The notes under the pieces were generated by a model that did not search any database, was not told the origin of the DNA, and was given only the letters and a program-made list of their open reading frames with translations. A DNA stretch of 64,000 bases from Polyangiaceae bacterium (GTDB taxonomy: Bacteria; Myxococcota_A; Polyangia; Polyangiales; Polyangiaceae), in the NCBI GenBank assembly GCA_025353725.1, contig JANXOF010000042.1:1-64000 (forward strand), in the 5' to 3' direction. Both the position numbers and the translations under genes were made by a program. Position 1 is the stretch's first letter. Each line of letters begins with the position of its first letter. This document shows, piece by piece, positions 1 to 64,000 of the stretch.

Positions 1-1537
1 TGTCGTTGTCGCCCATGCCTGGTGGAATCGCAGACACGTCCCACGCATCAAACCCTTGGTTGAGGCCGGTCGGGTAACGAAAGTAGAAGTGACAATGAGC
101 CGCGAAAGTCCTGACGTTCGCGCCGTCGTGGACGCGCTCCGCGATCATCACGTTCTTCGGCGCGTACGTATTAAAGTGATTGAAGTCTCGATAGGTTTCG
201 CTCGGATACTTGCCAATCATCATAGGCCCGACGCTTTTACCCGTATACGACGCCATCGAATACGCGCGCTCGAAGACTGTGCTTTTTTCGGCGAGCTCGT
301 CGAGGTTGGGTGACACCGGCTTGCCATAACCGAGAAAACCGAGGTCCGTCCGTAGCGTGTCGACCGTAAAGAGGACGACGTTGTACGTTCGTCGAATTTT
401 GGTGTCCGCCTTCGACGCAACCTCGTGGCTCGCTAGCGCGGGAGATGAAAGTTGCGGCACGAGCGCCGGAGTGTCTGCCCCCGAGCAATCTTCATCAATT
501 CCGTTGCCAGGAATATCGAACGCCGACGGGTTGATACTCGGATCGGCGTCGTTGCAATCCCCGCCGCCGAAGCGGCTCGAGAACCCATCGTGGTCATGGT
601 CACTGCTGCGCCTCAGCGCATGAAGCGAGGTTTTACCGAGAGGCGCGTACTTTTCGAGGCCTCGCGTTAGGAGTGGATCGACGTCAAGTGCGTTCCCTAC
701 GCGAAACCACAGGATCGCGGAGGCGAGGACGATGAGAAGCGCCACCACGAACGCCCGAGAGGAGCCGATGCGCATCGATTCTGCTTCAGCGCCTTTAGAG
801 GCGAGAGACGCGCGCGGCAGAAAGAACGGCGCCGCGTAGGCGCCAAACGCGAGCAGAACGATGTTCGCCACCGGTCGAAGATCGAGTTCCTCGCGCTTGA
901 GGACGCCAAAGATACCGAGCACTCCGCCATCTCCGCTCGTATCGCCGCCGACGATTCCGACAGCGAAGAGGAGCAGGACGGCGCCAATGGCTATCGCGCC
1001 GGTAAAAAGAGGGTCGAGTAACCGTGGGAATAGGCGACTTCCTGCCTCTGTCCAGTGTCGCGCGGCGGGGACGAGCGCCGTCCCGAGTGCAAGCATGGCG
1101 AGCAGTAGCGAGACCGACGCGAGACCCGCCGTGAGACCCGCCTCCGTAGGCTCACCCACAGAAAGTGTCGCGCGCCCCAGGTGCGCTGAACCCAGTACCC
1201 ACGCAAACATCGCAAAAATGCCAAGCGGAACGATCGCAGAGGCGCCTCGACGAGCTGCAGAAGGTCCGCGTAGCCGCGCCGACACTTCGCTCGGCGTAGA
1301 TGATCCGCCCGGCTCGAGGACCAACGACGCCACCGAAACCACCACAGAAACGCCTACGGCCACCGCGAAAAGTAGCCCAAAATCGGCCAAAGCGAGACTC
1401 GCCACGGACGGCCTCACAGGCGCACCGCTTTCGATGAGAGCGTTCCCGACGACCGCGGCCTCGAGCACGGCGACGACGACCGCCGCGGCGTTGGCGCCGG
1501 CGAGGGCAAGGAGAACTCGAATCAACGCACGCGGCAC
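1..1537 (-). CDS. Membrane-anchored sulfatase/alkaline-phosphatase-fold protein with MopE-like metal motif (3' end cut by window)
   Basis: My own reading of the minus strand gives an uninterrupted frame running off the left edge, so the C-terminus is missing. The first 290 or so residues hold several hydrophobic helices. Around residues 312-355 comes a calcium/copper-type motif (DHDHDG, GGDCNDADPSINPSA, NGIDEDC) as in MopE-like metal-binding repeats. From about residue 383 the sulfatase fold begins (NVVLFTVDTLRTDLG, SPNLDELA). The usual C-x-P-S-R nucleophile segment reads T-G-K-S-V near residue 432, so Thr replaces Cys, as in phospho-transferring members of the superfamily. The GTG start at 1537 follows an in-frame TAG and GGGAGG; a TTG at 1525 is also possible. 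It lies 13 nt after xerC on the same strand. Substrate is unknown; a sulfatase name would be by fold only. Confidence 0.8.
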   Translation of the reverse strand, partial: MPRALIRVLLALAGANAAAVVVAVLEAAVVGNALIESGAPVRPSVASLALADFGLLFAVAVGVSVVVSVASLVLEPGGSSTPSEVSARLRGPSAARRGASAIVPLGIFAMFAWVLGSAHLGRATLSVGEPTEAGLTAGLASVSLLLAMLALGTALVPAARHWTEAGSRLFPRLLDPLFTGAIAIGAVLLLFAVGIVGGDTSGDGGVLGIFGVLKREELDLRPVANIVLLAFGAYAAPFFLPRASLASKGAEAESMRIGSSRAFVVALLIVLASAILWFRVGNALDVDPLLTRGLEKYAPLGKTSLHALRRSSDHDHDGFSSRFGGGDCNDADPSINPSAFDIPGNGIDEDCSGADTPALVPQLSSPALASHEVASKADTKIRRTYNVVLFTVDTLRTDLGFLGYGKPVSPNLDELAEKSTVFERAYSMASYTGKSVGPMMIGKYPSETYRDFNHFNTYAPKNVMIAERVHDGANVRTFAAHCHFYFRYPTGLNQGFDAWDVSAIPPGMGDND

Positions 1538-1549
1538 CCCTCCCTTCTA

Positions 1550-2530
1550 CTACGGATGGCCACTCTTTTTCGACTTGGCGAGCGGATGAGCAGCGTCATA
1601 GGTCTTTAGAAGGTGAGCCACGGAGACGTGGGTATAACGCTGCGTCGTCGAGAGCGAGGCATGGCCAAGGATTTCCTGAATCACCCGCAGGTCTGCGCCG
1701 CCGTCGAGCAAGTGGGTCGCGCACGTGTGCCGAAGCGCGTGCGGATGAAGGTCGGTGCGTCCTGCGCCAAGGAGCCCGTAACGCCGAACGAGAAGTTGAA
1801 CGGCGCGCGGGTTTAGGCGCCTTCCGCGCGTCGATAAAAATACGGCCGCCGGATCGACGAAGCGCGTTCGCCTGTGCGCGAGCGCCGATCGCGTCGTGAG
1901 CCACGCCTCGAGAGCGCTCACCGCTCGGCGCCCCAAGGGCACCATGCGTTCCTTTTGTCCCTTACCGAGAACGCGGATCACGGAGTTGGCTTCGCTCAGC
2001 GAAAGTTGGTCCAAGGAGAGGCCCGCCAGTTCGCCGACGCGTATGCCCGTGCCATAGAGGAGCTCGAGCAGCGCTCTGTCGCGTAACGCGAGCACCTCCC
2101 TAAGCGCCCCATCCGCGGACGACGGACGACCCGAAGCCACGTTTTCTGCGTCGGGCGACTCGACGACGGAAGCGGAGTCTTCCGCGGAAAGAAACATCGG
2201 GAGCTCGCGCGCCACCTTGGGCCGGAGAAGCTGTTCAGCGACGTTCACGGACGCGTGGCCGTATCGCTTCATCCATCGACCGAAGGCGCGGACCGCTGAA
2301 ATCTTTCGCGCCACGGACGCGGGCTTGCAGCGGCGAGCGAGCTCGCCAAGCCACGCGCGAAGCACAAAAACATCGAGTTGTACCTTCGCGCGGCGAGCGT
2401 CAGCGCGCGCCTCAACGAAAACGAGAAGAGATTCAAGGTCACGCCCGTAAGCCGAAACCGTATTTGAGGAAGCACGGCGGCCATCCGCCAAGTCCGCGAG
2501 GAACGAAGTTTTAAGGTCTCGGAGCTCCAC
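1550..2530 (-). CDS. xerC: Tyrosine recombinase XerC/XerD
   Basis: Site-specific tyrosine recombinase of 326 aa, the normal size for Xer proteins that resolve chromosome dimers at dif together with a partner and FtsK. The N-terminal SAM-like core-binding domain spans about residues 1-100 and the catalytic domain about 110-310. The full catalytic set is visible: Arg164 (GIRVGEL), Lys190 (VLGKGQKER), His264 and Arg267 (HALRH), His290 (LGHASL) and nucleophile Tyr299 (TQRYTH). It is slightly longer than usual because of an insert around residues 120-142. Its sulfatase-like neighbour starts 13 nt downstream, so the two may be co-transcribed. XerC rather than XerD is my preference but sequence alone does not settle it. 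Confidence 0.9.
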   Translation of the reverse strand: MELRDLKTSFLADLADGRRASSNTVSAYGRDLESLLVFVEARADARRAKVQLDVFVLRAWLGELARRCKPASVARKISAVRAFGRWMKRYGHASVNVAEQLLRPKVARELPMFLSAEDSASVVESPDAENVASGRPSSADGALREVLALRDRALLELLYGTGIRVGELAGLSLDQLSLSEANSVIRVLGKGQKERMVPLGRRAVSALEAWLTTRSALAHRRTRFVDPAAVFLSTRGRRLNPRAVQLLVRRYGLLGAGRTDLHPHALRHTCATHLLDGGADLRVIQEILGHASLSTTQRYTHVSVAHLLKTYDAAHPLAKSKKSGHP

Positions 2531-2617
2531 GGTTCAGAATGTAGCGACGACTGCGCGCGGATCCCAGAGAACGTCGATCGCCTGGGTGTCGCAGCCACCT
2601 GCTACACTCTCGGAGTC

Positions 2618-3082
2618 GTGTTCCATAGGCTTTGGGAAAAGCTCAAGATTTTATGGAAGCTCGCGAAGTCCGAGCGAGCGACCCCGCGCGAGATCGGTTG
2701 GGCCGTCGCGATTGGAGCTTTCGCGGGCTGCACGCCAGCCTTGGGCTTTCATGGTCCGCTTGCGATGGGGCTCGCGACACTCGCGCGCAAAAACAGGATT
2801 TTTGCCTGGTTCGGCTCGCGCATCTCAAACTTCGTGTTCCTCCCTTTTATCGCACTTACGGAGATTCAACTCTCCCATCGCTTACGGACGGGCGCGTGGG
2901 TCGCTATCGACCGAGCACACATCGTGAATCAGGCCCCCGACCTCATCTTCGATTGGTGCCTGGGGACGCTGCCGGTCGGGGGCACGTTAGCGCTTCTGCT
3001 CGGTTTAATGGCCTACACTCTGGCACGGATGCGCGTCGCCCGCCAAAGCGCGCGCGGACACTTCGAGCATCACGAACCTTAG
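2618..3082 (+). CDS. DUF2062 integral membrane protein
   Basis: Small membrane protein of 154 aa. It carries the DUF2062 signature: a basic amphipathic N-terminus (residues 1-25), then a Gly/Ala-rich hydrophobic segment with the GAFAGCTPALGFHGPLA motif (about 33-50), a basic RKNRIFAWFGSR stretch, and two further hydrophobic segments (about 70-85 and 115-135). The family is of unknown molecular function, often found near envelope or glycosyltransferase genes. It is divergent from xerC across an 87-nt gap and converges on pepP, with their stop codons overlapping by 4 nt (3079-3082). Confidence 0.8.
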   Translation: MFHRLWEKLKILWKLAKSERATPREIGWAVAIGAFAGCTPALGFHGPLAMGLATLARKNRIFAWFGSRISNFVFLPFIALTEIQLSHRLRTGAWVAIDRAHIVNQAPDLIFDWCLGTLPVGGTLALLLGLMAYTLARMRVARQSARGHFEHHEP

Positions 3083-4416
3083 GCAGCCTTCGCTCGCTGA
3101 AGGTCCGCCACCGTCTTCGGGATCGACCGCGTGAGGTTATCGGGTGAGCCATCCGTCACGAGAATGTCGTCTTCGATTCGCACGCCAATTCCCCGCCATT
3201 CGGCAGGAACCTTGTCGTAATCCTTGCCAATGTAGATTCCCGGCTCAACCGTAAGAACCATTCCAGGCTCCAGCTCTCGCGGTTTGCCTCCTGTGAAATA
3301 CGCGCCGGCATCGTGCACGTCCATGCCGAGCCAGTGACTTGTTTTATGCATGTAGAAAGGCTTGTATGCCTCGTCTTTAATCAGCGGTTCGATTTCACCA
3401 TGCAGCAGACCGAGCGCCACGAGACCGCGTGTGATGACTTCAACGCACGTCGCGTGGATATCCACGAGCGTCGAACCTTTGACCGCTTTTTGGATGCCGG
3501 CCTCCTGCGCGTCGAGCACAAGTTGATAGATAGCCTCCTGCGGCTTCGAGAACGTTGCGCCGACGGGAAAGGTGCGCGTGACGTCGGACGCGTAGTACGC
3601 ATACTCGGCGCCCGCATCGATGAGCAAAAGCTCTCCGTCCTCCATTTTCTTGTTGTTTTGACGATAGTGTAAAATCGTAGCGTTCGCCCCTGACCCGACG
3701 ATACTTCCGTAGGCGGGTCGCTCCGACCCCTGCGTTCGGAAAGTCTCCAGAATCATCGCCTCGACCTGAAACTCGCGCATACCAGGTTTAGTTTCGCTCA
3801 TCGCGCGAAGATGCGCGTCGGCCGTAATGGCTGCGGCCTTCCGCATCGCCTCGAGGTCATCGCGCGACTTGAAGAGGCGCATCTCGTGGAGAAGAGTCCC
3901 GGGGTCGATAATCTCGACGGGCCACGAGAAACCAAGCTTCGCTCGAGCGCGTGCGCGGTCGACCGCCGCGAGGACTTTGTCATCCATCGTTCGGTCGAGC
4001 CCAAGTCGATAGTAAAGCTTCGACTTGTTCTCAAAGAGCTTCGGCAGCTGCTCTGCGAGCTTATCTAATGTGAACGCCTCGTCCGCCGCAAAGTGTTCTT
4101 TGACGCCGTCAACCCCCGCGCGAGCGCCGTCCCATATCTCACGTTCGACGTCACGAGGCCGGACGAACATCGTTGATTTTCCGGAAGTCGCGTCAACGAC
4201 GAGGACGGTCGACGGCTCTTCGAAGCCCGTGAGGTAGTACAGATCCGAGTCCTGGCGATAGTCGTGTTCGACATCGCTATTGCGCATGAATACGGGCGTA
4301 GCCGGGAACAAACAGACGGCGCCCGTGCCCCCCGTCCCATCCCCCGTGCGCGCTCTCACCGCTTCGACAAAGGCTTGGCGGCGCTTCGCAAACAAATCGC
4401 TATGGCACGTGCACAT
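3079..4416 (-). CDS. pepP: Xaa-Pro aminopeptidase (M24B)
   Basis: Dinuclear-metal aminopeptidase that removes an N-terminal residue ahead of proline. At 445 aa it matches the E. coli PepP class. The N-terminal creatinase-like domain (about residues 1-180) contains the family hallmark YYLTGFEEP. The C-terminal pita-bread domain shows all metal ligands in order: Asp in LLIDAGAEY, Asp in SDVTRTFPVG, His in SHWLGMDVHDAG, Glu in TVEPGIYIG and Glu in GVRIEDDILV. The start at 4416 gives an N-terminus (MCTCHSDLFAKRR) with a typical RRxxF stretch; a weak AGGA lies about 12 nt upstream. Cytoplasmic by prediction, since no signal peptide is seen. It overlaps the DUF2062 gene tail to tail by 4 nt. Confidence 0.93.
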   Translation of the reverse strand: MCTCHSDLFAKRRQAFVEAVRARTGDGTGGTGAVCLFPATPVFMRNSDVEHDYRQDSDLYYLTGFEEPSTVLVVDATSGKSTMFVRPRDVEREIWDGARAGVDGVKEHFAADEAFTLDKLAEQLPKLFENKSKLYYRLGLDRTMDDKVLAAVDRARARAKLGFSWPVEIIDPGTLLHEMRLFKSRDDLEAMRKAAAITADAHLRAMSETKPGMREFQVEAMILETFRTQGSERPAYGSIVGSGANATILHYRQNNKKMEDGELLLIDAGAEYAYYASDVTRTFPVGATFSKPQEAIYQLVLDAQEAGIQKAVKGSTLVDIHATCVEVITRGLVALGLLHGEIEPLIKDEAYKPFYMHKTSHWLGMDVHDAGAYFTGGKPRELEPGMVLTVEPGIYIGKDYDKVPAEWRGIGVRIEDDILVTDGSPDNLTRSIPKTVADLQRAKAA

Positions 4417-4519
4417 GGTCGCGAATTCCTGCCACGGCGCCGCACTGGCGACAACGTGCCCCGAAACGCGCGTGTGTTTGAAGGTGTGCGAAACGTCGTA
4501 GATGGAGGCCGCGAGTCAC

Positions 4520-5653
4520 TCACTCGAGAAGCGAAAACACGACAAATAGCCCGCCAAGGACCACCAGTCCCGCGAGCGCGAGGAGGAGAAGTCCCGAAGC
4601 TTTGCCGACGACAGGACCCGACGTTTTCCACGCGCGTCGAGCGTGACTTGGCTTCGGAAGCGCCCCCAAGCCACGCGGCTCGGAAGCCACCGCCGTGGCC
4701 ATCGCCGGTGCAGAAGGAGGCCCGGCGGACGACAAGACGTGAGATGCGAACGCGGCGACAAGCCCCCCTCCTGGCGCCGACGGCGGAGGTGGCGGAGTGA
4801 CCCCGTACGACAACGCTTCGAGCACGCGGCCCGACACCTCAGGTGTTCGCGGGGTGGTCATCGAAAGGAGCGCTGGACTCACTCCCGCCGCAGGCGCGGA
4901 GCGTGCCGGTTCACCCATGTTTTTTCGGCTGCGCGGAGGCGGAGTCATGGGCGCACTGGCGTGAACCACGGGCGCTGCCGCTCTTCGGATCACCTCCGGC
5001 AGCGCGAGCGACAAGACCGTCGCGCCGAGCCGAAGCATCCGAGGGTGCGACCACTCGACCGTAGACCCGTTGTAAACCGCGGATCGACCAAGCCACGAGC
5101 CGCGCGTCGAAGTCAGGTCCTGCACGTAAACCGCGTAGCCTTTGCGCATCACTTTTACGTGCTCGCGCGACACCTCGCGGTCGTCGAGGACAAAGTCACA
5201 CGCGGCGTCGCGTCCGATGAGGTAGGCGCGTCCCTCCTCCTCAAGGACTAACTCGCTGCCGAAGTTGGCGCCTTCGACGACGCGCACGCAGGGGTCCTCG
5301 ATCGCGCTCACGCTATCCATGCGACGGTTCGCATGCGCGCCTTCGAGGGGTAGGACGTACGCCAGACTCAGGTCGTCACGTTCGACCACGAGCACGACGC
5401 TTCCGACTTGAACCTCGTCGCCGGCCGTAAGCAATCGTCGCGCGCCGAGATCGAGCGGCACATCCCCCACGGCGCAGTCGGGACCCAGCGCGACGAGCGC
5501 TATCGCACTGATTTTCGCGTGCTCTTGATCGACGCCGGGAACGTCGATTCGGATCTCACAGGATTCTGCGCGACCGATGGTCAGCGCACCTGGGCCGAGC
5601 TCGATGCGCCGAGTCTCTTCGAAACATCCGCCGGGAGGGACGACGAGGTACAC
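4520..5653 (-). CDS. Tandem FHA-domain membrane protein
   Basis: Protein of 377 aa with two forkhead-associated, phosphothreonine-binding folds. The first (about residues 10-90) has GRAESCEIRI and the VDQEHAKI strand. The second (about 125-210) has the stronger signature IGRDAACDFVLDDREVSREH and a TSTRGSWLG loop where many FHA domains have NGT-VNG. A Pro/Ala/Ser-rich linker follows (about 230-345), then one C-terminal transmembrane helix (LLLLALAGLVVLGGLFVVF). The topology suggests a cytoplasmic FHA head on a membrane anchor, likely reading out Ser/Thr kinase signalling. No kinase is adjacent; the gene is divergent from a roadblock-like gene across about 99 nt, which may hold a shared promoter region. 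Confidence 0.85.
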   Translation of the reverse strand: MYLVVPPGGCFEETRRIELGPGALTIGRAESCEIRIDVPGVDQEHAKISAIALVALGPDCAVGDVPLDLGARRLLTAGDEVQVGSVVLVVERDDLSLAYVLPLEGAHANRRMDSVSAIEDPCVRVVEGANFGSELVLEEEGRAYLIGRDAACDFVLDDREVSREHVKVMRKGYAVYVQDLTSTRGSWLGRSAVYNGSTVEWSHPRMLRLGATVLSLALPEVIRRAAAPVVHASAPMTPPPRSRKNMGEPARSAPAAGVSPALLSMTTPRTPEVSGRVLEALSYGVTPPPPPSAPGGGLVAAFASHVLSSAGPPSAPAMATAVASEPRGLGALPKPSHARRAWKTSGPVVGKASGLLLLALAGLVVLGGLFVVFSLLE

Positions 5654-5752
5654 GTTGGATCAGTCTCGCACGCTTCCGTCGGACGCCCAAGTCCGCGTGG
5701 CGGGTTCGTTCGAACTTGGCCCACCGTAGGACTGAGCGCGACACTTCCCTCC

Positions 5753-6247
5753 ATGACAGTCTCGGGTACGACACTCGAAGCCACAAAAGCGGACGAAACG
5801 ACACCCGGCGCGCCGACGACTCTCGCTCCGACAGAACGTCTAGAACGTCGGCGCCGGCGGAGCGCCGATCCGCTCGTGGCGCTCCACTATCAGCTGAGTG
5901 AAACACGCGCCCGAGGCGAGCTCGACGCGCTTGTTGTTGCCGATACGTCAGGCGTTGTGGTGGCTGGCGCGGGTTCCTGGCCCGTCTGCGAAGAGCTCGC
6001 GGCGTACGCCCCTCTCCTCATTGAAAGGCCTTGGGGACGTTTGACGGACTCCGTTTCTTCGCGCGTCGATAGCCTGCGACGTGACGTGGAGGTTCGCGCG
6101 CTCATCGTCAGCGGACAAGAAGTGCTCCTCTGCGCTCGCCGACAGAATCGAGCGAGCGGGCGCGACCTTCGATCCGAAGGCGTCGAGCGGGACCTCGACG
6201 AAGCCGCGGCAGGCGTGAGCCGAATACTCGAAAGCTCGGCCGCGTGA
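5753..6247 (+). CDS. Roadblock/LC7-like small signalling protein
   Basis: I place the start at ATG 5753 (164 aa). A longer frame upstream would run through the divergent FHA gene and looks like shadow. After a charged, Thr/Arg-rich N-terminus the core reads ARGELDALVVADTSGVVVAGAGSWPVCEELAAYAPLL, then strands with VEVRALIVSGQEVLLCARR. This matches the roadblock/LC7 pattern, where two-layer alpha/beta modules partner with small Ras-like GTPases such as MglA in myxobacteria. The C-terminus is helical (ERDLDEAAAGVSRILE). No GTPase gene is beside it. The family call rests on pattern only; a structure prediction would settle it. Confidence 0.6.
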   Translation: MTVSGTTLEATKADETTPGAPTTLAPTERLERRRRRSADPLVALHYQLSETRARGELDALVVADTSGVVVAGAGSWPVCEELAAYAPLLIERPWGRLTDSVSSRVDSLRRDVEVRALIVSGQEVLLCARRQNRASGRDLRSEGVERDLDEAAAGVSRILESSAA

Positions 6248-6323
6248 ATGCCTAAATTTGCGACACAAGACGACATAACGCGGCGCGTTGACGCGCTCCG
6301 CCTCGACCGCTAAGGGTGGAGCC

Positions 6324-7037
6324 ATGAGTGACGAGGTCGTTCCCGACGAGACTACGCCCGCGAGCGAAGCCCAGGCTGCCGAGCGCGTGCAGAGCGAGCG
6401 CCCGCAGGCAGCGAACGCGCGTTCGGCGTCGCAACCTCCGTTCGGTTCGCCTCCTTCACCCCCACCTCCCGCCTCCCCGCCAGGCGGTGTCGGCAAAGAA
6501 AAGGACAAAGAAACCACGAAGGAGCGCGTTCGTACGCGCTTGGAGAGCGTAATCCCTGAGATTCTCAGACGCGCCATCGAGCTTGGGGTCGAGAAAGCGC
6601 GGGAGTCGCCCGACACGCTCAAGCAGTTTGTCCACGACCTCAAGGTCCCAAAAGAGGTCGCGCACTACCTCTTTCAACAGATTGACGACACGAAGAACGG
6701 TCTTTTTCGCGTCGTCGCGAACGAGATGCGCGATTTTCTCGAGCACACGAATCTCGCCGGAGAGATCGAAAAAGTCCTCACGACCGTCCAGTTCGAAGTG
6801 AACACGACGATTCGGTTCACACCGAACGACGGCCGCGACCGCGACCGTCCGAAAAGCGACGGGGGCGTCCGCGAGGGTGGCGAGAGCGAATCAGCAACCG
6901 GTAACGTCGACGAAGGTGAAAACATGCCGTCGAGCCGGCGATCGATGCCGAAGCCGGAGATCAAAACGGCCGTGAGTTTCCAGCGCGCCAAGCGTGACCG
7001 CGACGGGCGTAGACGTACTTCGCGACGCGGCGCGTGA
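6324..7037 (+). CDS. Conserved hypothetical protein, helical core
   Basis: The start is set at ATG 6324 (237 aa), preceded by AAGGGTGGAG at good spacing; an earlier in-frame start at 6288 lacks such a site. The first 60 or so residues are Pro/Ser/Ala-rich and probably disordered. The ordered part (about 65-170) is helical (RTRLESVIPEILRRAIELG, DTLKQFVHDLKVPKEVAHYLF, GLFRVVANEMRDFLEHTNL) and ends in a beta-like VQFEVNTTIRFTPND. The tail is Arg-rich and disordered. I do not recognise a characterised family. A membrane-inserting or phasin-like role is possible but only a guess. It stands 15 nt or more upstream of the zinc-ribbon gene, so co-transcription is plausible. Confidence 0.65.
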   Translation: MSDEVVPDETTPASEAQAAERVQSERPQAANARSASQPPFGSPPSPPPPASPPGGVGKEKDKETTKERVRTRLESVIPEILRRAIELGVEKARESPDTLKQFVHDLKVPKEVAHYLFQQIDDTKNGLFRVVANEMRDFLEHTNLAGEIEKVLTTVQFEVNTTIRFTPNDGRDRDRPKSDGGVREGGESESATGNVDEGENMPSSRRSMPKPEIKTAVSFQRAKRDRDGRRRTSRRGA

Positions 7038-7052
7038 TCACCCCCCACGAAC

Positions 7053-7556
7053 GTGCACGCTCTTGGTATGGTGCGCGGCATGGTGAAAGCGCTGAAAGCG
7101 GGGGCGGAGGTCGATAGCTGGTGCACGAAGTGCAAACTGGTTCTCAACCACCGCATCATTGCGATGGTTGGAACGGCTCCCGCACGCGTCGAATGTTCAA
7201 CGTGTAACTCGCATCACAACTTTAGGGCACGAGCACCGGGCGATAAGGCGGTCGCGTCGAAAAGCGGTTCGTCGCGCGCCGGGAGCTCCGCGAGTCCAAA
7301 AACAACGTCGACACGCGGTCCGACCAAAGCCCAGCAAGTGGTGCTCGACCGCGAGCGCACGTGGGAAAAGTCGATGATTGGCCGAAGCCCCAATGACTTC
7401 CGCCCCTACCGCACGAGCGAGCTGTTCGACGAGGGCGAGCTCGTCCGCCACTCCAAGTTCGGCGACGGCGTCGTGACTCGGATGCTCGAAGGGAAAAAAG
7501 TCGAGGTTCTGTTCAAAGACGAGGCTCGTACGCTGGCCCACGGTCTCACCGACTAG
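7053..7556 (+). CDS. Zinc-ribbon protein with C-terminal Tudor/CarD-like module
   Basis: Small basic protein (up to 167 aa). The start is uncertain: in-frame ATGs also lie at 7068 and 7080, and the last (MVKALKAG) fits best. An N-terminal zinc ribbon has paired cysteines (WCTKCKL and VECSTCNS) plus a His-rich follow-on (SHHNF). A low-complexity Ser/Thr/Gly linker leads to a C-terminal module with the pattern LVRHSKFGDGVVTRMLEGKKVEVLFKD. That pattern resembles the Tudor-like tail of UvrD/PcrA helicases and related RNA-polymerase-binding folds. Together this suggests a nucleic-acid or RNA-polymerase-associated factor. The function is not known; the module assignment is inference from the motif. 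Confidence 0.7.
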   Translation: MHALGMVRGMVKALKAGAEVDSWCTKCKLVLNHRIIAMVGTAPARVECSTCNSHHNFRARAPGDKAVASKSGSSRAGSSASPKTTSTRGPTKAQQVVLDRERTWEKSMIGRSPNDFRPYRTSELFDEGELVRHSKFGDGVVTRMLEGKKVEVLFKDEARTLAHGLTD

Positions 7557-7576
7557 CCCGGCGCGAAGGCCTGTCC

Positions 7577-10500
7577 GTGCGAAAAGGCCGACGCGTCTCA
7601 AGGTCACAGCCATATCGCGGAGCTCGCCTCGAAGACGAGTCCCGCTCCGGTTCAAACCGCGAGGGGAAGACCGCTCCAGGCCGTGCACTTCCCGCGGCGG
7701 CACTTGTCACCGCCCTTGCGTTCGGCTGTTCGCTGTCGTCCTCCTCCATTCGCGCGCCGACATCCGTGCCGTCGACGGCTCTAGCGGTAACATCGCCAAC
7801 GTCTAACGGTACCGCTTTGGCGCCCGAAGGCTCTGCGGCGCGCCTGGTCGCGACGGAAGAGGCGGCCCGCATCGCGCGACTCGAGGCCGACGCCAGCGCT
7901 GCTCCGGTCGACGTGCGAATGGCGCCGTCCGCGCGCGGCGCTCTCGGCGCGTGGCTTGTCGCAGGGCCGTTCCAAGCGAACCGGCCTGCGCTCGACGCAG
8001 ACCCGAGCGGAATCCACGAACCCGACTTTGTCGTGTCATCGGGTGGGGTGGCATCCGCCGATCGCGAGCGGTCGACTCAGGGGCGCCCCGGTCGAAAAGC
8101 GTCAGGCACGCGGTGGGGCATCGCGTCGAGCAGCGCGGGCCCGATCGACCTGAAAACAGCCCTCGAATCAACGTCCGGCGACGTCATCGCGTACGCCGGA
8201 GGAACACTTCATGTCGAGCGCTCCGGGCACTACGTGCTTTTGCTAAGCGTCGACGACGGAGTGCGTGTCACGCTCGATGGCCGCGTGATGTTTTCGCGCG
8301 ACGTCGCGCGACCGCTCCGCGAGGACGACGACGTGATCCCTCTGGACCTCTCGGCAGGCGACCACACGGTCCTGCTTAAACTCCACCAACGCGATAGTGC
8401 GTGGGCATTTCGCGCTCGTTTTGTCGACGCAACCCTGGGGCCACCCGCCGGCTCGTACCTCAGGCTGCCGGGCACCACGGTTGACGACGCTTACGGCCTG
8501 GCCGTGAAAATGGCCGCGGTCTCGTTCAAGCGCGCCTTCGATGCCAAGGTGGACCCGCCGCGTTATCGGCCGAAACTCACCGTGACGTATCCCGAAGGCG
8601 CGCCGCGGGGTGTGGCCGTCGCCGTGCGCGCGCGACTTGTCGGATCGAACAGCGAAGCGCCCGTTTTCGACGTCGATGCCGGAAGTCTCTTGGCAACGTC
8701 GGCCGGGCCCTCAGAGCTTCTCGTCGCACTTCCCGACGTTTCAGCCTTCGCGGCGTCGCGGACTCTCGAGACGCTTGTCGAAGGACGCGTGGTGAAAAAC
8801 GCCTTTCCTTCGCGACCTGCGGCCGAGCAAGCCGTGGCCCACGCGGCGCGCGCGCTAACGGGCGTCGCGACCGATGCGCCGTTCCTGGCGGAGGGGTCTC
8901 TCGACTCAGTGCGCTACCTCACGCGTCGGCTGGAAGGACTCCTCGACCGCGGCGATACCGACGTCGAAGCTCAAACGGAAGAGGCGCGTGAGCTCGATCG
9001 CATGGCTTTTAGCCTCGAAACGCGCGTCGATCCCTTCGAGGGGCGAACGGGTGCGACGAGGCGCGCGCTGCGTTCGAGCCTTGATGGCGACTTTTCAGAA
9101 CTCGGGGTCTACGTGCCTCCGGGGTACCGCACGGGCGCCGCCAAAACGTATCCACTGGTCGTCGGACTGCACGGCCTGAACGGATACGCGATGGGCGTGA
9201 TGAGGTGGCTTTTCGGCTTTGACGACCCGAAGCGCGACCAAGCCTGGGAAGATCGCCATGTCGGTTCGCTTCCGCCTATCGACGCGTTCGTGATTACGCC
9301 GCTCGGTCACGGGAATGCCCTCTACCGAGAGCTTGGCGAGGTCGACGTGATGCACGCTGTCGAGTGGGCGCAGAGGCGATACCCGATCGACGCCTCTCGC
9401 GTGACCATCACGGGCATGTCGATGGGCGGCATCGGAGCTGCATCGTTGCCACTTCACAGGCCGCACGTGTTCGCGGGTTCCGAACCCCTCTGCGGCTATC
9501 ACAGCACGCTGATGCGAAGTGACGTCGCCGGTCGTGCGCTTCGTCCGTGGGAGCGCTACCTCGCGGAGGAGCGCTCTAACGTGATGTGGGCGGAGAACGG
9601 TGAGCACCTCCCGCTCTTCGTGGTCCACGGTACGCAAGACTTGCCCGAGGAGAACAGCGGCGTCCTCATCGATCGCTACGAAAAGCTTCAATTTTCGGTC
9701 AAACATGAACACCCCGAGTCTGGCCACAACGTTTGGCAGCAGACGTACGAGGACTTGAAGGGCCTCACGTGGTTGATGAACCGGCGCCTCGAGCGGCATC
9801 CTTCTCATGTGCGCCTCAAGACCTCGCGCACGCGGTGGGGAAAAAGCGCGTGGGTGGCCATTGACGAGCTCGCGAGCGAGTCCGCTTGGGCCGAAGTCGA
9901 CCTGCGCGCAAACCCGAAAACGCACCGTGTGACGGGCTCGACGCGCGGCGTTTCACAGCTCACGTTGACGCGCGATGAGACTCTTTTCGGGAACGCGGCG
10001 GTCGACCTCACGATCGACGGCCAGCCCCTGACGTTCGAGGAAGGCGAAGCCCTGGTGGTCGGTCGCGAGGCGACGAACGGTAGTCGCGAAACGCGCAGCG
10101 AGTGGCACAAGGGACCGCTCGCACACGCGGGAATCTTCAAACATGGGAATGTGACGGGTCCTCTCCGCGACGCTTTTTCGGAGCCTCTTCTCTTCGTCTA
10201 CGGCGACAGCGAGCCCGCAGAAGCCAGGGCGAACGAACAGGTAGCGCTCGCGTTTGCGAAGATTCGGCAAGGGGTGCAGGTCGCGTATCCCATCCTGAGC
10301 GACAGCGCATTTCTCGCAAAGAACGAGCCGCTCGCCAACGAACGCGCGCTCTTCCTCGTGGGAAGGACGAATCGCGTGCTCGCGAAGCTCGCCGAAGTGC
10401 GACCGTTTTCGATCCGCGTCGAGGAGGGCGCGGTGACGGTAGGAAACGAGCGATTCACGGGAAAAGAACTCGGTGCGGCGTTCATCTATCCGAACCCCGC

Positions 10501-10783
10501 GCGCCCCGACAGGTACGTCGTGGTCGTCGCGGGAGCCGATGCCGCAGGCACCCTGCGAGCCATGTCGCTACCGGATCTACTGCCCGATTTCGCCGTTTGG
10601 GACGAAGCCGTGGCGCCGTCACGCGGACAGATCGTGCTCGGCGCGGGCTCGCTTCGCGCTGCTGGTTTTTTTACGAAGACCTGGGAGCTCCCGTCGAAAA
10701 CGTTCGACCCTTACGCAAAGCGGTCGCACGTCCCCGATGCGCCCGTTCCGATTTTCGCCGGCGTCGCGTCCGAGTCGCACTAG
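7577..10783 (+). CDS. Large lipoprotein alpha/beta hydrolase (esterase/peptidase-like)
   Basis: Exported protein of 1068 aa starting at GTG. A hydrophobic stretch ends in AFGC with Cys51 as a possible lipid anchor. Residues of about 185-300 form a beta-rich module (SGHYVLLLSVDDGVRVTLDGRVMFS, DHTVLLKLHQ) like PA14 or carbohydrate-binding jelly rolls. The hydrolase domain lies near 520-740: oxyanion segment VVGLHGLNGY, nucleophile Ser615 in GMSMGG, Asp688 in HGTQDLP and His717 in SGHNVW. That set is typical of PHB-depolymerase/LpqC-like and prolyl-oligopeptidase-like enzymes. The last 330 residues form further beta-rich and Rossmann-like segments (LFVYGDSE, ERALFLVGRTN) of unclear function. The substrate could be an ester or a peptide and cannot be told from here. 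Confidence 0.82.
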   Translation: MRKGRRVSRSQPYRGARLEDESRSGSNREGKTAPGRALPAAALVTALAFGCSLSSSSIRAPTSVPSTALAVTSPTSNGTALAPEGSAARLVATEEAARIARLEADASAAPVDVRMAPSARGALGAWLVAGPFQANRPALDADPSGIHEPDFVVSSGGVASADRERSTQGRPGRKASGTRWGIASSSAGPIDLKTALESTSGDVIAYAGGTLHVERSGHYVLLLSVDDGVRVTLDGRVMFSRDVARPLREDDDVIPLDLSAGDHTVLLKLHQRDSAWAFRARFVDATLGPPAGSYLRLPGTTVDDAYGLAVKMAAVSFKRAFDAKVDPPRYRPKLTVTYPEGAPRGVAVAVRARLVGSNSEAPVFDVDAGSLLATSAGPSELLVALPDVSAFAASRTLETLVEGRVVKNAFPSRPAAEQAVAHAARALTGVATDAPFLAEGSLDSVRYLTRRLEGLLDRGDTDVEAQTEEARELDRMAFSLETRVDPFEGRTGATRRALRSSLDGDFSELGVYVPPGYRTGAAKTYPLVVGLHGLNGYAMGVMRWLFGFDDPKRDQAWEDRHVGSLPPIDAFVITPLGHGNALYRELGEVDVMHAVEWAQRRYPIDASRVTITGMSMGGIGAASLPLHRPHVFAGSEPLCGYHSTLMRSDVAGRALRPWERYLAEERSNVMWAENGEHLPLFVVHGTQDLPEENSGVLIDRYEKLQFSVKHEHPESGHNVWQQTYEDLKGLTWLMNRRLERHPSHVRLKTSRTRWGKSAWVAIDELASESAWAEVDLRANPKTHRVTGSTRGVSQLTLTRDETLFGNAAVDLTIDGQPLTFEEGEALVVGREATNGSRETRSEWHKGPLAHAGIFKHGNVTGPLRDAFSEPLLFVYGDSEPAEARANEQVALAFAKIRQGVQVAYPILSDSAFLAKNEPLANERALFLVGRTNRVLAKLAEVRPFSIRVEEGAVTVGNERFTGKELGAAFIYPNPARPDRYVVVVAGADAAGTLRAMSLPDLLPDFAVWDEAVAPSRGQIVLGAGSLRAAGFFTKTWELPSKTFDPYAKRSHVPDAPVPIFAGVASESH

Positions 10784-10846
10784 GGCACGTGGGCGACCCG
10801 CCGCGGCCGGGACTTTCGGAGCCGTAGCACGCGTAAAGTCTCCCCC

Positions 10847-11761
10847 ATGCGTTCCGATTCGTTTGAGGTTTCGCATTCGGGGCTCGCGGCCACGGCGCCT
10901 CGCACTACATTGGGACCGATGGCTCTTTCTCGCGCGCCGCGTCACGTAGTTCGGCCGACGTCGCCGCTGTTTTTTCAGTTCCGCGCACTCATGGCCGCGC
11001 TCGTCGCGCTCGCGATAGTGTTGGGGAGCGCGGCGGCCCACGCCTTCAAGCCGCCGGCGCTCGACGCGCATGTCGTCGATTCGGCTCACGTGCTCACCGC
11101 CGAGCAGGCGCAATCGCTCGACCGTAAGCTCGATCGAGCGCTCAAGCAAACAGGGTTTGCGTTGGTCGTCTTCGTCCCAGCCTCTTTAGAGGGCGAAGAC
11201 ATTTCGGACGTGGCCTATACAACCTTCCGCACGTGGGGAGTCGGCACGGCGAAAGGCGACGATGGCGTCCTCCTTGTCGTCGCTCCGCAAGAGAAGAAGA
11301 CACGTATCGAGACGGGCTCGGGGGTCGGTGGCGCGCTCACGGATATCCAATCGAGCCACATCAATCGTGACACGATCAATCCTCTTTTGAAGGAGGGCCT
11401 TTACTTCGAAGCCATCGACAAAGGCTGTGACGCGATCTTACGAGAGCTCGCCCAAGGCACGCCCGGCGGCGTGAGCGAGCAAGGCCGTGATCCAAGCGCG
11501 ACGAAACGAACTCGAGGTAGCCGACGCGGAGAGCCTGCGGCCCCGCTGAGCCCACTTGCGAACGGTCTTAAACTTGGAGCCACGGCGCTCGGCATTCTGC
11601 TGATCATCATTCTCGCCATTGTCTCGCCAACCTTTCGCCAGCTCCTTTTCTTCTTCCTTCTTTTCGGTCGCGGCGGCGGCCGAGGGGGAGGCGGCGGAGG
11701 CTCGGGCTACGGCGGAGGCGGCGGAAGCTCGGGCGGAGGTGGCTCAAGCGACGATTGGTAG
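10847..11761 (+). CDS. TPM (YgcG/Psb32-like) domain membrane protein with Gly-rich tail
   Basis: Protein of 304 aa, or 280 aa if ATG 10919 is the true start. A signal-like hydrophobic segment ends at AAAHAFK. The TPM domain follows (about residues 70-195): LDAHVVDSAHVLTAEQAQSLDRKLDRALKQTG, LVVFVPASLEGEDI, DDGVLLVVAPQEKKTRIETGSGVGG. Near residues 245-275 a transmembrane helix (LGILLIIILAIVSPTF, LLFFFLLFG) leads to an extreme Gly/Ser tail ending GGSSDDW, as in YgcG proteins. TPM domains include phosphatase-like and photosystem-repair members and often face the periplasm. The exact activity is unknown here. Confidence 0.85.
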   Translation: MRSDSFEVSHSGLAATAPRTTLGPMALSRAPRHVVRPTSPLFFQFRALMAALVALAIVLGSAAAHAFKPPALDAHVVDSAHVLTAEQAQSLDRKLDRALKQTGFALVVFVPASLEGEDISDVAYTTFRTWGVGTAKGDDGVLLVVAPQEKKTRIETGSGVGGALTDIQSSHINRDTINPLLKEGLYFEAIDKGCDAILRELAQGTPGGVSEQGRDPSATKRTRGSRRGEPAAPLSPLANGLKLGATALGILLIIILAIVSPTFRQLLFFFLLFGRGGGRGGGGGGSGYGGGGGSSGGGGSSDDW

Positions 11762-11891
11762 GTGAGCTGACGACGATGATGAAGCGGATTTCGCGTGCAC
11801 TCCGAGGACAACCTCCGCCGTGCAGTGGACACGTTCGTTCGCCACCGACTGGCCTTGAACCCAGCAAAGTGAGGGTGCGCCGGCCCGCTGG

Positions 11892-13193
11892 ATGGTCGCT
11901 TCGGCTCTTGCTGTTTCAAGCTTTTTCGTGTCTCGTCGAAGCACGTTGAGATCCAAACGCGCTTGCTCGGTCGCAACAACGTCGGTTGGCTTGCTCGTGC
12001 TCCTCTTTGGCTCGCTATATTTCGCGGGTTCCGCGCGCGCGGAAGACTCCGATGAAGCCGTCACCAACGAACAAAACGTCGCGGCGCCACGCGGGTTTAC
12101 CCTCGGTGTACGCTCAGGGTTCGCTATCCCCCTTGGCAACATCGCGGGGCGATCCGGCGCTGGCCTTAATGCTTCCGATGGCTCGCCGTTACGCGATACG
12201 CTTTCCGGGCATATCCCGATTTGGGTCGATCTTGGCTGGCGATTCAACGACCATGTCTACGTTGGGGTCTATGGCTCGTACGGATTTGGAATCTTACCTT
12301 CCAACGTCTGCCGCCGACTCACCTGCTCCGCTACCGTCTTGCGGGCGGGGGTGGATGCGCAGTGGCATTGGCTGCCTGCGAACAGAATCGACCCTTGGGT
12401 CGGCATCGGGGTAGGGTACGAGACTGTCTCGTTGTCCGGCTCACAAGGCGCGGTGTCCTATGTTGGACATCTAGGCGGCGTCGAAGCCATAAATGCCCAC
12501 TTCGGCCTGGATTATCGGGTGAGTGATTCGTTCGCCGTGGGCCCCACCGTGGTGGCTTCAGTTGCCCAGTACGAGGATATTTCGGCGTCGCTTCAAATTG
12601 GACCCACGAGCAGTGAGGGGTCATTCGACGCAAACAAGAGTTTTCACTCTTGGATTCTCCTTGGGTTGCGTGGCGAGTTTGTCTTTGGCAAAGCTCGGCG
12701 AGCGTCAACTTCACTCGGAGCGCGGACCACGCCCGCCGCAACAGAAAAAGACCAGAAGGCGCCAGCACAACGCGCTTCAGTATCCGTGCCGCTAGCTCGG
12801 ACCACGCCTAGCGTATCGGAAAAGGACCAGAAAATGCCAGGCCAACGAGGTTCTGGAGCGACACCGGCAGCTCTTCCGACGGGCATTGCGTCGGCGAATC
12901 GCGAACAGTGTTCGTTCCGCTGCATGAGCGACAATGTCGGAGTGGGCGCCACGGATCTCGAACGAGCGGTCAGTCCGCAACTCGGAGCGATACGTAACTG
13001 CGCTATCCAAAGCGGCGAAAGCATCGCAATTCCGCTAACCGCCACATTCGGTCCGGATGGCGAGCTGACGTTCGCCGCGCACACCGGCGGTTCGCGCGCC
13101 ACGATGCGGGAGTGCGTTTCGGCGATCCCGCTGCCCGCAGCCTACAAGGGCCCGCCGAACCAGCGTTGGAAGTGCACGGACTACTGTCCTTGA
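11892..13193 (+). CDS. Outer-membrane beta-barrel protein with repeat linker and Cys-rich C-terminal domain
   Basis: Protein of 433 aa. A signal peptide ends near GSARAEDS (about residue 50); a TTG at 11946 would give a more normal leader and may be the true start. Residues of about 65-260 look like an 8-stranded OmpA/W-type barrel (GFTLGVRSGFAIPLGN, HVYVGVYGSYGFGI, WVGIGVGYETVSL, HSWILLGLRGEFVFG). A linker then carries two copies of a 25-residue repeat (ARTTP..EKDQK.P.QR; period 75 bp from 12720). The C-terminal 100 residues contain CSFRCM, an IRNCA segment with following beta strands like the pole domains of TonB/AgmX-type myxobacterial proteins, and a closing CTDYC. Surface location is inferred. 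Confidence 0.72.
   Translation: MVASALAVSSFFVSRRSTLRSKRACSVATTSVGLLVLLFGSLYFAGSARAEDSDEAVTNEQNVAAPRGFTLGVRSGFAIPLGNIAGRSGAGLNASDGSPLRDTLSGHIPIWVDLGWRFNDHVYVGVYGSYGFGILPSNVCRRLTCSATVLRAGVDAQWHWLPANRIDPWVGIGVGYETVSLSGSQGAVSYVGHLGGVEAINAHFGLDYRVSDSFAVGPTVVASVAQYEDISASLQIGPTSSEGSFDANKSFHSWILLGLRGEFVFGKARRASTSLGARTTPAATEKDQKAPAQRASVSVPLARTTPSVSEKDQKMPGQRGSGATPAALPTGIASANREQCSFRCMSDNVGVGATDLERAVSPQLGAIRNCAIQSGESIAIPLTATFGPDGELTFAAHTGGSRATMRECVSAIPLPAAYKGPPNQRWKCTDYCP
12720..12869 (+). repeat. Two-copy 75-bp in-frame repeat
   Basis: Two adjacent imperfect 75-bp units (12720-12794 and about 12795-12869) encode 25-residue modules that share A-R-T-T-P, E-K-D-Q-K and P-x-Q-R. The period is an exact multiple of three, so length changes keep the frame. 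It sits in the linker between the barrel and the C-terminal domain of the protein at 11892. Confidence 0.75.
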
Positions 13194-13213
13194 AACCTAC
13201 GAGGTCACGAAGC

Positions 13214-14029
13214 ATGGGAGCAAAAACGTTTCGAGTCTTTGCGGCGGGTGCCTTGGCGACGGCAGCCGCTTTCGTGCTCGCATGTGAGTCGGCGTCCGGC
13301 GGATTTTGGGCGGGGCTCGAGGGGGTAGTTGCCCTGAGTGAAGGCGGTTCCTTTGAGATTCCCTCGGGTGATGCGGGGGCGAACCCAGCGAGCGAAGTGC
13401 GGCGGTTCTCGATTGAAGGAACGGTCCATTTCGGCCAAACGCTGAAGGCCGGAACCAAGATTGCGTACCTAGGAGCCCTTCTAACAAGCAAGTTCGCGGG
13501 ACCGACAGTTTTTCCCTCGGAGGGCGTAATCAACGGTCTCATCTTTAGGTCCCCGCCAGAGATTAAGACGCTCACAGCGCCCGCTGATTCGTCATCCTTT
13601 TCGTATACCAACCTTGCGCCAGGGCTTTATCGAATTGGATTTTTGACGGATTCGACGAGCGACGAGAGATTCGGTGAAGGCGACATTGCTGGGTTTTACG
13701 GTGGCACGTATTCGAAGCCGACATTGATCGGTCTGGATGCGAAGATTATCGATATCCGGCAAGAATCTGCAGTGGGCATCCAAGTTGAACTCGGCCCCAT
13801 CACTTGCCTCCAGCGCTGGGGTGGCGGCTGTCAGCGGAACATCGAATGCGCCGTCGGAACGTGCACCGAAGGCAAAAATACAAGCATCTTTGATGGCTTG
13901 TGCGAGCCATCGACCAGCCGATGCGTGAACCCGGTAAAAGCCGAGAATAAGTGTCCCGCTATCGGGCAAGGGGGCTGTTTAAACTGGAACGACCCTCCCC
14001 CGCGCGATGCCGGGAGCGATGCACCCTAG
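13214..14029 (+). CDS. Hypothetical lipoprotein
   Basis: Protein of 271 aa; ATG 13214 is chosen because it places a clean lipoprotein signal at the N-terminus (AFVLAC, lipid Cys about residue 24) and avoids overlap with the upstream gene, which ends 20 nt before. The mature part has a beta-rich segment (FSIEGTVHFGQTLKAGTKIAYLG, YTNLAPGLYRIGFLTDS) like carboxypeptidase-regulatory or transthyretin-type folds, then a C-terminal set of cysteines (CLQRW, CQRNIECAVGTCTEG, LCEPSTSRC) resembling short disulfide repeats of myxobacterial surface proteins. I do not recognise a named family. Likely co-transcribed with the barrel protein. Confidence 0.7.
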   Translation: MGAKTFRVFAAGALATAAAFVLACESASGGFWAGLEGVVALSEGGSFEIPSGDAGANPASEVRRFSIEGTVHFGQTLKAGTKIAYLGALLTSKFAGPTVFPSEGVINGLIFRSPPEIKTLTAPADSSSFSYTNLAPGLYRIGFLTDSTSDERFGEGDIAGFYGGTYSKPTLIGLDAKIIDIRQESAVGIQVELGPITCLQRWGGGCQRNIECAVGTCTEGKNTSIFDGLCEPSTSRCVNPVKAENKCPAIGQGGCLNWNDPPPRDAGSDAP

Positions 14030-14473
14030 GCGACCCGCCGTGATTGCACCTTAGCCTTTGAGCGAGCCTGCCCTCGGCATCGAGAACGCCGCCCGGTGTA
14101 AGCAAGGGAACGAGCGCCTCGGCCATCGCGACCAGTTCGAGCCCGCCATGATCATGTGGCGTCCGCTTCCGCGGTTTTCGCGGCCGCAATGCGCGACCTA
14201 ACCGCGCGCGTGTGCCCGGACGATGAGCTGGGCGGCGTAAGAAGGGAAGGGCGCTCGGATATCGCCGAGCTTGCACACCCGATCGAGCCAGGCTGACACA
14301 ACCGTACGACGGTTCGACTTCCCTCGTCACGAAGGAGGGACCCAAATCTCTGTAGCTGATCGTTCCAAGGACAACGTTTGCGAACGGCTTGTCGCCTACG
14401 CGGGGAAGCTCTCGCATAGGTGAGTGAGTTTCGCTCCGCCTCCCAAACCGACGGGACATCGCGAAAGCGTACG
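14030..14473. other. Stretch without a convincing gene
   Basis: About 440 nt between the lipoprotein stop and a broken VOC gene. Minus-strand frames are open for long runs, but their translation is Arg/Pro/His-rich and looks like a GC-rich shadow. A short fragment near 14190-14300 on the minus strand reads VVSAWLDRVCKLGD and then hits a stop, so it may be decayed coding sequence. I see no RNA gene. Confidence 0.5.
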
Positions 14474-14848
14474 TTACGGCCAGGCGTTTACGCCGACGCT
14501 TGCCGTCAGGTCCGATTTCGCCCGAACGACGCAAAAGCGATGCCCCGTCGGCGCCTCCATCACCCATCACCGTTCTACCTTTTCGATGCGCAATGCACCG
14601 AGTCGCTCGAGACGGTCGGCTTCGGCGTCGATATCGTCGGTCTCAATGTCAAGGTGCACTCGACTTGGATGGTCGACCCTCTGGACTTCGATGTGAACAT
14701 CTCGCGACGTCGCGTCGAGTCGGTCATAGCTTGGAGGCTCGCGCGCGATCACCGGCATTCCGAGCGCGGATGCTCAGAAGGAAGACGCGGCGTCTAAATC
14801 ACCCGTGTTGCAGTCGATGATGAACCCGGCCAACCGTGAGCGGTGCAT
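14474..14848 (-). pseudogene. VOC/glyoxalase-family pseudogene with two in-frame TGA codons
   Basis: Reading down from ATG 14848 gives 124 residue positions in one uninterrupted register to TAA at 14474-14476, broken only by TGA at 14774-14776 and 14567-14569. The visible segments are FIIDCNTGDLDAASSF, then ASALGMPVIAREPPSYDRL, then EVQRVDHPSRVHLDIETDD, and after the second TGA, WVMEAPTGHRFCVVR. This is a near-complete glyoxalase/bleomycin-resistance (VOC) protein of normal length for the single-domain family. Both TGA codons sit exactly where relatives have Trp (the FW of F-W-x-x-A-L-G and the first W of RWWVMEAPTG), so each is explained by TGG to TGA. No frameshift is present, so the inactivation looks recent. 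Neighbouring genes use TGA as a normal stop. Confidence 0.85.
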
Positions 14849-14875
14849 CGGGTTACCCTACCACCCCATCGCGCA

Positions 14876-15145
14876 TCAGCGGCGCTTGCAGCGGAGCCGA
14901 CACTGAGGCGGATTTTCGCTCGTCGACATCACTTCGAGCGGGAGGAAGAATTCGCAAGGAGGAGTCGCGGTGTAGTGCGACGGGACTACCTGCGCGTCGC
15001 ACGACTTGCACGTTCCTGGCTCCTGCAGTGGGAGACCCTTAGGTCCGGTCGCAAAGCTACCACGAACTCCGTAGAAGATAAGCTTACCAAACTCTCTTCT
15101 TGCACAGGTTCGTCCGCATAGCCGGTCAACTCGTTCGGGCCGAGC
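14876..15145 (-). other. Open frame with Cys pairs, no start codon; possible gene remnant
   Basis: A minus-strand frame is open from just after a TAG at 15146-15148 to TGA at 14876-14878 (89 residues). It reads protein-like in part: CGRTCARREFGKLIFYGVRG, then EPGTCKSCDAQVVPSHYTA, then PPCEFFLPLEV. No ATG, GTG or TTG stands at its upstream end, so if real it is a 5'-truncated or frameshifted remnant. It lies directly upstream of the VOC pseudogene on the same strand, in a stretch that looks decayed overall. It may equally be chance; I hold it lightly. Confidence 0.25.
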
Positions 15146-15200
15146 CTACCTTTGCCGTATGCTCGAAACCGACGACGAGCGTAGATAGAGACACGCTTTG

Positions 15201-15215
15201 CGTAGGTCACCTACG
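15201..15215. promoter_or_regulatory. Perfect 15-bp palindrome, candidate operator
   Basis: CGTAGGT-C-ACCTACG is a perfect 7-bp inverted repeat around one base, in non-coding sequence between rluB and the decayed frames. The size and symmetry suit a dimeric regulator. No gene has a clear start just beside it, so it could be a leftover of a lost locus. Confidence 0.3.
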
Positions 15216-15356
15216 AATGAGCACGGCCAATGCCGCCGCGCTACCGCAGCCACATGGCCTTCCGCTTGGTCACTCGGCGACCAGCAAAGCCCCGCACGCC
15301 ACATTCCCCGCGTGCGAGCGACCAATTGCGAGCGGCACACCGCCTTTAGGGTTGGA

Positions 15357-16490
15357 TTACCCGCGTTTTGTTCGCGGGTCGCGACTGCGAGCGTCGTAGG
15401 GGCTGCGCTTTGGAGTCGCTTCTGTCGGGGGGGTTCGCGTGCGCTCGGACGGCCGCACGGCACGCTCTGGCGCGGTCGCCGCCGAGCTGCCCCGGCCGCT
15501 CGTGCGGTGCGTGTTCGGACCGCGCGCGGCTCGCGGTGCGGCTACCGCGTCGACCTCCGAGCCCCGCTGGCGTGGCTGGCGTGGCTGGTGAGGAGACTCG
15601 CGACGTACGCGCATCGATCGATCGGCGCTCGGCGCGCTCCTTTCGGCGCTCTTGGAACGTTCTCGCTCGTCCGCGACCGGACGACCCGCGCGATCCGTGC
15701 GCCCTCCCCCGGTGCGCGTCACGCGCGCGCGACGGGTCGATTCGATTTTTTCCGGAGGTGAGGGAATCGACTTCGGAACGCCGTAGGTCTTCTTCAATTG
15801 CGCGAGCTCGTCACGCGTCATGTGACGCCATTGACCCGGACGGAGCGCATCGGCCGTGATGGTCGCGAAAGCCAGGCGCGCGAGACGCATGACGGGGAAC
15901 CCCGTCGCCTCGCCCATGCGGCGAATTTGCTGATTTCGGCCTTCTTTGATGGTCAGCTCGAACCACGTCTTGTCGCCCTCGAACCGAAGCGTCTTCGCCT
16001 CGGCAGGAGCCGTCATGCCGTCCTCCAAACGAACGCCGTTACGCCAAAGGTCCATGTCTGCGGCCGCCATCTTCCCGTTGACCTTCACTACGTAGGTCTT
16101 CGGAACGGCGCGCTTCGGGTGAAGCAACCCCTCGGCGAAGTCGCCATCGTTGGTCGCAAGCAACACGCCGCTGGTCGCAAAGTCGAGGCGCCCCACCGGG
16201 TACACGCGCGCACCCACAGGCGTGAGTATTTCGCGGACAGTCGGGCGGCCTTCGGGATCGCTCATCGTCGCGACGACGCCTCGCGGCTTGTGAAGCACAA
16301 CGTACACGCGATGCTCGGCGACGACGCGCTTACCATCGACCTCGATGCGGTCGTCTCGAGCGTCGGCCTTGGCCCCAAGCTCGGTGACGACGCGGCCGTT
16401 TACGCGCACACGCCCGTCGGTGATGAGTTTTTCTGCCGCGCGCCGTGACGCAATGCCACCAGCCGCAAGAATCTTCTGAATGCGTTCCAT
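15357..16490 (-). CDS. rluB: 23S rRNA pseudouridine synthase RluB/RsuA family
   Basis: Makes pseudouridine in ribosomal RNA. From ATG 16490 the protein is 377 aa; a TTG at 16502 would add four residues. An S4 RNA-binding domain (about residues 1-60: IQKILAAGGIASRRAAEKLI, GRVRVNGRVV) is followed by the RsuA-type catalytic domain with VVLHKPRGVV, GRLDFATSGVLLATNDGD (catalytic Asp in GRLD), KTYVVKVNG and NQQIRRMGEATG. This region closes by residue 250 or so. The last 125 residues are a basic, Arg/Pro/Thr/Ser-rich disordered tail, not part of the enzyme fold, perhaps for rRNA contact. RluB rather than RsuA or RluE is preferred by similarity but not proven. Confidence 0.9.
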   Translation of the reverse strand: MERIQKILAAGGIASRRAAEKLITDGRVRVNGRVVTELGAKADARDDRIEVDGKRVVAEHRVYVVLHKPRGVVATMSDPEGRPTVREILTPVGARVYPVGRLDFATSGVLLATNDGDFAEGLLHPKRAVPKTYVVKVNGKMAAADMDLWRNGVRLEDGMTAPAEAKTLRFEGDKTWFELTIKEGRNQQIRRMGEATGFPVMRLARLAFATITADALRPGQWRHMTRDELAQLKKTYGVPKSIPSPPEKIESTRRARVTRTGGGRTDRAGRPVADERERSKSAERSAPSADRSMRVRRESPHQPRQPRQRGSEVDAVAAPRAARGPNTHRTSGRGSSAATAPERAVRPSERTRTPPTEATPKRSPYDARSRDPRTKRG

Positions 16491-16583
16491 ATGGAGTGTC
16501 AACGCTCTCCCGTGACACCTCCTACCGTTTCCTCGGGACGATGTCGACCGCCGCTCGCCAGACAGCGCCCGCTATCGAGGTCG

Positions 16584-17453
16584 CTACTTGCTTGGCGGAG
16601 TCGCGCTTTTCGAAGGCTTCACGGGGGGCTTAGTCCCCGCGTCACTGGACTCAGCGCCCGGGGCTGCGCCACCGCCTCCCGCATCTTGCCGCGCCGCCAT
16701 TTCGGCGTTCATCATCTCGTTCCGCGCCTTTCGGTCCTCGGCTTCAGCCTCATATTTGAGCTGTTCGTCGCGATCCCAGCGGTCGACGTGACCGTCGTAG
16801 GAGTCGTCGAACCCGACTCGCTCGAGCCGCCCTCGCGCGAAAATCTCCCAGATGTCAGGCTTGCCGTCGAAGTTCCGGTCGCGGCGAACGCGTTGGAGCT
16901 GCCCGTTGGCGTAAAACTTCCATACGTCGGGCTTTCCGTCGTTGTTCGTGTCGACGTCCTCCTCCGCGAGGCGGCCATCGACAAAATTGAGCCAGAGGTC
17001 AACGCGCCCGTCGTAATTGCGGTCCGCCTCTTCGCGGAGCGCCTCACCCTTGGGGTTGAACGTGCGCACGACGTCCTTGATGCCGTCAAGGTTCGTGTCG
17101 ATTTCGCGGCACATCAGCGTTTTTCGGCGGCTCTCGAAGTCCCCGAACGTCTTGTAGACACGGCGAACGTTCGGGCGGAGAGCGCCTGGCCCCGCCGACT
17201 CGCTTACTTCGAGTTCGGGCTTGTCGCGCCAAGCACACAGCGAATGGTCGTCGGCTGGCCATTGGCTCTGGTCTTTCGTGCCGCCCGGTGCCGTCACGGC
17301 CTTCGCGTCCGCTCCGAGCGTCTTGGAACCGCCGCACGCGCCCACGGACGCGCACGCAAGAAACCCGCATGCGAACGAAGCGACCCACGAGAAGCGGCCG
17401 CCGTGTCCGCAACGCCAAGACACCAACCCGCTGAGGGTACGTAAGGTGTTCAT
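16584..17453 (-). CDS. Lipoprotein with D-N-DGKPD calcium-type repeats (copy 2)
   Basis: ATG 17453 (289 aa) is chosen because it overlaps the upstream gene's stop by 4 nt (ATGA) and starts right before a signal peptide with lipobox SVGAC. The longer upstream frame is shadow. The mature protein carries a row of D-x-N-x-D-G-x-x-D units: DTNLDGIKD, DRNYDGRVD, DTNNDGKPD, DRNFDGKPD, DDSYDGHVD, each followed by a strand with V/L-W-x-x-x. These look like EF-hand/dockerin-type calcium loops on short beta hairpins. The C-terminus is a charged helix (KYEAEAEDRKARNEMMNAEMAARQ) and a Pro/Lys tail. It is a paralogue of the gene just upstream. Function is unknown; an outer-membrane or periplasmic structural role is likely. 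Confidence 0.75.
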   Translation of the reverse strand: MNTLRTLSGLVSWRCGHGGRFSWVASFACGFLACASVGACGGSKTLGADAKAVTAPGGTKDQSQWPADDHSLCAWRDKPELEVSESAGPGALRPNVRRVYKTFGDFESRRKTLMCREIDTNLDGIKDVVRTFNPKGEALREEADRNYDGRVDLWLNFVDGRLAEEDVDTNNDGKPDVWKFYANGQLQRVRRDRNFDGKPDIWEIFARGRLERVGFDDSYDGHVDRWDRDEQLKYEAEAEDRKARNEMMNAEMAARQDAGGGGAAPGAESSDAGTKPPVKPSKSATPPSK

Positions 17454-18253
17454 CGCTTTGCTCCACCGCGTTGAGGGGTCCCAACGGTGCCTCCGCCAGG
17501 TGCGGGAGCCGTCGTAGGCAGCACGGGGGCCGCGGTCGGTGTTGTCGGAGGAGCGATTGGAACCTGCACCGGAGGAGAGGCGACGCCCGCATCGCTTGCG
17601 GCCGAGACACCCCCATCGGAGGCGATGGCTTGCCCGTTTGGACCGAGCACAAGGGTCGCGTCGGGGTCGGGGCGACCATCTCCGTCGCGATCCATCATGA
17701 TGGTGACGTTCTGCCCTTCGTACGTCCACCACTGGTCGATTTTGCCGTCACCCGTAGCGTCTCGCTCGCGTTTCGTGCGCGCACCCGTCGCGAGGTCGAA
17801 GACGTCCCAAGTGTCAATGCGACCTTGGTTTGTCGTGTCCAGCTCGCGACGGGCGAGCTTGCCGTTTTCGAAGTACTCGATCGAATGAATGACGGCCGTG
17901 TCGTCGTAGCCCGATTCGCGTCGGCGCACTTGCCCGTTCGAGTCGAAGTACTCAAACATGTCTGGCTTTCCGTCATGGTTAAGGTCTGTCACGCGGCAGA
18001 CCTCCCTTCCGTCCTTCGAGACCTTCTTTATATCCGGCTTGCCGTCGTTGTTCGCATCAAGGGCGACGACGTTGCTGCCCGAATCGTCGCACGGCTCGTG
18101 CTCGATCACACGAGAGTGCGAGCCGTCAGCCGACTTCGCACCCGGGCTGCTCGCGCCGTCGCCACCACACCCGAGCGGGGTGGTGAACGTCGTACCTGCT
18201 ACCGCAAACATGGCCAGCGTCACACCGCCGACCCGGAAAAAGCCGTAAGTCAT
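17450..18253 (-). CDS. Lipoprotein with D-N-DGKPD calcium-type repeats (copy 1)
   Basis: Protein of 267 aa with a signal peptide and lipobox-like TPLGC. It has the same architecture as the following gene: DANNDGKPD, DLNHDGKPD, DTTNQGRID, DATGDGKID, DRDGDGRPD, interleaved with strands such as MFEYFDSNGQVRRRESG and IEYFENGKLARRELD. The tail is a long Pro/Ala/Thr-rich disordered region. Its stop overlaps the start of copy 2, so the two are translationally coupled and probably made at matched amounts. The repeats would be expected to bind calcium and lock the fold outside the cytoplasm. No characterised family was recognised. Confidence 0.75.
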   Translation of the reverse strand: MTYGFFRVGGVTLAMFAVAGTTFTTPLGCGGDGASSPGAKSADGSHSRVIEHEPCDDSGSNVVALDANNDGKPDIKKVSKDGREVCRVTDLNHDGKPDMFEYFDSNGQVRRRESGYDDTAVIHSIEYFENGKLARRELDTTNQGRIDTWDVFDLATGARTKRERDATGDGKIDQWWTYEGQNVTIMMDRDGDGRPDPDATLVLGPNGQAIASDGGVSAASDAGVASPPVQVPIAPPTTPTAAPVLPTTAPAPGGGTVGTPQRGGAKR

Positions 18254-18679
18254 TAGGACTCTCTATCTCTAGCCCAACTGCGCATCCGTGCGGCGGAGCA
18301 TAGACGGGGTGCTCGTCGGGCTGCAAGCAACGACGCTTAGGCGCTCACTCGCGGGCGAACGTGCCGTCGACACGGCAAACGTAAAGCAGTCGGATTCGTG
18401 GGATACCATCGCCTTGGGTGACAGCCGGCCTCTCGAGGGAGATTGTTACCGGTCACGTATGGTCAAGTAGTGTACACTCGTAACCGGGTCGTTTGATTCA
18501 CTGCTGGCGGCTCGGGCGCCAGTACGTTACGAGGCCGGCTTGCGGTGTGAGGCGCGACGTTCACGTTCGCTTTAGGCCTGCGAGGTCCGTTCGCGGCGCT
18601 TCGCGCGCAACTCCACGCTCAACGCTCAACGCTCATAGTTCACGAACTCTCAGGAAAGTCATCGCTCTCAAAAATTGTC
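18254..18679. other. Intergenic region with candidate control elements
   Basis: About 425 nt between divergent transcription units. It holds a perfect 10-bp palindrome AGTGTACACT at 18469-18478 and a three-copy 7-bp repeat close to the downstream gene (listed separately). I see no RNA gene or convincing ORF. It must hold promoters for the paired lipoproteins (minus) and the ribbon-helix-helix gene (plus). Confidence 0.5.
18615..18635 (+). repeat. Three tandem ACGCTCA heptamers, candidate operator
   Basis: Three perfect end-to-end copies of ACGCTCA lie 45 nt upstream of a ribbon-helix-helix gene. Proteins of that fold bind short tandem direct repeats cooperatively and often control their own promoter, so this is a reasonable autoregulatory site. 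The link is inference from position and repeat form only. Confidence 0.45.
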
Positions 18680-18973
18680 ATGCGGAAGAAGATTTCAACC
18701 ACGATCTACGTGACGCCCGAGCAAGCGGACAAACTGAAGCTCCTGCACGATCGCACGAAAGTTCCGGTGGCTGTCTACATCCGAGAGGGCATCGACTTGG
18801 TGTTGCGACACTATGCGCACATGCTCCCAGGGCAACTTGCGCTGGTACCTGAGGAGGAGTCGCTCGATCGAGCCGGCAGGGCAGACTCACCGCTTCTTGC
18901 CGGTGGGTTACCGCAGAGCGCGTCTGTTACGTCTTTCGCGTCTGTCGCGTCTGGTATGTCCGTCAAAAAGTAG
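18680..18973 (+). CDS. Ribbon-helix-helix DNA-binding protein
   Basis: Protein of 97 aa. The N-terminal 45 residues match an RHH (CopG/Arc-type) fold: KKISTTIYVTPEQADKLKLLHDRTKVPVAVYIREGIDLVLRHY, with the TTIYVT strand and two helices. The rest is low-complexity and Ser/Val-rich with no recognised domain. lepA starts 15 nt downstream, so the two genes are very likely in one transcript. The three-copy ACGCTCA repeat just upstream is a candidate binding site. The size is larger than an antitoxin, and no toxin gene is adjacent, so a plain regulator is more likely than a toxin-antitoxin partner. Confidence 0.8.
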   Translation: MRKKISTTIYVTPEQADKLKLLHDRTKVPVAVYIREGIDLVLRHYAHMLPGQLALVPEEESLDRAGRADSPLLAGGLPQSASVTSFASVASGMSVKK

Positions 18974-18988
18974 AAGCTGCCCGACTTT

Positions 18989-20815
18989 ATGCCTTTCACT
19001 CCGTCCAAAATTCGCAATTTTTCGATCATCGCTCATATCGATCACGGGAAGTCGACGCTTGCCGACCGAATCCTTCAAGTGACCGGTGCGCTTACGCAAC
19101 GCGAGGCGCGCGATCAGTTCCTCGACAAAATGGACATCGAGCGCGAGCGTGGCATCACGATCAAAGCTCAAAACGTACGTCTCCGTTACACCGCGCAAGA
19201 CGGCGAGACGTACCAGCTGAACCTCATCGATACGCCTGGCCACGTCGACTTCAACTACGAAGTGTCGCGGAGCTTGTCCGCCTGCGAGGGCGCTATCCTC
19301 GTGGTCGATTCGACTCAGGGCGTCGAGGCTCAGACACTCGCCAATGTTTACCTCGCGATCGACCAAGGGCTCGAGGTCGTCCCTGTCCTCAACAAGGTCG
19401 ACCTCCCGTCGAGCGACGTGGAGAAGACCAAGCTCGAGATCGAACAGATCATCGGGCTCGACACCTCAGACGCCGTCTCTTGCAGCGGTAAAACAGGGGT
19501 CGGCGTACCGGACATTCTCGAACAAATCGTCCACAAGATTCCAGCGCCGAAAGGGAACCCGGACGGTCCCTTTCGCGCGCTGATCTTCGACTCCTGGTAC
19601 GACAGCTACCGCGGCGCGATGATCATGTTCCGCGTGATGGACGGCTCGGTAAAGCGCGGCGACAAGATCCGCTTCATGAACACGAAGACGGAGTTCGAGG
19701 TCACAGAACTCGGCACCTTCACCCCGCACGCGACGGTGCTCGATGAAATCGGTCTTGGCGAGGTTGGGTTCCTCGCCGCCAACATCAAGAGCGTGCACGA
19801 CGCGAAAGTCGGCGACACGATAACCCACGCCTTCACGCAGACCACCAAGCCTGCGACCGAAGCGCTTCCTGGCTTCAAAGAGGTGAAACCGATGGTGTTC
19901 GCGGGAGTCTTCCCGACGGATGGTACGGACTACCCGAACCTGCGAGACGCGCTCGAAAAGCTTCAGATGAACGACGCGGCGTTCACCTTCGAGCCAGACT
20001 CGTCCGAGGCCCTCGGTTTCGGCTACCGGTGTGGCTTTCTGGGGTTGCTGCATATGGAAATAATCCAGGAGCGCCTCGACCGAGAGTTTAACCTCGACCT
20101 CATCACAACGGCGCCGAGCGTCGTTTATCGCGTCTACACGACCGCGCAATCGACGAACACGATGGTCGTGGTGGACAACCCGGCCAAGCTCCCGGCGCCA
20201 CAAGACATCGAGCGCATCGAGGAGCCCTTCGTGAAGCTCACGGTTCACGTGCCGCAGGAGCACGTCGGCGGGGTCATAAGCTTGTGCCAAGACAAGCGAG
20301 GCACCCAGGTCGACATGCGCTGCCCGAGCGCAGACCGCTACATCATCGTGTACGAGATGCCGTTCGCGGAGGTTCTCTTCGACTTCCACGACAAGTTGAA
20401 GAGCGTCACGCGCGGCTATGCATCGATGGACTACGAGTTTATCGAGTATCGGCCGGGAAACCTGGTCAAGGTAGACTTGATGGTCAACGGAGAGCCGCTC
20501 GACGCGCTCACTATCATCGTGCATCGCGACCGCGCGCACTTTCGAGGCCGTGGGCTCGCCGAGAAGCTGAAAGAATTCGTTCCTCAGCAGCAGTACGAAG
20601 TCGCCATCCAGGCGGCGATTGGCGGCAAGATCATCGCCCGTGAGACTGTACGCGCGCTCCGGAAAGACGTCACCGCGAAGTGCTACGGCGGTGATATCTC
20701 GCGCAAAAGAAAGCTCCTCGAGAAGCAAAAAGAGGGCAAAAAGCGCATGAAACAGGTCGGTTCAGTCGAGATTCCACAGAAAGCGTTTCTCGCCATCCTC
20801 AAGGTCGACCAGTAG
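18989..20815 (+). CDS. lepA: Elongation factor 4 (LepA)
   Basis: Ribosomal GTPase that acts on translating or assembling ribosomes. It is 608 aa, full length for the family. GTPase motifs are complete: AHIDHGKST (G1), GITIKAQNV (G2), DTPGHVDF (G3), NKVDLP (G4) and SCSGKTG (G5). Domains II, III and V follow, then the LepA-specific C-terminal domain ([27 protein letters not shown], and [11 protein letters not shown] at the end). The gene follows an RHH regulator by 15 nt, which is an unusual partner for lepA. Confidence 0.97.
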
Positions 20816-20821
20816 GAACCA

Positions 20822-20862
20822 AGCGCTTCGGCCCTGGGCGGTGGCCGACGGGCTTCGGCGCT
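20822..20862 (+). terminator. Candidate stem-loop after lepA
   Basis: Seven bases after the lepA stop lies a nested inverted repeat: outer AGCGC (20822-20826) with GCGCT (20858-20862) and inner TCGGCC (20828-20833) with GGCCGA (20843-20848). There is no T-run, so if it ends transcription it is not a textbook intrinsic terminator. Confidence 0.3.
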
Positions 20863-20966
20863 GAGTCGAGCCGCCCGACTTCGCGTAAGGCGGCTTCGTG
20901 TTTACTCGCGTCCGGGCTCGGTCCTGAGATAGCCTCAAGTGCACAAAGGGGTTTGGACCAGCGCCC

Positions 20967-22859
20967 GTGCGGAAGACACCACTCAAGAAGCGGGTCACAC
21001 GAGGGACCAAGCCTCGAAGCACCGTCGACCCCACGCGCGTGGCGCTCGCCGCGCTCGAACGCATTCGAACGATCCTCGTAAAGTCGGGTCACGAAGAGCG
21101 TATCGGAGAGCCCCTCAGCATGAAGGAGCTCGCGGCACAGTCGCAGCTTTTTGGAACGGAGCTTCCTCCCAGCTACGTCGCCGCAATGCGCGTCACCAGC
21201 AAGATCGGTGAACCCGACGTCTTTCTGCAAGCGAAGCCGATGGCGGACGAGGCGGCGCGGATCGTCGCCTACGGCGGCGCAGAGTCCAAGCGGTATGTTC
21301 CTTTCTGCAGGTCGGCGGAAAAACTCGTTTGTTTCGACACTGTCGGGAGTAAGCGCGAGTCGACCGGTAGCCGCTACGAAGGCGAACTTCCCGTCGTCGA
21401 GTGGCAAAACGGCTGCTCCAACCCCGTTGCCGCCCACTTTGGCGAGTGGCTGGACATGGTCGCCGACGCGCGCGAAGAGTCCGTCGAAAGCGCCGCGCAG
21501 ATGCCCCCGCGGCTCAAGCGTCTGCTTTACGAGCTCGGGTTCCGCTTTGAGTATCCCGTGGTCGGACGACTCGAGACCGGAGACACCAAGGCGGCTGTAG
21601 GGCTTCTTGGCGAGGAGCTCGCGTCGATGGTTCGAGGGGGGGTCGACCGCCTGTTCGATTCGAGCGGGAAAGCGTCCATGACGCTCAACGTCGACGAGTT
21701 TACGCTCGCTATCTCGCTTCGTACGGGCATCTACGTCTTTGAGGCCGAGGACGTGTTTCGTTGGTTGCGGCGGTTTCGTGACGAAAACTTTTTCAGCGAC
21801 ACGGTCACCGTTCCCAGCCATCCCGACAACGTTCGCGACCTACGACGCGCGCCGCGCGAGGCCCCCCTCATTCAGCGGGGCGTGATGCAAGTCCCCACGC
21901 TTTGCTCCTCGCGGCACGTGTTTCGCGCCGCGAGCGGGAGGTCTGCAAGCGACTTTTACTTGCTCGGTCGGACCGGAGCCACGCGGGAGAAGGCTTCGTG
22001 TCTCGTCATGCACGTGGTCGATCACGCTGTCGTCACGGCGCGAGACGTCGCCGAGCCGCTCAACGACCTTTATGTCGCCCGCGACGGGACGATGTGGGGC
22101 CTCACGACCACCCACGCGATAAGGTTCGGAGACGGGCCTACGCAGAGCTTCCCGCTCAGGCGGCCCTCGCACGGACGAGCCTGGTGGTACGGCATCGGAG
22201 GGGGCGGCGATCGCGTGCTCGTATGGGGCGCAGGCTCGCTCCTCGAGTTCGACGGGCGGTCATTCGTGCCTTTCGAGCCTGACGCCGTGCTCGATGAGAG
22301 CGAGTCGGTGATCGCGCTCTGCCCGTTAGGACGCCGCATCGCCATGCTGGTCTGCGGCGATCAGATGGGCGCCGTCGCGCGCTTCGACTCCGCGCAGTGG
22401 CAGCCGATCCACGGCGACGAGGTCATCGAAGCCACGCTCGCCTCTCTCGACGTCTTTCGAGGCGCGGCTTTCGTGCTCGACCGCGAAGGCGACGTATGGA
22501 GGGCGTGCGAAGGGCCTCCGCGTCCGATGAAGCTCCCTTCGCACCATCAGGCCTTTCTTACGGAGGCGGGCACGCCGCGACCGTTTCATTCCGTTCGGGC
22601 CTACGACGGTGGAGTTCTGCTCGCGAGCAATGGCGGCGTTGTATCGGTCGGAACGAACGACCCGGTGTTCCACGCCATTCCAGGCGGCAACGATCCCGTA
22701 CGACTTATTCGGCTCGGTGCCTTGGATGCCACCGGAACGCCCGAACATGAACGGGACGCGGACGAAGCGAGCGACGTCGGTATCCTCGCTGTCGGCGGCG
22801 CGCACGCGTGGATCTGGCGCGACGGTGCCTTTACCGTCCTCGATATGCGCAGCTGGTAG
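20967..22859 (+). CDS. SUKH (SMI1/KNR4)-like protein with C-terminal propeller-like region
   Basis: Protein of 630 aa from a GTG start, no signal peptide. The first 170 or so residues resemble SMI1/KNR4 (SUKH) folds: helix SMKELAAQSQLFGTELPPSY, core YVPFCRSAEKLVCFDT and WQNGCSNPVAAHFGEWLDMVAD. SUKH proteins are known as immunity proteins and signalling scaffolds. The second half has repeated short strand motifs (GTMWGLTTTHAIRFGDG, DRVLVWGAGSLLEFDGRSF, GGVLLASNGGVVSVG, VGGAHAWIWRDGAF) that fit a beta-propeller of the Y-Y-Y/Reg-prop type. No toxin gene is adjacent, so immunity is unlikely to be the main role. The combination is unusual; domain calls are inference. Confidence 0.65.
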   Translation: MRKTPLKKRVTRGTKPRSTVDPTRVALAALERIRTILVKSGHEERIGEPLSMKELAAQSQLFGTELPPSYVAAMRVTSKIGEPDVFLQAKPMADEAARIVAYGGAESKRYVPFCRSAEKLVCFDTVGSKRESTGSRYEGELPVVEWQNGCSNPVAAHFGEWLDMVADAREESVESAAQMPPRLKRLLYELGFRFEYPVVGRLETGDTKAAVGLLGEELASMVRGGVDRLFDSSGKASMTLNVDEFTLAISLRTGIYVFEAEDVFRWLRRFRDENFFSDTVTVPSHPDNVRDLRRAPREAPLIQRGVMQVPTLCSSRHVFRAASGRSASDFYLLGRTGATREKASCLVMHVVDHAVVTARDVAEPLNDLYVARDGTMWGLTTTHAIRFGDGPTQSFPLRRPSHGRAWWYGIGGGGDRVLVWGAGSLLEFDGRSFVPFEPDAVLDESESVIALCPLGRRIAMLVCGDQMGAVARFDSAQWQPIHGDEVIEATLASLDVFRGAAFVLDREGDVWRACEGPPRPMKLPSHHQAFLTEAGTPRPFHSVRAYDGGVLLASNGGVVSVGTNDPVFHAIPGGNDPVRLIRLGALDATGTPEHERDADEASDVGILAVGGAHAWIWRDGAFTVLDMRSW

Positions 22860-22919
22860 CGGTACCGTGTTCGGCGCACGTGCTTGACAGCGGGGCGGAA
22901 CGGGGCTCCCTTCACGACT

Positions 22920-24326
22920 ATGTCTCAGAAGATCGCGGCACTTACGGCGCGGGTTAACCAAAAAGCAACGAGCGATGCGGCGCGCTGGGCCTACGAAGGC
23001 TCTGTGGCGTTCGCCGATCTCGAAACCGCGGCGCTCGTGGATACCGCGAACGATACGCCGCACGTTCATCGGTTTCGTTTGGGCAACGGGCTTCGTGTGC
23101 TGGTCCTCGTCGACCGAAGCGCACCGATTATGAGCTACTTCACTTGGTTCCGTGTGGGCTCGCGTCACGAAAAGCCAGGAAAAACAGGCCTTGCGCACCT
23201 CTTCGAGCATTTGATGTTCAACGAGAGCGAGGGGGTCGAAGCGGGTGAATTCGACCGCAAGCTCGAAGAAAATGGCGCCGAATCGAACGCGGCGACATGG
23301 CTTGACTGGACCTACTATTACGAGTCGCTTCCGAAAGATCGCTTTGGGCTCGCCGTGAAGCTCGAGAGCAATCGCATGGCGAAGCTCGTGTTGCGCGAGC
23401 CACAAATCGTGAGCGAGAAAGAGGTCGTCGCAAACGAACGGCGGATGCGCGTCGACGACGACGTCGAAGGCATAGCCAACGAGGTTCTGTACAAAACAGC
23501 CTTTACGAAGCACCCGTACCACTGGCCGACGATCGGGTGGATGGTCGATATCGAGAACTTCACGCCAGAAGACTGCGTCGCGTTCTATAAAACGTACTAC
23601 GCGCCCAACAACGCGACGATCGTGATCGCGGGGGACGTCAAAGAGCAAGACGTGCTCGAAAAGCTGCGTGACGCGTACGGCGCCATTCCCGCGGCCGTGA
23701 TGCCGGAGGAGGACACGACGCCCGAACCCGTTCAGCTCGAGAGCCGAGAGGTGATTCTCAGGAAACCGACGGCGAGCGAAAAGTTGCTCGTGGGGTTTCA
23801 CGGACCCGCGCTCGGCGACGCGGATCACGCGGCGCTATCGCTTCTCAATGAGGTGCTTTTCGGCGGTCGCGCGTCGCGCATGTACCGCGAGCTCGTCACA
23901 ACACGTGAAGTGTGCACGGAGATTCGCGGATGGGTGTCGACCTTCCGCGACCCTGGGCTCTACGAAATGTACTTTACGGCGCGCCCCGGCGTGGATCGCG
24001 CGGGAGTCCTCACCTTGGCCGACGAGCAACTGGCACGGGTCTGCGCGGACGTAGTCACCGACGAGGAGCTCGAACGCGCGAAAGCGCGTCTCGAGCTAGG
24101 CCTAGTCCAGTCTCTCGAAACCGCGAGTGGCAAGGCCGAGCAGATTGGCTTCTACGACACCGTGCTCGGAGATCCGGCGGCAGCGTTTCGACGCCTGGAG
24201 GCCTATCGCCGCGTGACGGCCGGTGAGATGCGAACGGCCGCGCGTCGCTACTTCAAGCTTGATGCGCGCACGATTATCCACGTCCTTCCCGAGATTGCAC
24301 CGGGGACCGAGCAGGCTGCCCAATGA
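22920..24326 (+). CDS. M16 zinc metallopeptidase, catalytic subunit
   Basis: ATG 22920 gives 468 aa (an earlier start at 22884 looks spurious). The inverted zinc motif HLFEH lies at residues 93-97 (GLAHLFEHLMF), and the third ligand is Glu173 in the ANERRMR helix, about 76 residues on, as in pitrilysin-type enzymes. A second, non-catalytic half follows (about 230-460) with the FHGPALGDADHAALSLLNEVLFGG region. The R-Y motif of the partner subunit is not needed here. Its stop overlaps the next gene by 4 nt (24323-24326). Known M16B pairs of this layout form a heterodimer of one active and one inactive chain. No signal peptide is seen, so it may be cytoplasmic. Confidence 0.92.
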   Translation: MSQKIAALTARVNQKATSDAARWAYEGSVAFADLETAALVDTANDTPHVHRFRLGNGLRVLVLVDRSAPIMSYFTWFRVGSRHEKPGKTGLAHLFEHLMFNESEGVEAGEFDRKLEENGAESNAATWLDWTYYYESLPKDRFGLAVKLESNRMAKLVLREPQIVSEKEVVANERRMRVDDDVEGIANEVLYKTAFTKHPYHWPTIGWMVDIENFTPEDCVAFYKTYYAPNNATIVIAGDVKEQDVLEKLRDAYGAIPAAVMPEEDTTPEPVQLESREVILRKPTASEKLLVGFHGPALGDADHAALSLLNEVLFGGRASRMYRELVTTREVCTEIRGWVSTFRDPGLYEMYFTARPGVDRAGVLTLADEQLARVCADVVTDEELERAKARLELGLVQSLETASGKAEQIGFYDTVLGDPAAAFRRLEAYRRVTAGEMRTAARRYFKLDARTIIHVLPEIAPGTEQAAQ

Positions 24327-25705
24327 GTACTTCGAGCATTCAAGAAACGAACATCGGCCCCGTAAAGACTGCGAAAGCCGCGTCCGCCGCAACGGCTCAC
24401 AGCCCACGTTTCGACCTGCCCGGAGGCGCGGTCGGGTACGTCGAGAGTTCGACCGTCGTACCGCTCGTTTCGATCTCGTTTTCACTTCGAAGCGGCGCCC
24501 TCGCAGACCCTGAAGAAAAGGACGGATTGTCGCGCCTCACGGCCCGCATGATGCGCCGCGGCTGCGAAGGAATGACGTCGACCGAAATCGAGAGCGCGGT
24601 CGACCGCCTCGGCGGCGAAATCGGCTTCGACGTAGGCCCCACGACGACAAGCCTTCACGGACAGGTCATCCGCCGGAACCTCCGCCCCTTTTTGGAACTG
24701 ATAGGCAAGATTTTAGGGACGCCAACGTTCGACCAGGCGGAACTCGAAAGGCTCAAGCGCGAGACGCTCGCCGAGCTCCTCGAGAGTCGTGACAGTGACC
24801 GCGCACTCGCTGGCCTCGCGTTCCGACGCGCACTTTTCGGCACTCACCCTTATGGCCGAACGGCTTCGGGTCGACGTCATACCGTCGAGACGCTTACGCG
24901 CGAGGACGTGGTCGCAACGTACAAACGCCGTTTTATCCAGTCCGACGTGGTGTTGGGCTTCGCGGGCGCCATCTCCCTCGAGGAGGCGAAAACGCTTGGC
25001 GCGGCTGTCGTTCGTTCGCTTCCCGAAGGTCCGCGCGTCGAGACGCGGATTGCCGAGCCCACGCCCCCCGTCGGTCGGCGCCTTTTCTTCGTCGACAAGC
25101 CAGAGCGGACTCAAACGCAGATTCTTATAGGCTCTCTCGGAACTCACCCCCGAGACGCCGACCACTGGCCACTCGTTGCCGCTACAGCCGTGTTCGGTGG
25201 CACGTTCACGTCGCGGATGATGCGTGAAATTCGCAGCAAACGAGGTTGGTCCTACGGCACCAGCGCTCGGCTGTCCGTCGAGCGTAAGCGTCACGCGTTC
25301 ACGATGGGCGCGTTTCCGGCCGCCGCGGACTGCGCGCCGTGCATCGCGCTCGAGTTAAAACTGCTCGAGGATTTCACCAACGACGGAATCACGCCCCGCG
25401 AGCTCGCTTTTATCAAAAACTACTTGGTGCGCTCGCACGCGTTTGACGTCGACACGGCCGGAAAACGCCTGGGCCACGTCCTCGAGACGGAGCTCCTAGA
25501 CCTGCCCGAGGACTACCATTCGAGGTATCTCGACCACGTGCGCGCGGTCACTCTCGAAACCGCCAACGCGGCCGTGAAAGAACGTCTGTCCGCGAAAAAT
25601 CTCGTCGTTGTCGTGGTCGGCACGGGGACCGAGATCCTGGACGCAGTCACGAAGGCTATCCCCGACCTCGTCGATCACGCCGTCATCCCCTTCGACAAAG
25701 ACTGA
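24323..25705 (+). CDS. M16 peptidase-family protein, inactive subunit
   Basis: Protein of 460 aa with M16 fold but lacking the zinc motif: the segment aligned to HxxEH reads GLSRLTARMMRRG. The substrate-binding features of inactive partners are kept (RSKRGWSYGTSARLS near the C-terminal half, with the R-x-x-x-G-x-x-Y-type pattern). It overlaps the catalytic gene by 4 nt, so the two are coupled and probably form a heterodimer in which this chain holds substrate. A mitochondrial-processing-peptidase-like layout. Peptide substrate unknown. Confidence 0.9.
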   Translation: MSTSSIQETNIGPVKTAKAASAATAHSPRFDLPGGAVGYVESSTVVPLVSISFSLRSGALADPEEKDGLSRLTARMMRRGCEGMTSTEIESAVDRLGGEIGFDVGPTTTSLHGQVIRRNLRPFLELIGKILGTPTFDQAELERLKRETLAELLESRDSDRALAGLAFRRALFGTHPYGRTASGRRHTVETLTREDVVATYKRRFIQSDVVLGFAGAISLEEAKTLGAAVVRSLPEGPRVETRIAEPTPPVGRRLFFVDKPERTQTQILIGSLGTHPRDADHWPLVAATAVFGGTFTSRMMREIRSKRGWSYGTSARLSVERKRHAFTMGAFPAAADCAPCIALELKLLEDFTNDGITPRELAFIKNYLVRSHAFDVDTAGKRLGHVLETELLDLPEDYHSRYLDHVRAVTLETANAAVKERLSAKNLVVVVVGTGTEILDAVTKAIPDLVDHAVIPFDKD

Positions 25706-25724
25706 TGCTGTAGCCTAAGGACCG

Positions 25725-25958
25725 ATGGCATCCTTTCATCGTTTGGTTCTCCTGGGCCTCGTCGCGATCGTGAGCGCGTGCGGCGGCTCTGCGTCAAAGC
25801 CCTCGGAGACCGCCTTCGAGGCGGCCGTACCCGTCCCGAAGGGAACACGGCGCGGCTTGGTGCTTGTGGACGACGCGCAGCCTCCGCAACCGAAAAAAGC
25901 GGACTCAAACCCGACGCTGACGACTCCCCAGATCGTTCAAAAAGTGACCACCCCGTAA
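25725..25958 (+). CDS. Small hypothetical lipoprotein
   Basis: Protein of 77 aa: a signal peptide with lipobox IVSAC (Cys near residue 19) and a short Pro/Lys-rich mature region. It lies 19 nt after the M16 pair and probably rides on that transcript. Its stop lies 4 nt from the end of the converging CHAT gene. No family recognised. Confidence 0.6.
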   Translation: MASFHRLVLLGLVAIVSACGGSASKPSETAFEAAVPVPKGTRRGLVLVDDAQPPQPKKADSNPTLTTPQIVQKVTTP

Positions 25959-25962
25959 TTCG

Positions 25963-28900
25963 TCAGTCACCAGGAGAAAAGGCAAGGCTTGCCGCGGCGA
26001 GCGTTCCCACCCCTGCCTGCCCGACTCTGCCTTCCAGTCGCTCAAACGCGACGCCTGCCCAGAAGTGAGGGCCACCGAGCGGCACACGGATGTCGATGCC
26101 CTCGACGCGGCGCGCTCCTGCGATCTTCAAACCCCACGCGTTGGCAGACAACCGCGAGCCCCAAAACCACGGCAGCTCAATGCGGGCCGCCGCGGGCACG
26201 AATGTGCCGGTCGCCTCAAATGGCTCCTCGAGGCGAATCGTCCCGTTGCCGGCCATAGCCCCGGCGAACACGCTCGCGAAGCGAGTGCGATAACCGAAGA
26301 GGAGCGAGTAATCGAACTGACTCGCCCCTACGTCGCTTCCGTCGACCGTAATGCCTGCGAGCATCAGGCTTGCGCGATCATGCAAGGCGAATCCATCGCG
26401 GACTTCGGTTGTGATCGATGGAACAATGAGGCCGATAACCGACGACTCGACCGCGACGTAGACGGTTTGACCCGACACGGGAACAGTTCCGACGGGAGCT
26501 GAAGACGTAGGGTCAAGCGCGAGTGACGAGATACCTGCCGAAAAACTCATGGGCGGAATCGTGTACGTGGGGCGACCCACGTTTCCAAGCCATGATTCGT
26601 CGCCAGTTGCGGCGGTGTCCCGAGCCGTTGGCGCGCTTGCGGGTTGGGAGGACGAGGCCGCGGTGAACGACATCGACGACGGATCCCCGGACGGGATAAA
26701 AGCCGCCCAGTAGAACGGATGGGCAAGCGTCTTCGATTGGGAAAGCCCCATCTGCACGTGACGAAGGGACTCCGAGCGCCCGACCCCGCTCTTCAATTGC
26801 GTGTAATATCCCTTCATCAGATAGCTTGTCGCGTCGTCGTCGACCGACCAGAGGCTCATCACGAGCGAGCGCGCACCCGCCATGGTCAACGCACGACGAA
26901 GCCCGTAGACGCCCTCCCCGTTTCGGATTTCGCCTTCGGCGGTTTGGCACGCGGACATCACGACTAATTCCGTTCCACTCAAGTCTAGGGAAGAGGCTTC
27001 TAAGGCTGTCAGAATGCCATCTTCCCCGTCTCCGCCCTTTTGCGACGAGGCCCCGGCGAAGGCGAGTCCAGACCGAAGAAGTGGACTCTCCGCACTCGCT
27101 ACGCTTTTACGGACTTCCGACTCGTCGAGAACAAGACCCCGCGTGTCCGCAAGACGCATCGCGGTGTCCCCCAAAAAGAACCCGTGCGTCGCGAGGTGCA
27201 AAACGCGCGGATGGGCGATGTTCTTCACCGCGCGCTCGGTCGCTTGGTCGCCCTTCAGGACTTGAGCGTCTTCGAGCGACGCCTTGATCGACTTCGCCTC
27301 CTCCTCGGTTCCTTCGAGTGGCGAGAACCTTACCTTCGCGAAGCGCGAAGAGGACGACTCTGGCTTCGTGCCGTTCATCGCAAAACTTGGATTGGCGACG
27401 ACGACGACCGCGCTCGAATCGGTCGACGCCCCCTCGAGGCGAAGGAGGTCGCGGCCACTCGTGAGGTAGGTGAACGTGTACTTCGCAACAAGGTAGTCGC
27501 CTCCCCCGCGGAGCGCGGCAAACGGGATCCCATTGAGCGCCCCGTCGGGCGAAAGCATGATTTTGGTCTTTCCCCCCAAAAGCGCCTCGACCGGCTTCCA
27601 CACGGCGTCGTAAAGGCGACCGGCGGGCGCCGCGGGATCGCGGTCTGGGCTACCGAGCGCGGCTCGGAACGAGCGAACCTGCTCGTCGATGACGGAGGCG
27701 TCGCCGAGGTCTACGCTCGTGGGCGCACGCCCGCTCACGCCGTCGAGCACAAAGGCGACGTAGTGCACCCCCTTCGCGTCAGAAAGAGTTTTGTAGTCCG
27801 GATTCATGGGTTCGAACGCGACGATTTCGACGAGCGCGTGATCTTTTGGAAGCGCCGCGCGCACGGACTCGACGGACACCGCCTTCGTCGCGAGGCGAAA
27901 GGCTTCACTCTTTTCACTCAGTGCCTGCTCGATCGTCCGAGACTCATTCTCCATCGATTTCGCGCGTTCGACATTTTGACCACTCGCACTCAACTGAGCA
28001 ATCGAGGCACGAACCGTTGCGAGGCGACTCAGGAGATCGCGGGTCTCCGTGGTTACGCCACGACGTACAGCCTCGTTCTCCCCGCTCATCGCGTCGAGCA
28101 CTCGCCCTTTGGTTCTCAACACCTGAGAGAGTGCCAGGTACGTCAACTTCGGATTCGAGTTGCCTGCGCGAACTTGGGCGGTAAGCGTTTTCTGATAAGG
28201 AAGCAGAAAGGAAGATAGGTACGACCTTTTCTGCTCCTCGGAGCCGCTCGCGAGGACGCGTACGATGTTTTCTTCACGCGCGTCGAAACAGCGTGAAATG
28301 GGGTCAAGGGATCGCGCCAGATCTCCGGACGCCCAATAGACTTCGCCCAAATCGCATTCACTGTTCCGAAACGTGAAGCTTTTTTCTCCAAACATCGCTT
28401 TCACGGAGTCTTGCACTTCTCTGAAGTACGCCTCCGCCTTGACGTAGTTGCCGCGCTTTCGATGATGCCAACCGTAGGCACTTGCGAGCCCCATCGAGAG
28501 CATGGCCTTCAGTTTTGACGGCGCCGCCTCCATGCTGTCGAGTCGCGACCGTCCCTTGTCGTACTCGCGCTCCGCTTCGGAAAAATTTCCCATTTCATCG
28601 TGGAGTTTTCCGAGCCTTATACCCGCGAAGAGGGACATAAGCTCATTGCCGGGTGAAGCGTCGAGGAGCGACCGAGCTTTCTTTACCAGCGTGATGGCTT
28701 CGGCGTAGTCACGACGCGCTTCGAGGACCCGTGAGAGGCCGAAAATCGCGTTTGGCACTCTGTCTTCCGCGCGAGCTCGCGCAATGTCGTGGGCCCTCAT
28801 GAATGCTGGCGCGGCGCGCTCTTCCTCGCCTCGACTCAGGTAAAGATTGCCCAGTGCCGTGAGCGTATCGATGAGTGCGGGCGACACCATTCCCGCGCGC

Positions 28901-29619
28901 TCTTCTTCAAGGGCCAGCGCGCGCAGGTAGCGCGCCTCGGCCTTGGTCAAGCGCATACTGCCTTCGTAGATCTCAGCGGCTACGACGTTCGCCTTCGCGA
29001 GCTCACCGCTCGAAGTCTCTTTCATCGTGTCGGCGGCTGGGAGCGCAGACTCGAGTAAAACCATGGCCTCGCTCGTGCGCCCGTCGCGATGAAGCGCCAT
29101 CGCCGCTTGAATGCGGCTGAGCGGCGTCGCTGAAGCTTGGCCACCCGCCGCGGATGGCGCTGCGGGCGCGTCTTTTTCCGCACCTCGTAAGCGAGCGACC
29201 GCGTCGCGCCACTCCCCAAGCTCATCGCGGCGCTTGCTTGCGGCTCCCAGTTTCTCGTGAAACGCGATTTCTTGCTCGAGGACCTCGCGGCCCCGCCGTA
29301 CGTTTCCTGCCTTCACGAGAAATACGGAGAGCCGAAGCTTCTGGTCGGTGAGCTCCGTGCGAAAGAGCGGCCTCACAGCTTCCGGCAACGTGGAGAGCAC
29401 TTGCGTCTCTTGCATCCGAATCGACTGCTCTTCCGCCGCGGCCGCTTCGGCAAAGCTCCCGCTGTCACTGAGCGCGACAGCTTTCTTGTCGAGGCGGTCG
29501 GCTTCGTCAATGACTGCGGAGGACGACGGCTCGGCGAACGCGAGAGACGACCGCGACGCGCAGGCCACCAGCACGAGCGACATGTGGACAAAACGCCGAC
29601 CCGACCGGGCAAAGTTCAT
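25963..29619 (-). CDS. TPR-CHAT protein with C-terminal beta-rich domain
   Basis: From ATG 29619 the protein is 1218 aa (a TTG at 29643 would add eight residues). A hydrophobic leader (HMSLVLVACASRSSLAFAE) suits export, either with a lipid Cys or cut after AFA. Residues of about 30-520 are helical repeats of TPR type (EERAAPAFMRAHDIARARA, FSEAEREYDKGRSRLDSM). A coiled-coil-like stretch precedes the CHAT protease-like domain (about 560-975), which keeps both catalytic residues: His812 in LHLATHGFF and Cys891 in VMSACQTAEGE. The last 240 residues are not part of CHAT; they hold short alternating strands with a final FAGVAFERLEGRVG-type hairpin pattern suggestive of a beta barrel or sandwich. 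Family members with TPR and CHAT alone are common in bacteria and are caspase-like. The substrate is unknown. Confidence 0.85.
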   Translation of the reverse strand: MNFARSGRRFVHMSLVLVACASRSSLAFAEPSSSAVIDEADRLDKKAVALSDSGSFAEAAAAEEQSIRMQETQVLSTLPEAVRPLFRTELTDQKLRLSVFLVKAGNVRRGREVLEQEIAFHEKLGAASKRRDELGEWRDAVARLRGAEKDAPAAPSAAGGQASATPLSRIQAAMALHRDGRTSEAMVLLESALPAADTMKETSSGELAKANVVAAEIYEGSMRLTKAEARYLRALALEEERAGMVSPALIDTLTALGNLYLSRGEEERAAPAFMRAHDIARARAEDRVPNAIFGLSRVLEARRDYAEAITLVKKARSLLDASPGNELMSLFAGIRLGKLHDEMGNFSEAEREYDKGRSRLDSMEAAPSKLKAMLSMGLASAYGWHHRKRGNYVKAEAYFREVQDSVKAMFGEKSFTFRNSECDLGEVYWASGDLARSLDPISRCFDAREENIVRVLASGSEEQKRSYLSSFLLPYQKTLTAQVRAGNSNPKLTYLALSQVLRTKGRVLDAMSGENEAVRRGVTTETRDLLSRLATVRASIAQLSASGQNVERAKSMENESRTIEQALSEKSEAFRLATKAVSVESVRAALPKDHALVEIVAFEPMNPDYKTLSDAKGVHYVAFVLDGVSGRAPTSVDLGDASVIDEQVRSFRAALGSPDRDPAAPAGRLYDAVWKPVEALLGGKTKIMLSPDGALNGIPFAALRGGGDYLVAKYTFTYLTSGRDLLRLEGASTDSSAVVVVANPSFAMNGTKPESSSSRFAKVRFSPLEGTEEEAKSIKASLEDAQVLKGDQATERAVKNIAHPRVLHLATHGFFLGDTAMRLADTRGLVLDESEVRKSVASAESPLLRSGLAFAGASSQKGGDGEDGILTALEASSLDLSGTELVVMSACQTAEGEIRNGEGVYGLRRALTMAGARSLVMSLWSVDDDATSYLMKGYYTQLKSGVGRSESLRHVQMGLSQSKTLAHPFYWAAFIPSGDPSSMSFTAASSSQPASAPTARDTAATGDESWLGNVGRPTYTIPPMSFSAGISSLALDPTSSAPVGTVPVSGQTVYVAVESSVIGLIVPSITTEVRDGFALHDRASLMLAGITVDGSDVGASQFDYSLLFGYRTRFASVFAGAMAGNGTIRLEEPFEATGTFVPAAARIELPWFWGSRLSANAWGLKIAGARRVEGIDIRVPLGGPHFWAGVAFERLEGRVGQAGVGTLAAASLAFSPGD

Positions 29620-29766
29620 TCGATTGATTAGGCAGCGGCGCAACCGTGCCCGTCAACGGCGGTCTTAGGCCTACACGGGAGAAGCCCGAGACGAGAAGTC
29701 GTCCCGTGCGCGTTCGGAAGCAACGATCTGTTGTCTCGAAACAATACCGGCGACCGCGTGAGCAAT

Positions 29767-29794
29767 CGCAAAGCCTATTTTAAGTGCTTTTGCG
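29767..29794 (+). promoter_or_regulatory. Inverted repeat upstream of sigma-54-like promoter
   Basis: CGCAAAGC (29767-29774) and GCTTTTGCG (29786-29794) form an imperfect inverted repeat in an A/T-richer patch about 15-40 nt upstream of the sigma-54-like element. Enhancer-binding proteins use such sites, though usually farther upstream. The role is inferred from position. Confidence 0.3.
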
Positions 29795-29807
29795 CTCGCG
29801 TTTACAT

Positions 29808-29824
29808 TTGGCATGGCACCTGCT
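29808..29824 (+). promoter_or_regulatory. Candidate sigma-54 (RpoN) promoter
   Basis: TTGGCATGGCACCTGCT matches the -24/-12 pattern: GG at 29810-29811 and GC at 29822-29823 are 10 nt apart as required, with mismatches only at one position in each box. Transcription would start near 29835, about 40 nt before the lipoprotein ATG at 29875. Myxobacteria use sigma-54 widely, which supports the idea. Confidence 0.5.
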
Positions 29825-29874
29825 TCAGACCAAGTATGCACGCAGCAAACGGTGCAGGTCACGGGAGGTCAATC

Positions 29875-30309
29875 ATGAACAAGCTTCTTTTTTCAGTCAT
29901 TGTCGTTGGTGCGATGTCCGCTTTTGGCTGCGCTGCGGCCGGCCAGGAAGACCTCTCGGGGCAGAACGAGAGCGCACTCGCGGATCGAAACGAAGAGGGC
30001 TGCGAAGCCCAAACAGGTTCGGACGATGCCGCTTCAACGGGCCCGAGTTCGGGACGTGCCGATACGTCGGAAGTCGGGATTCGATCCGCAACTATCGAAT
30101 CAGGCACGCCCCGGCGCACGTGCAAACGCAACGACGACGGGGCCGCGTGTGCGGTCGACGCGAGCCTAAAGACAAGCAACCCGGCGGAGTTCGAGCGTCA
30201 GCTAGCCGCGTGCGCCGAAAAAGGACGAGCGTGGGAAGCGAAGCACGGCAAGAGCGACCCGAACCCGGGCAACTTGCCCTCGCCTCCGCCCGCGCCCTCA
30301 CGCTTGTGA
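29875..30309 (+). CDS. Hypothetical lipoprotein
   Basis: ATG 29875 (144 aa) is preceded by GGGAGG at ideal spacing; the longer upstream frame has no such site. The signal peptide ends at AFGC (Cys near residue 20). The mature region is polar with two short motifs, RRTCKRNDDGAACAVDASL and QLAACAEKGRAWEAKHG, giving a few cysteines that may pair. No family recognised. It is preceded by the sigma-54-like promoter and is likely its own unit. Confidence 0.65.
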   Translation: MNKLLFSVIVVGAMSAFGCAAAGQEDLSGQNESALADRNEEGCEAQTGSDDAASTGPSSGRADTSEVGIRSATIESGTPRRTCKRNDDGAACAVDASLKTSNPAEFERQLAACAEKGRAWEAKHGKSDPNPGNLPSPPPAPSRL

Positions 30310-30460
30310 CGCTTTCGGGCGCTATCGATTTCTCAAAGGCACGCGCCCGCGGACGTCCACGGGCGACCCGGAAGCTTGCGAGCCGTCGCTTGCCTGCTAA
30401 ACCCCGCGAGTGAGAGCTGCGGTAAAACAAGATCGTCCGCGGCATGCAAAGGCGCGGACG

Positions 30461-31426
30461 ATGGTTCGGCGGAACACCGTGGCGACGGTCGCGTCGCTGC
30501 TCACGTTCCAAGCACTGCCGCGACCGGTCGCAGCCCACGACGCGGTAGGAGGGAGCACCAGTAGCGGTTTCTCGTGGGACGCCTCCGACGGCTGCCCCAC
30601 GGAGTCCGAGGTTGAAGCGCGCATTGTACAGCGCTCAAAAGGTCCGCGGCGGCCGTGGAGATGGCGCGCTCACGTGGTTCGGGAGGGCGCGGGATTCCGC
30701 GTGAGCCTCGGCGACGGGGAGGCTGAACGCATCATCGTCGCACCGACATGTGAAGCGGCAGCCGACGCCGTCGCGGCCCTCGCCGCACTAGCGTTCGATG
30801 ACGCGACGAACGCGCGCGCGGCCCCGGAGGCCATGCCGCCCGCAGCCCAGCCCACGGCCACGCACGAGGACGAGGACGAGGAGCACGCGGGTACGCGACG
30901 AGTTAAGAGCACACGGGCATTCGCAGTGGCCCATGTGTCGGCGACACTGGACACGGCCACGCTCCCCTCGCCCTCCGCGGGGATCGAGCTTGGGGCCGGC
31001 GGACGACGCGGCGTTGCGTTCGCCGGCGTCGCACTTCGCGCCTTCCTCCCCTCCGCGTCGCGCGTCGATGACGGGCGGGTCCAAGCGACCATCGGGGCCT
31101 TCGAAGGCGTCGTGAACGGATGCGCGCTCGCGTCCCTGGGAACGTCGGCGGAACTCGGCGGCTGCCTCGGAGGCGGCGTGGGTCTGCTTTACGGGTCCAG
31201 CGCCGGCGTCGTGAATCCCCGCTCTGCCTTTGGTTGGCGACCCCAGGGCGAAGTCTCGGGTCGCGCGGGGTTTGCGGTTTCGCCTTCGGTTTGGCTTCGA
31301 GCGGAAAGCGGACTCGTCGTCGACCCGCTGCAATCTCCGTTTCGAATCGAGAACGTGGGCGACGTACACCGACCTGGCGTCGTGACCTTTCGAGGCTCGC
31401 TCGGGGTCGAAGTTCGATTCCGATGA
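30461..31426 (+). CDS. Hypothetical exported protein with barrel-like C-terminal half
   Basis: ATG 30461 (321 aa) gives a standard signal peptide ending LPRPVAAHD; a GTG at 30410 would add a poor leader. The N-terminal part reads DASDGCPTESEVEARIVQR and VSLGDGEAERIIVAPTCEAA, a pattern I associate with small unknown domains next to ECF sigma genes in Polyangia. An Ala/Pro/Glu-rich linker follows. The second half has alternating strands (VAHVSATLDTATLPSPSAGIELGAG, GVALRAFLPSAS, SVWLRAESGLVVDPL, VTFRGSLGVEVRF) ending in Phe-Arg, as in outer-membrane barrels. Its stop overlaps the sigma gene by 4 nt, so they are coupled. It may be the surface or periplasmic end of the signalling unit. Confidence 0.65.
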   Translation: MVRRNTVATVASLLTFQALPRPVAAHDAVGGSTSSGFSWDASDGCPTESEVEARIVQRSKGPRRPWRWRAHVVREGAGFRVSLGDGEAERIIVAPTCEAAADAVAALAALAFDDATNARAAPEAMPPAAQPTATHEDEDEEHAGTRRVKSTRAFAVAHVSATLDTATLPSPSAGIELGAGGRRGVAFAGVALRAFLPSASRVDDGRVQATIGAFEGVVNGCALASLGTSAELGGCLGGGVGLLYGSSAGVVNPRSAFGWRPQGEVSGRAGFAVSPSVWLRAESGLVVDPLQSPFRIENVGDVHRPGVVTFRGSLGVEVRFR

Positions 31427-32073
31427 CGGATAGCGCGGCGACTGGTCACTCACTCCGCAGCGTCGTGGAAAGTGTATCGAGAAAAGCCTTCGGCGATAGT
31501 TCGACCGATGTCTACGAGCGCCAGCACGAAGAAGCAACGCGGCCAACGCGGGCTAGCTTCGAGGCCATTTATGACGACCACGTCGCGTTCATTCATCGCG
31601 CCACGCGCCGGCTCGGGGTCCACGACGACGCCATTGAGGATGTCGTTCAAGAGGTCTTTCTTGTCGTTCATCGACGCCTCGCCGAGTTCCGCCACGCGTC
31701 TTCGCTCCGCACGTGGATCTACGGAATCCTCGTGCGCGTGGTGCGTTTCCATCAAAGGACGCGCGTTCGTGCAGGGCTTCACGGGATCCTCGACGCGAGC
31801 GCTCCGCCTTCGGTCGAAAACGTGGCGGATTCAAGCGCGCGAAGACCGGACGCTGCCGTCGAAACGGCCGACGCTTGGCGCTTCCTTCAGACACTCTTGG
31901 ACCGGCTTGGAGAACAGCAACGAGAGGTCTTCGTCCTCGCCGAACTCGAGCAGTGGTCCGTTCCAGAAATCGCCGAAGCCCTCGGACTCAAAGTAAACAC
32001 GGCATACTCGAGACTGCGCTTAGCCCGAGCCTCGTTCGAAGCCGCCATCGCGCGCTCTGGAGAACAACAATGA
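31423..32073 (+). CDS. ECF-family RNA polymerase sigma factor
   Basis: ATG 31423 (216 aa) overlaps the previous stop by 4 nt; a longer frame is shadow. Region 2 covers about residues 48-105 (FEAIYDDHVAFIHRATRRLG, DVVQEVFLVVHRRLAEF, TWIYGILVRVVRFHQR) and region 4 about 150-205 (LDRLGEQQREVFVLAELEQWSVPEIAEALGLKVNTAYSRLRLARASFE). No region 1 or extra C-terminal domain. It is followed with a 4-nt overlap by a membrane protein likely to act as its anti-sigma factor. Such units usually answer envelope signals. The cognate promoters are not known. Confidence 0.9.
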   Translation: MTDSAATGHSLRSVVESVSRKAFGDSSTDVYERQHEEATRPTRASFEAIYDDHVAFIHRATRRLGVHDDAIEDVVQEVFLVVHRRLAEFRHASSLRTWIYGILVRVVRFHQRTRVRAGLHGILDASAPPSVENVADSSARRPDAAVETADAWRFLQTLLDRLGEQQREVFVLAELEQWSVPEIAEALGLKVNTAYSRLRLARASFEAAIARSGEQQ

Positions 32074-32978
32074 GCGACGAACGACTGAGCGTTGGAGCCC
32101 AATCGCTGATTCATGCCGCCCTCCGCCACGAACCAGGCCTCGACGAGGCCACCACGACGCGGATGCGCGAGCGGATCCTCGGCGCGGTGACGGCCGCAGC
32201 TATCGTTGGCGTTGCGACGACGGCAGGCGCCGCGACAGGCACGGCGGTCGCCGCGGGAGCGACGGGGGCTGGAGGAGGCACGACGGGGGCGCTCGTGACG
32301 TCAACCGCGCTCGGCAGCGCCGCAAAAGCTATCGCTCTGCTGGCCATCGTTGGCGCCGCGAGCGGCAGCGCGGTCCTGGCGCGTCAGCCGGCAAAGAGAG
32401 ACTCGATGGCCGTGGTCCCGAGCGTGCTTCGCGCGACGGGAAACGACCTCACCCCGGTCCTCCACGACTCGGTGCCCGTCCCGACGCCCGCGGCTCGCGC
32501 GGAGCCAATAGTTTCATCACCAACGACTTTTCTGGCGCCTCAGACCATACTCCCTCTGCCCATCGAATCGACTCTGAGCGTGCGGAAAGCCCTATCCGCC
32601 CCCTCCGCAACCCGCACGGCGGAGTACGAAGCGGCGCAAGCTGCGTTGCCGCTGCGTGGGTCCAACAGCGCACTTTCAACAGGCCCGAATCGCATGCCGA
32701 CCGCTGACGGCTTCGAGCAAGAGCTGCACGCTATCGAGCACTCCACGCGCGCCCTTGCCGATGGAAAACCAAACGAAGCACTCCTTCATTTGGACCTCGC
32801 CGGACCAACCACAATTTTTAGCGAAGAACGAGATGCGCTCAAGGCGATAGCGCTTTGTACAAGCGGAAGGCGAAGCGAAGGAGCGCGCGTGCTGGCTCAA
32901 TTCACGGTCTCCTTTCCGCGGTCGATTTACAGCGGGCGAGCAAATCGTGCATGCCGTGCTTCTGAGGTGACGGAATGA
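32070..32978 (+). CDS. Probable anti-sigma-like membrane protein with helical C-terminus
   Basis: Protein of 302 aa beginning inside the sigma gene's stop (ATGA). The first 45 residues are a short cytoplasmic helix region (LSVGAQSLIHAALRHEPG, ATTTRMRERIL). Two Ala/Gly/Thr-rich hydrophobic stretches follow (about 45-110), then a Pro-rich linker and a helical C-terminal part (FEQELHAIEHSTRALADGKPNEALLHLDLAG, ALKAIALCTSGRRSEGARVLAQF) with TPR-like repeat form. No zinc-binding H-x-x-x-C-x-x-C anti-sigma motif is seen, so the anti-sigma role rests on gene order. This sigma/membrane-protein pairing recurs in Polyangia as far as I know. Confidence 0.6.
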   Translation: MSDERLSVGAQSLIHAALRHEPGLDEATTTRMRERILGAVTAAAIVGVATTAGAATGTAVAAGATGAGGGTTGALVTSTALGSAAKAIALLAIVGAASGSAVLARQPAKRDSMAVVPSVLRATGNDLTPVLHDSVPVPTPAARAEPIVSSPTTFLAPQTILPLPIESTLSVRKALSAPSATRTAEYEAAQAALPLRGSNSALSTGPNRMPTADGFEQELHAIEHSTRALADGKPNEALLHLDLAGPTTIFSEERDALKAIALCTSGRRSEGARVLAQFTVSFPRSIYSGRANRACRASEVTE

Positions 32979-33055
32979 GAGCGAGCCGGTCACTCACTCA
33001 CGTCAGCAAGAGCCGAGCATTGTGCAAGCTGGCGTCGCTTTTGGGAGATTTTATC

Positions 33056-33748
33056 ATGTCGCTAACCTCTATTTTTTGCGGGCGTCTTTGTATTTCGTCG
33101 GTGGCTCTCTCCGTGCTGACGGCGGGCTGCACCGCGGTCGACCTCGGCAGCGATGCAGCCGAATCGACGTTGTTGATCGCGACCGATGGCGGTGACGTCG
33201 ACGCAGGCGGACGCGATGGCGGGAGCGCACAGGACGCGAGTGCAAGCGGCCGCGATGGCGGGAGCGCACAAGACGCGAGTGCAAGCGACCGCGATGGCGG
33301 ACGTGCGGGAGACAACGACGCGAGCAGCGGCGATGGCGGAGTCGCGGGCGAGCATGACGCAAGCGCCCAGGACGGCGGAAGAGGAGTCGACGCCTTTTTG
33401 GGAGTCTGGGGAACTGGTCGCTTCAACCCCAATCAGGCGCACGTCGAGGTCCAGGTCACGGCGGACGGTCGCGCAGTCCTGCAGTTCGACTGTGCGAGGG
33501 GTGAGTTCGTACTTGCGCCAGACGGCCTCCACCAATTTACAGCTGACGGTTTCCTTATCCGTGAAAGCGGGGTGGAACTTCCGCCAGGCGATCCAAACCA
33601 CCCACGACCGAGCCCCACGCACTTCTCCGGCGTCTTTCTCGAAGCGCAAAACAGACTCTATCTGACCATTGAAGACATCGACGGACCAGGGCGATTCGAT
33701 CTCGTGCTCGCACGGGGAATCGGCGGCGACTTGCATCGCTGCCTTTAA
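33056..33748 (+). CDS. Repeat-bearing hypothetical lipoprotein
   Basis: ATG 33056 (230 aa) has TGGGAGA upstream; the earlier start at 32975 is less likely. The signal peptide ends at LTAGC. The region after the Cys is an Asp/Gly/Ala/Ser linker of four related units beginning RDGGSAQDASAS, typical of spacer arms on myxobacterial lipoproteins. From about residue 105 a compact domain follows: FLGVWGTGRFNPNQAHVEVQVTADGRAVLQF, GLHQFTADGFLIRESGVELPPG, NRLYLTIEDIDGPGRFDLVLARG. It is beta-rich and lipocalin-like in feel, but I do not recognise a family. Confidence 0.65.
   Translation: MSLTSIFCGRLCISSVALSVLTAGCTAVDLGSDAAESTLLIATDGGDVDAGGRDGGSAQDASASGRDGGSAQDASASDRDGGRAGDNDASSGDGGVAGEHDASAQDGGRGVDAFLGVWGTGRFNPNQAHVEVQVTADGRAVLQFDCARGEFVLAPDGLHQFTADGFLIRESGVELPPGDPNHPRPSPTHFSGVFLEAQNRLYLTIEDIDGPGRFDLVLARGIGGDLHRCL
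33212..33300 (+). repeat. 39-bp in-frame tandem repeat
   Basis: Two near-identical 39-bp units (33212-33250 and 33251-33289) and a third, decaying start encode R-D-G-G-S-A-Q-D-A-S-A-S. Divergent units follow to about 33390. Copy number may vary by slippage without breaking the frame. Confidence 0.8.
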
Positions 33749-33750
33749 TT

Positions 33751-34626
33751 TCACGGCTCGCGCTCGACTTCATAGACGTGAGCCTTTGCTTTCGCGATGG
33801 CGCCAGCGATAAACGTGCGGTGCGCGGCGGCATCGATGGCAATGACATGGTTCGTCTCGCACGGTTCGGGGCCGCGCGAGACAATGCCGACTACTTTACC
33901 TACGGAATTAAGGAGAGGTCCGCCACTATCGCCCGTACAGATTCCCTCCGAACCGGCAAACTCCTTGTCGAACACCGGCAGTTCAACTCCAGACGTCGTG
34001 GTCCCCATGAAAGGGCCTACCGCGATGACCTCGATGGGTCTTTGAAGGCGGTAAGCCGAACGCGGACCGCTCGCACCGGTCCTCCCCCACCCCACGGCGG
34101 TAAGCGACGACCGGCGTTCGGCGCGCGCGCTTGAGACGTCCGCCACTTTCGCGCCCGCAATTCGGTGATCCAAGAGAACAAGAGCGAGGTCATCTCCGCA
34201 AAGCGCTCCGGGGCCTGTGTCGATCACCTCGATAGCGAGTGCGTCGGCCAAGGGCTTCGCTGTTCTACCTATAAAAACCGAAATCCCATCGGTGCGAAGT
34301 TCGCCAAGGACCGACTCAACGTCCGACGTGACGCCATCCCGTAAACACGGCGTAGTGCCGATTTGCGCGCGAACGCAGTGCTTGGCCGTAAGTACTAAGT
34401 TCTCCGCGAGAAGAGTTCCCGTGCAGCGCGAGTTGCCGATATCGATCCGTACGACGGCATCTTGCTCGGGCGTCGACAGCGTACCGTCCGCGATCTTCGC
34501 ACTCGAGTCGCCCCATTCGCCGGATGCGCCCGGCGGCGCGGCGCATCCGCAGGTGAACTTGAGAACGAGGAGCGCGACCATCGAAGCACCTGAGCGCGCA
34601 AGATTCCGCATTTGATCTCGACACAT
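33751..34626 (-). CDS. Trypsin-like serine protease (S1 family), exported
   Basis: Protein of 291 aa with a leader and lipobox-like CGC near residue 27, so a lipid anchor is likely. The chymotrypsin-fold catalytic triad is complete: His in LTAKHCV, Asp in CGDDLALVLL and Ser in GDSGGPL. Other landmarks are the ID/KIADG N-terminal activation strand and PVFDKEFAG preceding the specificity loop. The residue before GDSGG is Thr (CTGDSGG) and may suggest a trypsin-like or less common specificity pocket; I would not commit. It lies opposite and 3 nt from the end of the preceding lipoprotein. Confidence 0.9.
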   Translation of the reverse strand: MCRDQMRNLARSGASMVALLVLKFTCGCAAPPGASGEWGDSSAKIADGTLSTPEQDAVVRIDIGNSRCTGTLLAENLVLTAKHCVRAQIGTTPCLRDGVTSDVESVLGELRTDGISVFIGRTAKPLADALAIEVIDTGPGALCGDDLALVLLDHRIAGAKVADVSSARAERRSSLTAVGWGRTGASGPRSAYRLQRPIEVIAVGPFMGTTTSGVELPVFDKEFAGSEGICTGDSGGPLLNSVGKVVGIVSRGPEPCETNHVIAIDAAAHRTFIAGAIAKAKAHVYEVEREP

Positions 34627-34777
34627 GCACCCACTGTACCGGCAACGGCATACACGGAAAGCCGCGGCAACTCACACCGCGACCCAACCATCACACCAAA
34701 ACGTTGCGAGGAGCAAGCGCGGGCGGTGACCGAACGATCCACCTTCCCGTGTCGACCAGGTTGGCGCGGCCCGCGGG

Positions 34778-36850
34778 CTAAGTTTTCTGGTTGTAATTCG
34801 TGTTTTCGAGCAAAATAACATTCGACTTCGAGCGACTCTCCCCGACGCTCGTAATGTAAACGGCCGGCTGGTCCTGCACTGGGCACACCTTTTCGCAGGC
34901 GCCGCAGCCAATGCACAAGCTCGGATCGACATGAGGGCGCTGGAGCTTCACGGTGAGCATCGCAGGTTGTTCGCCGCTCGGTCCGGGCTTGCTATCGCGG
35001 ACAGGGGCTTCGACCTCTTCGACCCAGATAGCTTTCGGCGAGGTGGGGCAAAATTCTTCGCACACGATGCAGGGCGTCTGCATGCTCCACGGGAGACAGC
35101 GCCCATGGTCGTAGAAGGCCGTGCCAATTTTGACCGGCGGAACGCCGAGGCCAAGCTTCTCTTTTTCAGTGATCTTCTGAATGGCCCCCGTCGGGCACAC
35201 TTGACCACAAAGGACGCACGAGTGCTCGCAGTAGCCGATTCGGGCAATAAGAATGGGGGTCCAAAGGCCTTCGATTCCTGCCTCAAACAAAGCCGGATGA
35301 AGTGCGTTGTTCGGACAGACTTTCATGCACTCTGCACAACGGATGCAACGCTCGAGAAACGCGCGCTCCTCGACTGCCCCCGGCGGCCGAATAACTTTCG
35401 CGTGGTAATTGACGTCGAGCGAATCGGCGATACGCGCCATCGGAATGAACGCGGCCCCCGCCGCCGTCGTCGCTAGGAGCGTACGACGTTGAAGCGCGGG
35501 CGCAGACAGCGCGCTCGTGCGGTTCGGGAGGAATCGAAATTTGATGACATCTTCCGGGCACGCCGTCTCGCAGTTGAGACAGACATGGCATTCGTCCTGG
35601 CGCCACTTCACGCCGCCCTGGGGCGAGTCGGCTCCTTGGCAGTGGACAAGGCACAAGTTGCAGTCCGTGCACTTCGCGTGGTCCTTCTCCATTCCAAAAA
35701 GCGCGAATTTGGCGAAGACGCCTAAAAACGCTCCGAGTGGGCAGAGCACGCGGCACCAGAACCGAGGCACAAACCTGTTCATGAAGAGCACGGCGACGAG
35801 GAGCGCGACAATGAGCCAAGTTTGGTGGAAGTAAAACTGATGCGAGCCCCAAACCGCACTTGCTAATGCGTCTTGGGTCTTGTCGGCCGCGGCTTGAAGA
35901 GGGCGGACGGGCACGTCCTGCACCGCGCCGAGGCCTCTGTGCGCCACGTATTGAAGACCTGGGATGACGCCGAGACCAATGGCACGAACGGCAATGCAAA
36001 TAGGGTCGAAGAGGCCTCCGATAGCGCTCCCCGCGACGGCGGAAAGCAGGAACGCGTACATGAGATAGTACTTTACGTTTTGGCGCCGCTCGTGCGTCTT
36101 GTTCGCGGCTACGCGCGCGGCACCACGGCCCTTCCGCGACGGCAAAATCCAACCAAAGAAATGGTGGAGTGTCCCAAACGGACATATCCATCCGCAGAAC
36201 ACGCGGCCTACGACCAGCGTAAGCGCAATTAGACCCACGCTCCAAAGCAGTCCGCGATACACGGTATGCGTTGAGAGCACGGTCATCGCGCCGACGAACG
36301 GGTCCGCCAGCAAAAATGCCTCGACGGGGAGCGGCAAGCGCACGGGGGTGTCGGCTTTGGCCGCGAAACTCCCGTGGAAGCCCGTCTGGAAAAGGAAATA
36401 CATAAAAAGAGAGAAGAAACCAACCTGCGACGCGCGCCTTGCCCACATGAGCACGCGGATCGACCGACGCGCGGGGATACCCGACCCGGGTCGCTTCGGG
36501 TCCACCTTCTTCTTTTTCTGAGGCGTGCCGACGCCTATGCCGAGGGCAGCTTCGACAGCGCTGGCTCGTGCGTGCTCGGCCGCGGCCATGACCTCTGGTT
36601 CTTTTCGCGGCGGAGGCTTAGCCGGAATGAGCTGCGTGACCGCCTCGGGACTTCGTCGAGTTTTTGGAGTCCACGACGCGTCTCGGTCGATCGCCTGAAC
36701 CGCGCCCACTTCCCCCGTTTTCCAACCGATCGGCTCAACGTGGGCGTGTGAGCTCTCGGTGTCGTGCGTCAACGCGTGTTCCAGCGCGGCGACGTCAAGC
36801 GTGACTCCCGCGTGCGCCTTCACTCGAACCGAACTTGTCTCGACCTCCAT
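34778..36850 (-). CDS. Membrane iron-sulfur protein: NapH/NosR-like half fused to NapG/MauM-like half
   Basis: Protein of 690 aa. Residues 1-130 are polar with no clear domain. Five or so membrane helices lie from about 140 to 390, with the two cysteine motifs of the NapH/NosR/RdxA type, FCGWICPFG (Cys219, Cys223) and FWCRVLCPLG (Cys366, Cys370). Two four-cysteine clusters follow (394/397/400/404 and 421/424/427/431). Near 455 the sequence QRRTLLATTAAGAAFIP looks like a twin-arginine leader inside the chain, and the C-terminal half has four more clusters (502-512, 541-552, 585-601, 646-656). This is a ferredoxin-like electron-transfer protein, probably moving electrons across or along the membrane. 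Its start overlaps the DUF362 stop by 1 nt, so they form a unit. Partners and substrate are unknown. Confidence 0.85.
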   Translation of the reverse strand: MEVETSSVRVKAHAGVTLDVAALEHALTHDTESSHAHVEPIGWKTGEVGAVQAIDRDASWTPKTRRSPEAVTQLIPAKPPPRKEPEVMAAAEHARASAVEAALGIGVGTPQKKKKVDPKRPGSGIPARRSIRVLMWARRASQVGFFSLFMYFLFQTGFHGSFAAKADTPVRLPLPVEAFLLADPFVGAMTVLSTHTVYRGLLWSVGLIALTLVVGRVFCGWICPFGTLHHFFGWILPSRKGRGAARVAANKTHERRQNVKYYLMYAFLLSAVAGSAIGGLFDPICIAVRAIGLGVIPGLQYVAHRGLGAVQDVPVRPLQAAADKTQDALASAVWGSHQFYFHQTWLIVALLVAVLFMNRFVPRFWCRVLCPLGAFLGVFAKFALFGMEKDHAKCTDCNLCLVHCQGADSPQGGVKWRQDECHVCLNCETACPEDVIKFRFLPNRTSALSAPALQRRTLLATTAAGAAFIPMARIADSLDVNYHAKVIRPPGAVEERAFLERCIRCAECMKVCPNNALHPALFEAGIEGLWTPILIARIGYCEHSCVLCGQVCPTGAIQKITEKEKLGLGVPPVKIGTAFYDHGRCLPWSMQTPCIVCEEFCPTSPKAIWVEEVEAPVRDSKPGPSGEQPAMLTVKLQRPHVDPSLCIGCGACEKVCPVQDQPAVYITSVGESRSKSNVILLENTNYNQKT

Positions 36851-37902
36851 CAGACGTCTTTCACACGCAACGTTTCCCAGTACATCGTGCCGAGTCCGCG
36901 CTCGTGGCCCATCTTTAGGTAAGGCACATTGTCACGATGTTGGCCGATGAGCGTCGCCCCAAACGCGTCGGCCGCGACCTGGTCAACCGTTGCAAAAACG
37001 GTATTCAGAACTTTGGTATCGTCGATGTTTCCGCCTTGTGGGCCGTTGCGCATGAGCACGCGGATGGCGTCGACCACGACGAGCGTGGGCCGCATGAACG
37101 TCGCAAGATCGGCTATGGAAACGTCAATATTTTGATGAAGGCGGTTTCGACGGCCCCCGAGAACGCCGTACCAATTTTTCATCGCAGCCGTGTACTTCGC
37201 AAGGTTATGGTGCTTTGCGACTGGAACGTTGATGACTTTGTCGGCGTCTACAAGGGTCGTAAAAATCGGCCATTCGTCGAGAATCTCCCCCTTCATGCGC
37301 GTGGTGCGAAAGCGATGTTCGGCGGGTAATACGACCTCCGCGCCGAGGCTATATGCCTTTCGCCATATCCCAGAGCGCTGAAAGCACCGATTCGGGTCGT
37401 TGCATGAGCCGTCAGCGACCACCACCTTCTTGGCCCCCGCCTCGAACGCGAGCTGGATGACCGCGCCTACGACGTCGGGGTTTGTGTTCGCCGCATGAAT
37501 CGGCATGCGATCCCAACCGATATTCGGCTTGACGACCACGACGTCGCCGCGGCTGATAAACCGCTTCATGCCGCCCATCGCCTCCACCACCCGGCGCACG
37601 AGCTGCTCTGCAGTGGGCTCGGGATCTCCGGGTTTCGGCTTCGCTATCGCGAGCTCAGCAAAGTCCGCGGCGCTGCTCGCTAGCCGATAATCGCGCACCT
37701 GACGCGCGGCGGAAGACGTCGCAGCGCCGAAGCCTCCCTGGTCCCACACGGCGCGGCCGACGAGAGCGCTTGCCGCAAGAACCGAAGCGCTGAGGCCGAC
37801 TCGTTTTATGAGCTCACGCCGTGACGGATTCGTAAGCTTCTGCGAAAGCGATTCCGACGGCACGCATGGCGTCTCGCTCCCGGGCCTATTTTCCGCGTCC
37901 AT
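36850..37902 (-). CDS. Tat-exported DUF362 protein
   Basis: Protein of 350 aa with a clear twin-arginine signal at residues 27-50 (SRRELIKRVGLSASVLAASAL), so it is folded with a cofactor or partner before export. The DUF362 domain follows: GDVVVVKPNIGWDR, NPDVVGAVIQLAFEAGAKKVVVADG, VINVPVAKHHNLAKYTAAMKNWYGVLGG and DAIRVLMRNGPQGG. DUF362 proteins often carry or sit beside iron-sulfur modules; this copy lacks a ferredoxin domain and has few cysteines, so the clusters of its coupled partner supply that role. It is the first gene of a two-gene unit. Function is not established in the family. Confidence 0.88.
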   Translation of the reverse strand: MDAENRPGSETPCVPSESLSQKLTNPSRRELIKRVGLSASVLAASALVGRAVWDQGGFGAATSSAARQVRDYRLASSAADFAELAIAKPKPGDPEPTAEQLVRRVVEAMGGMKRFISRGDVVVVKPNIGWDRMPIHAANTNPDVVGAVIQLAFEAGAKKVVVADGSCNDPNRCFQRSGIWRKAYSLGAEVVLPAEHRFRTTRMKGEILDEWPIFTTLVDADKVINVPVAKHHNLAKYTAAMKNWYGVLGGRRNRLHQNIDVSIADLATFMRPTLVVVDAIRVLMRNGPQGGNIDDTKVLNTVFATVDQVAADAFGATLIGQHRDNVPYLKMGHERGLGTMYWETLRVKDV

Positions 37903-38022
37903 TAAGATTTCTTAGCCCTTTCCGCATCCGAAAGACAACCCCGTGGCGGCACGCTTCTCCGAGCTCGCGTCGAGACTCGACTTTGACCGCAGAGCGAAAC
38001 ACTGACACAACCCGCGCGTCAA

Positions 38023-39462
38023 ATGGCCGCGGACCGGGACAAGCGTATTCTCGAAGGGCCGCTTTCGCTTGAGGTCGCGCGGTTTGGGACGCCGCTCGCG
38101 ATCGGGATGGCGCTTCAAACGACGTTTAATTTAGTCGATGCCTACCTCATCGCGCGCCTTCCCGCGTCCGAAGTCGGAGCGGCCGTGGGAGCTATCGGAA
38201 TCTGCGACCAGGTATCCGCACTCGGAACGATTGTCAGCTACGGCGTGTCGACCGCCGCGGCGACCGTCCTCGCACAGCGCAAAGGCGCGGGCGATCACGA
38301 GGGAGTCCAGCGCGCGGCGTGGCAATCGATGCTCATCATTGGGGCGCTAAGCCTCGTGCTCGGTCTTGCAGGCGGGCTCGGTGCTGAGTTCCTCGTGCGC
38401 GACGTGATTGGTGCCAAAGGGGACGTTGCAAGCATTGCGACCTCCTATCTGCGCATCATGACCGCAGGCAGCTTCTCGATTTTCTTTCTCCTTCAGCTGA
38501 CCAACGTGCAAAGAGCCTTAGGCTCGGCCAAAACGCCCGTCGCACTGCTGGTCGCAGGTAATGTATTCAACGTTTTCTTGGCCGTTTTGTTGATTTTCGG
38601 GCAGGGCCCTGCGCCACCGATTTTTGAATGGGCGACGCCCATCGCGCGAGCGCTCCATATCCCACGCATGGGAATGGTCGGCGCCGCGTGGGCATCGGTC
38701 ATCGCTCGCTGCGTCGTCTTACTTCCCAACGTGATCATCCTCGCTCGCCGCTTCGACGTCTTCCCGCCTCCCGGAAACCGCGGCCCAGACCTGACGGAGA
38801 TACGCCGGATAGCTTCGATCGCGTGGCCTTCGAGCGCGCAGTTTTTTCTCCGCATCTCCGCGATGTTGTTCGTAAATTCACTCGTAGCGCGACTTTTCAC
38901 CACGCAAGACGATCAAACCGCGACCACGGCGATGGGACTCGTTTTCCGGCTCGACACGATGGCGCTCTTCGTCGCAATGGGTTGGGGAACCGCCGCTCAG
39001 ACGTTCGTAGGTCAGAATCTCGGGGCAAACCAAGAGCCACGTGCCAAAGCGAGCGGGTGGATCACGATGGGCTACGACGCCGGCACGAACGTCGTCCTGG
39101 TGGTCCTTGTCTTGGCTTACGGCGCGTCAATCCTCCGCGTTTTTGACGACGACCCGGTGCCCGTGGGTCTCGCACTGGGCTACCTCCACGTCGTCGCTCC
39201 CTCGTACGTCGCGTTAGGCGTCGGCATTGTGCTCGGCAACGCGATGGCGGGCGCGGGCGCAACGAGAACGACACTCGCGATCGACGCGGCGGTGATCGTC
39301 GGCGTCCAAGTCCCGCTCTGCGTGCTCGCCGTGACGTGGTTTCACGGCTCACTGCGCTCACTGTTCCAATGCGTCGCCCTCACAAATGTCGCAAGCGCCG
39401 GCGCTTACGCGGTCGTCTACGCCCACGGCCGGTGGCTCGGCGCGACCTCTCGCTTGCGGTAG
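38023..39462 (+). CDS. MATE-family multidrug/antiporter protein
   Basis: Protein of 479 aa with about 12 membrane helices in two homologous halves, the MATE layout. Recognisable segments include GMALQTTFNLVDAYLIARL in helix 1, ICDQVSALGTIVSYGVSTAAATVLAQRKGAGD, and in the second half MLFVNSLVARLF and MGWGTAAQTFVGQNLGANQEPRAKASGW. These proteins export drugs or metabolites using Na+ or H+ gradients. It is divergent from the DUF362 unit across 120 nt and 100 nt upstream of the MCE gene. No regulator is adjacent, and the substrate cannot be read from sequence. Confidence 0.9.
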   Translation: MAADRDKRILEGPLSLEVARFGTPLAIGMALQTTFNLVDAYLIARLPASEVGAAVGAIGICDQVSALGTIVSYGVSTAAATVLAQRKGAGDHEGVQRAAWQSMLIIGALSLVLGLAGGLGAEFLVRDVIGAKGDVASIATSYLRIMTAGSFSIFFLLQLTNVQRALGSAKTPVALLVAGNVFNVFLAVLLIFGQGPAPPIFEWATPIARALHIPRMGMVGAAWASVIARCVVLLPNVIILARRFDVFPPPGNRGPDLTEIRRIASIAWPSSAQFFLRISAMLFVNSLVARLFTTQDDQTATTAMGLVFRLDTMALFVAMGWGTAAQTFVGQNLGANQEPRAKASGWITMGYDAGTNVVLVVLVLAYGASILRVFDDDPVPVGLALGYLHVVAPSYVALGVGIVLGNAMAGAGATRTTLAIDAAVIVGVQVPLCVLAVTWFHGSLRSLFQCVALTNVASAGAYAVVYAHGRWLGATSRLR

Positions 39463-39561
39463 CGCGCGAAGCTGGACAACGGCTGGCAGACGTCACGCAC
39501 CGCAGCGGCCACGTTTGACCGTGAAGTTTCGACGCAGCTCGTCTAACGTTCGCGAGGTAGG

Positions 39562-41049
39562 ATGGCGAAGGTTTCGCAGGCGGCCAAAATCGGCCTCTTT
39601 GTCGTCGTAACCTCCGGCGCTGGGTACGTCGTGGTGAAGACGCTCGGCACGCAAATAGCGGGCGGCAAAGGCTACACGGTTCACGCGTACATCACGGACG
39701 CGACGGGAATCGCCAAGCATTCGCGCGTAGCGATCGCGGGTATTCCGGTCGGCCAAATCGAGGACATTCGACTTGATGGCGGGCGGGCACGCGTCGACAT
39801 CCGCATGAACCCCGACGTGAAACTTCACCAGTCGGCGCGTCTTGGAGTCAAGAGTGCGTCCCTCCTTGGGGAAAACATCGTTGTCCTGACCGAAGGCATC
39901 GGCGGTCCCGACAAGAGAGACGGAGACGAAATCGAGACGCTTCCGGAGGCACGCTCCGTCGAGGACTTGAAAGAGACCGTAGGTCGCATCACCGACCTCG
40001 TCGAGAAGGTCGCGAAACAAGTCGCGGCTTCCGTCGGGAGCGAGGAAGGCGGACGCAACATGACCGCTATCTTGAAAAACTTGGCCGAGGCGACCGAAGC
40101 CGTCAACGCAACGGTTCGAGAAAACCGAGCGGTCATCAACGACACCCTGACGAATGTGAACCACATCACAACCGCGGGCGGACCCGAACTTCAGAAAATC
40201 CTCGTCAACGTACGAGGAATCACCGAAGACGTGAAAGGACTGCTCGCGACCCAGGAGGGAAAGGACGGCGCAAACGGAAAAGACGGAGGCGAGCTCCGAA
40301 GTACCGTCGAGCGAATCAACCGTGCGAGCAAAAGTCTCGAGAGCGCACTCGGGCACGTCGACAACATCGCCAGCCGTGTCGACCGCGGCGAGGGAACCAT
40401 CGGTCGCCTTTCAAAAGACGAGACGCTCATCAACGAGGTCCAAGGCGTCGCTGAGGGCGTAAACGACTACGTAGACGGCATACGTCGTTTGCAGACGATT
40501 GTTGGACTTCGCAGTGATTACAACTTTCTAGCGAACACGGTGAAAAGCTATGTGGAGCTTCGCCTCCAACCTCGCGAGGATAAGTACTACGTCATCGAGC
40601 TCATCAACGATCCGCGCGGAAAGACCACGTTTACGCAGACCGACACGGACACGACGAACCCCAACGAGCCTGCGCACTACCGGACGGTCAACACGACCAC
40701 AACGGATGCTTTTCGTTTCACGATTCAGTTCGCGCGGCGTATCGGCCCGTTCACGGGGCGCTTCGGCATCAAGGAATCGACGGGCGGCGTCGGACTCGAT
40801 ACGCACCTTCTGTCGAACCGGTTCGAGGTCGTCCAAGACCTTTTCGGGTTCGGCGAAGAGATCAAGCCTCGGTACCGACTCTACGTAGGATACGAGTTCA
40901 TTCATCGATTGTGGCTCATCGGCGGTGTCGACCACATCTTCCTGCCGAACCGACGCGACTACTTCCTCGGACTTCAATTACGCTTTACGGATGACGACTT
41001 GAAGACGATTCTACCGTTCACGGGTGGGGCCGCTGCGGCCGGGAAGTAG
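39562..41049 (+). CDS. MCE/MlaD-family lipid-transport protein
   Basis: Protein of 495 aa. One N-terminal membrane anchor (AAKIGLFVVVTSGAGYVVV), then an MCE domain (about residues 40-120: GYTVHAYITDATGIAKHSRVAIAGIPVGQIEDIRLDGGRARVDIRM, SASLLGENIVVLTEG). A long helical region follows (EDLKETVGRITDLVEKVAKQVAA through NIASRVDRGEGTIGRLSKDETL) and then a beta-rich C-terminus with outer-membrane character (YVELRLQPREDKYYVIELIND, RFTIQFARRIGPFTGRFGIKES, YFLGLQLRFTDDD). MCE proteins shuttle lipids across the periplasm with an ABC transporter. No ATPase or permease gene lies next to it, so partners must be elsewhere. The barrel-like tail is notable. Confidence 0.87.
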   Translation: MAKVSQAAKIGLFVVVTSGAGYVVVKTLGTQIAGGKGYTVHAYITDATGIAKHSRVAIAGIPVGQIEDIRLDGGRARVDIRMNPDVKLHQSARLGVKSASLLGENIVVLTEGIGGPDKRDGDEIETLPEARSVEDLKETVGRITDLVEKVAKQVAASVGSEEGGRNMTAILKNLAEATEAVNATVRENRAVINDTLTNVNHITTAGGPELQKILVNVRGITEDVKGLLATQEGKDGANGKDGGELRSTVERINRASKSLESALGHVDNIASRVDRGEGTIGRLSKDETLINEVQGVAEGVNDYVDGIRRLQTIVGLRSDYNFLANTVKSYVELRLQPREDKYYVIELINDPRGKTTFTQTDTDTTNPNEPAHYRTVNTTTTDAFRFTIQFARRIGPFTGRFGIKESTGGVGLDTHLLSNRFEVVQDLFGFGEEIKPRYRLYVGYEFIHRLWLIGGVDHIFLPNRRDYFLGLQLRFTDDDLKTILPFTGGAAAAGK

Positions 41050-41074
41050 CGCAGTCCCCCTGTCGAGCCGACGT

Positions 41075-41854
41075 CTATCTCGATTTCGCGAGGACGAGGT
41101 TTCGGACCTGCATGCGCACGGCGATCCGGCGCTCCTCGACGAACGACGCGTGAAATGGGGATGACCCCGTAAAGCGGTCGACGATGTCGGCAATCGCGAA
41201 CGGCATGAAGTGAATGCCAATGATGCTCACGATCACGTGGACGGGGTCGACGTCAGGGTCAAACGTCCCTGCGCGCTTTCCCTGCTTCGCGAACTCGAGC
41301 GCGGCCGAGAGAACATCGTTGATCGTACGCCCAAGTCCCTCCCGCATGACAGGACCTGCGTCCATCGCCTCGCGCACCAAAAGGCGAGCGGCGTGGGGCT
41401 GCGCGCTTAGCGTGGCGGTGAGCGCGTCGGTCAACGCGTCGAGCCGGTCGCCGAACGAGCCTTCGGCCATCGCCGCGTTGATCGTCGCGCGCTTCACGCT
41501 CTCCATCAGCTCCGTCAAGACCGTCGCGTAAAGCACGTCTTTGCTAGGGAAGTGGTGAAAGAGCGAAGCTTTTCTCAGCCCGACCCGCGCGGCGAGGTCC
41601 CCCATACTGGCGCCCTCGTACCCGCGCTCGGCGAAGAGCCGCGTAGCCTCCGCGAGGATCTCTTCTTTGCGTAGGCGCTTTCGCTTTTGCTTCGGGGCAG
41701 CTTGAGACGGCGCGTCCGCCGCGCTGCCCGAGTCCTCCTCGGGGCGGGAGCTCGATCTGGCGTTGGCCGGACGGCTCGAGTCCGCCTTCGGCGGCCGACT
41801 CGAGTGAATTTTTGGGGGCCGACTCGATCGTCCATTGGCCGTCGTCACTGTCAC
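41075..41854 (-). CDS. TetR-family regulator with repeat-rich N-terminal tail
   Basis: Protein of 259 aa starting at GTG, which overlaps the upstream gene's stop by 4 nt. The first 60 residues are a disordered run with repeating SSRPPK/SSRPAN units. The TetR HTH lies near residues 65-115: EILAEATRLFAERGYEGASMGDLAARVGLRKASLFHHFPSKDVLYATVL. The ligand-binding helical domain runs to the end. It is coupled to a DUF4388 gene rather than an efflux gene, although MCE and MATE genes are nearby and its targets could lie there. The inducer is unknown. Confidence 0.88.
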   Translation of the reverse strand: MTVTTANGRSSRPPKIHSSRPPKADSSRPANARSSSRPEEDSGSAADAPSQAAPKQKRKRLRKEEILAEATRLFAERGYEGASMGDLAARVGLRKASLFHHFPSKDVLYATVLTELMESVKRATINAAMAEGSFGDRLDALTDALTATLSAQPHAARLLVREAMDAGPVMREGLGRTINDVLSAALEFAKQGKRAGTFDPDVDPVHVIVSIIGIHFMPFAIADIVDRFTGSSPFHASFVEERRIAVRMQVRNLVLAKSR

Positions 41855-43128
41855 ACGTCACCTCGCGCTTGCGTCCCACCATCCATCAACGCTCTCAGTG
41901 GCTTCAAGCGCTCGGTGATCTCGGCAAGCAGGCTCGCGTGAGCGTCGCGTGACAAGATGGCTTCGGCTTGAAAGAGGGCGAAGCCCACATAGTCACTCAT
42001 CAAGCCGACGAGCCACGCGTCGGGGTCGTCCCCCGCGAGCGCCGCGGTGTTGCGCTTCATACGGTCAGATTTCAGAGAGCCATCCGGGAGCGGCCCCGCG
42101 CCCATGAAAAGCGGATCGTACACGCCTCCGCCGGTCGCAAAGCGACTCAGCCCGTCTCGGAGCTCCGAGCCGCGACCGACAGCGTCACAGCGCTCGTGAA
42201 CCGCGAGGAGCGCGGGGTTGAACATATCGACGATGGCGACCGGCCCGCGTGGACGGGGCGCCACCACAGTGACGCATCCGCTTGAAACGAGCTGAAAGAC
42301 GGCTCGCGTGACATCAAATTCGAGGCGGCCCGTCGCACGTCCAATGTCGGCAATGCTCCTCGTACCGTCGCAGTGCTCTAACAGACCAAGAAGATCTTCC
42401 GGCGGCCTCTTGCGATGAACGGGCGGGACGGAGGGCAACGGCACAGGAATGTATTGATCACTCGGAACGCGCTCGCGAAAAAAACGCATTTCGTCCATCC
42501 GGCGGGCAGCCTCCATCAACAGACCCCCGGCATTGAGGCTGTGACGATGCGAGAGGAGCTTCTCGTCAAAACGATCAAAAAAGTAGAAAGCGCCGTCACT
42601 CACGTGAATGGCGGAGAAAAAAACCTCTTCGACCTGCTGCGCCATCATCGCGTAAAGCTTCTCGCTCGAGACAACGCCGCTCTCGACAGCCACTTCACCG
42701 AGGCGTTTTCCGGTCTCGACGGTCACGCGCACGATAGTCTCGAGTTGCTCGCGCGTGATGACTCCGAACCGATAGAGAGTTTCACCGAGCCGTTCTTCGA
42801 GCACGGTCGTCGTTGCCGCGATGACGGCGCCATTGTCGAAGTAGAGAGAACGCTGGCCGGCCTCTTCGAGCACGATGAGTTCGCCACGCCAGCCCGACTG
42901 CGCCGCGAGCGACACGATGTCAGAGAGCGCGCCAGGCGTTCGGATTTCACCCGCGAGCTTCAACACTGCATCGCCCCACGTCATGCTTCGCGCGACGAGG
43001 AGTTCTTTGGGGCTCGCGATAATTCGCCACTCCCCGACTTTGGCGCGAAGCTGCTGACTTGCCGCACGACCGAGCGGATGCACTGCCCCCGTACTGTCTA
43101 CGCGGAGCAGGTCGTCGCGATCGGGCAT
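41851..43128 (-). CDS. DUF4388 (PATAN-like) signalling protein
   Basis: Protein of 425 aa. The DUF4388 domain spans about residues 60-210: GALSDIVSLAAQSGWRGELIVLEEAGQRSLYFDNGAVIAATT, LGETLYRFGVITREQLETIV, GKRLGEVAVESGVVSSEKLYAMMAQQVEEVFFSAIHVSDGAFYFFDR. Such domains are frequent in myxobacterial and cyanobacterial gliding, polarity and signalling proteins. The middle portion has a winged-helix-like ILLGLLEHCDGTRSIADIGRATGRLEFDVTRAVFQLVSSG. The C-terminal part is helical. No membrane segment. It precedes the TetR gene with a GTGA overlap, so a shared role is likely. Function is not defined. Confidence 0.82.
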   Translation of the reverse strand: MPDRDDLLRVDSTGAVHPLGRAASQQLRAKVGEWRIIASPKELLVARSMTWGDAVLKLAGEIRTPGALSDIVSLAAQSGWRGELIVLEEAGQRSLYFDNGAVIAATTTVLEERLGETLYRFGVITREQLETIVRVTVETGKRLGEVAVESGVVSSEKLYAMMAQQVEEVFFSAIHVSDGAFYFFDRFDEKLLSHRHSLNAGGLLMEAARRMDEMRFFRERVPSDQYIPVPLPSVPPVHRKRPPEDLLGLLEHCDGTRSIADIGRATGRLEFDVTRAVFQLVSSGCVTVVAPRPRGPVAIVDMFNPALLAVHERCDAVGRGSELRDGLSRFATGGGVYDPLFMGAGPLPDGSLKSDRMKRNTAALAGDDPDAWLVGLMSDYVGFALFQAEAILSRDAHASLLAEITERLKPLRALMDGGTQARGDV

Positions 43129-43205
43129 CTCTCGCGAAGATATCAGACCAACGACTCGGCGTTGCAGTTTGAAGCACCTCTGCGCGAAGGGTCGCGCTAA
43201 AAACG

Positions 43206-44207
43206 GTGGAGACGATGACCGTAAACGATTCTCTCGACCCTACGCTCCCACCGCTTGACGTGCGGAAGTCATCGCCCGCTATCGCATTGCCCGAATCGCC
43301 GGACGCACTCGAGAGGGCATTGTCCCACACGTATGTAGCGGATAGCCGCACGGCCCTCGCGGCGTGGCTCGCGCTCAAGCTAAGCCGGCCCTTACTCCTC
43401 GAAGGTCCAGCGGGCGTCGGAAAAACCGATCTCGCGCGTGCGCTCGCCGAGACCTTGGGGCGCCCGCTCGTACGGCTCCAATGCTACGAGGGGCTCGACG
43501 AAGCGAAAGCGCTGTACGAATGGGACTACGCGAAGCAGATGCTTTACACGCAACTGCTGCGGGATTCCGTCTCGAAAGAAACGGCAGGAGCGGAATCGAT
43601 TGTCGACGCCGTTGAGCGGTTGAGCGGTGCCGAAAGCGCGTTCTTCGGTAAGCGTTTCATGATTCGCAGGCCGCTTTTGCAGGTCATCGAGAGTTCCGAA
43701 CCCGTCGTCCTGCTCGTCGACGAGGTGGACCGTGCAGATCCCGAGTTCGAGGCGTTTCTTCTCGAAATTCTCGCGGAAAACCAAGTGACGATTCCGGAGT
43801 TGGGGACGCTAAAGGCCGTTCACCTACCCCTCGTTCTTTTGACTACAAATGCGACGCGCGACATGACGGACGCCCTGCGCCGTCGCTGCTTGCACGCGTT
43901 CCTCGACTACCCGCCACCTTCCCGCGAGCTCACGATCCTCGAGCTTCGAATCCCGGGGATCGCGCGCTCCCTGGGCGAGGCGCTGGTCCGGTTCGTCAGC
44001 AACGTGCGAGCGCTTGACCTCCGAAAAGCTCCCTCGATCGCCGAAACCATCGATTGGGCGCGCGCGCTTATTCTCCTTGGGGCGAGTGGGCTCGACAAGG
44101 AGCTCGTAGCCCAAACGCTAGGCGTCCTCATCAAATACGACGAGGATCGCCGGACGATTGAGGGCTCGCTCCCAAAACTGCTTACCGACACCCCGGCGCA
44201 GCGCTGA
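43206..44207 (+). CDS. MoxR-family AAA ATPase
   Basis: AAA+ ATPase of 330-333 aa (GTG 43206, or ATG 43215). Walker A is GPAGVGKT (about residues 65-72), Walker B is VVLLVDEVDRAD, with sensor 1 LTTNATRDM and arginine-finger region DALRRRCLHAFLDYPPP. MoxR proteins act as chaperones that load metal cofactors or assemble complexes, normally paired with a von Willebrand factor A gene. No VWA gene is adjacent: the downstream gene is dnaE on the other strand and the upstream gene is DUF4388. The CoxD-like subgroup is my best guess. Confidence 0.85.
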   Translation: METMTVNDSLDPTLPPLDVRKSSPAIALPESPDALERALSHTYVADSRTALAAWLALKLSRPLLLEGPAGVGKTDLARALAETLGRPLVRLQCYEGLDEAKALYEWDYAKQMLYTQLLRDSVSKETAGAESIVDAVERLSGAESAFFGKRFMIRRPLLQVIESSEPVVLLVDEVDRADPEFEAFLLEILAENQVTIPELGTLKAVHLPLVLLTTNATRDMTDALRRRCLHAFLDYPPPSRELTILELRIPGIARSLGEALVRFVSNVRALDLRKAPSIAETIDWARALILLGASGLDKELVAQTLGVLIKYDEDRRTIEGSLPKLLTDTPAQR

Positions 44208-44231
44208 CGCTTGAGCGTTCGTGCAAGGCCG

Positions 44232-47200
44232 TCAGCGCAGCTCAGCGACCTGCTCGCCGAAAATACGCTCGAGGCCGGAGAGCACCTCGTCCGAAACCTC
44301 GACGCGGAAGGTTTTGCCGAGGGAGAGAAACGCCTCGGCGCCATCTTTCATCGCGAGGACAAGTGCGACAGGGCAATTCCCTGTCGAACGCGCGAGCACC
44401 TCGGACATCTTCGTCAAGTGCACCTCGGTCGTGGTCTCCGCACGAAGGCGAATGGCAACTTGACGCGTATCTTTCTTTACGGAATCGGCAAGGCGAACGG
44501 CTTCGTTGAGAAAGAGCGTCGGCTCACGCGAGCCCTCCTCTTCCGGCTCCGCGTCATCGCCGCGAAACGGAAAGCTTACTTTGCCGGTAATCAGCACCGG
44601 CTCGCCGGCGGTCAAAACAGGAGCGTAAGTGTCAATCTGGTTGGCTCTCACTTTCACGGTTACGCGGCCCGTAAGGTCTTCGAGGTCGAAGAACGCAATC
44701 TTCCCGCCGCCATCTTTGAAGACGCGTTCGCGGTAACCCTCGACCATTCCGCAGACACGAACCACCGCCCAGTCCGACGCCCCCGCGAGCGAAGAGGCCG
44801 GCACCGCCTCGAGCTTTGCAAGCGATCCCGCGCCTTTTAAGTAACGCTCGAGGGGGTGACCAGAGACATAAAAGCCGAGCGCCTTTCGCTCACGAACAAG
44901 CATCTCGCGACGGTCCCATGGCTCCGCGGTGGGCACGTAGCCGCCTGCAGACGGTGCGAGACCTTCACGGCCCGCTCGGGGACTGGCATCGAGCAGGCCA
45001 AACATGTTGGTCTGACCGCGCTCTCGATCGCGACTGGCGGCACGACTGCGCTCGAGCGCAATCTCGATCGAGGCAAACGCGGTGGCTCTTGAAATTCCTC
45101 GTTCCGAGAGGGTCTTGTCAAACGCGCCGCACTCCACGAGCGCCTCGAAAACGCCTTTGTTTACGCGTTTCGCATCCACGCGCGACGCGAAGTCAAAAAG
45201 ATCTTTGAAATGGCCTCCCTCTTTACGCGCTTCCAGCAACGCCTCGAGCGCAGCCTCACCAAGGCCTCGCACCGCGCCTAAGCCAAAGCGGATTTGCGGT
45301 CCGCAGGGATCCTTTGCGACTGCGGTTTTTTCGCCACGAGCCGGTCGCTTCTTTCCGTCCCGGTGCGTGTAAACCACCTTGAAGTCGATGTCGCTCTCGT
45401 TGACGTCGGGCGGGAGCACAGTCACGCCCATGGCGCGGGCGTCCGCTATTGTTCGAACAACTTTGTCGATCTTCTCCTTGTCGGAGGTCATGATCCCACA
45501 AAGAAGCTCAACTGGAAAATGCGCTTTGAGATAAGCCGTTTGGTACGTGATAAGCGCGTAAGCCGCGCTGTGAGATTTGTTAAATCCGTATCCAGCGAAG
45601 AACTCGAGGAGTCCGAAAATGCGATCCGCGTCGGCCTCATCAACACCTTGAGTTTTGGCCCCGTCCAGGAACGTACTCTTCTGTTTGGCCATCTCCTCGG
45701 GCTTCTTCTTCCCCATTGCGCGGCGAAGAAGGTCTGCACCCCCAAGCGAGTATCCAGACAGGGCCTGGGCCACTTGCATGACTTGTTCTTGGTAAACGAT
45801 AACGCCATACGTCGGCTCTAGAATGTGGTCGACGCGATCGTGCATTTTAGCAATCGGCTTACGGCCATGCTTGCAGTCGACAAAGTCCTTCACCATGCCG
45901 CTGCCCAGCGGACCCGGCCGGTACAGCGCGACCGCCGCTACGACGTCTTCGAAATGACTCGGAACGAGGTCCTTGAAGAGCTGTTGCATCCCGCTCGATT
46001 CGAGCTGGAAGACGCCCTTGGTTTCGCCCGAAGCCATGAGCTGGTAGCTCGGCTTGTCATCGAGCGGAATCATGTCGACGTTGAACGGTTTATCGTCGGG
46101 GTTCGTGTCGGGGCGCGAGCGAATGAGCCGCTGCGCGATATCGATGACGGTGAGGGTCTTTAGGCCCAGAAAGTCGAATTTGACGAGACCGGCCTGCTCG
46201 ACGTCATCCTTGTAGTACTGAGTAATAAACCCTTCTGTTTTGCCGTCCTTGAAGACCGGGACGTGATCCCAGAGCGGCCCCTCGCTGATGACAATACCGG
46301 CCGCGTGCTTGCCCGCGTGACGCGTGAGCCCCTCGAGTTTGATGGCTTGCGTGAGAAGCTCTTTCACCTTCGGCTCGGTCTCGAACCTGGCCTTCAGCTT
46401 CGGCTCAATTTCGAGACTCTCGGTGATCGTGTAGGTCTCAGCAGGCGTCTTATTAGGAATGAGACTTGCTATTTGCTGCGCCTCGATAGGCGACATCTGG
46501 AGCGACCGTGCTACGTCCTTGATAACGCTCTTTGCCTTGAGCTCGGCGAACGTAGCGATTTGACCTACGCTTGTTTCACCGTACTTTTGCTGAACGTATT
46601 GAATGACGCGGTCGCGCCTGTCCATACAGAAATCAACGTCGAAGTCGGGCATACTGACCCGCTCCGGATTCAGAAACCGTTCGAACAGCAGGTTGTACGG
46701 AATCGGGTCGAGGTCCGTAATGCGAAGAGAATATGCGACAAGCGACCCCGCTCCGGAACCGCGCCCCGGCCCCACTGGAACGTCGTTCTCTTTCGCATAA
46801 CGGATAAAATCCCACACGATAAGGAAGTACCCAGGGAACTTCATCGCGCAGATGACGTCCATTTCCATCGCGAGGCGCTTGCGATACGCGTCGTGGTCGA
46901 CGGCTTTCGAAACCTCGGCAAACTCACGAAAGCGCCGTTCGAGTCCTTCGATCGAGACGTGCCTAAAATAGGCAGGTTCGTCCATCCCTTCGGGAACGCG
47001 AAAACTCGGGAGCATCGCATGGCCGAGATTTAGCTTGAGTTGGCACTTTTCGGCGACCGCAAGCGTGTTCGAGAGCGCTCCGGGAACGTCGGCGAAAAGC
47101 TTCGCCATCTCATCACCGGTCTTGAGGTACATCTCACGCGAGTCGTGACCGCGCTCTTTGGCCTCTTCGTACGAGCGACCGCTTTTGATGCACGAAAGAT

Positions 47201-47840
47201 AGAGGTGAGCCTCGGCGTCTTCTCGCGCGCCATAGTGGACGTCATTTGTGGCCACGACCGGGAGACCAAAACGCTTCGCGAGATCGACGAGAATGCTTTT
47301 GAGGACGGGTTGCTCGGGGAGTCCGTGGTCCTGGAGCTCGACGTAGAGCGATGAAGGCTCGAAAAGCTCCTTGAGCGTTCCCAACGTTTTGGCCCCCGCC
47401 TCGACGCCCTCCTCGAGCACGCGCTGCGCCACCATCCCGCCCATGCAGCCCGTCAGCGCGATGAGGCCCTTCGTGCGGCCCTCAAGATCGCCGAGTGAGA
47501 CGCACGGAACGCCGGGCACTCCCGCGGGGTCCGGCTCGACGTAGCCGCGCGACACAAGCCAAACGAGGTTTTTGTAGCCCTCTTCGCTCGCGGCCAGCAA
47601 CGGCAAGTGGTGCCCATGGCTGCCCACCATGACCTCGAGTTCGGCGCCGAGGATGGCCTTCACGCCCACCTCTTTGGCCGCTTTATAGAATGAGATCGCC
47701 CCGAACATGTTGCCGTGATCGGTCAGCGCGACCGCGGGCATGCCTTGCTTTTGAACCTGTTTGACGAGGTTTTTGATCTTCACCGCGCCGTCGAGCATCG
47801 AATATTGCGAGTGGACGTGCAGATGAACGAAGTCGGTCAA
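44232..47840 (-). CDS. dnaE: DNA polymerase III alpha subunit
   Basis: Replicative polymerase of 1202 aa, full length. The PHP domain is at the N-terminus (HLHVHSQYSMLDG, LTDHGNMFGA, GAELEVMVG). The palm contains VGPGRGSGAGSLVAYSLRITDLDPIPYNLLFERFLNPERVSMPDFDVDFCMDRRD with the catalytic PDFDVDF aspartates. Helix-hairpin-helix and fingers follow (FFAGYGFNKSHSAAYALITYQTAYLKAHFPVELLCG), then an OB-fold near residues 1010-1100 (ASDWAVVRVCGMVEGYRERVFKDGGGKIAFFDLEDLTGRVTVKVR). It converges on the MoxR gene with 24 nt between. The ancestral PHP site is present; proofreading activity cannot be judged from motifs here. Confidence 0.97.
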   Translation of the reverse strand: MTDFVHLHVHSQYSMLDGAVKIKNLVKQVQKQGMPAVALTDHGNMFGAISFYKAAKEVGVKAILGAELEVMVGSHGHHLPLLAASEEGYKNLVWLVSRGYVEPDPAGVPGVPCVSLGDLEGRTKGLIALTGCMGGMVAQRVLEEGVEAGAKTLGTLKELFEPSSLYVELQDHGLPEQPVLKSILVDLAKRFGLPVVATNDVHYGAREDAEAHLYLSCIKSGRSYEEAKERGHDSREMYLKTGDEMAKLFADVPGALSNTLAVAEKCQLKLNLGHAMLPSFRVPEGMDEPAYFRHVSIEGLERRFREFAEVSKAVDHDAYRKRLAMEMDVICAMKFPGYFLIVWDFIRYAKENDVPVGPGRGSGAGSLVAYSLRITDLDPIPYNLLFERFLNPERVSMPDFDVDFCMDRRDRVIQYVQQKYGETSVGQIATFAELKAKSVIKDVARSLQMSPIEAQQIASLIPNKTPAETYTITESLEIEPKLKARFETEPKVKELLTQAIKLEGLTRHAGKHAAGIVISEGPLWDHVPVFKDGKTEGFITQYYKDDVEQAGLVKFDFLGLKTLTVIDIAQRLIRSRPDTNPDDKPFNVDMIPLDDKPSYQLMASGETKGVFQLESSGMQQLFKDLVPSHFEDVVAAVALYRPGPLGSGMVKDFVDCKHGRKPIAKMHDRVDHILEPTYGVIVYQEQVMQVAQALSGYSLGGADLLRRAMGKKKPEEMAKQKSTFLDGAKTQGVDEADADRIFGLLEFFAGYGFNKSHSAAYALITYQTAYLKAHFPVELLCGIMTSDKEKIDKVVRTIADARAMGVTVLPPDVNESDIDFKVVYTHRDGKKRPARGEKTAVAKDPCGPQIRFGLGAVRGLGEAALEALLEARKEGGHFKDLFDFASRVDAKRVNKGVFEALVECGAFDKTLSERGISRATAFASIEIALERSRAASRDRERGQTNMFGLLDASPRAGREGLAPSAGGYVPTAEPWDRREMLVRERKALGFYVSGHPLERYLKGAGSLAKLEAVPASSLAGASDWAVVRVCGMVEGYRERVFKDGGGKIAFFDLEDLTGRVTVKVRANQIDTYAPVLTAGEPVLITGKVSFPFRGDDAEPEEEGSREPTLFLNEAVRLADSVKKDTRQVAIRLRAETTTEVHLTKMSEVLARSTGNCPVALVLAMKDGAEAFLSLGKTFRVEVSDEVLSGLERIFGEQVAELR

Positions 47841-48027
47841 GGGAGATCTCCGAGCGCAAACGGGGTGCCGCGAGGCGGTGGTTCGTAGCAGTCACAACGC
47901 GGTGCGCCAACAAGCTGCAGTACGCGCACGACTTTTGCACCATTCTTAGGAGAGCGGTGAATGTTGCCCGCTTCGTGCCTGGGCGCCCGCCGCTCCCGAC
48001 ACGCGGCACAGGCTGGGACCTCCGATC

Positions 48028-48453
48028 ATGAGTTTTACGCATCACGGCTTTCTCACTCGAATGGCTTTTCTACGACTTTCGTTGGCGTCGTTGAATACGC
48101 TCTTTTGCGTAGGTTGTTCGGCCGCCGAACCGAAAGGCGAAGCGTCGACCGCAAGCGAAACCGCGCTCTCGTCAGTCTGCAGCACCACGGTCGCCGGGCA
48201 GATTGCGGGGGAGCTCGCGGACCTCGGCGACGGATGCCGTGATTCGTTTTTACGAATCTCCTTGTGGTGTCACTGGTGGATCATCGAAGCCGGCTATACC
48301 GAACGCCCGATCTACGACGCGAATGACGCGTGGCGTAACTTCACAGAGCGAAGTGATTGCGCCAACGCGGTTCGTGGGATGCGGAACGCTTGCGAAAATG
48401 CGCAAGGCCGAACGGTCGACATCGCCGCCCTTGCCCAACGCATTTGCCTCTAG
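48028..48453 (+). CDS. Small Cys-containing lipoprotein
   Basis: Protein of 141 aa from ATG 48028, or 130 aa from ATG 48061. The signal peptide ends at FCVGC. Mature part: AGELADLGDGCRDSFLRISLWCHWWIIEAGYTERP, then SDCANAVRGMRNACENAQGR and AALAQRICL, with six or so cysteines that likely form disulfides. No family recognised. It is divergent from dnaE. Confidence 0.65.
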   Translation: MSFTHHGFLTRMAFLRLSLASLNTLFCVGCSAAEPKGEASTASETALSSVCSTTVAGQIAGELADLGDGCRDSFLRISLWCHWWIIEAGYTERPIYDANDAWRNFTERSDCANAVRGMRNACENAQGRTVDIAALAQRICL

Positions 48454-48498
48454 CAGACTTGTAAATTTGACGCCTTGCGTCGTTTACAGCAATACCCG

Positions 48499-49524
48499 CT
48501 ACCAGCGCTTCTGAACGCTCGCGATGAACTTGTACGGATAGCCAAGTTCAAACGCGCTCGCGTCATCGAGGCGCTGCACATCTTCGGTCCCTAGCTTTAC
48601 CTCCGCGGCCTTGAGGTTGTCGTCAAGCTGCTCGAGCGTGCGCGCGCCGAAGATAACGGAGGTAACCGTCGGCTTTGCCAAGAGCCAAGCGAGCGCGACG
48701 GCCGCGGGCGTCGTCTGCCTTTCCGCCGCGATGGCCTTCACGGCGTCAAGCGTGCGCCACCCTCGGTCGCTGTCGTAATCCACAAATCGCTCTTTCCACT
48801 TCTCGAGCCGGACGCCCTGGGGCGGCGGCTGATTTTTCGCGTATTTTCCGGAAAGAAAGCCGGATGCAAGCGGCGACCACGGGAGCACGCCGAGTCCAAA
48901 CTGCTTGCACACCGGGACGTGCTCGCGTTCGAGATCACGCACCATCAGGCTGTACTGCATCTGCAGCGAAACAAACCGATGGAGATGCTCGCTTTTCGAG
49001 ATCCATTGGCTGTCGGTCAGTCGATACGCGGCGTAGTTGCTGGCGCCCAGGTAGAGTACCTTGCCCGCGTGGACCAAGTCGTCGAGCGCGCGAAGCGTCT
49101 CTTCTTCCGGCGTCTCGATGTCTTGCATGTGGATTTGATAGAGGTCGATGCGGTCCGTCTTGAGGCGGCGCAGGCTGTCTTCAACGGCGCGCACAATCCG
49201 GTACCGTGAGGCTCCTGTCGAGTTCGGGCCTTCACCCATTCGGAACCGGAACTTAGTCGCGAGCACCACGCGGTCGCGCGTCTTCGTTTCCGTCATCCAC
49301 GCGCCGACGATGCGCTCCGACAGCCCATCGGGCCCATACACGTCGGCGGTATCGATAAACCCAGCGCCCCGCTCGAGCGCGCGACTCATGATCGCGAACG
49401 ATGTTTTCTCATCGCAGCCCACCTTGTGCATGAACGATTTTTCGTCGCCTTCGCCGAAAGTCATCGCCCCGAGGCAGAGCACTGGAACTTTTAGCCCGCT
49501 ATTTCCTAACGATCGGTATTCCAT
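48499..49524 (-). CDS. Aldo/keto reductase
   Basis: NAD(P)H-dependent oxidoreductase of 341 aa from ATG 49524, chosen because AGGAGGAG lies 8 nt upstream and the sequence starts MEYRSLGNSGLKVPVLCLG as family members do. The catalytic tetrad is visible: Asp and Tyr in FIDTADVYG, Lys in VLATKFRF and His in YQIHMQD. Later segments follow the TIM barrel: LGASNYAAY, VSLQMQYSLMVRDLE, GVLPWSPLASGFLSGKY and SVIFGARTLEQLDDNL. It belongs to the YajO/Tas-like broad group. The substrate is unknown and no neighbouring metabolic gene helps. Confidence 0.92.
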   Translation of the reverse strand: MEYRSLGNSGLKVPVLCLGAMTFGEGDEKSFMHKVGCDEKTSFAIMSRALERGAGFIDTADVYGPDGLSERIVGAWMTETKTRDRVVLATKFRFRMGEGPNSTGASRYRIVRAVEDSLRRLKTDRIDLYQIHMQDIETPEEETLRALDDLVHAGKVLYLGASNYAAYRLTDSQWISKSEHLHRFVSLQMQYSLMVRDLEREHVPVCKQFGLGVLPWSPLASGFLSGKYAKNQPPPQGVRLEKWKERFVDYDSDRGWRTLDAVKAIAAERQTTPAAVALAWLLAKPTVTSVIFGARTLEQLDDNLKAAEVKLGTEDVQRLDDASAFELGYPYKFIASVQKRW

Positions 49525-49636
49525 GGCAAATCTCCTCCTAGTGATTGGGTGCAAGACCTTAGCAGCCTCAAGCGCGTCGCCGCGGCTGAAGCGGCTAAAC
49601 CTACGTTGTCGCACTTCGCGGATGACCTAGGTATGG

Positions 49637-50953
49637 GTGAACGTCTCGATTGCGACTCGAAGCGTTTCTGAGCTCACGGTGGGATGCATTCTGGAGCACA
49701 ACCGGCCTGTGAAAAACGCCACCACGTTGCGAACCTCGGCAGAGCGCCCTTCACTCTCGAGCCGCTCATTTCGTCTCGAACTTGGTCTCGCGGCTTGCGT
49801 CGCCGCGGCGAGCGTCCTGTCGGGCTGCCTCGGCAGCGATGGGTCTGATGCGCCTGGAACAACCGCCGAACGACCGGAAGAGAACATCGGTTCGACGACG
49901 TCGAAGATGTCTTTCGAAGAGTTCGAGCGGGGAACCTTCAAGGAACCAGGCACGGGGATTTACATCGTCGACGGTGACACACCGATTGAGAACGACAAGA
50001 AGCTGCGCGAGTTCTGGGAAGCTCTCGAAAGCCCTGGCGCGCTAACCCTCGCGAAGACGTCCAACGGTCACGATGCGGTATGGAGCGACACGCAAAAGCT
50101 CGAGCTGTCCTACTGCGTGAGCCATGCTTTCGGCGCGCACCGAGACGCTGTGCTCACCGCCATGAGCGACGCGACAGCTACCTGGGCCGCCACGGCGAAC
50201 GTCAAGTACCATCATGTGGCTGCGGAGGACGCAGACTGCACGAACTCAAACGCCAATGTAGTGTTCGACGTCTCCCCCGTCGTGGGTGTCGTCGACTACC
50301 TGGCTCGTTCGTTTTTTCCTGATTCTGGACGTGGCGAGCGAACCGTACTCATCGATGCGAGCTCATTTACCATGGCCGCGCCGGGTAGCCTTACGGGAGT
50401 CCTTCGCCACGAGCTCGGACACACACTCGGTTTCCGCCACGAGCACACACGGCCGGAAGCGGGCAAGTGTTTCGAAGACAATAAGTGGCGCGCGCTCACA
50501 CCGTACGACTCGGCGTCAGTGATGCATTACCCACAATGCAACGGAACGAATACGTTCGAGTTGCTCCTCAGCTCAATGGACAGGCAAGGCGCATCCGCGC
50601 TTTACGGCGTGCCCGGCGGTGGCGGTGGCGGTGGCGGTGGCGGTGGCACGACATCGCAGGTGACCGTCACGGGGGCTGTGAACCAGGGGCAGACGGACGC
50701 CTACGGTCCTTATAAAGCCGCCGCAGGGACTGATTTTATTGCGACGCAAGTAGGCACGGGGGACGCGGACCTCTATGTTCGCTTCGGCGCGGCACCAACG
50801 TCCACGGAGTACCATTGCCGCCCTTTCGCGAAGACATCGAAAGAACAGTGTCGCCTAACGGTTCCCGCAGGCGGCAGTGACGTCTACGTCTCTGTGACCG
50901 GCCACCATGGCCATTCGGGCTACAAGACTGACATCTCGTACACCGCGAGATAG
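49637..50953 (+). CDS. Astacin-like (M12A) zinc metalloprotease lipoprotein with C-terminal PPC domain
   Basis: Protein of 438 aa in the longest frame. The signal peptide is preceded by an unusually long leader, so the GTG at 49709 is a possible start. The lipobox is LSGC (residues 61-64). The zinc motif HELGHTLGFRHEH lies at 258-270 and the Met-turn SVMHYP at about 296, both of astacin type. The catalytic module starts near 150 (YCVSHAFGAHRDAVLTAMSDATATW). After a linker of 11 glycines (a GGTGGC run in the DNA) comes a C-terminal beta sandwich (TGAVNQGQTDAYGPYKAAAG, TGDADLYVRFGAAPTSTEYHCRPF) of the bacterial prepeptidase C-terminal (PPC) type, often binding substrate. Likely surface-exposed. 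Probably part of a predatory or scavenging set, which is inference. Confidence 0.9.
   Translation: MNVSIATRSVSELTVGCILEHNRPVKNATTLRTSAERPSLSSRSFRLELGLAACVAAASVLSGCLGSDGSDAPGTTAERPEENIGSTTSKMSFEEFERGTFKEPGTGIYIVDGDTPIENDKKLREFWEALESPGALTLAKTSNGHDAVWSDTQKLELSYCVSHAFGAHRDAVLTAMSDATATWAATANVKYHHVAAEDADCTNSNANVVFDVSPVVGVVDYLARSFFPDSGRGERTVLIDASSFTMAAPGSLTGVLRHELGHTLGFRHEHTRPEAGKCFEDNKWRALTPYDSASVMHYPQCNGTNTFELLLSSMDRQGASALYGVPGGGGGGGGGGGTTSQVTVTGAVNQGQTDAYGPYKAAAGTDFIATQVGTGDADLYVRFGAAPTSTEYHCRPFAKTSKEQCRLTVPAGGSDVYVSVTGHHGHSGYKTDISYTAR
50625..50646 (+). repeat. GGTGGC microsatellite coding for a Gly linker
   Basis: A short run of GGTGGC units encodes the polyglycine linker of the astacin-like protease between catalytic and PPC domains. 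Length may vary by slippage in multiples of six. Confidence 0.65.
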
Positions 50954-51081
50954 GCGTCAGCTTTGCGGATCACCGCGGCGATCTGTTGAAAGATTCCGCT
51001 TACGGACTCCGGACTTAACAAGGCGGCGCGACCGGCAACGAAAGTCCGTCACGACTGGCGAGTTCGCGCGCTAAGGGTGGT

Positions 51082-51744
51082 GTGCAAGTCCCAGTGCTCC
51101 GTTTGCCTGCGCTAGCAGGGCAGCTTAGGCGCGATTATGCCAGCCTCATTGTAGAAGAACCAGGCGCGCGCGCTTACCTCGGAGCCTCTCTCATCGACGA
51201 CGTCGGCATCGCCGTCTCGGGCTGGCCGAGCGCGCTGATGATGACGAACCTCGCGACCACTCAGCGCGCCCGCGCTTCGCTCATGCTGCCGACGCTCTTG
51301 TGCTTTCTCATCAGCACGCTCGTCTCGGGTCCGCTAGCAGACTGGTCCTTGCGGACCATGCGCGGCGGCTTGGCGCGCTGGCGCTGGACGGTCGTCCTCA
51401 CGGGCCGCGCGATCGAGACAACACTTCTCGGCGTCATCGTGGTGCGGCTCTCGATGTGGCCACCGACGATCGCTACCGTCTTGCCCTACGTCATGGTCAC
51501 GGCTTTTATGAAGGCCGCTCTGCGCCCGACGCGGATGGCGTTCTCGGTGGATATGCTTCGAGAAGATTTGCGCGGGCGGGAGACGACCACGATGCCTGGT
51601 TTCGGAATCGGTGTGTGGTTGACCCGCCTATTGGCAGAGGCACACGGCGGTACCTTTCGGCTCATCCTTCGCGAGGGTTCGGGCACGCGCGCGGTCGTCG
51701 AGTTACCCCGTCACGACGACGCTGGCGTCACTTTGGGTCGATAA
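51082..51744 (+). CDS. Chimeric ORF: MFS transporter fragment joined to histidine-kinase ATPase tail
   Basis: Frame of 220 aa from a GTG start with AAGGGTGG upstream. Residues of about 1-165 read like a transporter of the MFS type (RRDYASLIVEEPGARAYLGASLIDD, ALMMTNLATTQRARASLMLP, TLLCFLISTLVSGPLADWSL, RPTRMAFSVDMLREDL), but only a part of the usual 12 helices. From about 172 the sequence switches to the C-terminal half of a histidine-kinase ATP-binding domain (PGFGIGVWLTRLLAEAHGGTFRLILREGSGTRAVVELPR), matching the G2-box pattern G-x-G-x-G-L. Neither part is complete. It looks like a deletion or recombination joint that fused two genes in frame, giving a hybrid unlikely to function. A true fusion cannot be ruled out. 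Confidence 0.65.
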   Translation: MQVPVLRLPALAGQLRRDYASLIVEEPGARAYLGASLIDDVGIAVSGWPSALMMTNLATTQRARASLMLPTLLCFLISTLVSGPLADWSLRTMRGGLARWRWTVVLTGRAIETTLLGVIVVRLSMWPPTIATVLPYVMVTAFMKAALRPTRMAFSVDMLREDLRGRETTTMPGFGIGVWLTRLLAEAHGGTFRLILREGSGTRAVVELPRHDDAGVTLGR

Positions 51745-51820
51745 CGGAAAAGAGCGAGAGCGCCTCGTGATGTCGCATAGCCCGCCGTTGTCTCGCGACG
51801 GAACGCGCTAGGCACTCATG

Positions 51821-52546
51821 TCACGCGCGGCGAAACGTGACGACGAGCACGTCACGGTAGGCGGAGCGCGAGGCGTCGAGGCGACCGACGGGCGTGACGC
51901 CGTGGAACACACGTTCGTCGTCGACGAGCGCGGCGTCCATCGGCTGCGTGAGCGTGAAACTGCCAAGCGGGCGATGTGAGACGTCTTCCATCACAGTCTC
52001 GCCACTCTTTATGTTTTCTCGCCTAACAAGCATCACCATGACCCAGTCGACGCCGTCGCGGTGCATTCCCTCGGGTGTGGGGAGGCCCTGCTCGGCTCCG
52101 GTCTCGATGCGGAATTGATGCACCTCGACATGCCAGATGAGCGGCCTCGTCGTTGGGGGCGTGAGGCCATCGAACAGCCGATGACACATCGTGAGAATCG
52201 AGCGCAACGCAGGATGCGAAGCGACTTCTGACGTTAGCGGCGCGAACCAACGCGCCACGCCGCCGTTGAGCGCATTGTAGTCACGACTTTGGTAGTGAGG
52301 CTGATGAGGCTTACGCTCAAGCCCTTCAGCCGACGACGCAAACGCGGCAAAACGCCGACGTCTGTACCGACCGCCGTCCGCCATGAAGGTATCCACGCCG
52401 AGGTCGTTCCACGAATCCGCGAAGGTCTCCCAATCGCGGAGGCCCGCCTCGAAAAGAATTGGACGAACCACTGCAGCTCGGACGAAGGCAAACCCCGTTT
52501 GCGTGAGAGACGTCGCCATTTCTGTAAGGTCCGACATTGGCGACAC
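51821..52546 (-). CDS. 2-oxoglutarate/Fe(II)-dependent dioxygenase family protein
   Basis: Protein of 241 aa of the 2OG-Fe oxygenase group that includes amino-acid hydroxylases such as isoleucine dioxygenase. The iron triad is HRD in EGMHRDGVDWVMVML with the distal His in DERVFHGVTPVG. The HxD spacing to the last His is about 50-55 residues, right for the double-stranded beta-helix fold. The partner Arg for 2-oxoglutarate is probably in the SAYRDVLVVTFRRA tail. Start at 52546 puts a short polar leader before a helix. No cluster context points to a substrate. Divergent from the small lipoprotein gene. Confidence 0.8.
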   Translation of the reverse strand: MSPMSDLTEMATSLTQTGFAFVRAAVVRPILFEAGLRDWETFADSWNDLGVDTFMADGGRYRRRRFAAFASSAEGLERKPHQPHYQSRDYNALNGGVARWFAPLTSEVASHPALRSILTMCHRLFDGLTPPTTRPLIWHVEVHQFRIETGAEQGLPTPEGMHRDGVDWVMVMLVRRENIKSGETVMEDVSHRPLGSFTLTQPMDAALVDDERVFHGVTPVGRLDASRSAYRDVLVVTFRRA

Positions 52547-52603
52547 CCACCTTACTCAATTCATCACCGGCGCGAAGGTCGGCTAGGTGGTAGTTCACAA
52601 GAG

Positions 52604-52957
52604 ATGCGGTTAGGTCCGAATTTTCTCGCGCTTGCCGCCTTGAGCATGATCGGCCTTATGGTCACGCCCTTAATCACGGGATGCAAGAGCTCGGGCACGC
52701 AAGCGAAGGCGCCTGAGGCGGACCCGTGGGCCGACTACAAGGGCACCTACGCGGGCGGTGGGCCCGCTATCGATACGAAACCCGCGAAATCACCAGACGT
52801 CCCACCTACGCCGGTCCCAGTGACGTTGCCGCCGAGCGAGCCTTCCGCATCGACGGGCGCAGCCCAGACCAATGAACCTGCGGCAACCAAAGCACCGAAA
52901 AAACGTGCAGCAGGCGCGGGCAAAAAGACATCGAAGAAACTTCCCGTCAAAAAGTGA
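52604..52957 (+). CDS. Small basic lipoprotein
   Basis: ATG 52604 (117 aa) is chosen because it starts a proper signal peptide (FLALAALSMIGLMVTPLITGC) with lipobox LITGC. The longer upstream frame is antisense to the oxygenase gene. The mature part is Pro/Thr/Ala-rich and disordered, ending in a Lys-rich stretch (KKRAAGAGKKTSKKLPVKK) which might contact peptidoglycan or acidic polymers. No known family. Confidence 0.65.
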   Translation: MRLGPNFLALAALSMIGLMVTPLITGCKSSGTQAKAPEADPWADYKGTYAGGGPAIDTKPAKSPDVPPTPVPVTLPPSEPSASTGAAQTNEPAATKAPKKRAAGAGKKTSKKLPVKK

Positions 52958-53044
52958 CCGACCAACCACCGGCTTAGCCGCGAGTTTGGGTCTCCAAGCC
53001 CCCGATGGCGAATGGGCTGAACGAGTGGCGAGGCGACGTTAGGC

Positions 53045-56000
53045 TCAGCGAAGCGCCGCAAGCGACGCTGCGAGTTTCGGGATAGATACCGGCATTGGAG
53101 TCTTGAGTTCGGGGGCGAAGATCGCGACGCGCAGTTCCTCGAATGCCCAACGCAGATCGCGTGCTGACCCCGTATCGCGCACGGTTGGCTCCTTCATTGT
53201 AAACTGCTTCCAGAGCTGCGCAAACGGGGCAAGCTTGTCCGTGTCCTTGCGCGGGTCGGTAACCGCGCGCGCAAGCCTTGCCTGAGCCGCACGAAGGTAG
53301 CGAGGCAGTTGTTCGAGGCGCGCGAGTGGAATCCACGCGATGAGATCGACGGGGAAAAGCTGATCGATTTGGGCGTAGATATCGACGACCGCGGCTCGCC
53401 CACTCGGATGTTTGGAAGCGGCACGCAGCGCGGCAAGTGTCCTGTCGAGCTCCGCAGATACGGGCGCAATGGCCTCGGCAAAGAGACGAAAAGCTTGTGC
53501 AATGCGCGGCGCTCCCGCCGAGACCATGGCGTCGAAGGCCCGCTTGTCACGCGGAAAATTAGCTTCATCCGAGAGTCCGAACGCGGCGGCTCCAATCCGC
53601 TGGAGCACCATCGCGCGAAACGCGTCGTTGTCGCCGCGCGAGGCGAGCGCGCCGCCCGGACGAGCGAAGGCCGCAGGAATTCGTGGAGTCACGGCGGATA
53701 CCGCGGCCCGCGCACCGAGGAGCGCGAGACGCCGAACGCCCGCACGAGATGAAGCGTCGGCCGCGGCAGCTGACTCGAGGATCGCGAGATCGACCGACGC
53801 GCCTCGGTCCACGAGGGCCGGATAGGTACGCACTTCGGTGCCTGCGACGACCCGCGTAAGGAACGGCGGCAACGCCTCGAAGTCCCACACCAGAAGCCCC
53901 TTTCGCTCCCACGTCGGCGATGGAGCGGAGTTCTTCCATACGGCGCGCGCTCGCGCCCCGTGCGTGGCTAAAAGGGCGTCGACGTCACGGCTTTGCGCGA
54001 CAACTTTCCCGTCCGTTCCGAGGAGACGGCACGTAAGACGCAGGTGAGAAGCGACTAAGTCACGGCGAAAAACTTCCGGCGGCACATGAACGCCGCGGAC
54101 GTCCTCAATCGCCCGCGCCATCAACGCGAGCATCGAGCCTTGGAAGGGCGTGAGCGTATCGGCGAGTGTACGAGCGAGTTCCGGAATATCTCCCAAATCG
54201 CGCCGAAGTGCGCGCGGCAAGTCATAGAGAAGAGCCGTGATCTTCTCGCAATGCCACCCCGGAATTGTCCAATCGAGCTCGCCAGGGTCAAGCTGGGGCA
54301 AGAGCACGAGCGGCACGGAGACCGTAATCCCGTCGTCGTCCGCAGACGGATCAAAGAGGTAGGTTACGGGGACTTTTGCACCGTGCAACGTCAGGCTATC
54401 GGGATAATCTGCGCTCGAAAGCGAGCGCTCACCCGTAAGCACGTCTTCGATCGAAAGCCGAAGCGCGCGCGGGTCGCGCTTCTCCGCGTGCTCACGCCAC
54501 GCCTCGAATGTCTTTCCGTTGACAACGTCTTCGGGTACGCGGCGGTCGAAGAACGCGAGAAGCGCATCGTCATCCGCGAGCATATCGCTGCGGCGCGCCT
54601 TGTCGCGCAACCGAGACACTTCCTCGAGAAGCTCTCGATTGCGCGACTGAAACTCGCCGCGTGTTTGATATTCGCCGCGCACCAGCGCGTAATCGAGGAA
54701 CATCAGCCTCGCAGCCGCGGGTGCGACCTTGGCATAGTCGACGCTCTGATCGCGACTCACCGATAATCCGAACAGTGTAACGTGCTCTTTGACCGAAGCC
54801 CGCGCGGAACGCTCGGACCAATGCGGGTCCGAGTAACTCCGTTTCAACAAGTGGGGTGCCGCCTCGAGCAACCACTCAGGCTCGACTTTAGCAGCCATAC
54901 GCGCGAAGAGCTGCGTCGTCTCGACGAGCTCGAAGGCCATGATCCACGCGGGCGGCTTGCGCGCGAGAGCGGACGACGGATGAATGGCGAACCGCGTCTG
55001 TTTTGCGCCGACGTAGCTTCGGGTTTCCGGATTCCAATTTCCTATTTTGGAAAGGAGTCCGGTCGCGATGGCGCGGTGCAGACTATCACCGGGGTCGCCG
55101 GCCTTGCTCGCCGCCGTTTGCGGCGTAGTTTCAAGCCGCAACTCCTTCACGACCTCCTCAAGCTGCTTGTGGGTCTCCGTCCACTCCCGCACGCGTAGGA
55201 ACGAGAGGAACGTCTCTTTGCAGACGCGCCTCAGGTGCGAACTCCCCTTGCGCTCGGCGTCCCGCGCAAAAGCCCATAAGCGAAGAAGTCCGACGAAATC
55301 GGAGCGCTCGTCGCGAAACTGCCTGTGGAGATCGTCTGCTTTTTGCTGGGCTTCGCGCGGGCGCTCTCGCGGATCTTGAAGGTTCAACGCGGCGGCAATC
55401 ACGAGAACGTCGCGCAGGCATCCGAGCTCAGCGCCTGCGAGGATCATTCGACCAATGCGCGGGTCGACGGGGAACCGCGCGAGGCGCCGTCCCGAGTCCG
55501 TCAGCTCCCGCTTTTCGCCGAGCGCGCCAAGCTCCTCGAGGACGCGATAGCCCTCCGTGATCGCTCTCGGCTGCGGAGCATCAAGAAACGGAAACGCTTC
55601 AACGTCGCCGAGCCCCAACGCTTTCATCCGAAGAATGACGCCAGCCAGGCCGGTGCGCTTGATTTCCGGATCGGTAAATGCGGGGCGCGCCGCAAAACTC
55701 ACCTCATCATAGAGGCGAACGCAAATGCCATCACGCACGCGCCCACACCGCCCTTTTCGCTGGTCCGCACTCGCCTGTGAGATGCCCTCGATTTGAAGGC
55801 GCGTGGTTCCAGATCGTGGGTCGTAGCGCGAGAGCCGAGCAACCCCCGTGTCGACCACGTAAACGATTCCGGGAATCGTAATGGACGTCTCCGCGACGTT
55901 CGTTGCGAGAATCACCCGCCGCTGGGGGATACTCGTGAAGACCTTCCCCTGATCGGCGGCCGAAAGGCGAGCGTAGAGCGGTTGCACCACTGTGTGGCGG

Positions 56001-56743
56001 AGGTTCCGTGAAATGAGCTCGCTCTCCGTGTCTCGAATCTCTCGTTCGCCAGGCAGGAAAACGAGAATATCGCCGTGCGGGTCGAGCGCGGTCACGTTCG
56101 CCACGGCGTTCGCCACGGCTTCGGGCAAGTCTAGATTCTCTGTGTTGGGCTCATACAGAACGTCAACGGGGTACGTTCGGCCCTCGACCTGAATCACCGG
56201 CGCGCCAGAGAAAAACTCAGAAAATCTCTGCGTCTCAATCGTCGCCGAACTTACAACGACTTTGAGCGTCGGCCGATCAGGGAGAATACGCTTTAGCCAG
56301 CCAAGTAAAAAGTCGATCGTAAGACTGCGTTCATGCGCTTCGTCGATCACCAGCGTGTCATATTTACGAAGAAACGGGTCCGAGTGAATCTCGGCAAGCA
56401 AAATGCCATCCGTCATGAATTTCACATAGGTGCGCGCCGACGTGCGATCGTCGAACCGCACTTGGTAACCGACGTCTTCGCCCAAAGGTGACCCAAGCTC
56501 GCTCGCGACGCGCGCGGCTACACTTGTCGCGGCAATTCTCCGAGGCTGAGTAACTCCGATGATTTGTTCGAGGCCGCGCCCCATCGCGAGCGCGATCTTT
56601 GGGAGCTGCGTGGTCTTTCCAGAGCCCGTGGCACCGGCGACGATCACAACTTGGTGCTGATCCATCGCGGCCGCGATGTCGGCCACCCGCGACGAGATCG
56701 GGAGTTCGGGCGGGAAGCGGATAGGAGAGTCGCCCTCTGGCAT
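53045..56743 (-). CDS. hrpA: ATP-dependent RNA helicase HrpA
   Basis: DEAH-box helicase of 1232 aa, near the usual 1250-1300. Motifs in order: I GATGSGKTTQLPK, Ia TQPRRIAA, II DEAH, III SAT, then V/VI with ATNVAETSITIPGIVYVVDTG and QRKGRCGR. The HA2 domain follows (RRLARFPVDPRIGRMILAGAELGCLRDVLVIAAALNLQDPRERP). The C-terminal DUF3418-like half completes the HrpA architecture. Unwinds RNA and has been linked to ribosome rescue and mRNA processing in other bacteria. Start at 56743 is preceded by a short non-coding region shared with the divergent lipoprotein gene. Confidence 0.94.
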   Translation of the reverse strand: MPEGDSPIRFPPELPISSRVADIAAAMDQHQVVIVAGATGSGKTTQLPKIALAMGRGLEQIIGVTQPRRIAATSVAARVASELGSPLGEDVGYQVRFDDRTSARTYVKFMTDGILLAEIHSDPFLRKYDTLVIDEAHERSLTIDFLLGWLKRILPDRPTLKVVVSSATIETQRFSEFFSGAPVIQVEGRTYPVDVLYEPNTENLDLPEAVANAVANVTALDPHGDILVFLPGEREIRDTESELISRNLRHTVVQPLYARLSAADQGKVFTSIPQRRVILATNVAETSITIPGIVYVVDTGVARLSRYDPRSGTTRLQIEGISQASADQRKGRCGRVRDGICVRLYDEVSFAARPAFTDPEIKRTGLAGVILRMKALGLGDVEAFPFLDAPQPRAITEGYRVLEELGALGEKRELTDSGRRLARFPVDPRIGRMILAGAELGCLRDVLVIAAALNLQDPRERPREAQQKADDLHRQFRDERSDFVGLLRLWAFARDAERKGSSHLRRVCKETFLSFLRVREWTETHKQLEEVVKELRLETTPQTAASKAGDPGDSLHRAIATGLLSKIGNWNPETRSYVGAKQTRFAIHPSSALARKPPAWIMAFELVETTQLFARMAAKVEPEWLLEAAPHLLKRSYSDPHWSERSARASVKEHVTLFGLSVSRDQSVDYAKVAPAAARLMFLDYALVRGEYQTRGEFQSRNRELLEEVSRLRDKARRSDMLADDDALLAFFDRRVPEDVVNGKTFEAWREHAEKRDPRALRLSIEDVLTGERSLSSADYPDSLTLHGAKVPVTYLFDPSADDDGITVSVPLVLLPQLDPGELDWTIPGWHCEKITALLYDLPRALRRDLGDIPELARTLADTLTPFQGSMLALMARAIEDVRGVHVPPEVFRRDLVASHLRLTCRLLGTDGKVVAQSRDVDALLATHGARARAVWKNSAPSPTWERKGLLVWDFEALPPFLTRVVAGTEVRTYPALVDRGASVDLAILESAAAADASSRAGVRRLALLGARAAVSAVTPRIPAAFARPGGALASRGDNDAFRAMVLQRIGAAAFGLSDEANFPRDKRAFDAMVSAGAPRIAQAFRLFAEAIAPVSAELDRTLAALRAASKHPSGRAAVVDIYAQIDQLFPVDLIAWIPLARLEQLPRYLRAAQARLARAVTDPRKDTDKLAPFAQLWKQFTMKEPTVRDTGSARDLRWAFEELRVAIFAPELKTPMPVSIPKLAASLAALR

Positions 56744-56838
56744 GATCTGAGCGGAATAGCACTATGTAGGCCCATGTGTCGGAGTTACGGGCCGCCGCTG
56801 CCTCCCAAGCTGTAGGTTTCGAGCTCTTCACGCCGATC

Positions 56839-56855
56839 CCGCGCTTCGAGCGCGG
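56839..56855. other. Perfect short hairpin in divergent intergenic region
   Basis: CCGCGCT-TCG-AGCGCGG is a perfect 7-bp inverted repeat with a 3-nt loop, in the 245-nt gap between hrpA and the kinase-operon lipoprotein. No T-run follows, so it is not a plain terminator. It could be an operator or mRNA leader structure; I cannot tell. Confidence 0.3.
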
Positions 56856-56988
56856 CGACGCCTTTCTACGAAGGACACGATAGCGGTCCCTCAAACCACT
56901 CGATATACTCCTGGACGATGGTGGTTGTGGCCGTGGGGCGAAGCGCTCCGACGAGCACTTACAGGCCTCCCCCCCGAATGAGCAAGCG

Positions 56989-57957
56989 ATGACCCGGCAA
57001 CGGACGACGATCTGCCTTTTGGCGACAGGAATGGTCGCTCTCGCCTCGGGAGCGTGCTCCCTGCTGTTTCCGGCGAGTACAGCGCAATGTGCGAGCGACG
57101 AGGAGTGTAGAGCACGGGGAGCAAGCTTCGAGTCCGCGGTTTGCTCGCCAGAAAGCTTATGTGTGACCCCCACCCCCGCACTCTTCGGAGATGCGTCAAC
57201 GGTAGGCGATAGTGGCGTCGACCCCTTCGCGTGTGCGGCCTTGCCCGCCGCGAGTCCGGACCCCTCCAGGCAGCTGGAGCTGACCATCAAGTACCTCGAC
57301 TTTGCGAGCGGTGCGCCTCCTACGGGAACGGTCGTACGCCTTTGTGCGGCAACCGACTCGAATTGCGCCAACGCGAGAACGACCCTCGAAGGATCGGGAC
57401 CTGGCACTGCCGGTCTCGACGGCGGTTCAGGCTGGGTTACACCGCGAGCTGACGGGACGCTGACTACAAAGATCGAATTCGGCTTTGAGGGTTTCTTCGA
57501 AGCGCGCGCTCCGCAGTACCCACCGTTTTTTCGCTCTACATCGCCGGCACTCCGAAACCCAAAAACCGAGATCGAGCAGCTCCTACTTCGTACGACTGAA
57601 ATCGATTTCCTCGCCGACCAAGCGTTACGGAAGGCAGGCGCGTACGACTCCGTTGGGCACGGACTCGTCTTTGTCTACGCTCAGGATTGCGACCAGAAGC
57701 CACTCGCAGGCGCGAGCTTCACAACCACTGCCCTCGACGACCAGATGCGCCTCTTCTACATTATTAACTCCTCTCCATCGGTGGAGGACACGAAGACCGA
57801 TTCGCTCGGTCGCGGAGGTTTCATCAATATTCCAGCAGGTATTCATACGTTCACAGGCTGGCTGGGCGAGGGCGAAAGCCGAAAGCGCTATGGTTCTGGG
57901 CGCGTTCTCGTCCGCGTAGGCGCAGCAACGGTGCTCGTCGTGTCACCGTCGCCATGA
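56989..57957 (+). CDS. Hypothetical lipoprotein, first gene of kinase operon
   Basis: Protein of 322 aa. The signal peptide ends at ASGAC. A Cys-containing segment (QCASDEECRARGASFESAVCSPESLC) then resembles the short disulfide units seen in surface proteins of this lineage. A beta-rich middle follows (LELTIKYLDFASGAPPTGTVVRLCAATDSNC, TKIEFGFEGFFEARAPQY) and a final carboxypeptidase-regulatory-like part (GASFTTTALDDQMRLFYIINS, GGFINIPAGIHTFTGWLGEG). It looks like a sugar- or polymer-binding outer-membrane lipoprotein. The stop overlaps the kinase start by 4 nt, so it is coupled and may supply the external signal or be the kinase's partner. That link is inference. Confidence 0.72.
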   Translation: MTRQRTTICLLATGMVALASGACSLLFPASTAQCASDEECRARGASFESAVCSPESLCVTPTPALFGDASTVGDSGVDPFACAALPAASPDPSRQLELTIKYLDFASGAPPTGTVVRLCAATDSNCANARTTLEGSGPGTAGLDGGSGWVTPRADGTLTTKIEFGFEGFFEARAPQYPPFFRSTSPALRNPKTEIEQLLLRTTEIDFLADQALRKAGAYDSVGHGLVFVYAQDCDQKPLAGASFTTTALDDQMRLFYIINSSPSVEDTKTDSLGRGGFINIPAGIHTFTGWLGEGESRKRYGSGRVLVRVGAATVLVVSPSP

Positions 57958-59597
57958 GTCAACCACTTAGCTTACGGCCCGAGGATACCGCGATTATCGT
58001 GCCCCTCGGCGCGCGCGACCTCTCCATCGACGCAGCGCTCGGCAAGTACAGACTTCTTGGTGCACTGGGCAAAGGTGGGATGGCCGATATCTACCTAGGC
58101 GTCGCGGACGGACCCGAGGGATTTCGGAAGCTTTGCGTCCTCAAGCTGCTCAAAGAAGAGATGGCGGAAGACGACGACTACCGTGCGATGTTCCTGGATG
58201 AGGCGCGGCTTGCCGCCCGTTTAAACCATCCGAACATCGTTCAAACGTTCGAGGTCGGCGAGACGCGAGGGCGTCTCCTGATTGCGATGGAATTCGTTGA
58301 TGGCCAGCCGCTGACGCGCATAAAGCGCAGGCTCAAGCAAGAGCACCTCCCCCTCCCCACGTACATCAGCCTTCTCTGCGACGTCCTTGAGGCTCTGGAA
58401 TACGCACATAGCCTTACCGACTTCGATGGCTCGCAGCTTGGGATCATCCACCGCGATGTGAGCCCCCACAACATCGTGATTGGCTATGACGCCCGCGTAA
58501 AACTTCTTGACTTCGGCATTGCGAAAAGCTCCGCGGCGGTGCAGGAAACCCAAGCCGGTGTCCTCAAAGGCAAAGCGGGATACATGGCCCCCGAACAAGC
58601 GCGCATGCAGCCGCTCGACAAGCGTGCTGACATTTTCTCAGTGGGTGTCATTCTTTGGGAGGCTATTGCAGGAAAGCGGCTTGTCGACGGGATGTCCGCC
58701 CATGCCGTGCTCGCCCGGCGCGTCCAAGGGGGCGACCCGAAGATCGCGGAGGTTGTTCCTGGCGTCGATCAGGCGCTTGCCGCGATCTGCGATCGCGCAA
58801 TGGCATGCTCGCCGGACGCGCGGTACGTAAGCTGCGTCGAACTTCAGAGCGACCTCGAGACGTGGCTGAAAACGCAGACCGACCCCAATCGTAAAGAGTT
58901 CTCCAAGCACATGCGCGACGCGTTCGCCAAAGAACGCGACGACTTGCGCGCGCTGGTCGAGCAGCAAATGGGAGATAGCTTCAGTGGCCTTCGGTCGCTT
59001 CTCGGAAGCGGCGGGAGGTCGACGCTCGGCCGATTAAATCCGTCGCACGGCGCACCTGAGACGCAACCGACCTCGAGCGGGAATGAGTCTCGCGTAGTCG
59101 TGATTACCGAAGGCGGCAGACTGCAGTCTCACGCTGACGCTAGGGTCGCGAGCCTCGTTACCTCCGACGTGGCATCGGCCGAAGGGACGCCCCGATCCAC
59201 GGCGCGCGCGTTCGCCCTTTTCGGAATCGCGGTGGCTGTTCTTGCGGGAATTGCCATCGCCTTTATCACGATGAGGTCGACGCGGCAGAGCGCTGAGACC
59301 CGCGCGGAACCGTCCGCGCTACCCGCACGGCGCGCGCCTACGGAAGCGCCACGAACCACGGCATCTGTCGACGCCACGCCTACAAGCGCACGACCAGTGG
59401 AATCCGTCACCGGAGCCGCGACGTCATCGGCGCCCCCCCTTCATCGGCCGGCGTGGCAGGGTTTCGCGGCTCCCAACGCCAAGCCAACTCCGGTGCCTTC
59501 ACAAGCACGTACGGCCGCGCCGAATTCAACGATAGCGACCCCACCAACGAAACAAGTACCTCGGCCCATCGACGACAAGGATCCCTACGCCCCATGA
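57954..59597 (+). CDS. Hanks-type Ser/Thr protein kinase, membrane bound
   Basis: Protein of 547 aa with a full kinase domain at residues 31-300: Gly loop GKGGMADIYLG (39-49), Lys64, HRD at 166-168 (Asp168 in HRDVSPHNIVI), DFG at 186-188 and APE at 212-214. A Ser/Thr-rich juxtamembrane region holds the probable autophosphorylation sites. One transmembrane helix lies near 416-438 (AFALFGIAVAVLAGIAIAFI) and a Pro/Ala/Thr-rich tail ends outside. Coupled by 4-nt overlaps to an upstream lipoprotein and a downstream TPR-PEGA protein. Polyangia carry very many such kinases; substrates are unknown. Confidence 0.95.
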   Translation: MSQPLSLRPEDTAIIVPLGARDLSIDAALGKYRLLGALGKGGMADIYLGVADGPEGFRKLCVLKLLKEEMAEDDDYRAMFLDEARLAARLNHPNIVQTFEVGETRGRLLIAMEFVDGQPLTRIKRRLKQEHLPLPTYISLLCDVLEALEYAHSLTDFDGSQLGIIHRDVSPHNIVIGYDARVKLLDFGIAKSSAAVQETQAGVLKGKAGYMAPEQARMQPLDKRADIFSVGVILWEAIAGKRLVDGMSAHAVLARRVQGGDPKIAEVVPGVDQALAAICDRAMACSPDARYVSCVELQSDLETWLKTQTDPNRKEFSKHMRDAFAKERDDLRALVEQQMGDSFSGLRSLLGSGGRSTLGRLNPSHGAPETQPTSSGNESRVVVITEGGRLQSHADARVASLVTSDVASAEGTPRSTARAFALFGIAVAVLAGIAIAFITMRSTRQSAETRAEPSALPARRAPTEAPRTTASVDATPTSARPVESVTGAATSSAPPLHRPAWQGFAAPNAKPTPVPSQARTAAPNSTIATPPTKQVPRPIDDKDPYAP

Positions 59598-60601
59598 AGC
59601 TATCCGTTTCTTGCGTGCGGGGACCACTGTTTGCGTTCGTTTTGGCGTGCGTTACCGCACTGCCTGCCACGAGTTACGCAGACTCACACGGCGCCGCCGC
59701 GCCCGTCGGTGTCGAAGAAGGCCGCACGCGATTTAATCGCGGCGTGGACCTCTACAAGGAAGGCAACTTTCACGGCGCACTTGCCGAGTTTCGTGCGGCT
59801 TTTGCAGCGGCCCCCTCCTACCGCATTCACTACAACTTAGGGCAAACGCTCTATCAACTCCAAGATTACGCTGGCGCAGTTCGAGCTCTCGACCAATACC
59901 TCGCCGAGGGCAGGGACAAGCTCGATGCAGATCGCATCAAGGACGTCGAGGGAGACCTCGCAAAACTTCGTCCAAGAATAGCAAAGATCACATTTGTCGT
60001 GAACGTGCCGAACCCGGAGGTAACTGTCGACGACGAGCCTCGAGGTACGCTTGAGAACCAAGAGCTCTTCGTAAGCGGAGGCCGTCACCGAATCGCCGTG
60101 ACGGCTCCCGGCTACCAAACCGAGAACCGCGCGCTCGATATCGCCGGCGCGCAGCAACTCGAACTCAAGTTCGACCTCAAACCCATCTCCACCGCCGCGG
60201 CCGCGGATTCGCGGCCACAGCCATTGGCGCGACCCCTTGTGGTCGCCAAACGTCGAACTCCGTTCTACATCGGGGCTATGGCGACGCTCGTACTCGGGGC
60301 TGGAACTGGCATCTCAGCCATCCTTGCATCGCGGCGCCAATCGGACTATGGCAAGGCACTCGGCGTAGTAGACAATGCGAGAGGTATCGACGAGGCAAGG
60401 CGAGCGACGCGATCGACCGCACTCGTGGCAGATGTCTTCGGAGGCGCGACGGTCTTAGCCGCAGGGCTTACGCTCATTGCTTATGCCCTCACTTCGGGAA
60501 CGGAACGGGTGACGACCACAGCCGCGTCGGCCGCTCCTCGAAGGCCTAATTGGGTTCCGGTGGTGGGGCCATCGTCCGTTGGCGCGCGCTGTACGTTTTG
60601 A
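59594..60601 (+). CDS. TPR-PEGA membrane protein
   Basis: ATG 59594 (335 aa) overlaps the kinase stop by 4 nt. A signal peptide ends at TSYADS. Residues of about 40-125 are TPR-like (EEGRTRFNRGVDLYKEGNFHGALAEFRAAFAAAPSYRIHYNLGQTLYQLQDYAGAVRALDQYL). A PEGA domain (about 132-200: VVNVPNPEVTVDDEPRGTLENQELFVSGGRHRIAVTAPGYQTE) follows, a beta sandwich often linked to cell-envelope or S-layer roles. Two hydrophobic segments come near the end (about 223-245 and 275-300). It is the third gene of a coupled unit with the kinase, suggesting a sensory or envelope-assembly role. Confidence 0.87.
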   Translation: MKLSVSCVRGPLFAFVLACVTALPATSYADSHGAAAPVGVEEGRTRFNRGVDLYKEGNFHGALAEFRAAFAAAPSYRIHYNLGQTLYQLQDYAGAVRALDQYLAEGRDKLDADRIKDVEGDLAKLRPRIAKITFVVNVPNPEVTVDDEPRGTLENQELFVSGGRHRIAVTAPGYQTENRALDIAGAQQLELKFDLKPISTAAAADSRPQPLARPLVVAKRRTPFYIGAMATLVLGAGTGISAILASRRQSDYGKALGVVDNARGIDEARRATRSTALVADVFGGATVLAAGLTLIAYALTSGTERVTTTAASAAPRRPNWVPVVGPSSVGARCTF

Positions 60602-60639
60602 CACTCGTCACCGCGGCTTACGCTCTTTCGTAGCCATTT

Positions 60640-62070
60640 TTAGTGCGAAGGCGCCTCGTCGTCGCTGTCATACGTTTTGATTCGCGAAACGATCACATCG
60701 AGCAGACGATCCTTTTGGTCGGGCGACGCTGGCGTCGCGAAGGCCCACGTATAGTCCGAGGGAAATCCCCTACGAATTTTCTCCCGGCCTTGCGACGGGA
60801 ACTCCGTGAGGACACGGTCGAGCGCGCGCACGTCGCCCGCATGCTGGTGGCATCCGATACAGTTCGTCTGCGCATTGTGAGGGCCCTTCTCAATGAACCC
60901 ATTCGAAGCCCACGTCGCTTTCGCGTGGACCGCGGCGAGCGCGTCACCGAGCGTACCTTTAAAGCCGCCGCGAGGGTCGGGGTCTTTCTCTTCGAAGTCC
61001 GTAATGACGTTCATCTTGTAGTGGTTCCAAGGCGGACCAAGCTTCGCTATGGCTTGTGGCCTATCTTGACCGAAATCGTCATTCGGAGTGTCCGACCACC
61101 ACATGGTGACCCATACCCAATGACGGAGCTCTTTTGTCATCAGGTGGAGACCGACAAGGGAATAGCCCGCAGCGTCGGAGAGCTTCACAGTATAGGCCTC
61201 GTCTGGTCCGGCGGCTTTCATTGGCAATCCCTTCAACGACCAACCGCCGCCATCGAGCTCGCCTTTGAGACGCTTCGCAAGGCTCGCCGCGGTCGTATCA
61301 ACGACAGGAAGGCCCGCGGTGACGAGAGCGTCGTTACGACGCCACGACATCTTGACCGCCACGGCGTCCGCGGGGAATTCGCTGGAAAAACAGTTCGTGA
61401 AGTTGGTCTCTTCCGAGATCGGAGGCGTATCCGCACTGAACGTCTCGAGCTTACCCTCGCATCCTTGGATAGCGGGATACTCGGTGAGCAAATGCTTCAC
61501 GTACCCAGGGCTGTAGGCGACACGCGCGTTTCCTCCGAGGCCGTCAACGCCTGGCTTGTCCGTTATCAGCGCGAGACGCGCAAAGTATTCCTCCTCACTG
61601 TTTGGTCCCAGCGCGCTCGCGTTCCAACCGAAGAGCACCTCGCTCTCTTGCAAAGTCGGCGTACTCTTCGCCTTTCGCCTCTCTTTCCCGAGATCCCCGT
61701 ACATCTTCGCAAACATTCGATCGAACTCGTCGCCGCCGAACCACGTACGAAAGAGCGGTATCGTCTTCTCGAATTTGCCAGTTTTATTCGCGGCTGCCGG
61801 CAGCTTCGCAGCTATCGTCACGGGAGCGAGCGCCTTCGCGAGCACGCTCCAACCCAGCTCGCGTCGCGCCTGTTTCGATCGTGCGTAACGCGCGTCGTCT
61901 GCCGCCGACAAGGTGGCTGCCGGATAAGGCTGCGCGACTCCCAACGCGCGCCGCTCAAGTTCACGGATTTCTGGATGGTCGACGACGTCATCCGATCCCG
62001 TGGACGCGCAAGCTACGGAGGCCCCCAAAGCCGATACAACGAGGCTCCACCGCAACCTACCACCGTTCAT
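60640..62070 (-). CDS. Lipoprotein with one CxxCH heme motif
   Basis: ATG 62070 (476 aa) is chosen because AGGAGAA lies upstream and a lipobox-like SVAC follows directly. Most of the chain has no recognised domain (ELERRALGVAQPYPAATLSAADDARYARSKQARRELGW). A single heme-c motif, CIGCHQHAG, lies near residue 404, close to the C-terminus, and the MFAKMYGDLGKE region earlier resembles a helical cytochrome lobe. So it may be a c-type cytochrome with an unusual large N-terminal part. It is on the same strand as the gene at 62243, which has related features. Confidence 0.65.
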   Translation of the reverse strand: MNGGRLRWSLVVSALGASVACASTGSDDVVDHPEIRELERRALGVAQPYPAATLSAADDARYARSKQARRELGWSVLAKALAPVTIAAKLPAAANKTGKFEKTIPLFRTWFGGDEFDRMFAKMYGDLGKERRKAKSTPTLQESEVLFGWNASALGPNSEEEYFARLALITDKPGVDGLGGNARVAYSPGYVKHLLTEYPAIQGCEGKLETFSADTPPISEETNFTNCFSSEFPADAVAVKMSWRRNDALVTAGLPVVDTTAASLAKRLKGELDGGGWSLKGLPMKAAGPDEAYTVKLSDAAGYSLVGLHLMTKELRHWVWVTMWWSDTPNDDFGQDRPQAIAKLGPPWNHYKMNVITDFEEKDPDPRGGFKGTLGDALAAVHAKATWASNGFIEKGPHNAQTNCIGCHQHAGDVRALDRVLTEFPSQGREKIRRGFPSDYTWAFATPASPDQKDRLLDVIVSRIKTYDSDDEAPSH

Positions 62071-62112
62071 GGGCCGACTTCTCCTCACTTGCACGTCAGA
62101 CAACCTAAAGCC

Positions 62113-62250
62113 TTAGGCGAGATTTCGCTCTCGCGGGCGCCACAGTCGGAACGACGAGTCTGCAGTTTGGTCAACGACCAAGAACGTCAGCCAACTGTCA
62201 CATCGAACATGCGGGTAGAGCGCAAATTGTTCCACGTACCGCTCAAGGCG
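62113..62250 (-). pseudogene. 3' remnant of a duplicate of the downstream secreted-protein gene
   Basis: The minus-strand frame reads EQFALYPHVRCDSWLTFLVVDQTADSSF and is plainly the same as GQFALYAHFRSDGWLMFLVVDQATNTY at the C-terminus of the gene 62243-64000. The similarity is visible in DNA over about 90 nt. It ends at TAA 62113-62115. There is no start or body, so it is a decayed 3' copy left after duplication. Confidence 0.75.
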
Positions 62251-64000
62251 TAGGAGCTGTCTCTGTCTGGCGAATGGCCCAGTCCGACGCGGCGACATGA
62301 TACGTATTCGTCGCTTGGTCGACAACCAAGAACATCAGCCAACCGTCGCTCCTGAAGTGAGCGTAGAGGGCGAACTGGCCAGGTCCCATCTTCGTCACTT
62401 TTTGCTTTTTACCCGTAATAAAGTCAACAACGAAGACGTCCGATGATCCTTTTTGGGCGTACGCCGGATCGTCCCCGGCAACGTAATCCGACGGCTCGTT
62501 GTAGTGGTGCGTCGCGAGAAATCGCTCGTCGAACGAGAAGTTCGCTTTGTTCCCTTTGAGGCAAACGTTACCAAGCGACGAGGTTGTGAACCGGTACTTC
62601 CCATCAATAACTTGGTAATCGAGTTTCTCGATGGCGTAGCCCGAGGCCACAGGACCAACAGGACCACGCGGCTGGCAAAGATTACCGGTCGAGCAGCTCT
62701 CTCCGCGCGCCGTGCAAACCAGAGAAGCGCCTGGAGTCACGTTCGCGCACTGTGCCGACCAGATGCAGCTCGGAGCGCACTCGGCTCCTGCAACGCCGGG
62801 TACGACCGGTCCCTCGGGGGCCTCATACGCCCAACGACTTCCCAGAATTTTGCCAGAGCGCCCCATCATCGTATCTCCGCGATACGGCGTATTGATATCA
62901 AATCCGTTTCCGGAAACTTGATATCCTTCTTCCACGTCATTGCCCTGCGCAATGGCCGTGAAGATTTTGATCCCCGAGTCAGCACCGGCACGAGGCTTCG
63001 TGTCGCGCGCTTGTGACGTGTATTGGCCGGAATCGCCCGCCCAGATGCTGTAGAGAATGAATCGATCGCCTATCGAGTTGTCACCGACCACTTGACCCAC
63101 GGTCTGGTAGAGGCCGCTCGCCGCGCTGAGGCTCGAGCACTCAGGCTCCGTGAAGCTCACGCTCGTCGTCGTTGGTTTTGCGAGAACACTCTGAGCGCAA
63201 AATTTCGTTCCGCCTTGGAACATGAACGCCTTATTATCGGGCCAAAAATCGGGATCGTAGCTCGCTTGAAGCGCAATATCGCGTGCTGGTTTGCCTTCAA
63301 GCGTGGCGAGGAGATCCATCGCCTGCGCGCCGCCACCGCGACCGCCTCCCGTGGCGACGAAGCGGCCGTCCGCTGAGGAGCGTACCCAAAACGAGTTCGG
63401 GTTCGAAAACTGCCGAAGCACCCGAATCGTGGAGCCGTCTGCGGCCCATCCGCGTGCGAACGTGCTGTCGGCGGCTTTGGGGAAGATATCCTTCCCGTCG
63501 CGCTGTTGGCCGAAACACGTCGTGGCGCTCGCGGGCGCATCGGGATTCGGAGCTGCGCAGCCGAGCATCGCAAGGCGGTTCGACTTGTTCTTCGCCGCCC
63601 ACGTCTGGTTTTTCACGGCGATGGTCCGGGCGCGTAGGTCATCGAACTTATCGACGCACACGGTCGGGCGCTCCTCCCGGATAATCTCGTCGACGCGCGG
63701 CAGGCCCTTTTGGAACCACGTCAGCACGGTCTCGTACTCCGACGCCGTAAGGCGCGGGTAGTCCGTGAGAACCGGCATGAGCATCTCTTTGCGAAATTCG
63801 GCGTAGAGGGCGTCCTGGCCGGCAAAGAGGTCCGCGAGCAGTTTGCCTTGCTTGTATGTCTCCGGGTGACGCGTCGGGTTGACGTTCGCGCCAAGGGCGA
63901 GGTGCGCCCCGGCGGTCAGGATACCCACTCGCTCAGGGGTGAATCCCGTGCGCGGATCCTGCGGATTTTGGCGGAAGTAGTTGATCTTGTCAGCCTTCGA
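62243..64000 (-). CDS. Large secreted protein, 5' end cut by window
   Basis: The frame is open to the right edge, so the N-terminus lies outside; an internal GTG at 63928 is not the true start. The visible 585 residues have FRQNPQDPRTGFTPERVGILTAGAHLALGANVNPT and a helical lobe (TLTDYPRLTASEYETVLTWFQKGLPRVDEIIREER) like c-type cytochrome C-termini, but no CxxCH is in view. The middle has beta-rich repeats (STIRVLRQFSNPNSFWVRSSADGRFVATGG, DRFILYSIWAGDSG, GNVCLKGNKANFSFDERFLATHH, SDVFVVDFITGKKQKVTKMGPGQFALYAHFRSDGWLMFLVVDQA) typical of PD40/TolB-type propellers. Several Cys pairs lie near CAPSCIWSAQC. I call it a propeller-containing exported protein, perhaps cytochrome-associated; family not known. 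Confidence 0.7.
   Translation of the reverse strand, partial: SKADKINYFRQNPQDPRTGFTPERVGILTAGAHLALGANVNPTRHPETYKQGKLLADLFAGQDALYAEFRKEMLMPVLTDYPRLTASEYETVLTWFQKGLPRVDEIIREERPTVCVDKFDDLRARTIAVKNQTWAAKNKSNRLAMLGCAAPNPDAPASATTCFGQQRDGKDIFPKAADSTFARGWAADGSTIRVLRQFSNPNSFWVRSSADGRFVATGGGRGGGAQAMDLLATLEGKPARDIALQASYDPDFWPDNKAFMFQGGTKFCAQSVLAKPTTTSVSFTEPECSSLSAASGLYQTVGQVVGDNSIGDRFILYSIWAGDSGQYTSQARDTKPRAGADSGIKIFTAIAQGNDVEEGYQVSGNGFDINTPYRGDTMMGRSGKILGSRWAYEAPEGPVVPGVAGAECAPSCIWSAQCANVTPGASLVCTARGESCSTGNLCQPRGPVGPVASGYAIEKLDYQVIDGKYRFTTSSLGNVCLKGNKANFSFDERFLATHHYNEPSDYVAGDDPAYAQKGSSDVFVVDFITGKKQKVTKMGPGQFALYAHFRSDGWLMFLVVDQATNTYHVAASDWAIRQTETAPTP

Follow-up and report, generated by a model that had tools for sequence, protein, structure and literature searches.

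A twin-arginine DUF362 protein with a predicted LarA-like fold is conserved beside a NapH-NapG fusion polyferredoxin

Results

A coupled gene pair on the minus strand

The window, the 64,000-nucleotide stretch of DNA analysed here, belongs to a 6.6 Mb Myxococcota genome (G000) whose relatives are Labilithrix and Polyangiaceae MAGs. Two genes on its minus strand encode proteins of 350 and 690 aa (Table 1), with one base at the junction common to both ORFs (...GTCTGATGGAG...). The 1-nt overlap given by an initial annotation of the sequence was confirmed in both its coordinates and the shared base. The 350-aa protein matches PF04015 (DUF362) at 5.1e-47, with 161 bits against a gathering cut-off of 24, and starts with a Tat leader of the SRRELIKRVG... 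type, in agreement with the twin-arginine exported DUF362 protein of that annotation. The motifs it listed for the 690-aa chain are likewise all present, namely two NapH-type CxxxCP membrane motifs, CGWICP (219-224) and CRVLCP (366-371), exactly six four-cysteine clusters (starting at residues 394, 421, 502, 541, 585 and 646) and a pair of arginines at 455-456.

Table 1. Features of the DUF362-NapHG locus in the window
Feature	Position	Strand	Basis
DUF362 (PF04015) protein, 350 aa, with Tat leader and predicted LarA-like cofactor domain	36850..37902	-	profile match, alignment, model
Invariant arginine pair R28-R29 in the DUF362 Tat leader (48 homologues)	37816..37821	-	alignment
DUF362 residues 88-323, predicted to fold like the nickel-pincer-nucleotide (NPN)-binding N-terminal domain of LarA (Z 15-18)	36934..37641	-	model comparison
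DUF362 H232-x9-K242-x13-H256 motif, aligned with LarA H174-x9-K184-x15-H200	37135..37209	-	alignments
1-nt overlap of DUF362 stop and NapHG start codons (TGATG)	36850..36850	-	sequence
NapH-NapG fused polyferredoxin, 690 aa	34778..36850	-	profile matches, alignment
NapH-like half, residues ~136-442: membrane segments, two CxxxCP, two [4Fe-4S] sites (394-404, 421-431), expected cytoplasmic	35525..36445	-	profile; topology by analogy with PFD
RR at 455-456 followed by the fifth hydrophobic segment (457-475), putative Tat-type signal anchor	35426..35488	-	alignment; PFD precedent
NapG-like half, residues 480-667, four [4Fe-4S] sites (502-512, 541-552, 585-601, 646-656), expected periplasmic	34850..35413	-	profile and sequence

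The 690-aa protein is a fusion of a known kind

The N-terminal half of the 690-aa protein matches TIGR02163 NapH (1.6e-25, best stretch 176-297) and its C-terminal half NF007012 NapG (9.9e-26, residues 452-667). These matches, together with an internal RR that is conserved in 52 aligned homologues (R456 invariant, R455 in at least 90%), bear out the earlier reading of a NapH-NapG fusion with an internal Tat signal, which we refer to as NapHG. The equivalog cut-offs of NCBIfam were missed for NapG (90.4 against 269 bits), NapH (78.6 against 234 bits), NosR (68.3 against 1000 bits) and CcoG (22.6 against 316.7 bits).

One chain thus combines the NapH CxxxCP motifs with the NapG four-cluster domain, and the conserved RR immediately precedes its fifth hydrophobic segment. 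The same anatomy was described for the MLMS-1 polyferredoxin PFD (Q1NSB0), a NapH-NapG fusion dual-targeted by Sec and Tat, in which a conserved RR precedes TMD5 (Tooke et al., 2017; PMC5449189). Reporters made with PFD revealed that passage across TMD5 is Tat-dependent and that the remainder of the protein is inserted without Tat (PMC5449189); Tat-dependent insertion of the C-terminal domain, established for PFD only, is predicted in the window protein. Whereas PFD has seven [4Fe-4S] clusters, three of them cytoplasmic, NapHG has six, and its PFD-like anatomy, the conserved RR and the only moderate hydrophobicity of residues 457-475 argue that two of these are most likely in the cytoplasm and four in the periplasm. 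The fusion is therefore not new. The 2017 study tied PFD to no pathway of its own, and was not among the literature matches for the word DUF362.

DUF362 and NapHG are conserved together across phyla

Scanning the contigs of genomes for NapHG yielded 80 homologous loci, 71 of which had room upstream or a DUF362 gene already found. DUF362 lies directly upstream on the same strand at 68 of these 71 testable loci, and at all three exceptions it is found elsewhere in the genome, scored as the same subfamily in two. The pair is present in Sorangium, Polyangium, Minicystis, Labilithrix and many Myxococcota MAGs, and also in Acidobacteriota-type MAGs (Terriglobia, Blastocatellia, Thermoanaerobaculia), in Poribacteria and Latescibacterota, and in Armatimonadota/Armatimonadetes MAGs; a Verrucomicrobia locus (L103) is cut off upstream, and DUF362 is present in its genome. 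We also followed co-occurrence in samples of 29 and 235 genomes, each from a single phylum, with DUF362 counted by PF04015, and in the larger sample DUF362 was present in 36 of the 37 genomes with NapHG. The pairing is far beyond chance, since it is conserved across phyla. A search for conserved pairs had been proposed in the initial annotation as the check on its reading, and neither outcome that it regarded as refuting, a pair not conserved together or homologues of both proteins in an assigned pathway, was found.

NapHG shares domain order, cluster pattern and the predicted topology of its halves with the NapG/NapH quinol dehydrogenase of nitrate respiration (E. coli, Wolinella), and NapH and NapG are the best NCBIfam matches of the two halves. 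It might on these grounds be an ordinary NapGH-type dehydrogenase in one chain that feeds a known terminal reductase encoded elsewhere, for example nitrate reductase, with DUF362 an incidental neighbor. We strongly disfavor this reading and consider it very improbable. Unlike NapG and NapH, the window protein is a single chain paired with DUF362 and DUF6599; its scores of 79-90 bits lie under curated cut-offs of 213-269, and the adjacency of DUF362 over several phyla, along with its presence in nearly every genome with NapHG, argues against an incidental role.

No paper was found in the literature searched on DUF362 with NapH, DUF6599, PF20244 or a NapHG fusion. Neither a module of DUF362, NapHG and DUF6599 nor the pairing of the fusion with DUF362 was found described there. 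Close relatives of this DUF362 protein may also act without NapHG, as a paralogous copy in one genome (G016; L034) has no NapHG within the surrounding 12 kb.

Flanking genes were considered as a clue to the pathway and set aside, since the sole gene in upstream synteny across the genus is a divergent MATE gene and no enzyme partner was seen. Aldo/keto reductases with Tat leaders adjoin DUF362-NapHG at three loci in Acidobacteriota-type and Poribacteria MAGs (L100, L105, L111), one of which (L105) also encodes an additional stand-alone NapG-like protein; this arrangement is suggestive, not general.

DUF6599 accompanies the pair

Of the 29 relatives, the 22 with the pair, and none of the other seven, each have one copy of a third family, DUF6599 (PF20244); the 22 include one genome (G007) with only the DUF362 half found, on a contig without NapHG. 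Across the 235 phylum genomes, DUF6599 is present in 33 of 37 with NapHG, as against 3 of 198 without it. Outside the family its gene adjoins the pair, usually in the order DUF6599-DUF362-NapHG, and in a groundwater deltaproteobacterial MAG a single ORF (L095:5998-8226) encodes NapHG with a C-terminal DUF6599 domain (E 1.5e-31). In the window genome DUF6599 is an unlinked lipoprotein gene (G000:C90:135103-135693).

The DUF6599 model comprises at most two Mog1/PsbP/LpqN-like domains (best Z 11.7); Foldseek returned no match at E <1e-3 with this model, and no mechanism emerged. Domains of this type include assembly factors, and NapHG matches the NosR and CcoG profiles weakly. The three proteins could in principle form an assembly or maturation system, in which NapHG would be a periplasmic electron donor comparable to CcoG or NosR, and DUF362 and DUF6599 would be accessory factors for another exported metalloprotein; that no dedicated enzyme gene is conserved beside the pair in the family would be in keeping with such a role. 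However, the curated cut-offs of NosR, CcoG and NapGH are all missed widely, no co-conserved target protein was seen beside the pair, and DUF362 itself has a predicted enzyme-type fold. We think a maturation role improbable.

Within the family, the neighborhood of DUF6599 contains pilus-type genes (prepilin-like and PilY1-like ORFs), which we took as synteny and not as an indication of function. DUF6599 and larC lie about 15-19 kb apart on one contig in five members of the family (G216, G125, G137, G076 and G095), which is possibly synteny only.

DUF362 has the predicted fold of the LarA cofactor domain

Searches with the DUF362 sequence against solved structures returned nothing relevant. A model built from an alignment of 48 homologues (pLDDT 89.6) matched the N-domains of LarA-family proteins over residues 88-323, with Z 15.2-18.0 and an rmsd of 2.6-3.2 Å over 200-212 residues; the closest unrelated fold scored Z 5.5. 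Comparison of the model thus shows, computationally, that DUF362 has the fold of the N-terminal cofactor domain of LarA. The two Pfam families, PF04015 and Lar_N (PF09861), are separate and have clan CL0471 in common.

In LarA, a lactate racemase of the NPN-dependent lactate/malate racemase superfamily, NPN, the nickel-pincer nucleotide, is tethered to a lysine via a thioamide, a histidine completes the nickel coordination, and His108 and His174 form the acid/base pair. Alignments and motif spacing, that is, comparison at the level of sequence, place DUF362 His232-x9-Lys242-x13-His256 opposite LarA His174-x9-Lys184-x15-His200, which are the catalytic, NPN-anchoring and Ni-ligand residues, respectively. 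None of the three varies among the 48 homologues, and they belong to only nine invariant residues in 16 very diverse DUF362 proteins (mean column identity 19%). When the broader DUF362 family was compared with nine LarA proteins, profile against profile (E 2e-7, prob 93.6), the His, Lys and His came into register with His174, Lys184 and His200, and in a mixed alignment of eight DUF362 and four LarA proteins the only invariant columns were A220, H232, K242 and H256. A subfamily-specific profile (A3) matched LarA weakly (E 0.007, prob 5), and the likeness is clear only by profile and structure comparison.

DUF362 is nevertheless not a LarA, since the alignments have no His at the position of His108 and the C-terminal substrate-binding domain is absent, with 27 residues left after the 88-323 match. 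In addition, the position of LarA Asp72 is an invariant Asn, and DUF362, in contrast to the LarA superfamily, has a Tat leader and is coupled to an iron-sulfur membrane protein. With His108 and the substrate domain missing, the active site would need completion by a partner, and DUF362 may use its cofactor differently from LarA. Of the 16 diverse DUF362 proteins, five carry Fer4 domains, in keeping with a repeated association of the Lys/His site with iron-sulfur chains.

DUF362 is linked to NPN synthesis genes

The genes larB and larC stand side by side in the window genome, both above equivalog cut-offs. They do not by themselves point to DUF362, because a LarA homologue is present as well. 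The only known clients of the LarB/LarC/LarE pathway are LarA homologues. The link is seen in the wider sample. larC is found in 35 of 37 phylum genomes with NapHG; within the order it is present in 23 of 23 genomes with DUF362, as against 1 of 13 without; and among phylum genomes that lack LarA, it accompanies DUF362 in 60 of 65, compared with 17 of 71 genomes without DUF362 (Fisher 6e-17, kinship ignored). In family f5, the one genome with DUF362 (G207) is also the only one with larC. Here DUF362 lies directly downstream of larB-larC-larE (G207:C33; L172:7358-11978), and the genome has no LarA. A carotenoid-oxygenase-like (RPE65) gene comes next in this cluster, which may be horizontally acquired; the sampled f5 members are otherwise without larC and DUF362.

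About 15% of genomes, including most cyanobacteria, make NPN by larB/C/E without LarA; the Synechocystis genes were shown to make NPN, the client protein is still sought, and NPN proteins other than LarA are said to await identification (mBio 2024, PMC11796402). Haloferax volcanii has a likewise unexplained larBCE set. Among our control genomes, both Synechococcus elongatus and H. volcanii have DUF362 and larC with no LarA. DUF362 fits these LarA-less larBCE cases, though its fold is LarA-like; the literature searched yielded no report of NPN in DUF362. Conversely, larC occurs with neither LarA nor DUF362 in 17 phylum genomes and in the controls C. glutamicum and M. jannaschii, whereas nine genomes have DUF362 without larC; DUF362 thus cannot explain all NPN synthesis.

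These nine genomes, the loss of the catalytic His108, the replacement of Asp72 by an invariant Asn and the Fer4 domains, which may mean that iron-sulfur chemistry is the real theme of the family, raise another possibility. DUF362 could keep the LarA fold and Lys/His site and bind some other cofactor or metal, such as a different nucleotide, with NapHG supplying or accepting electrons in a quinone-linked periplasmic oxidoreductase. We see this as unlikely, though a more serious contender than a maturation role: the residues that are strictly kept are those that in LarA tether NPN and bind nickel, and DUF362 tracks larC where LarA is absent and adjoins larBCE in G207.

Discussion

We suggest that the gene pair encodes the central part of a redox module outside the cytoplasm, whose three components are DUF6599, DUF362 and NapHG. 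That DUF362 is a non-LarA family of NPN-using proteins, and that the pair is an NPN oxidoreductase acting outside the cytoplasm and connected to the quinone pool, in which NPN serves net electron transfer, is to our mind an evenly balanced proposition. We give the same even chance to the mechanism as a whole, in which a Tat-exported NPN protein exchanges electrons with the quinone pool via NapHG in a module that includes DUF6599. A periplasmic quinone-linked oxidoreductase in general, whatever its cofactor, is more probable than either. To our knowledge, racemases and epimerases are the only enzymes in which NPN has been found to date.

In this mechanism, DUF362 would take up a LarA-type cofactor as it folds in the cytoplasm, most likely NPN tethered to Lys242 with nickel held by His256, and would be exported in the folded state through Tat, a route that suits proteins folded with their cofactor in place. 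NapHG would be inserted by Sec for four helices and by Tat for the fifth, so that two of its [4Fe-4S] clusters would be cytoplasmic and the other four periplasmic. From the computed fold, cofactor-anchoring residues, gene coupling, three-way co-occurrence and linkage to NPN synthesis genes we infer NPN binding and formation of a complex, in which electrons or hydride equivalents would travel among three sites, namely the cofactor of DUF362, the clusters of NapG and, at the NapH part, the quinone pool, with the substrate and the direction of electron flow left free by the model. The hydride step of LarA chemistry, from a 2-hydroxy acid onto NPN, would here lead to net oxidation or reduction and not to racemization. 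A probable role for DUF6599, which is a lipoprotein or a periplasmic protein anchored in the membrane, is the docking or assembly of the complex.

The initial annotation was right about the fusion and the coupling, and had missed DUF6599 and the likeness to LarA with its conserved Lys and His. This likeness turns the unknown electron acceptor into a specific and testable hypothesis. If it is true, DUF362 would be the sought non-LarA NPN protein, and PF04015 and PF20244, both families of unknown function, would gain a first lead to what they do, as would the Sec/Tat polyferredoxins. Given the match in fold and residues and the linkage to larBCE, the question of whether DUF362 is an NPN client can be tested directly in the existing E. 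coli LarBCE expression system.

Two other genes in the window and one elsewhere in the genome deserve mention. A 1068-aa ORF on the plus strand (7577-10783) has no Pfam match at 1e-5 and may be a genuine uncharacterized protein or an ORF in the wrong frame, and a 1226-aa protein encoded on the minus strand (25963-29643) combines TPR repeats with a CHAT (caspase-like) domain. Outside the window, the same genome encodes a second DUF362 protein (G000:C90:178501-180500; L173) with an RR leader, which matches both PF04015 (2e-18) and Lar_N (4e-6) and so forms a bridge in sequence between the two families.
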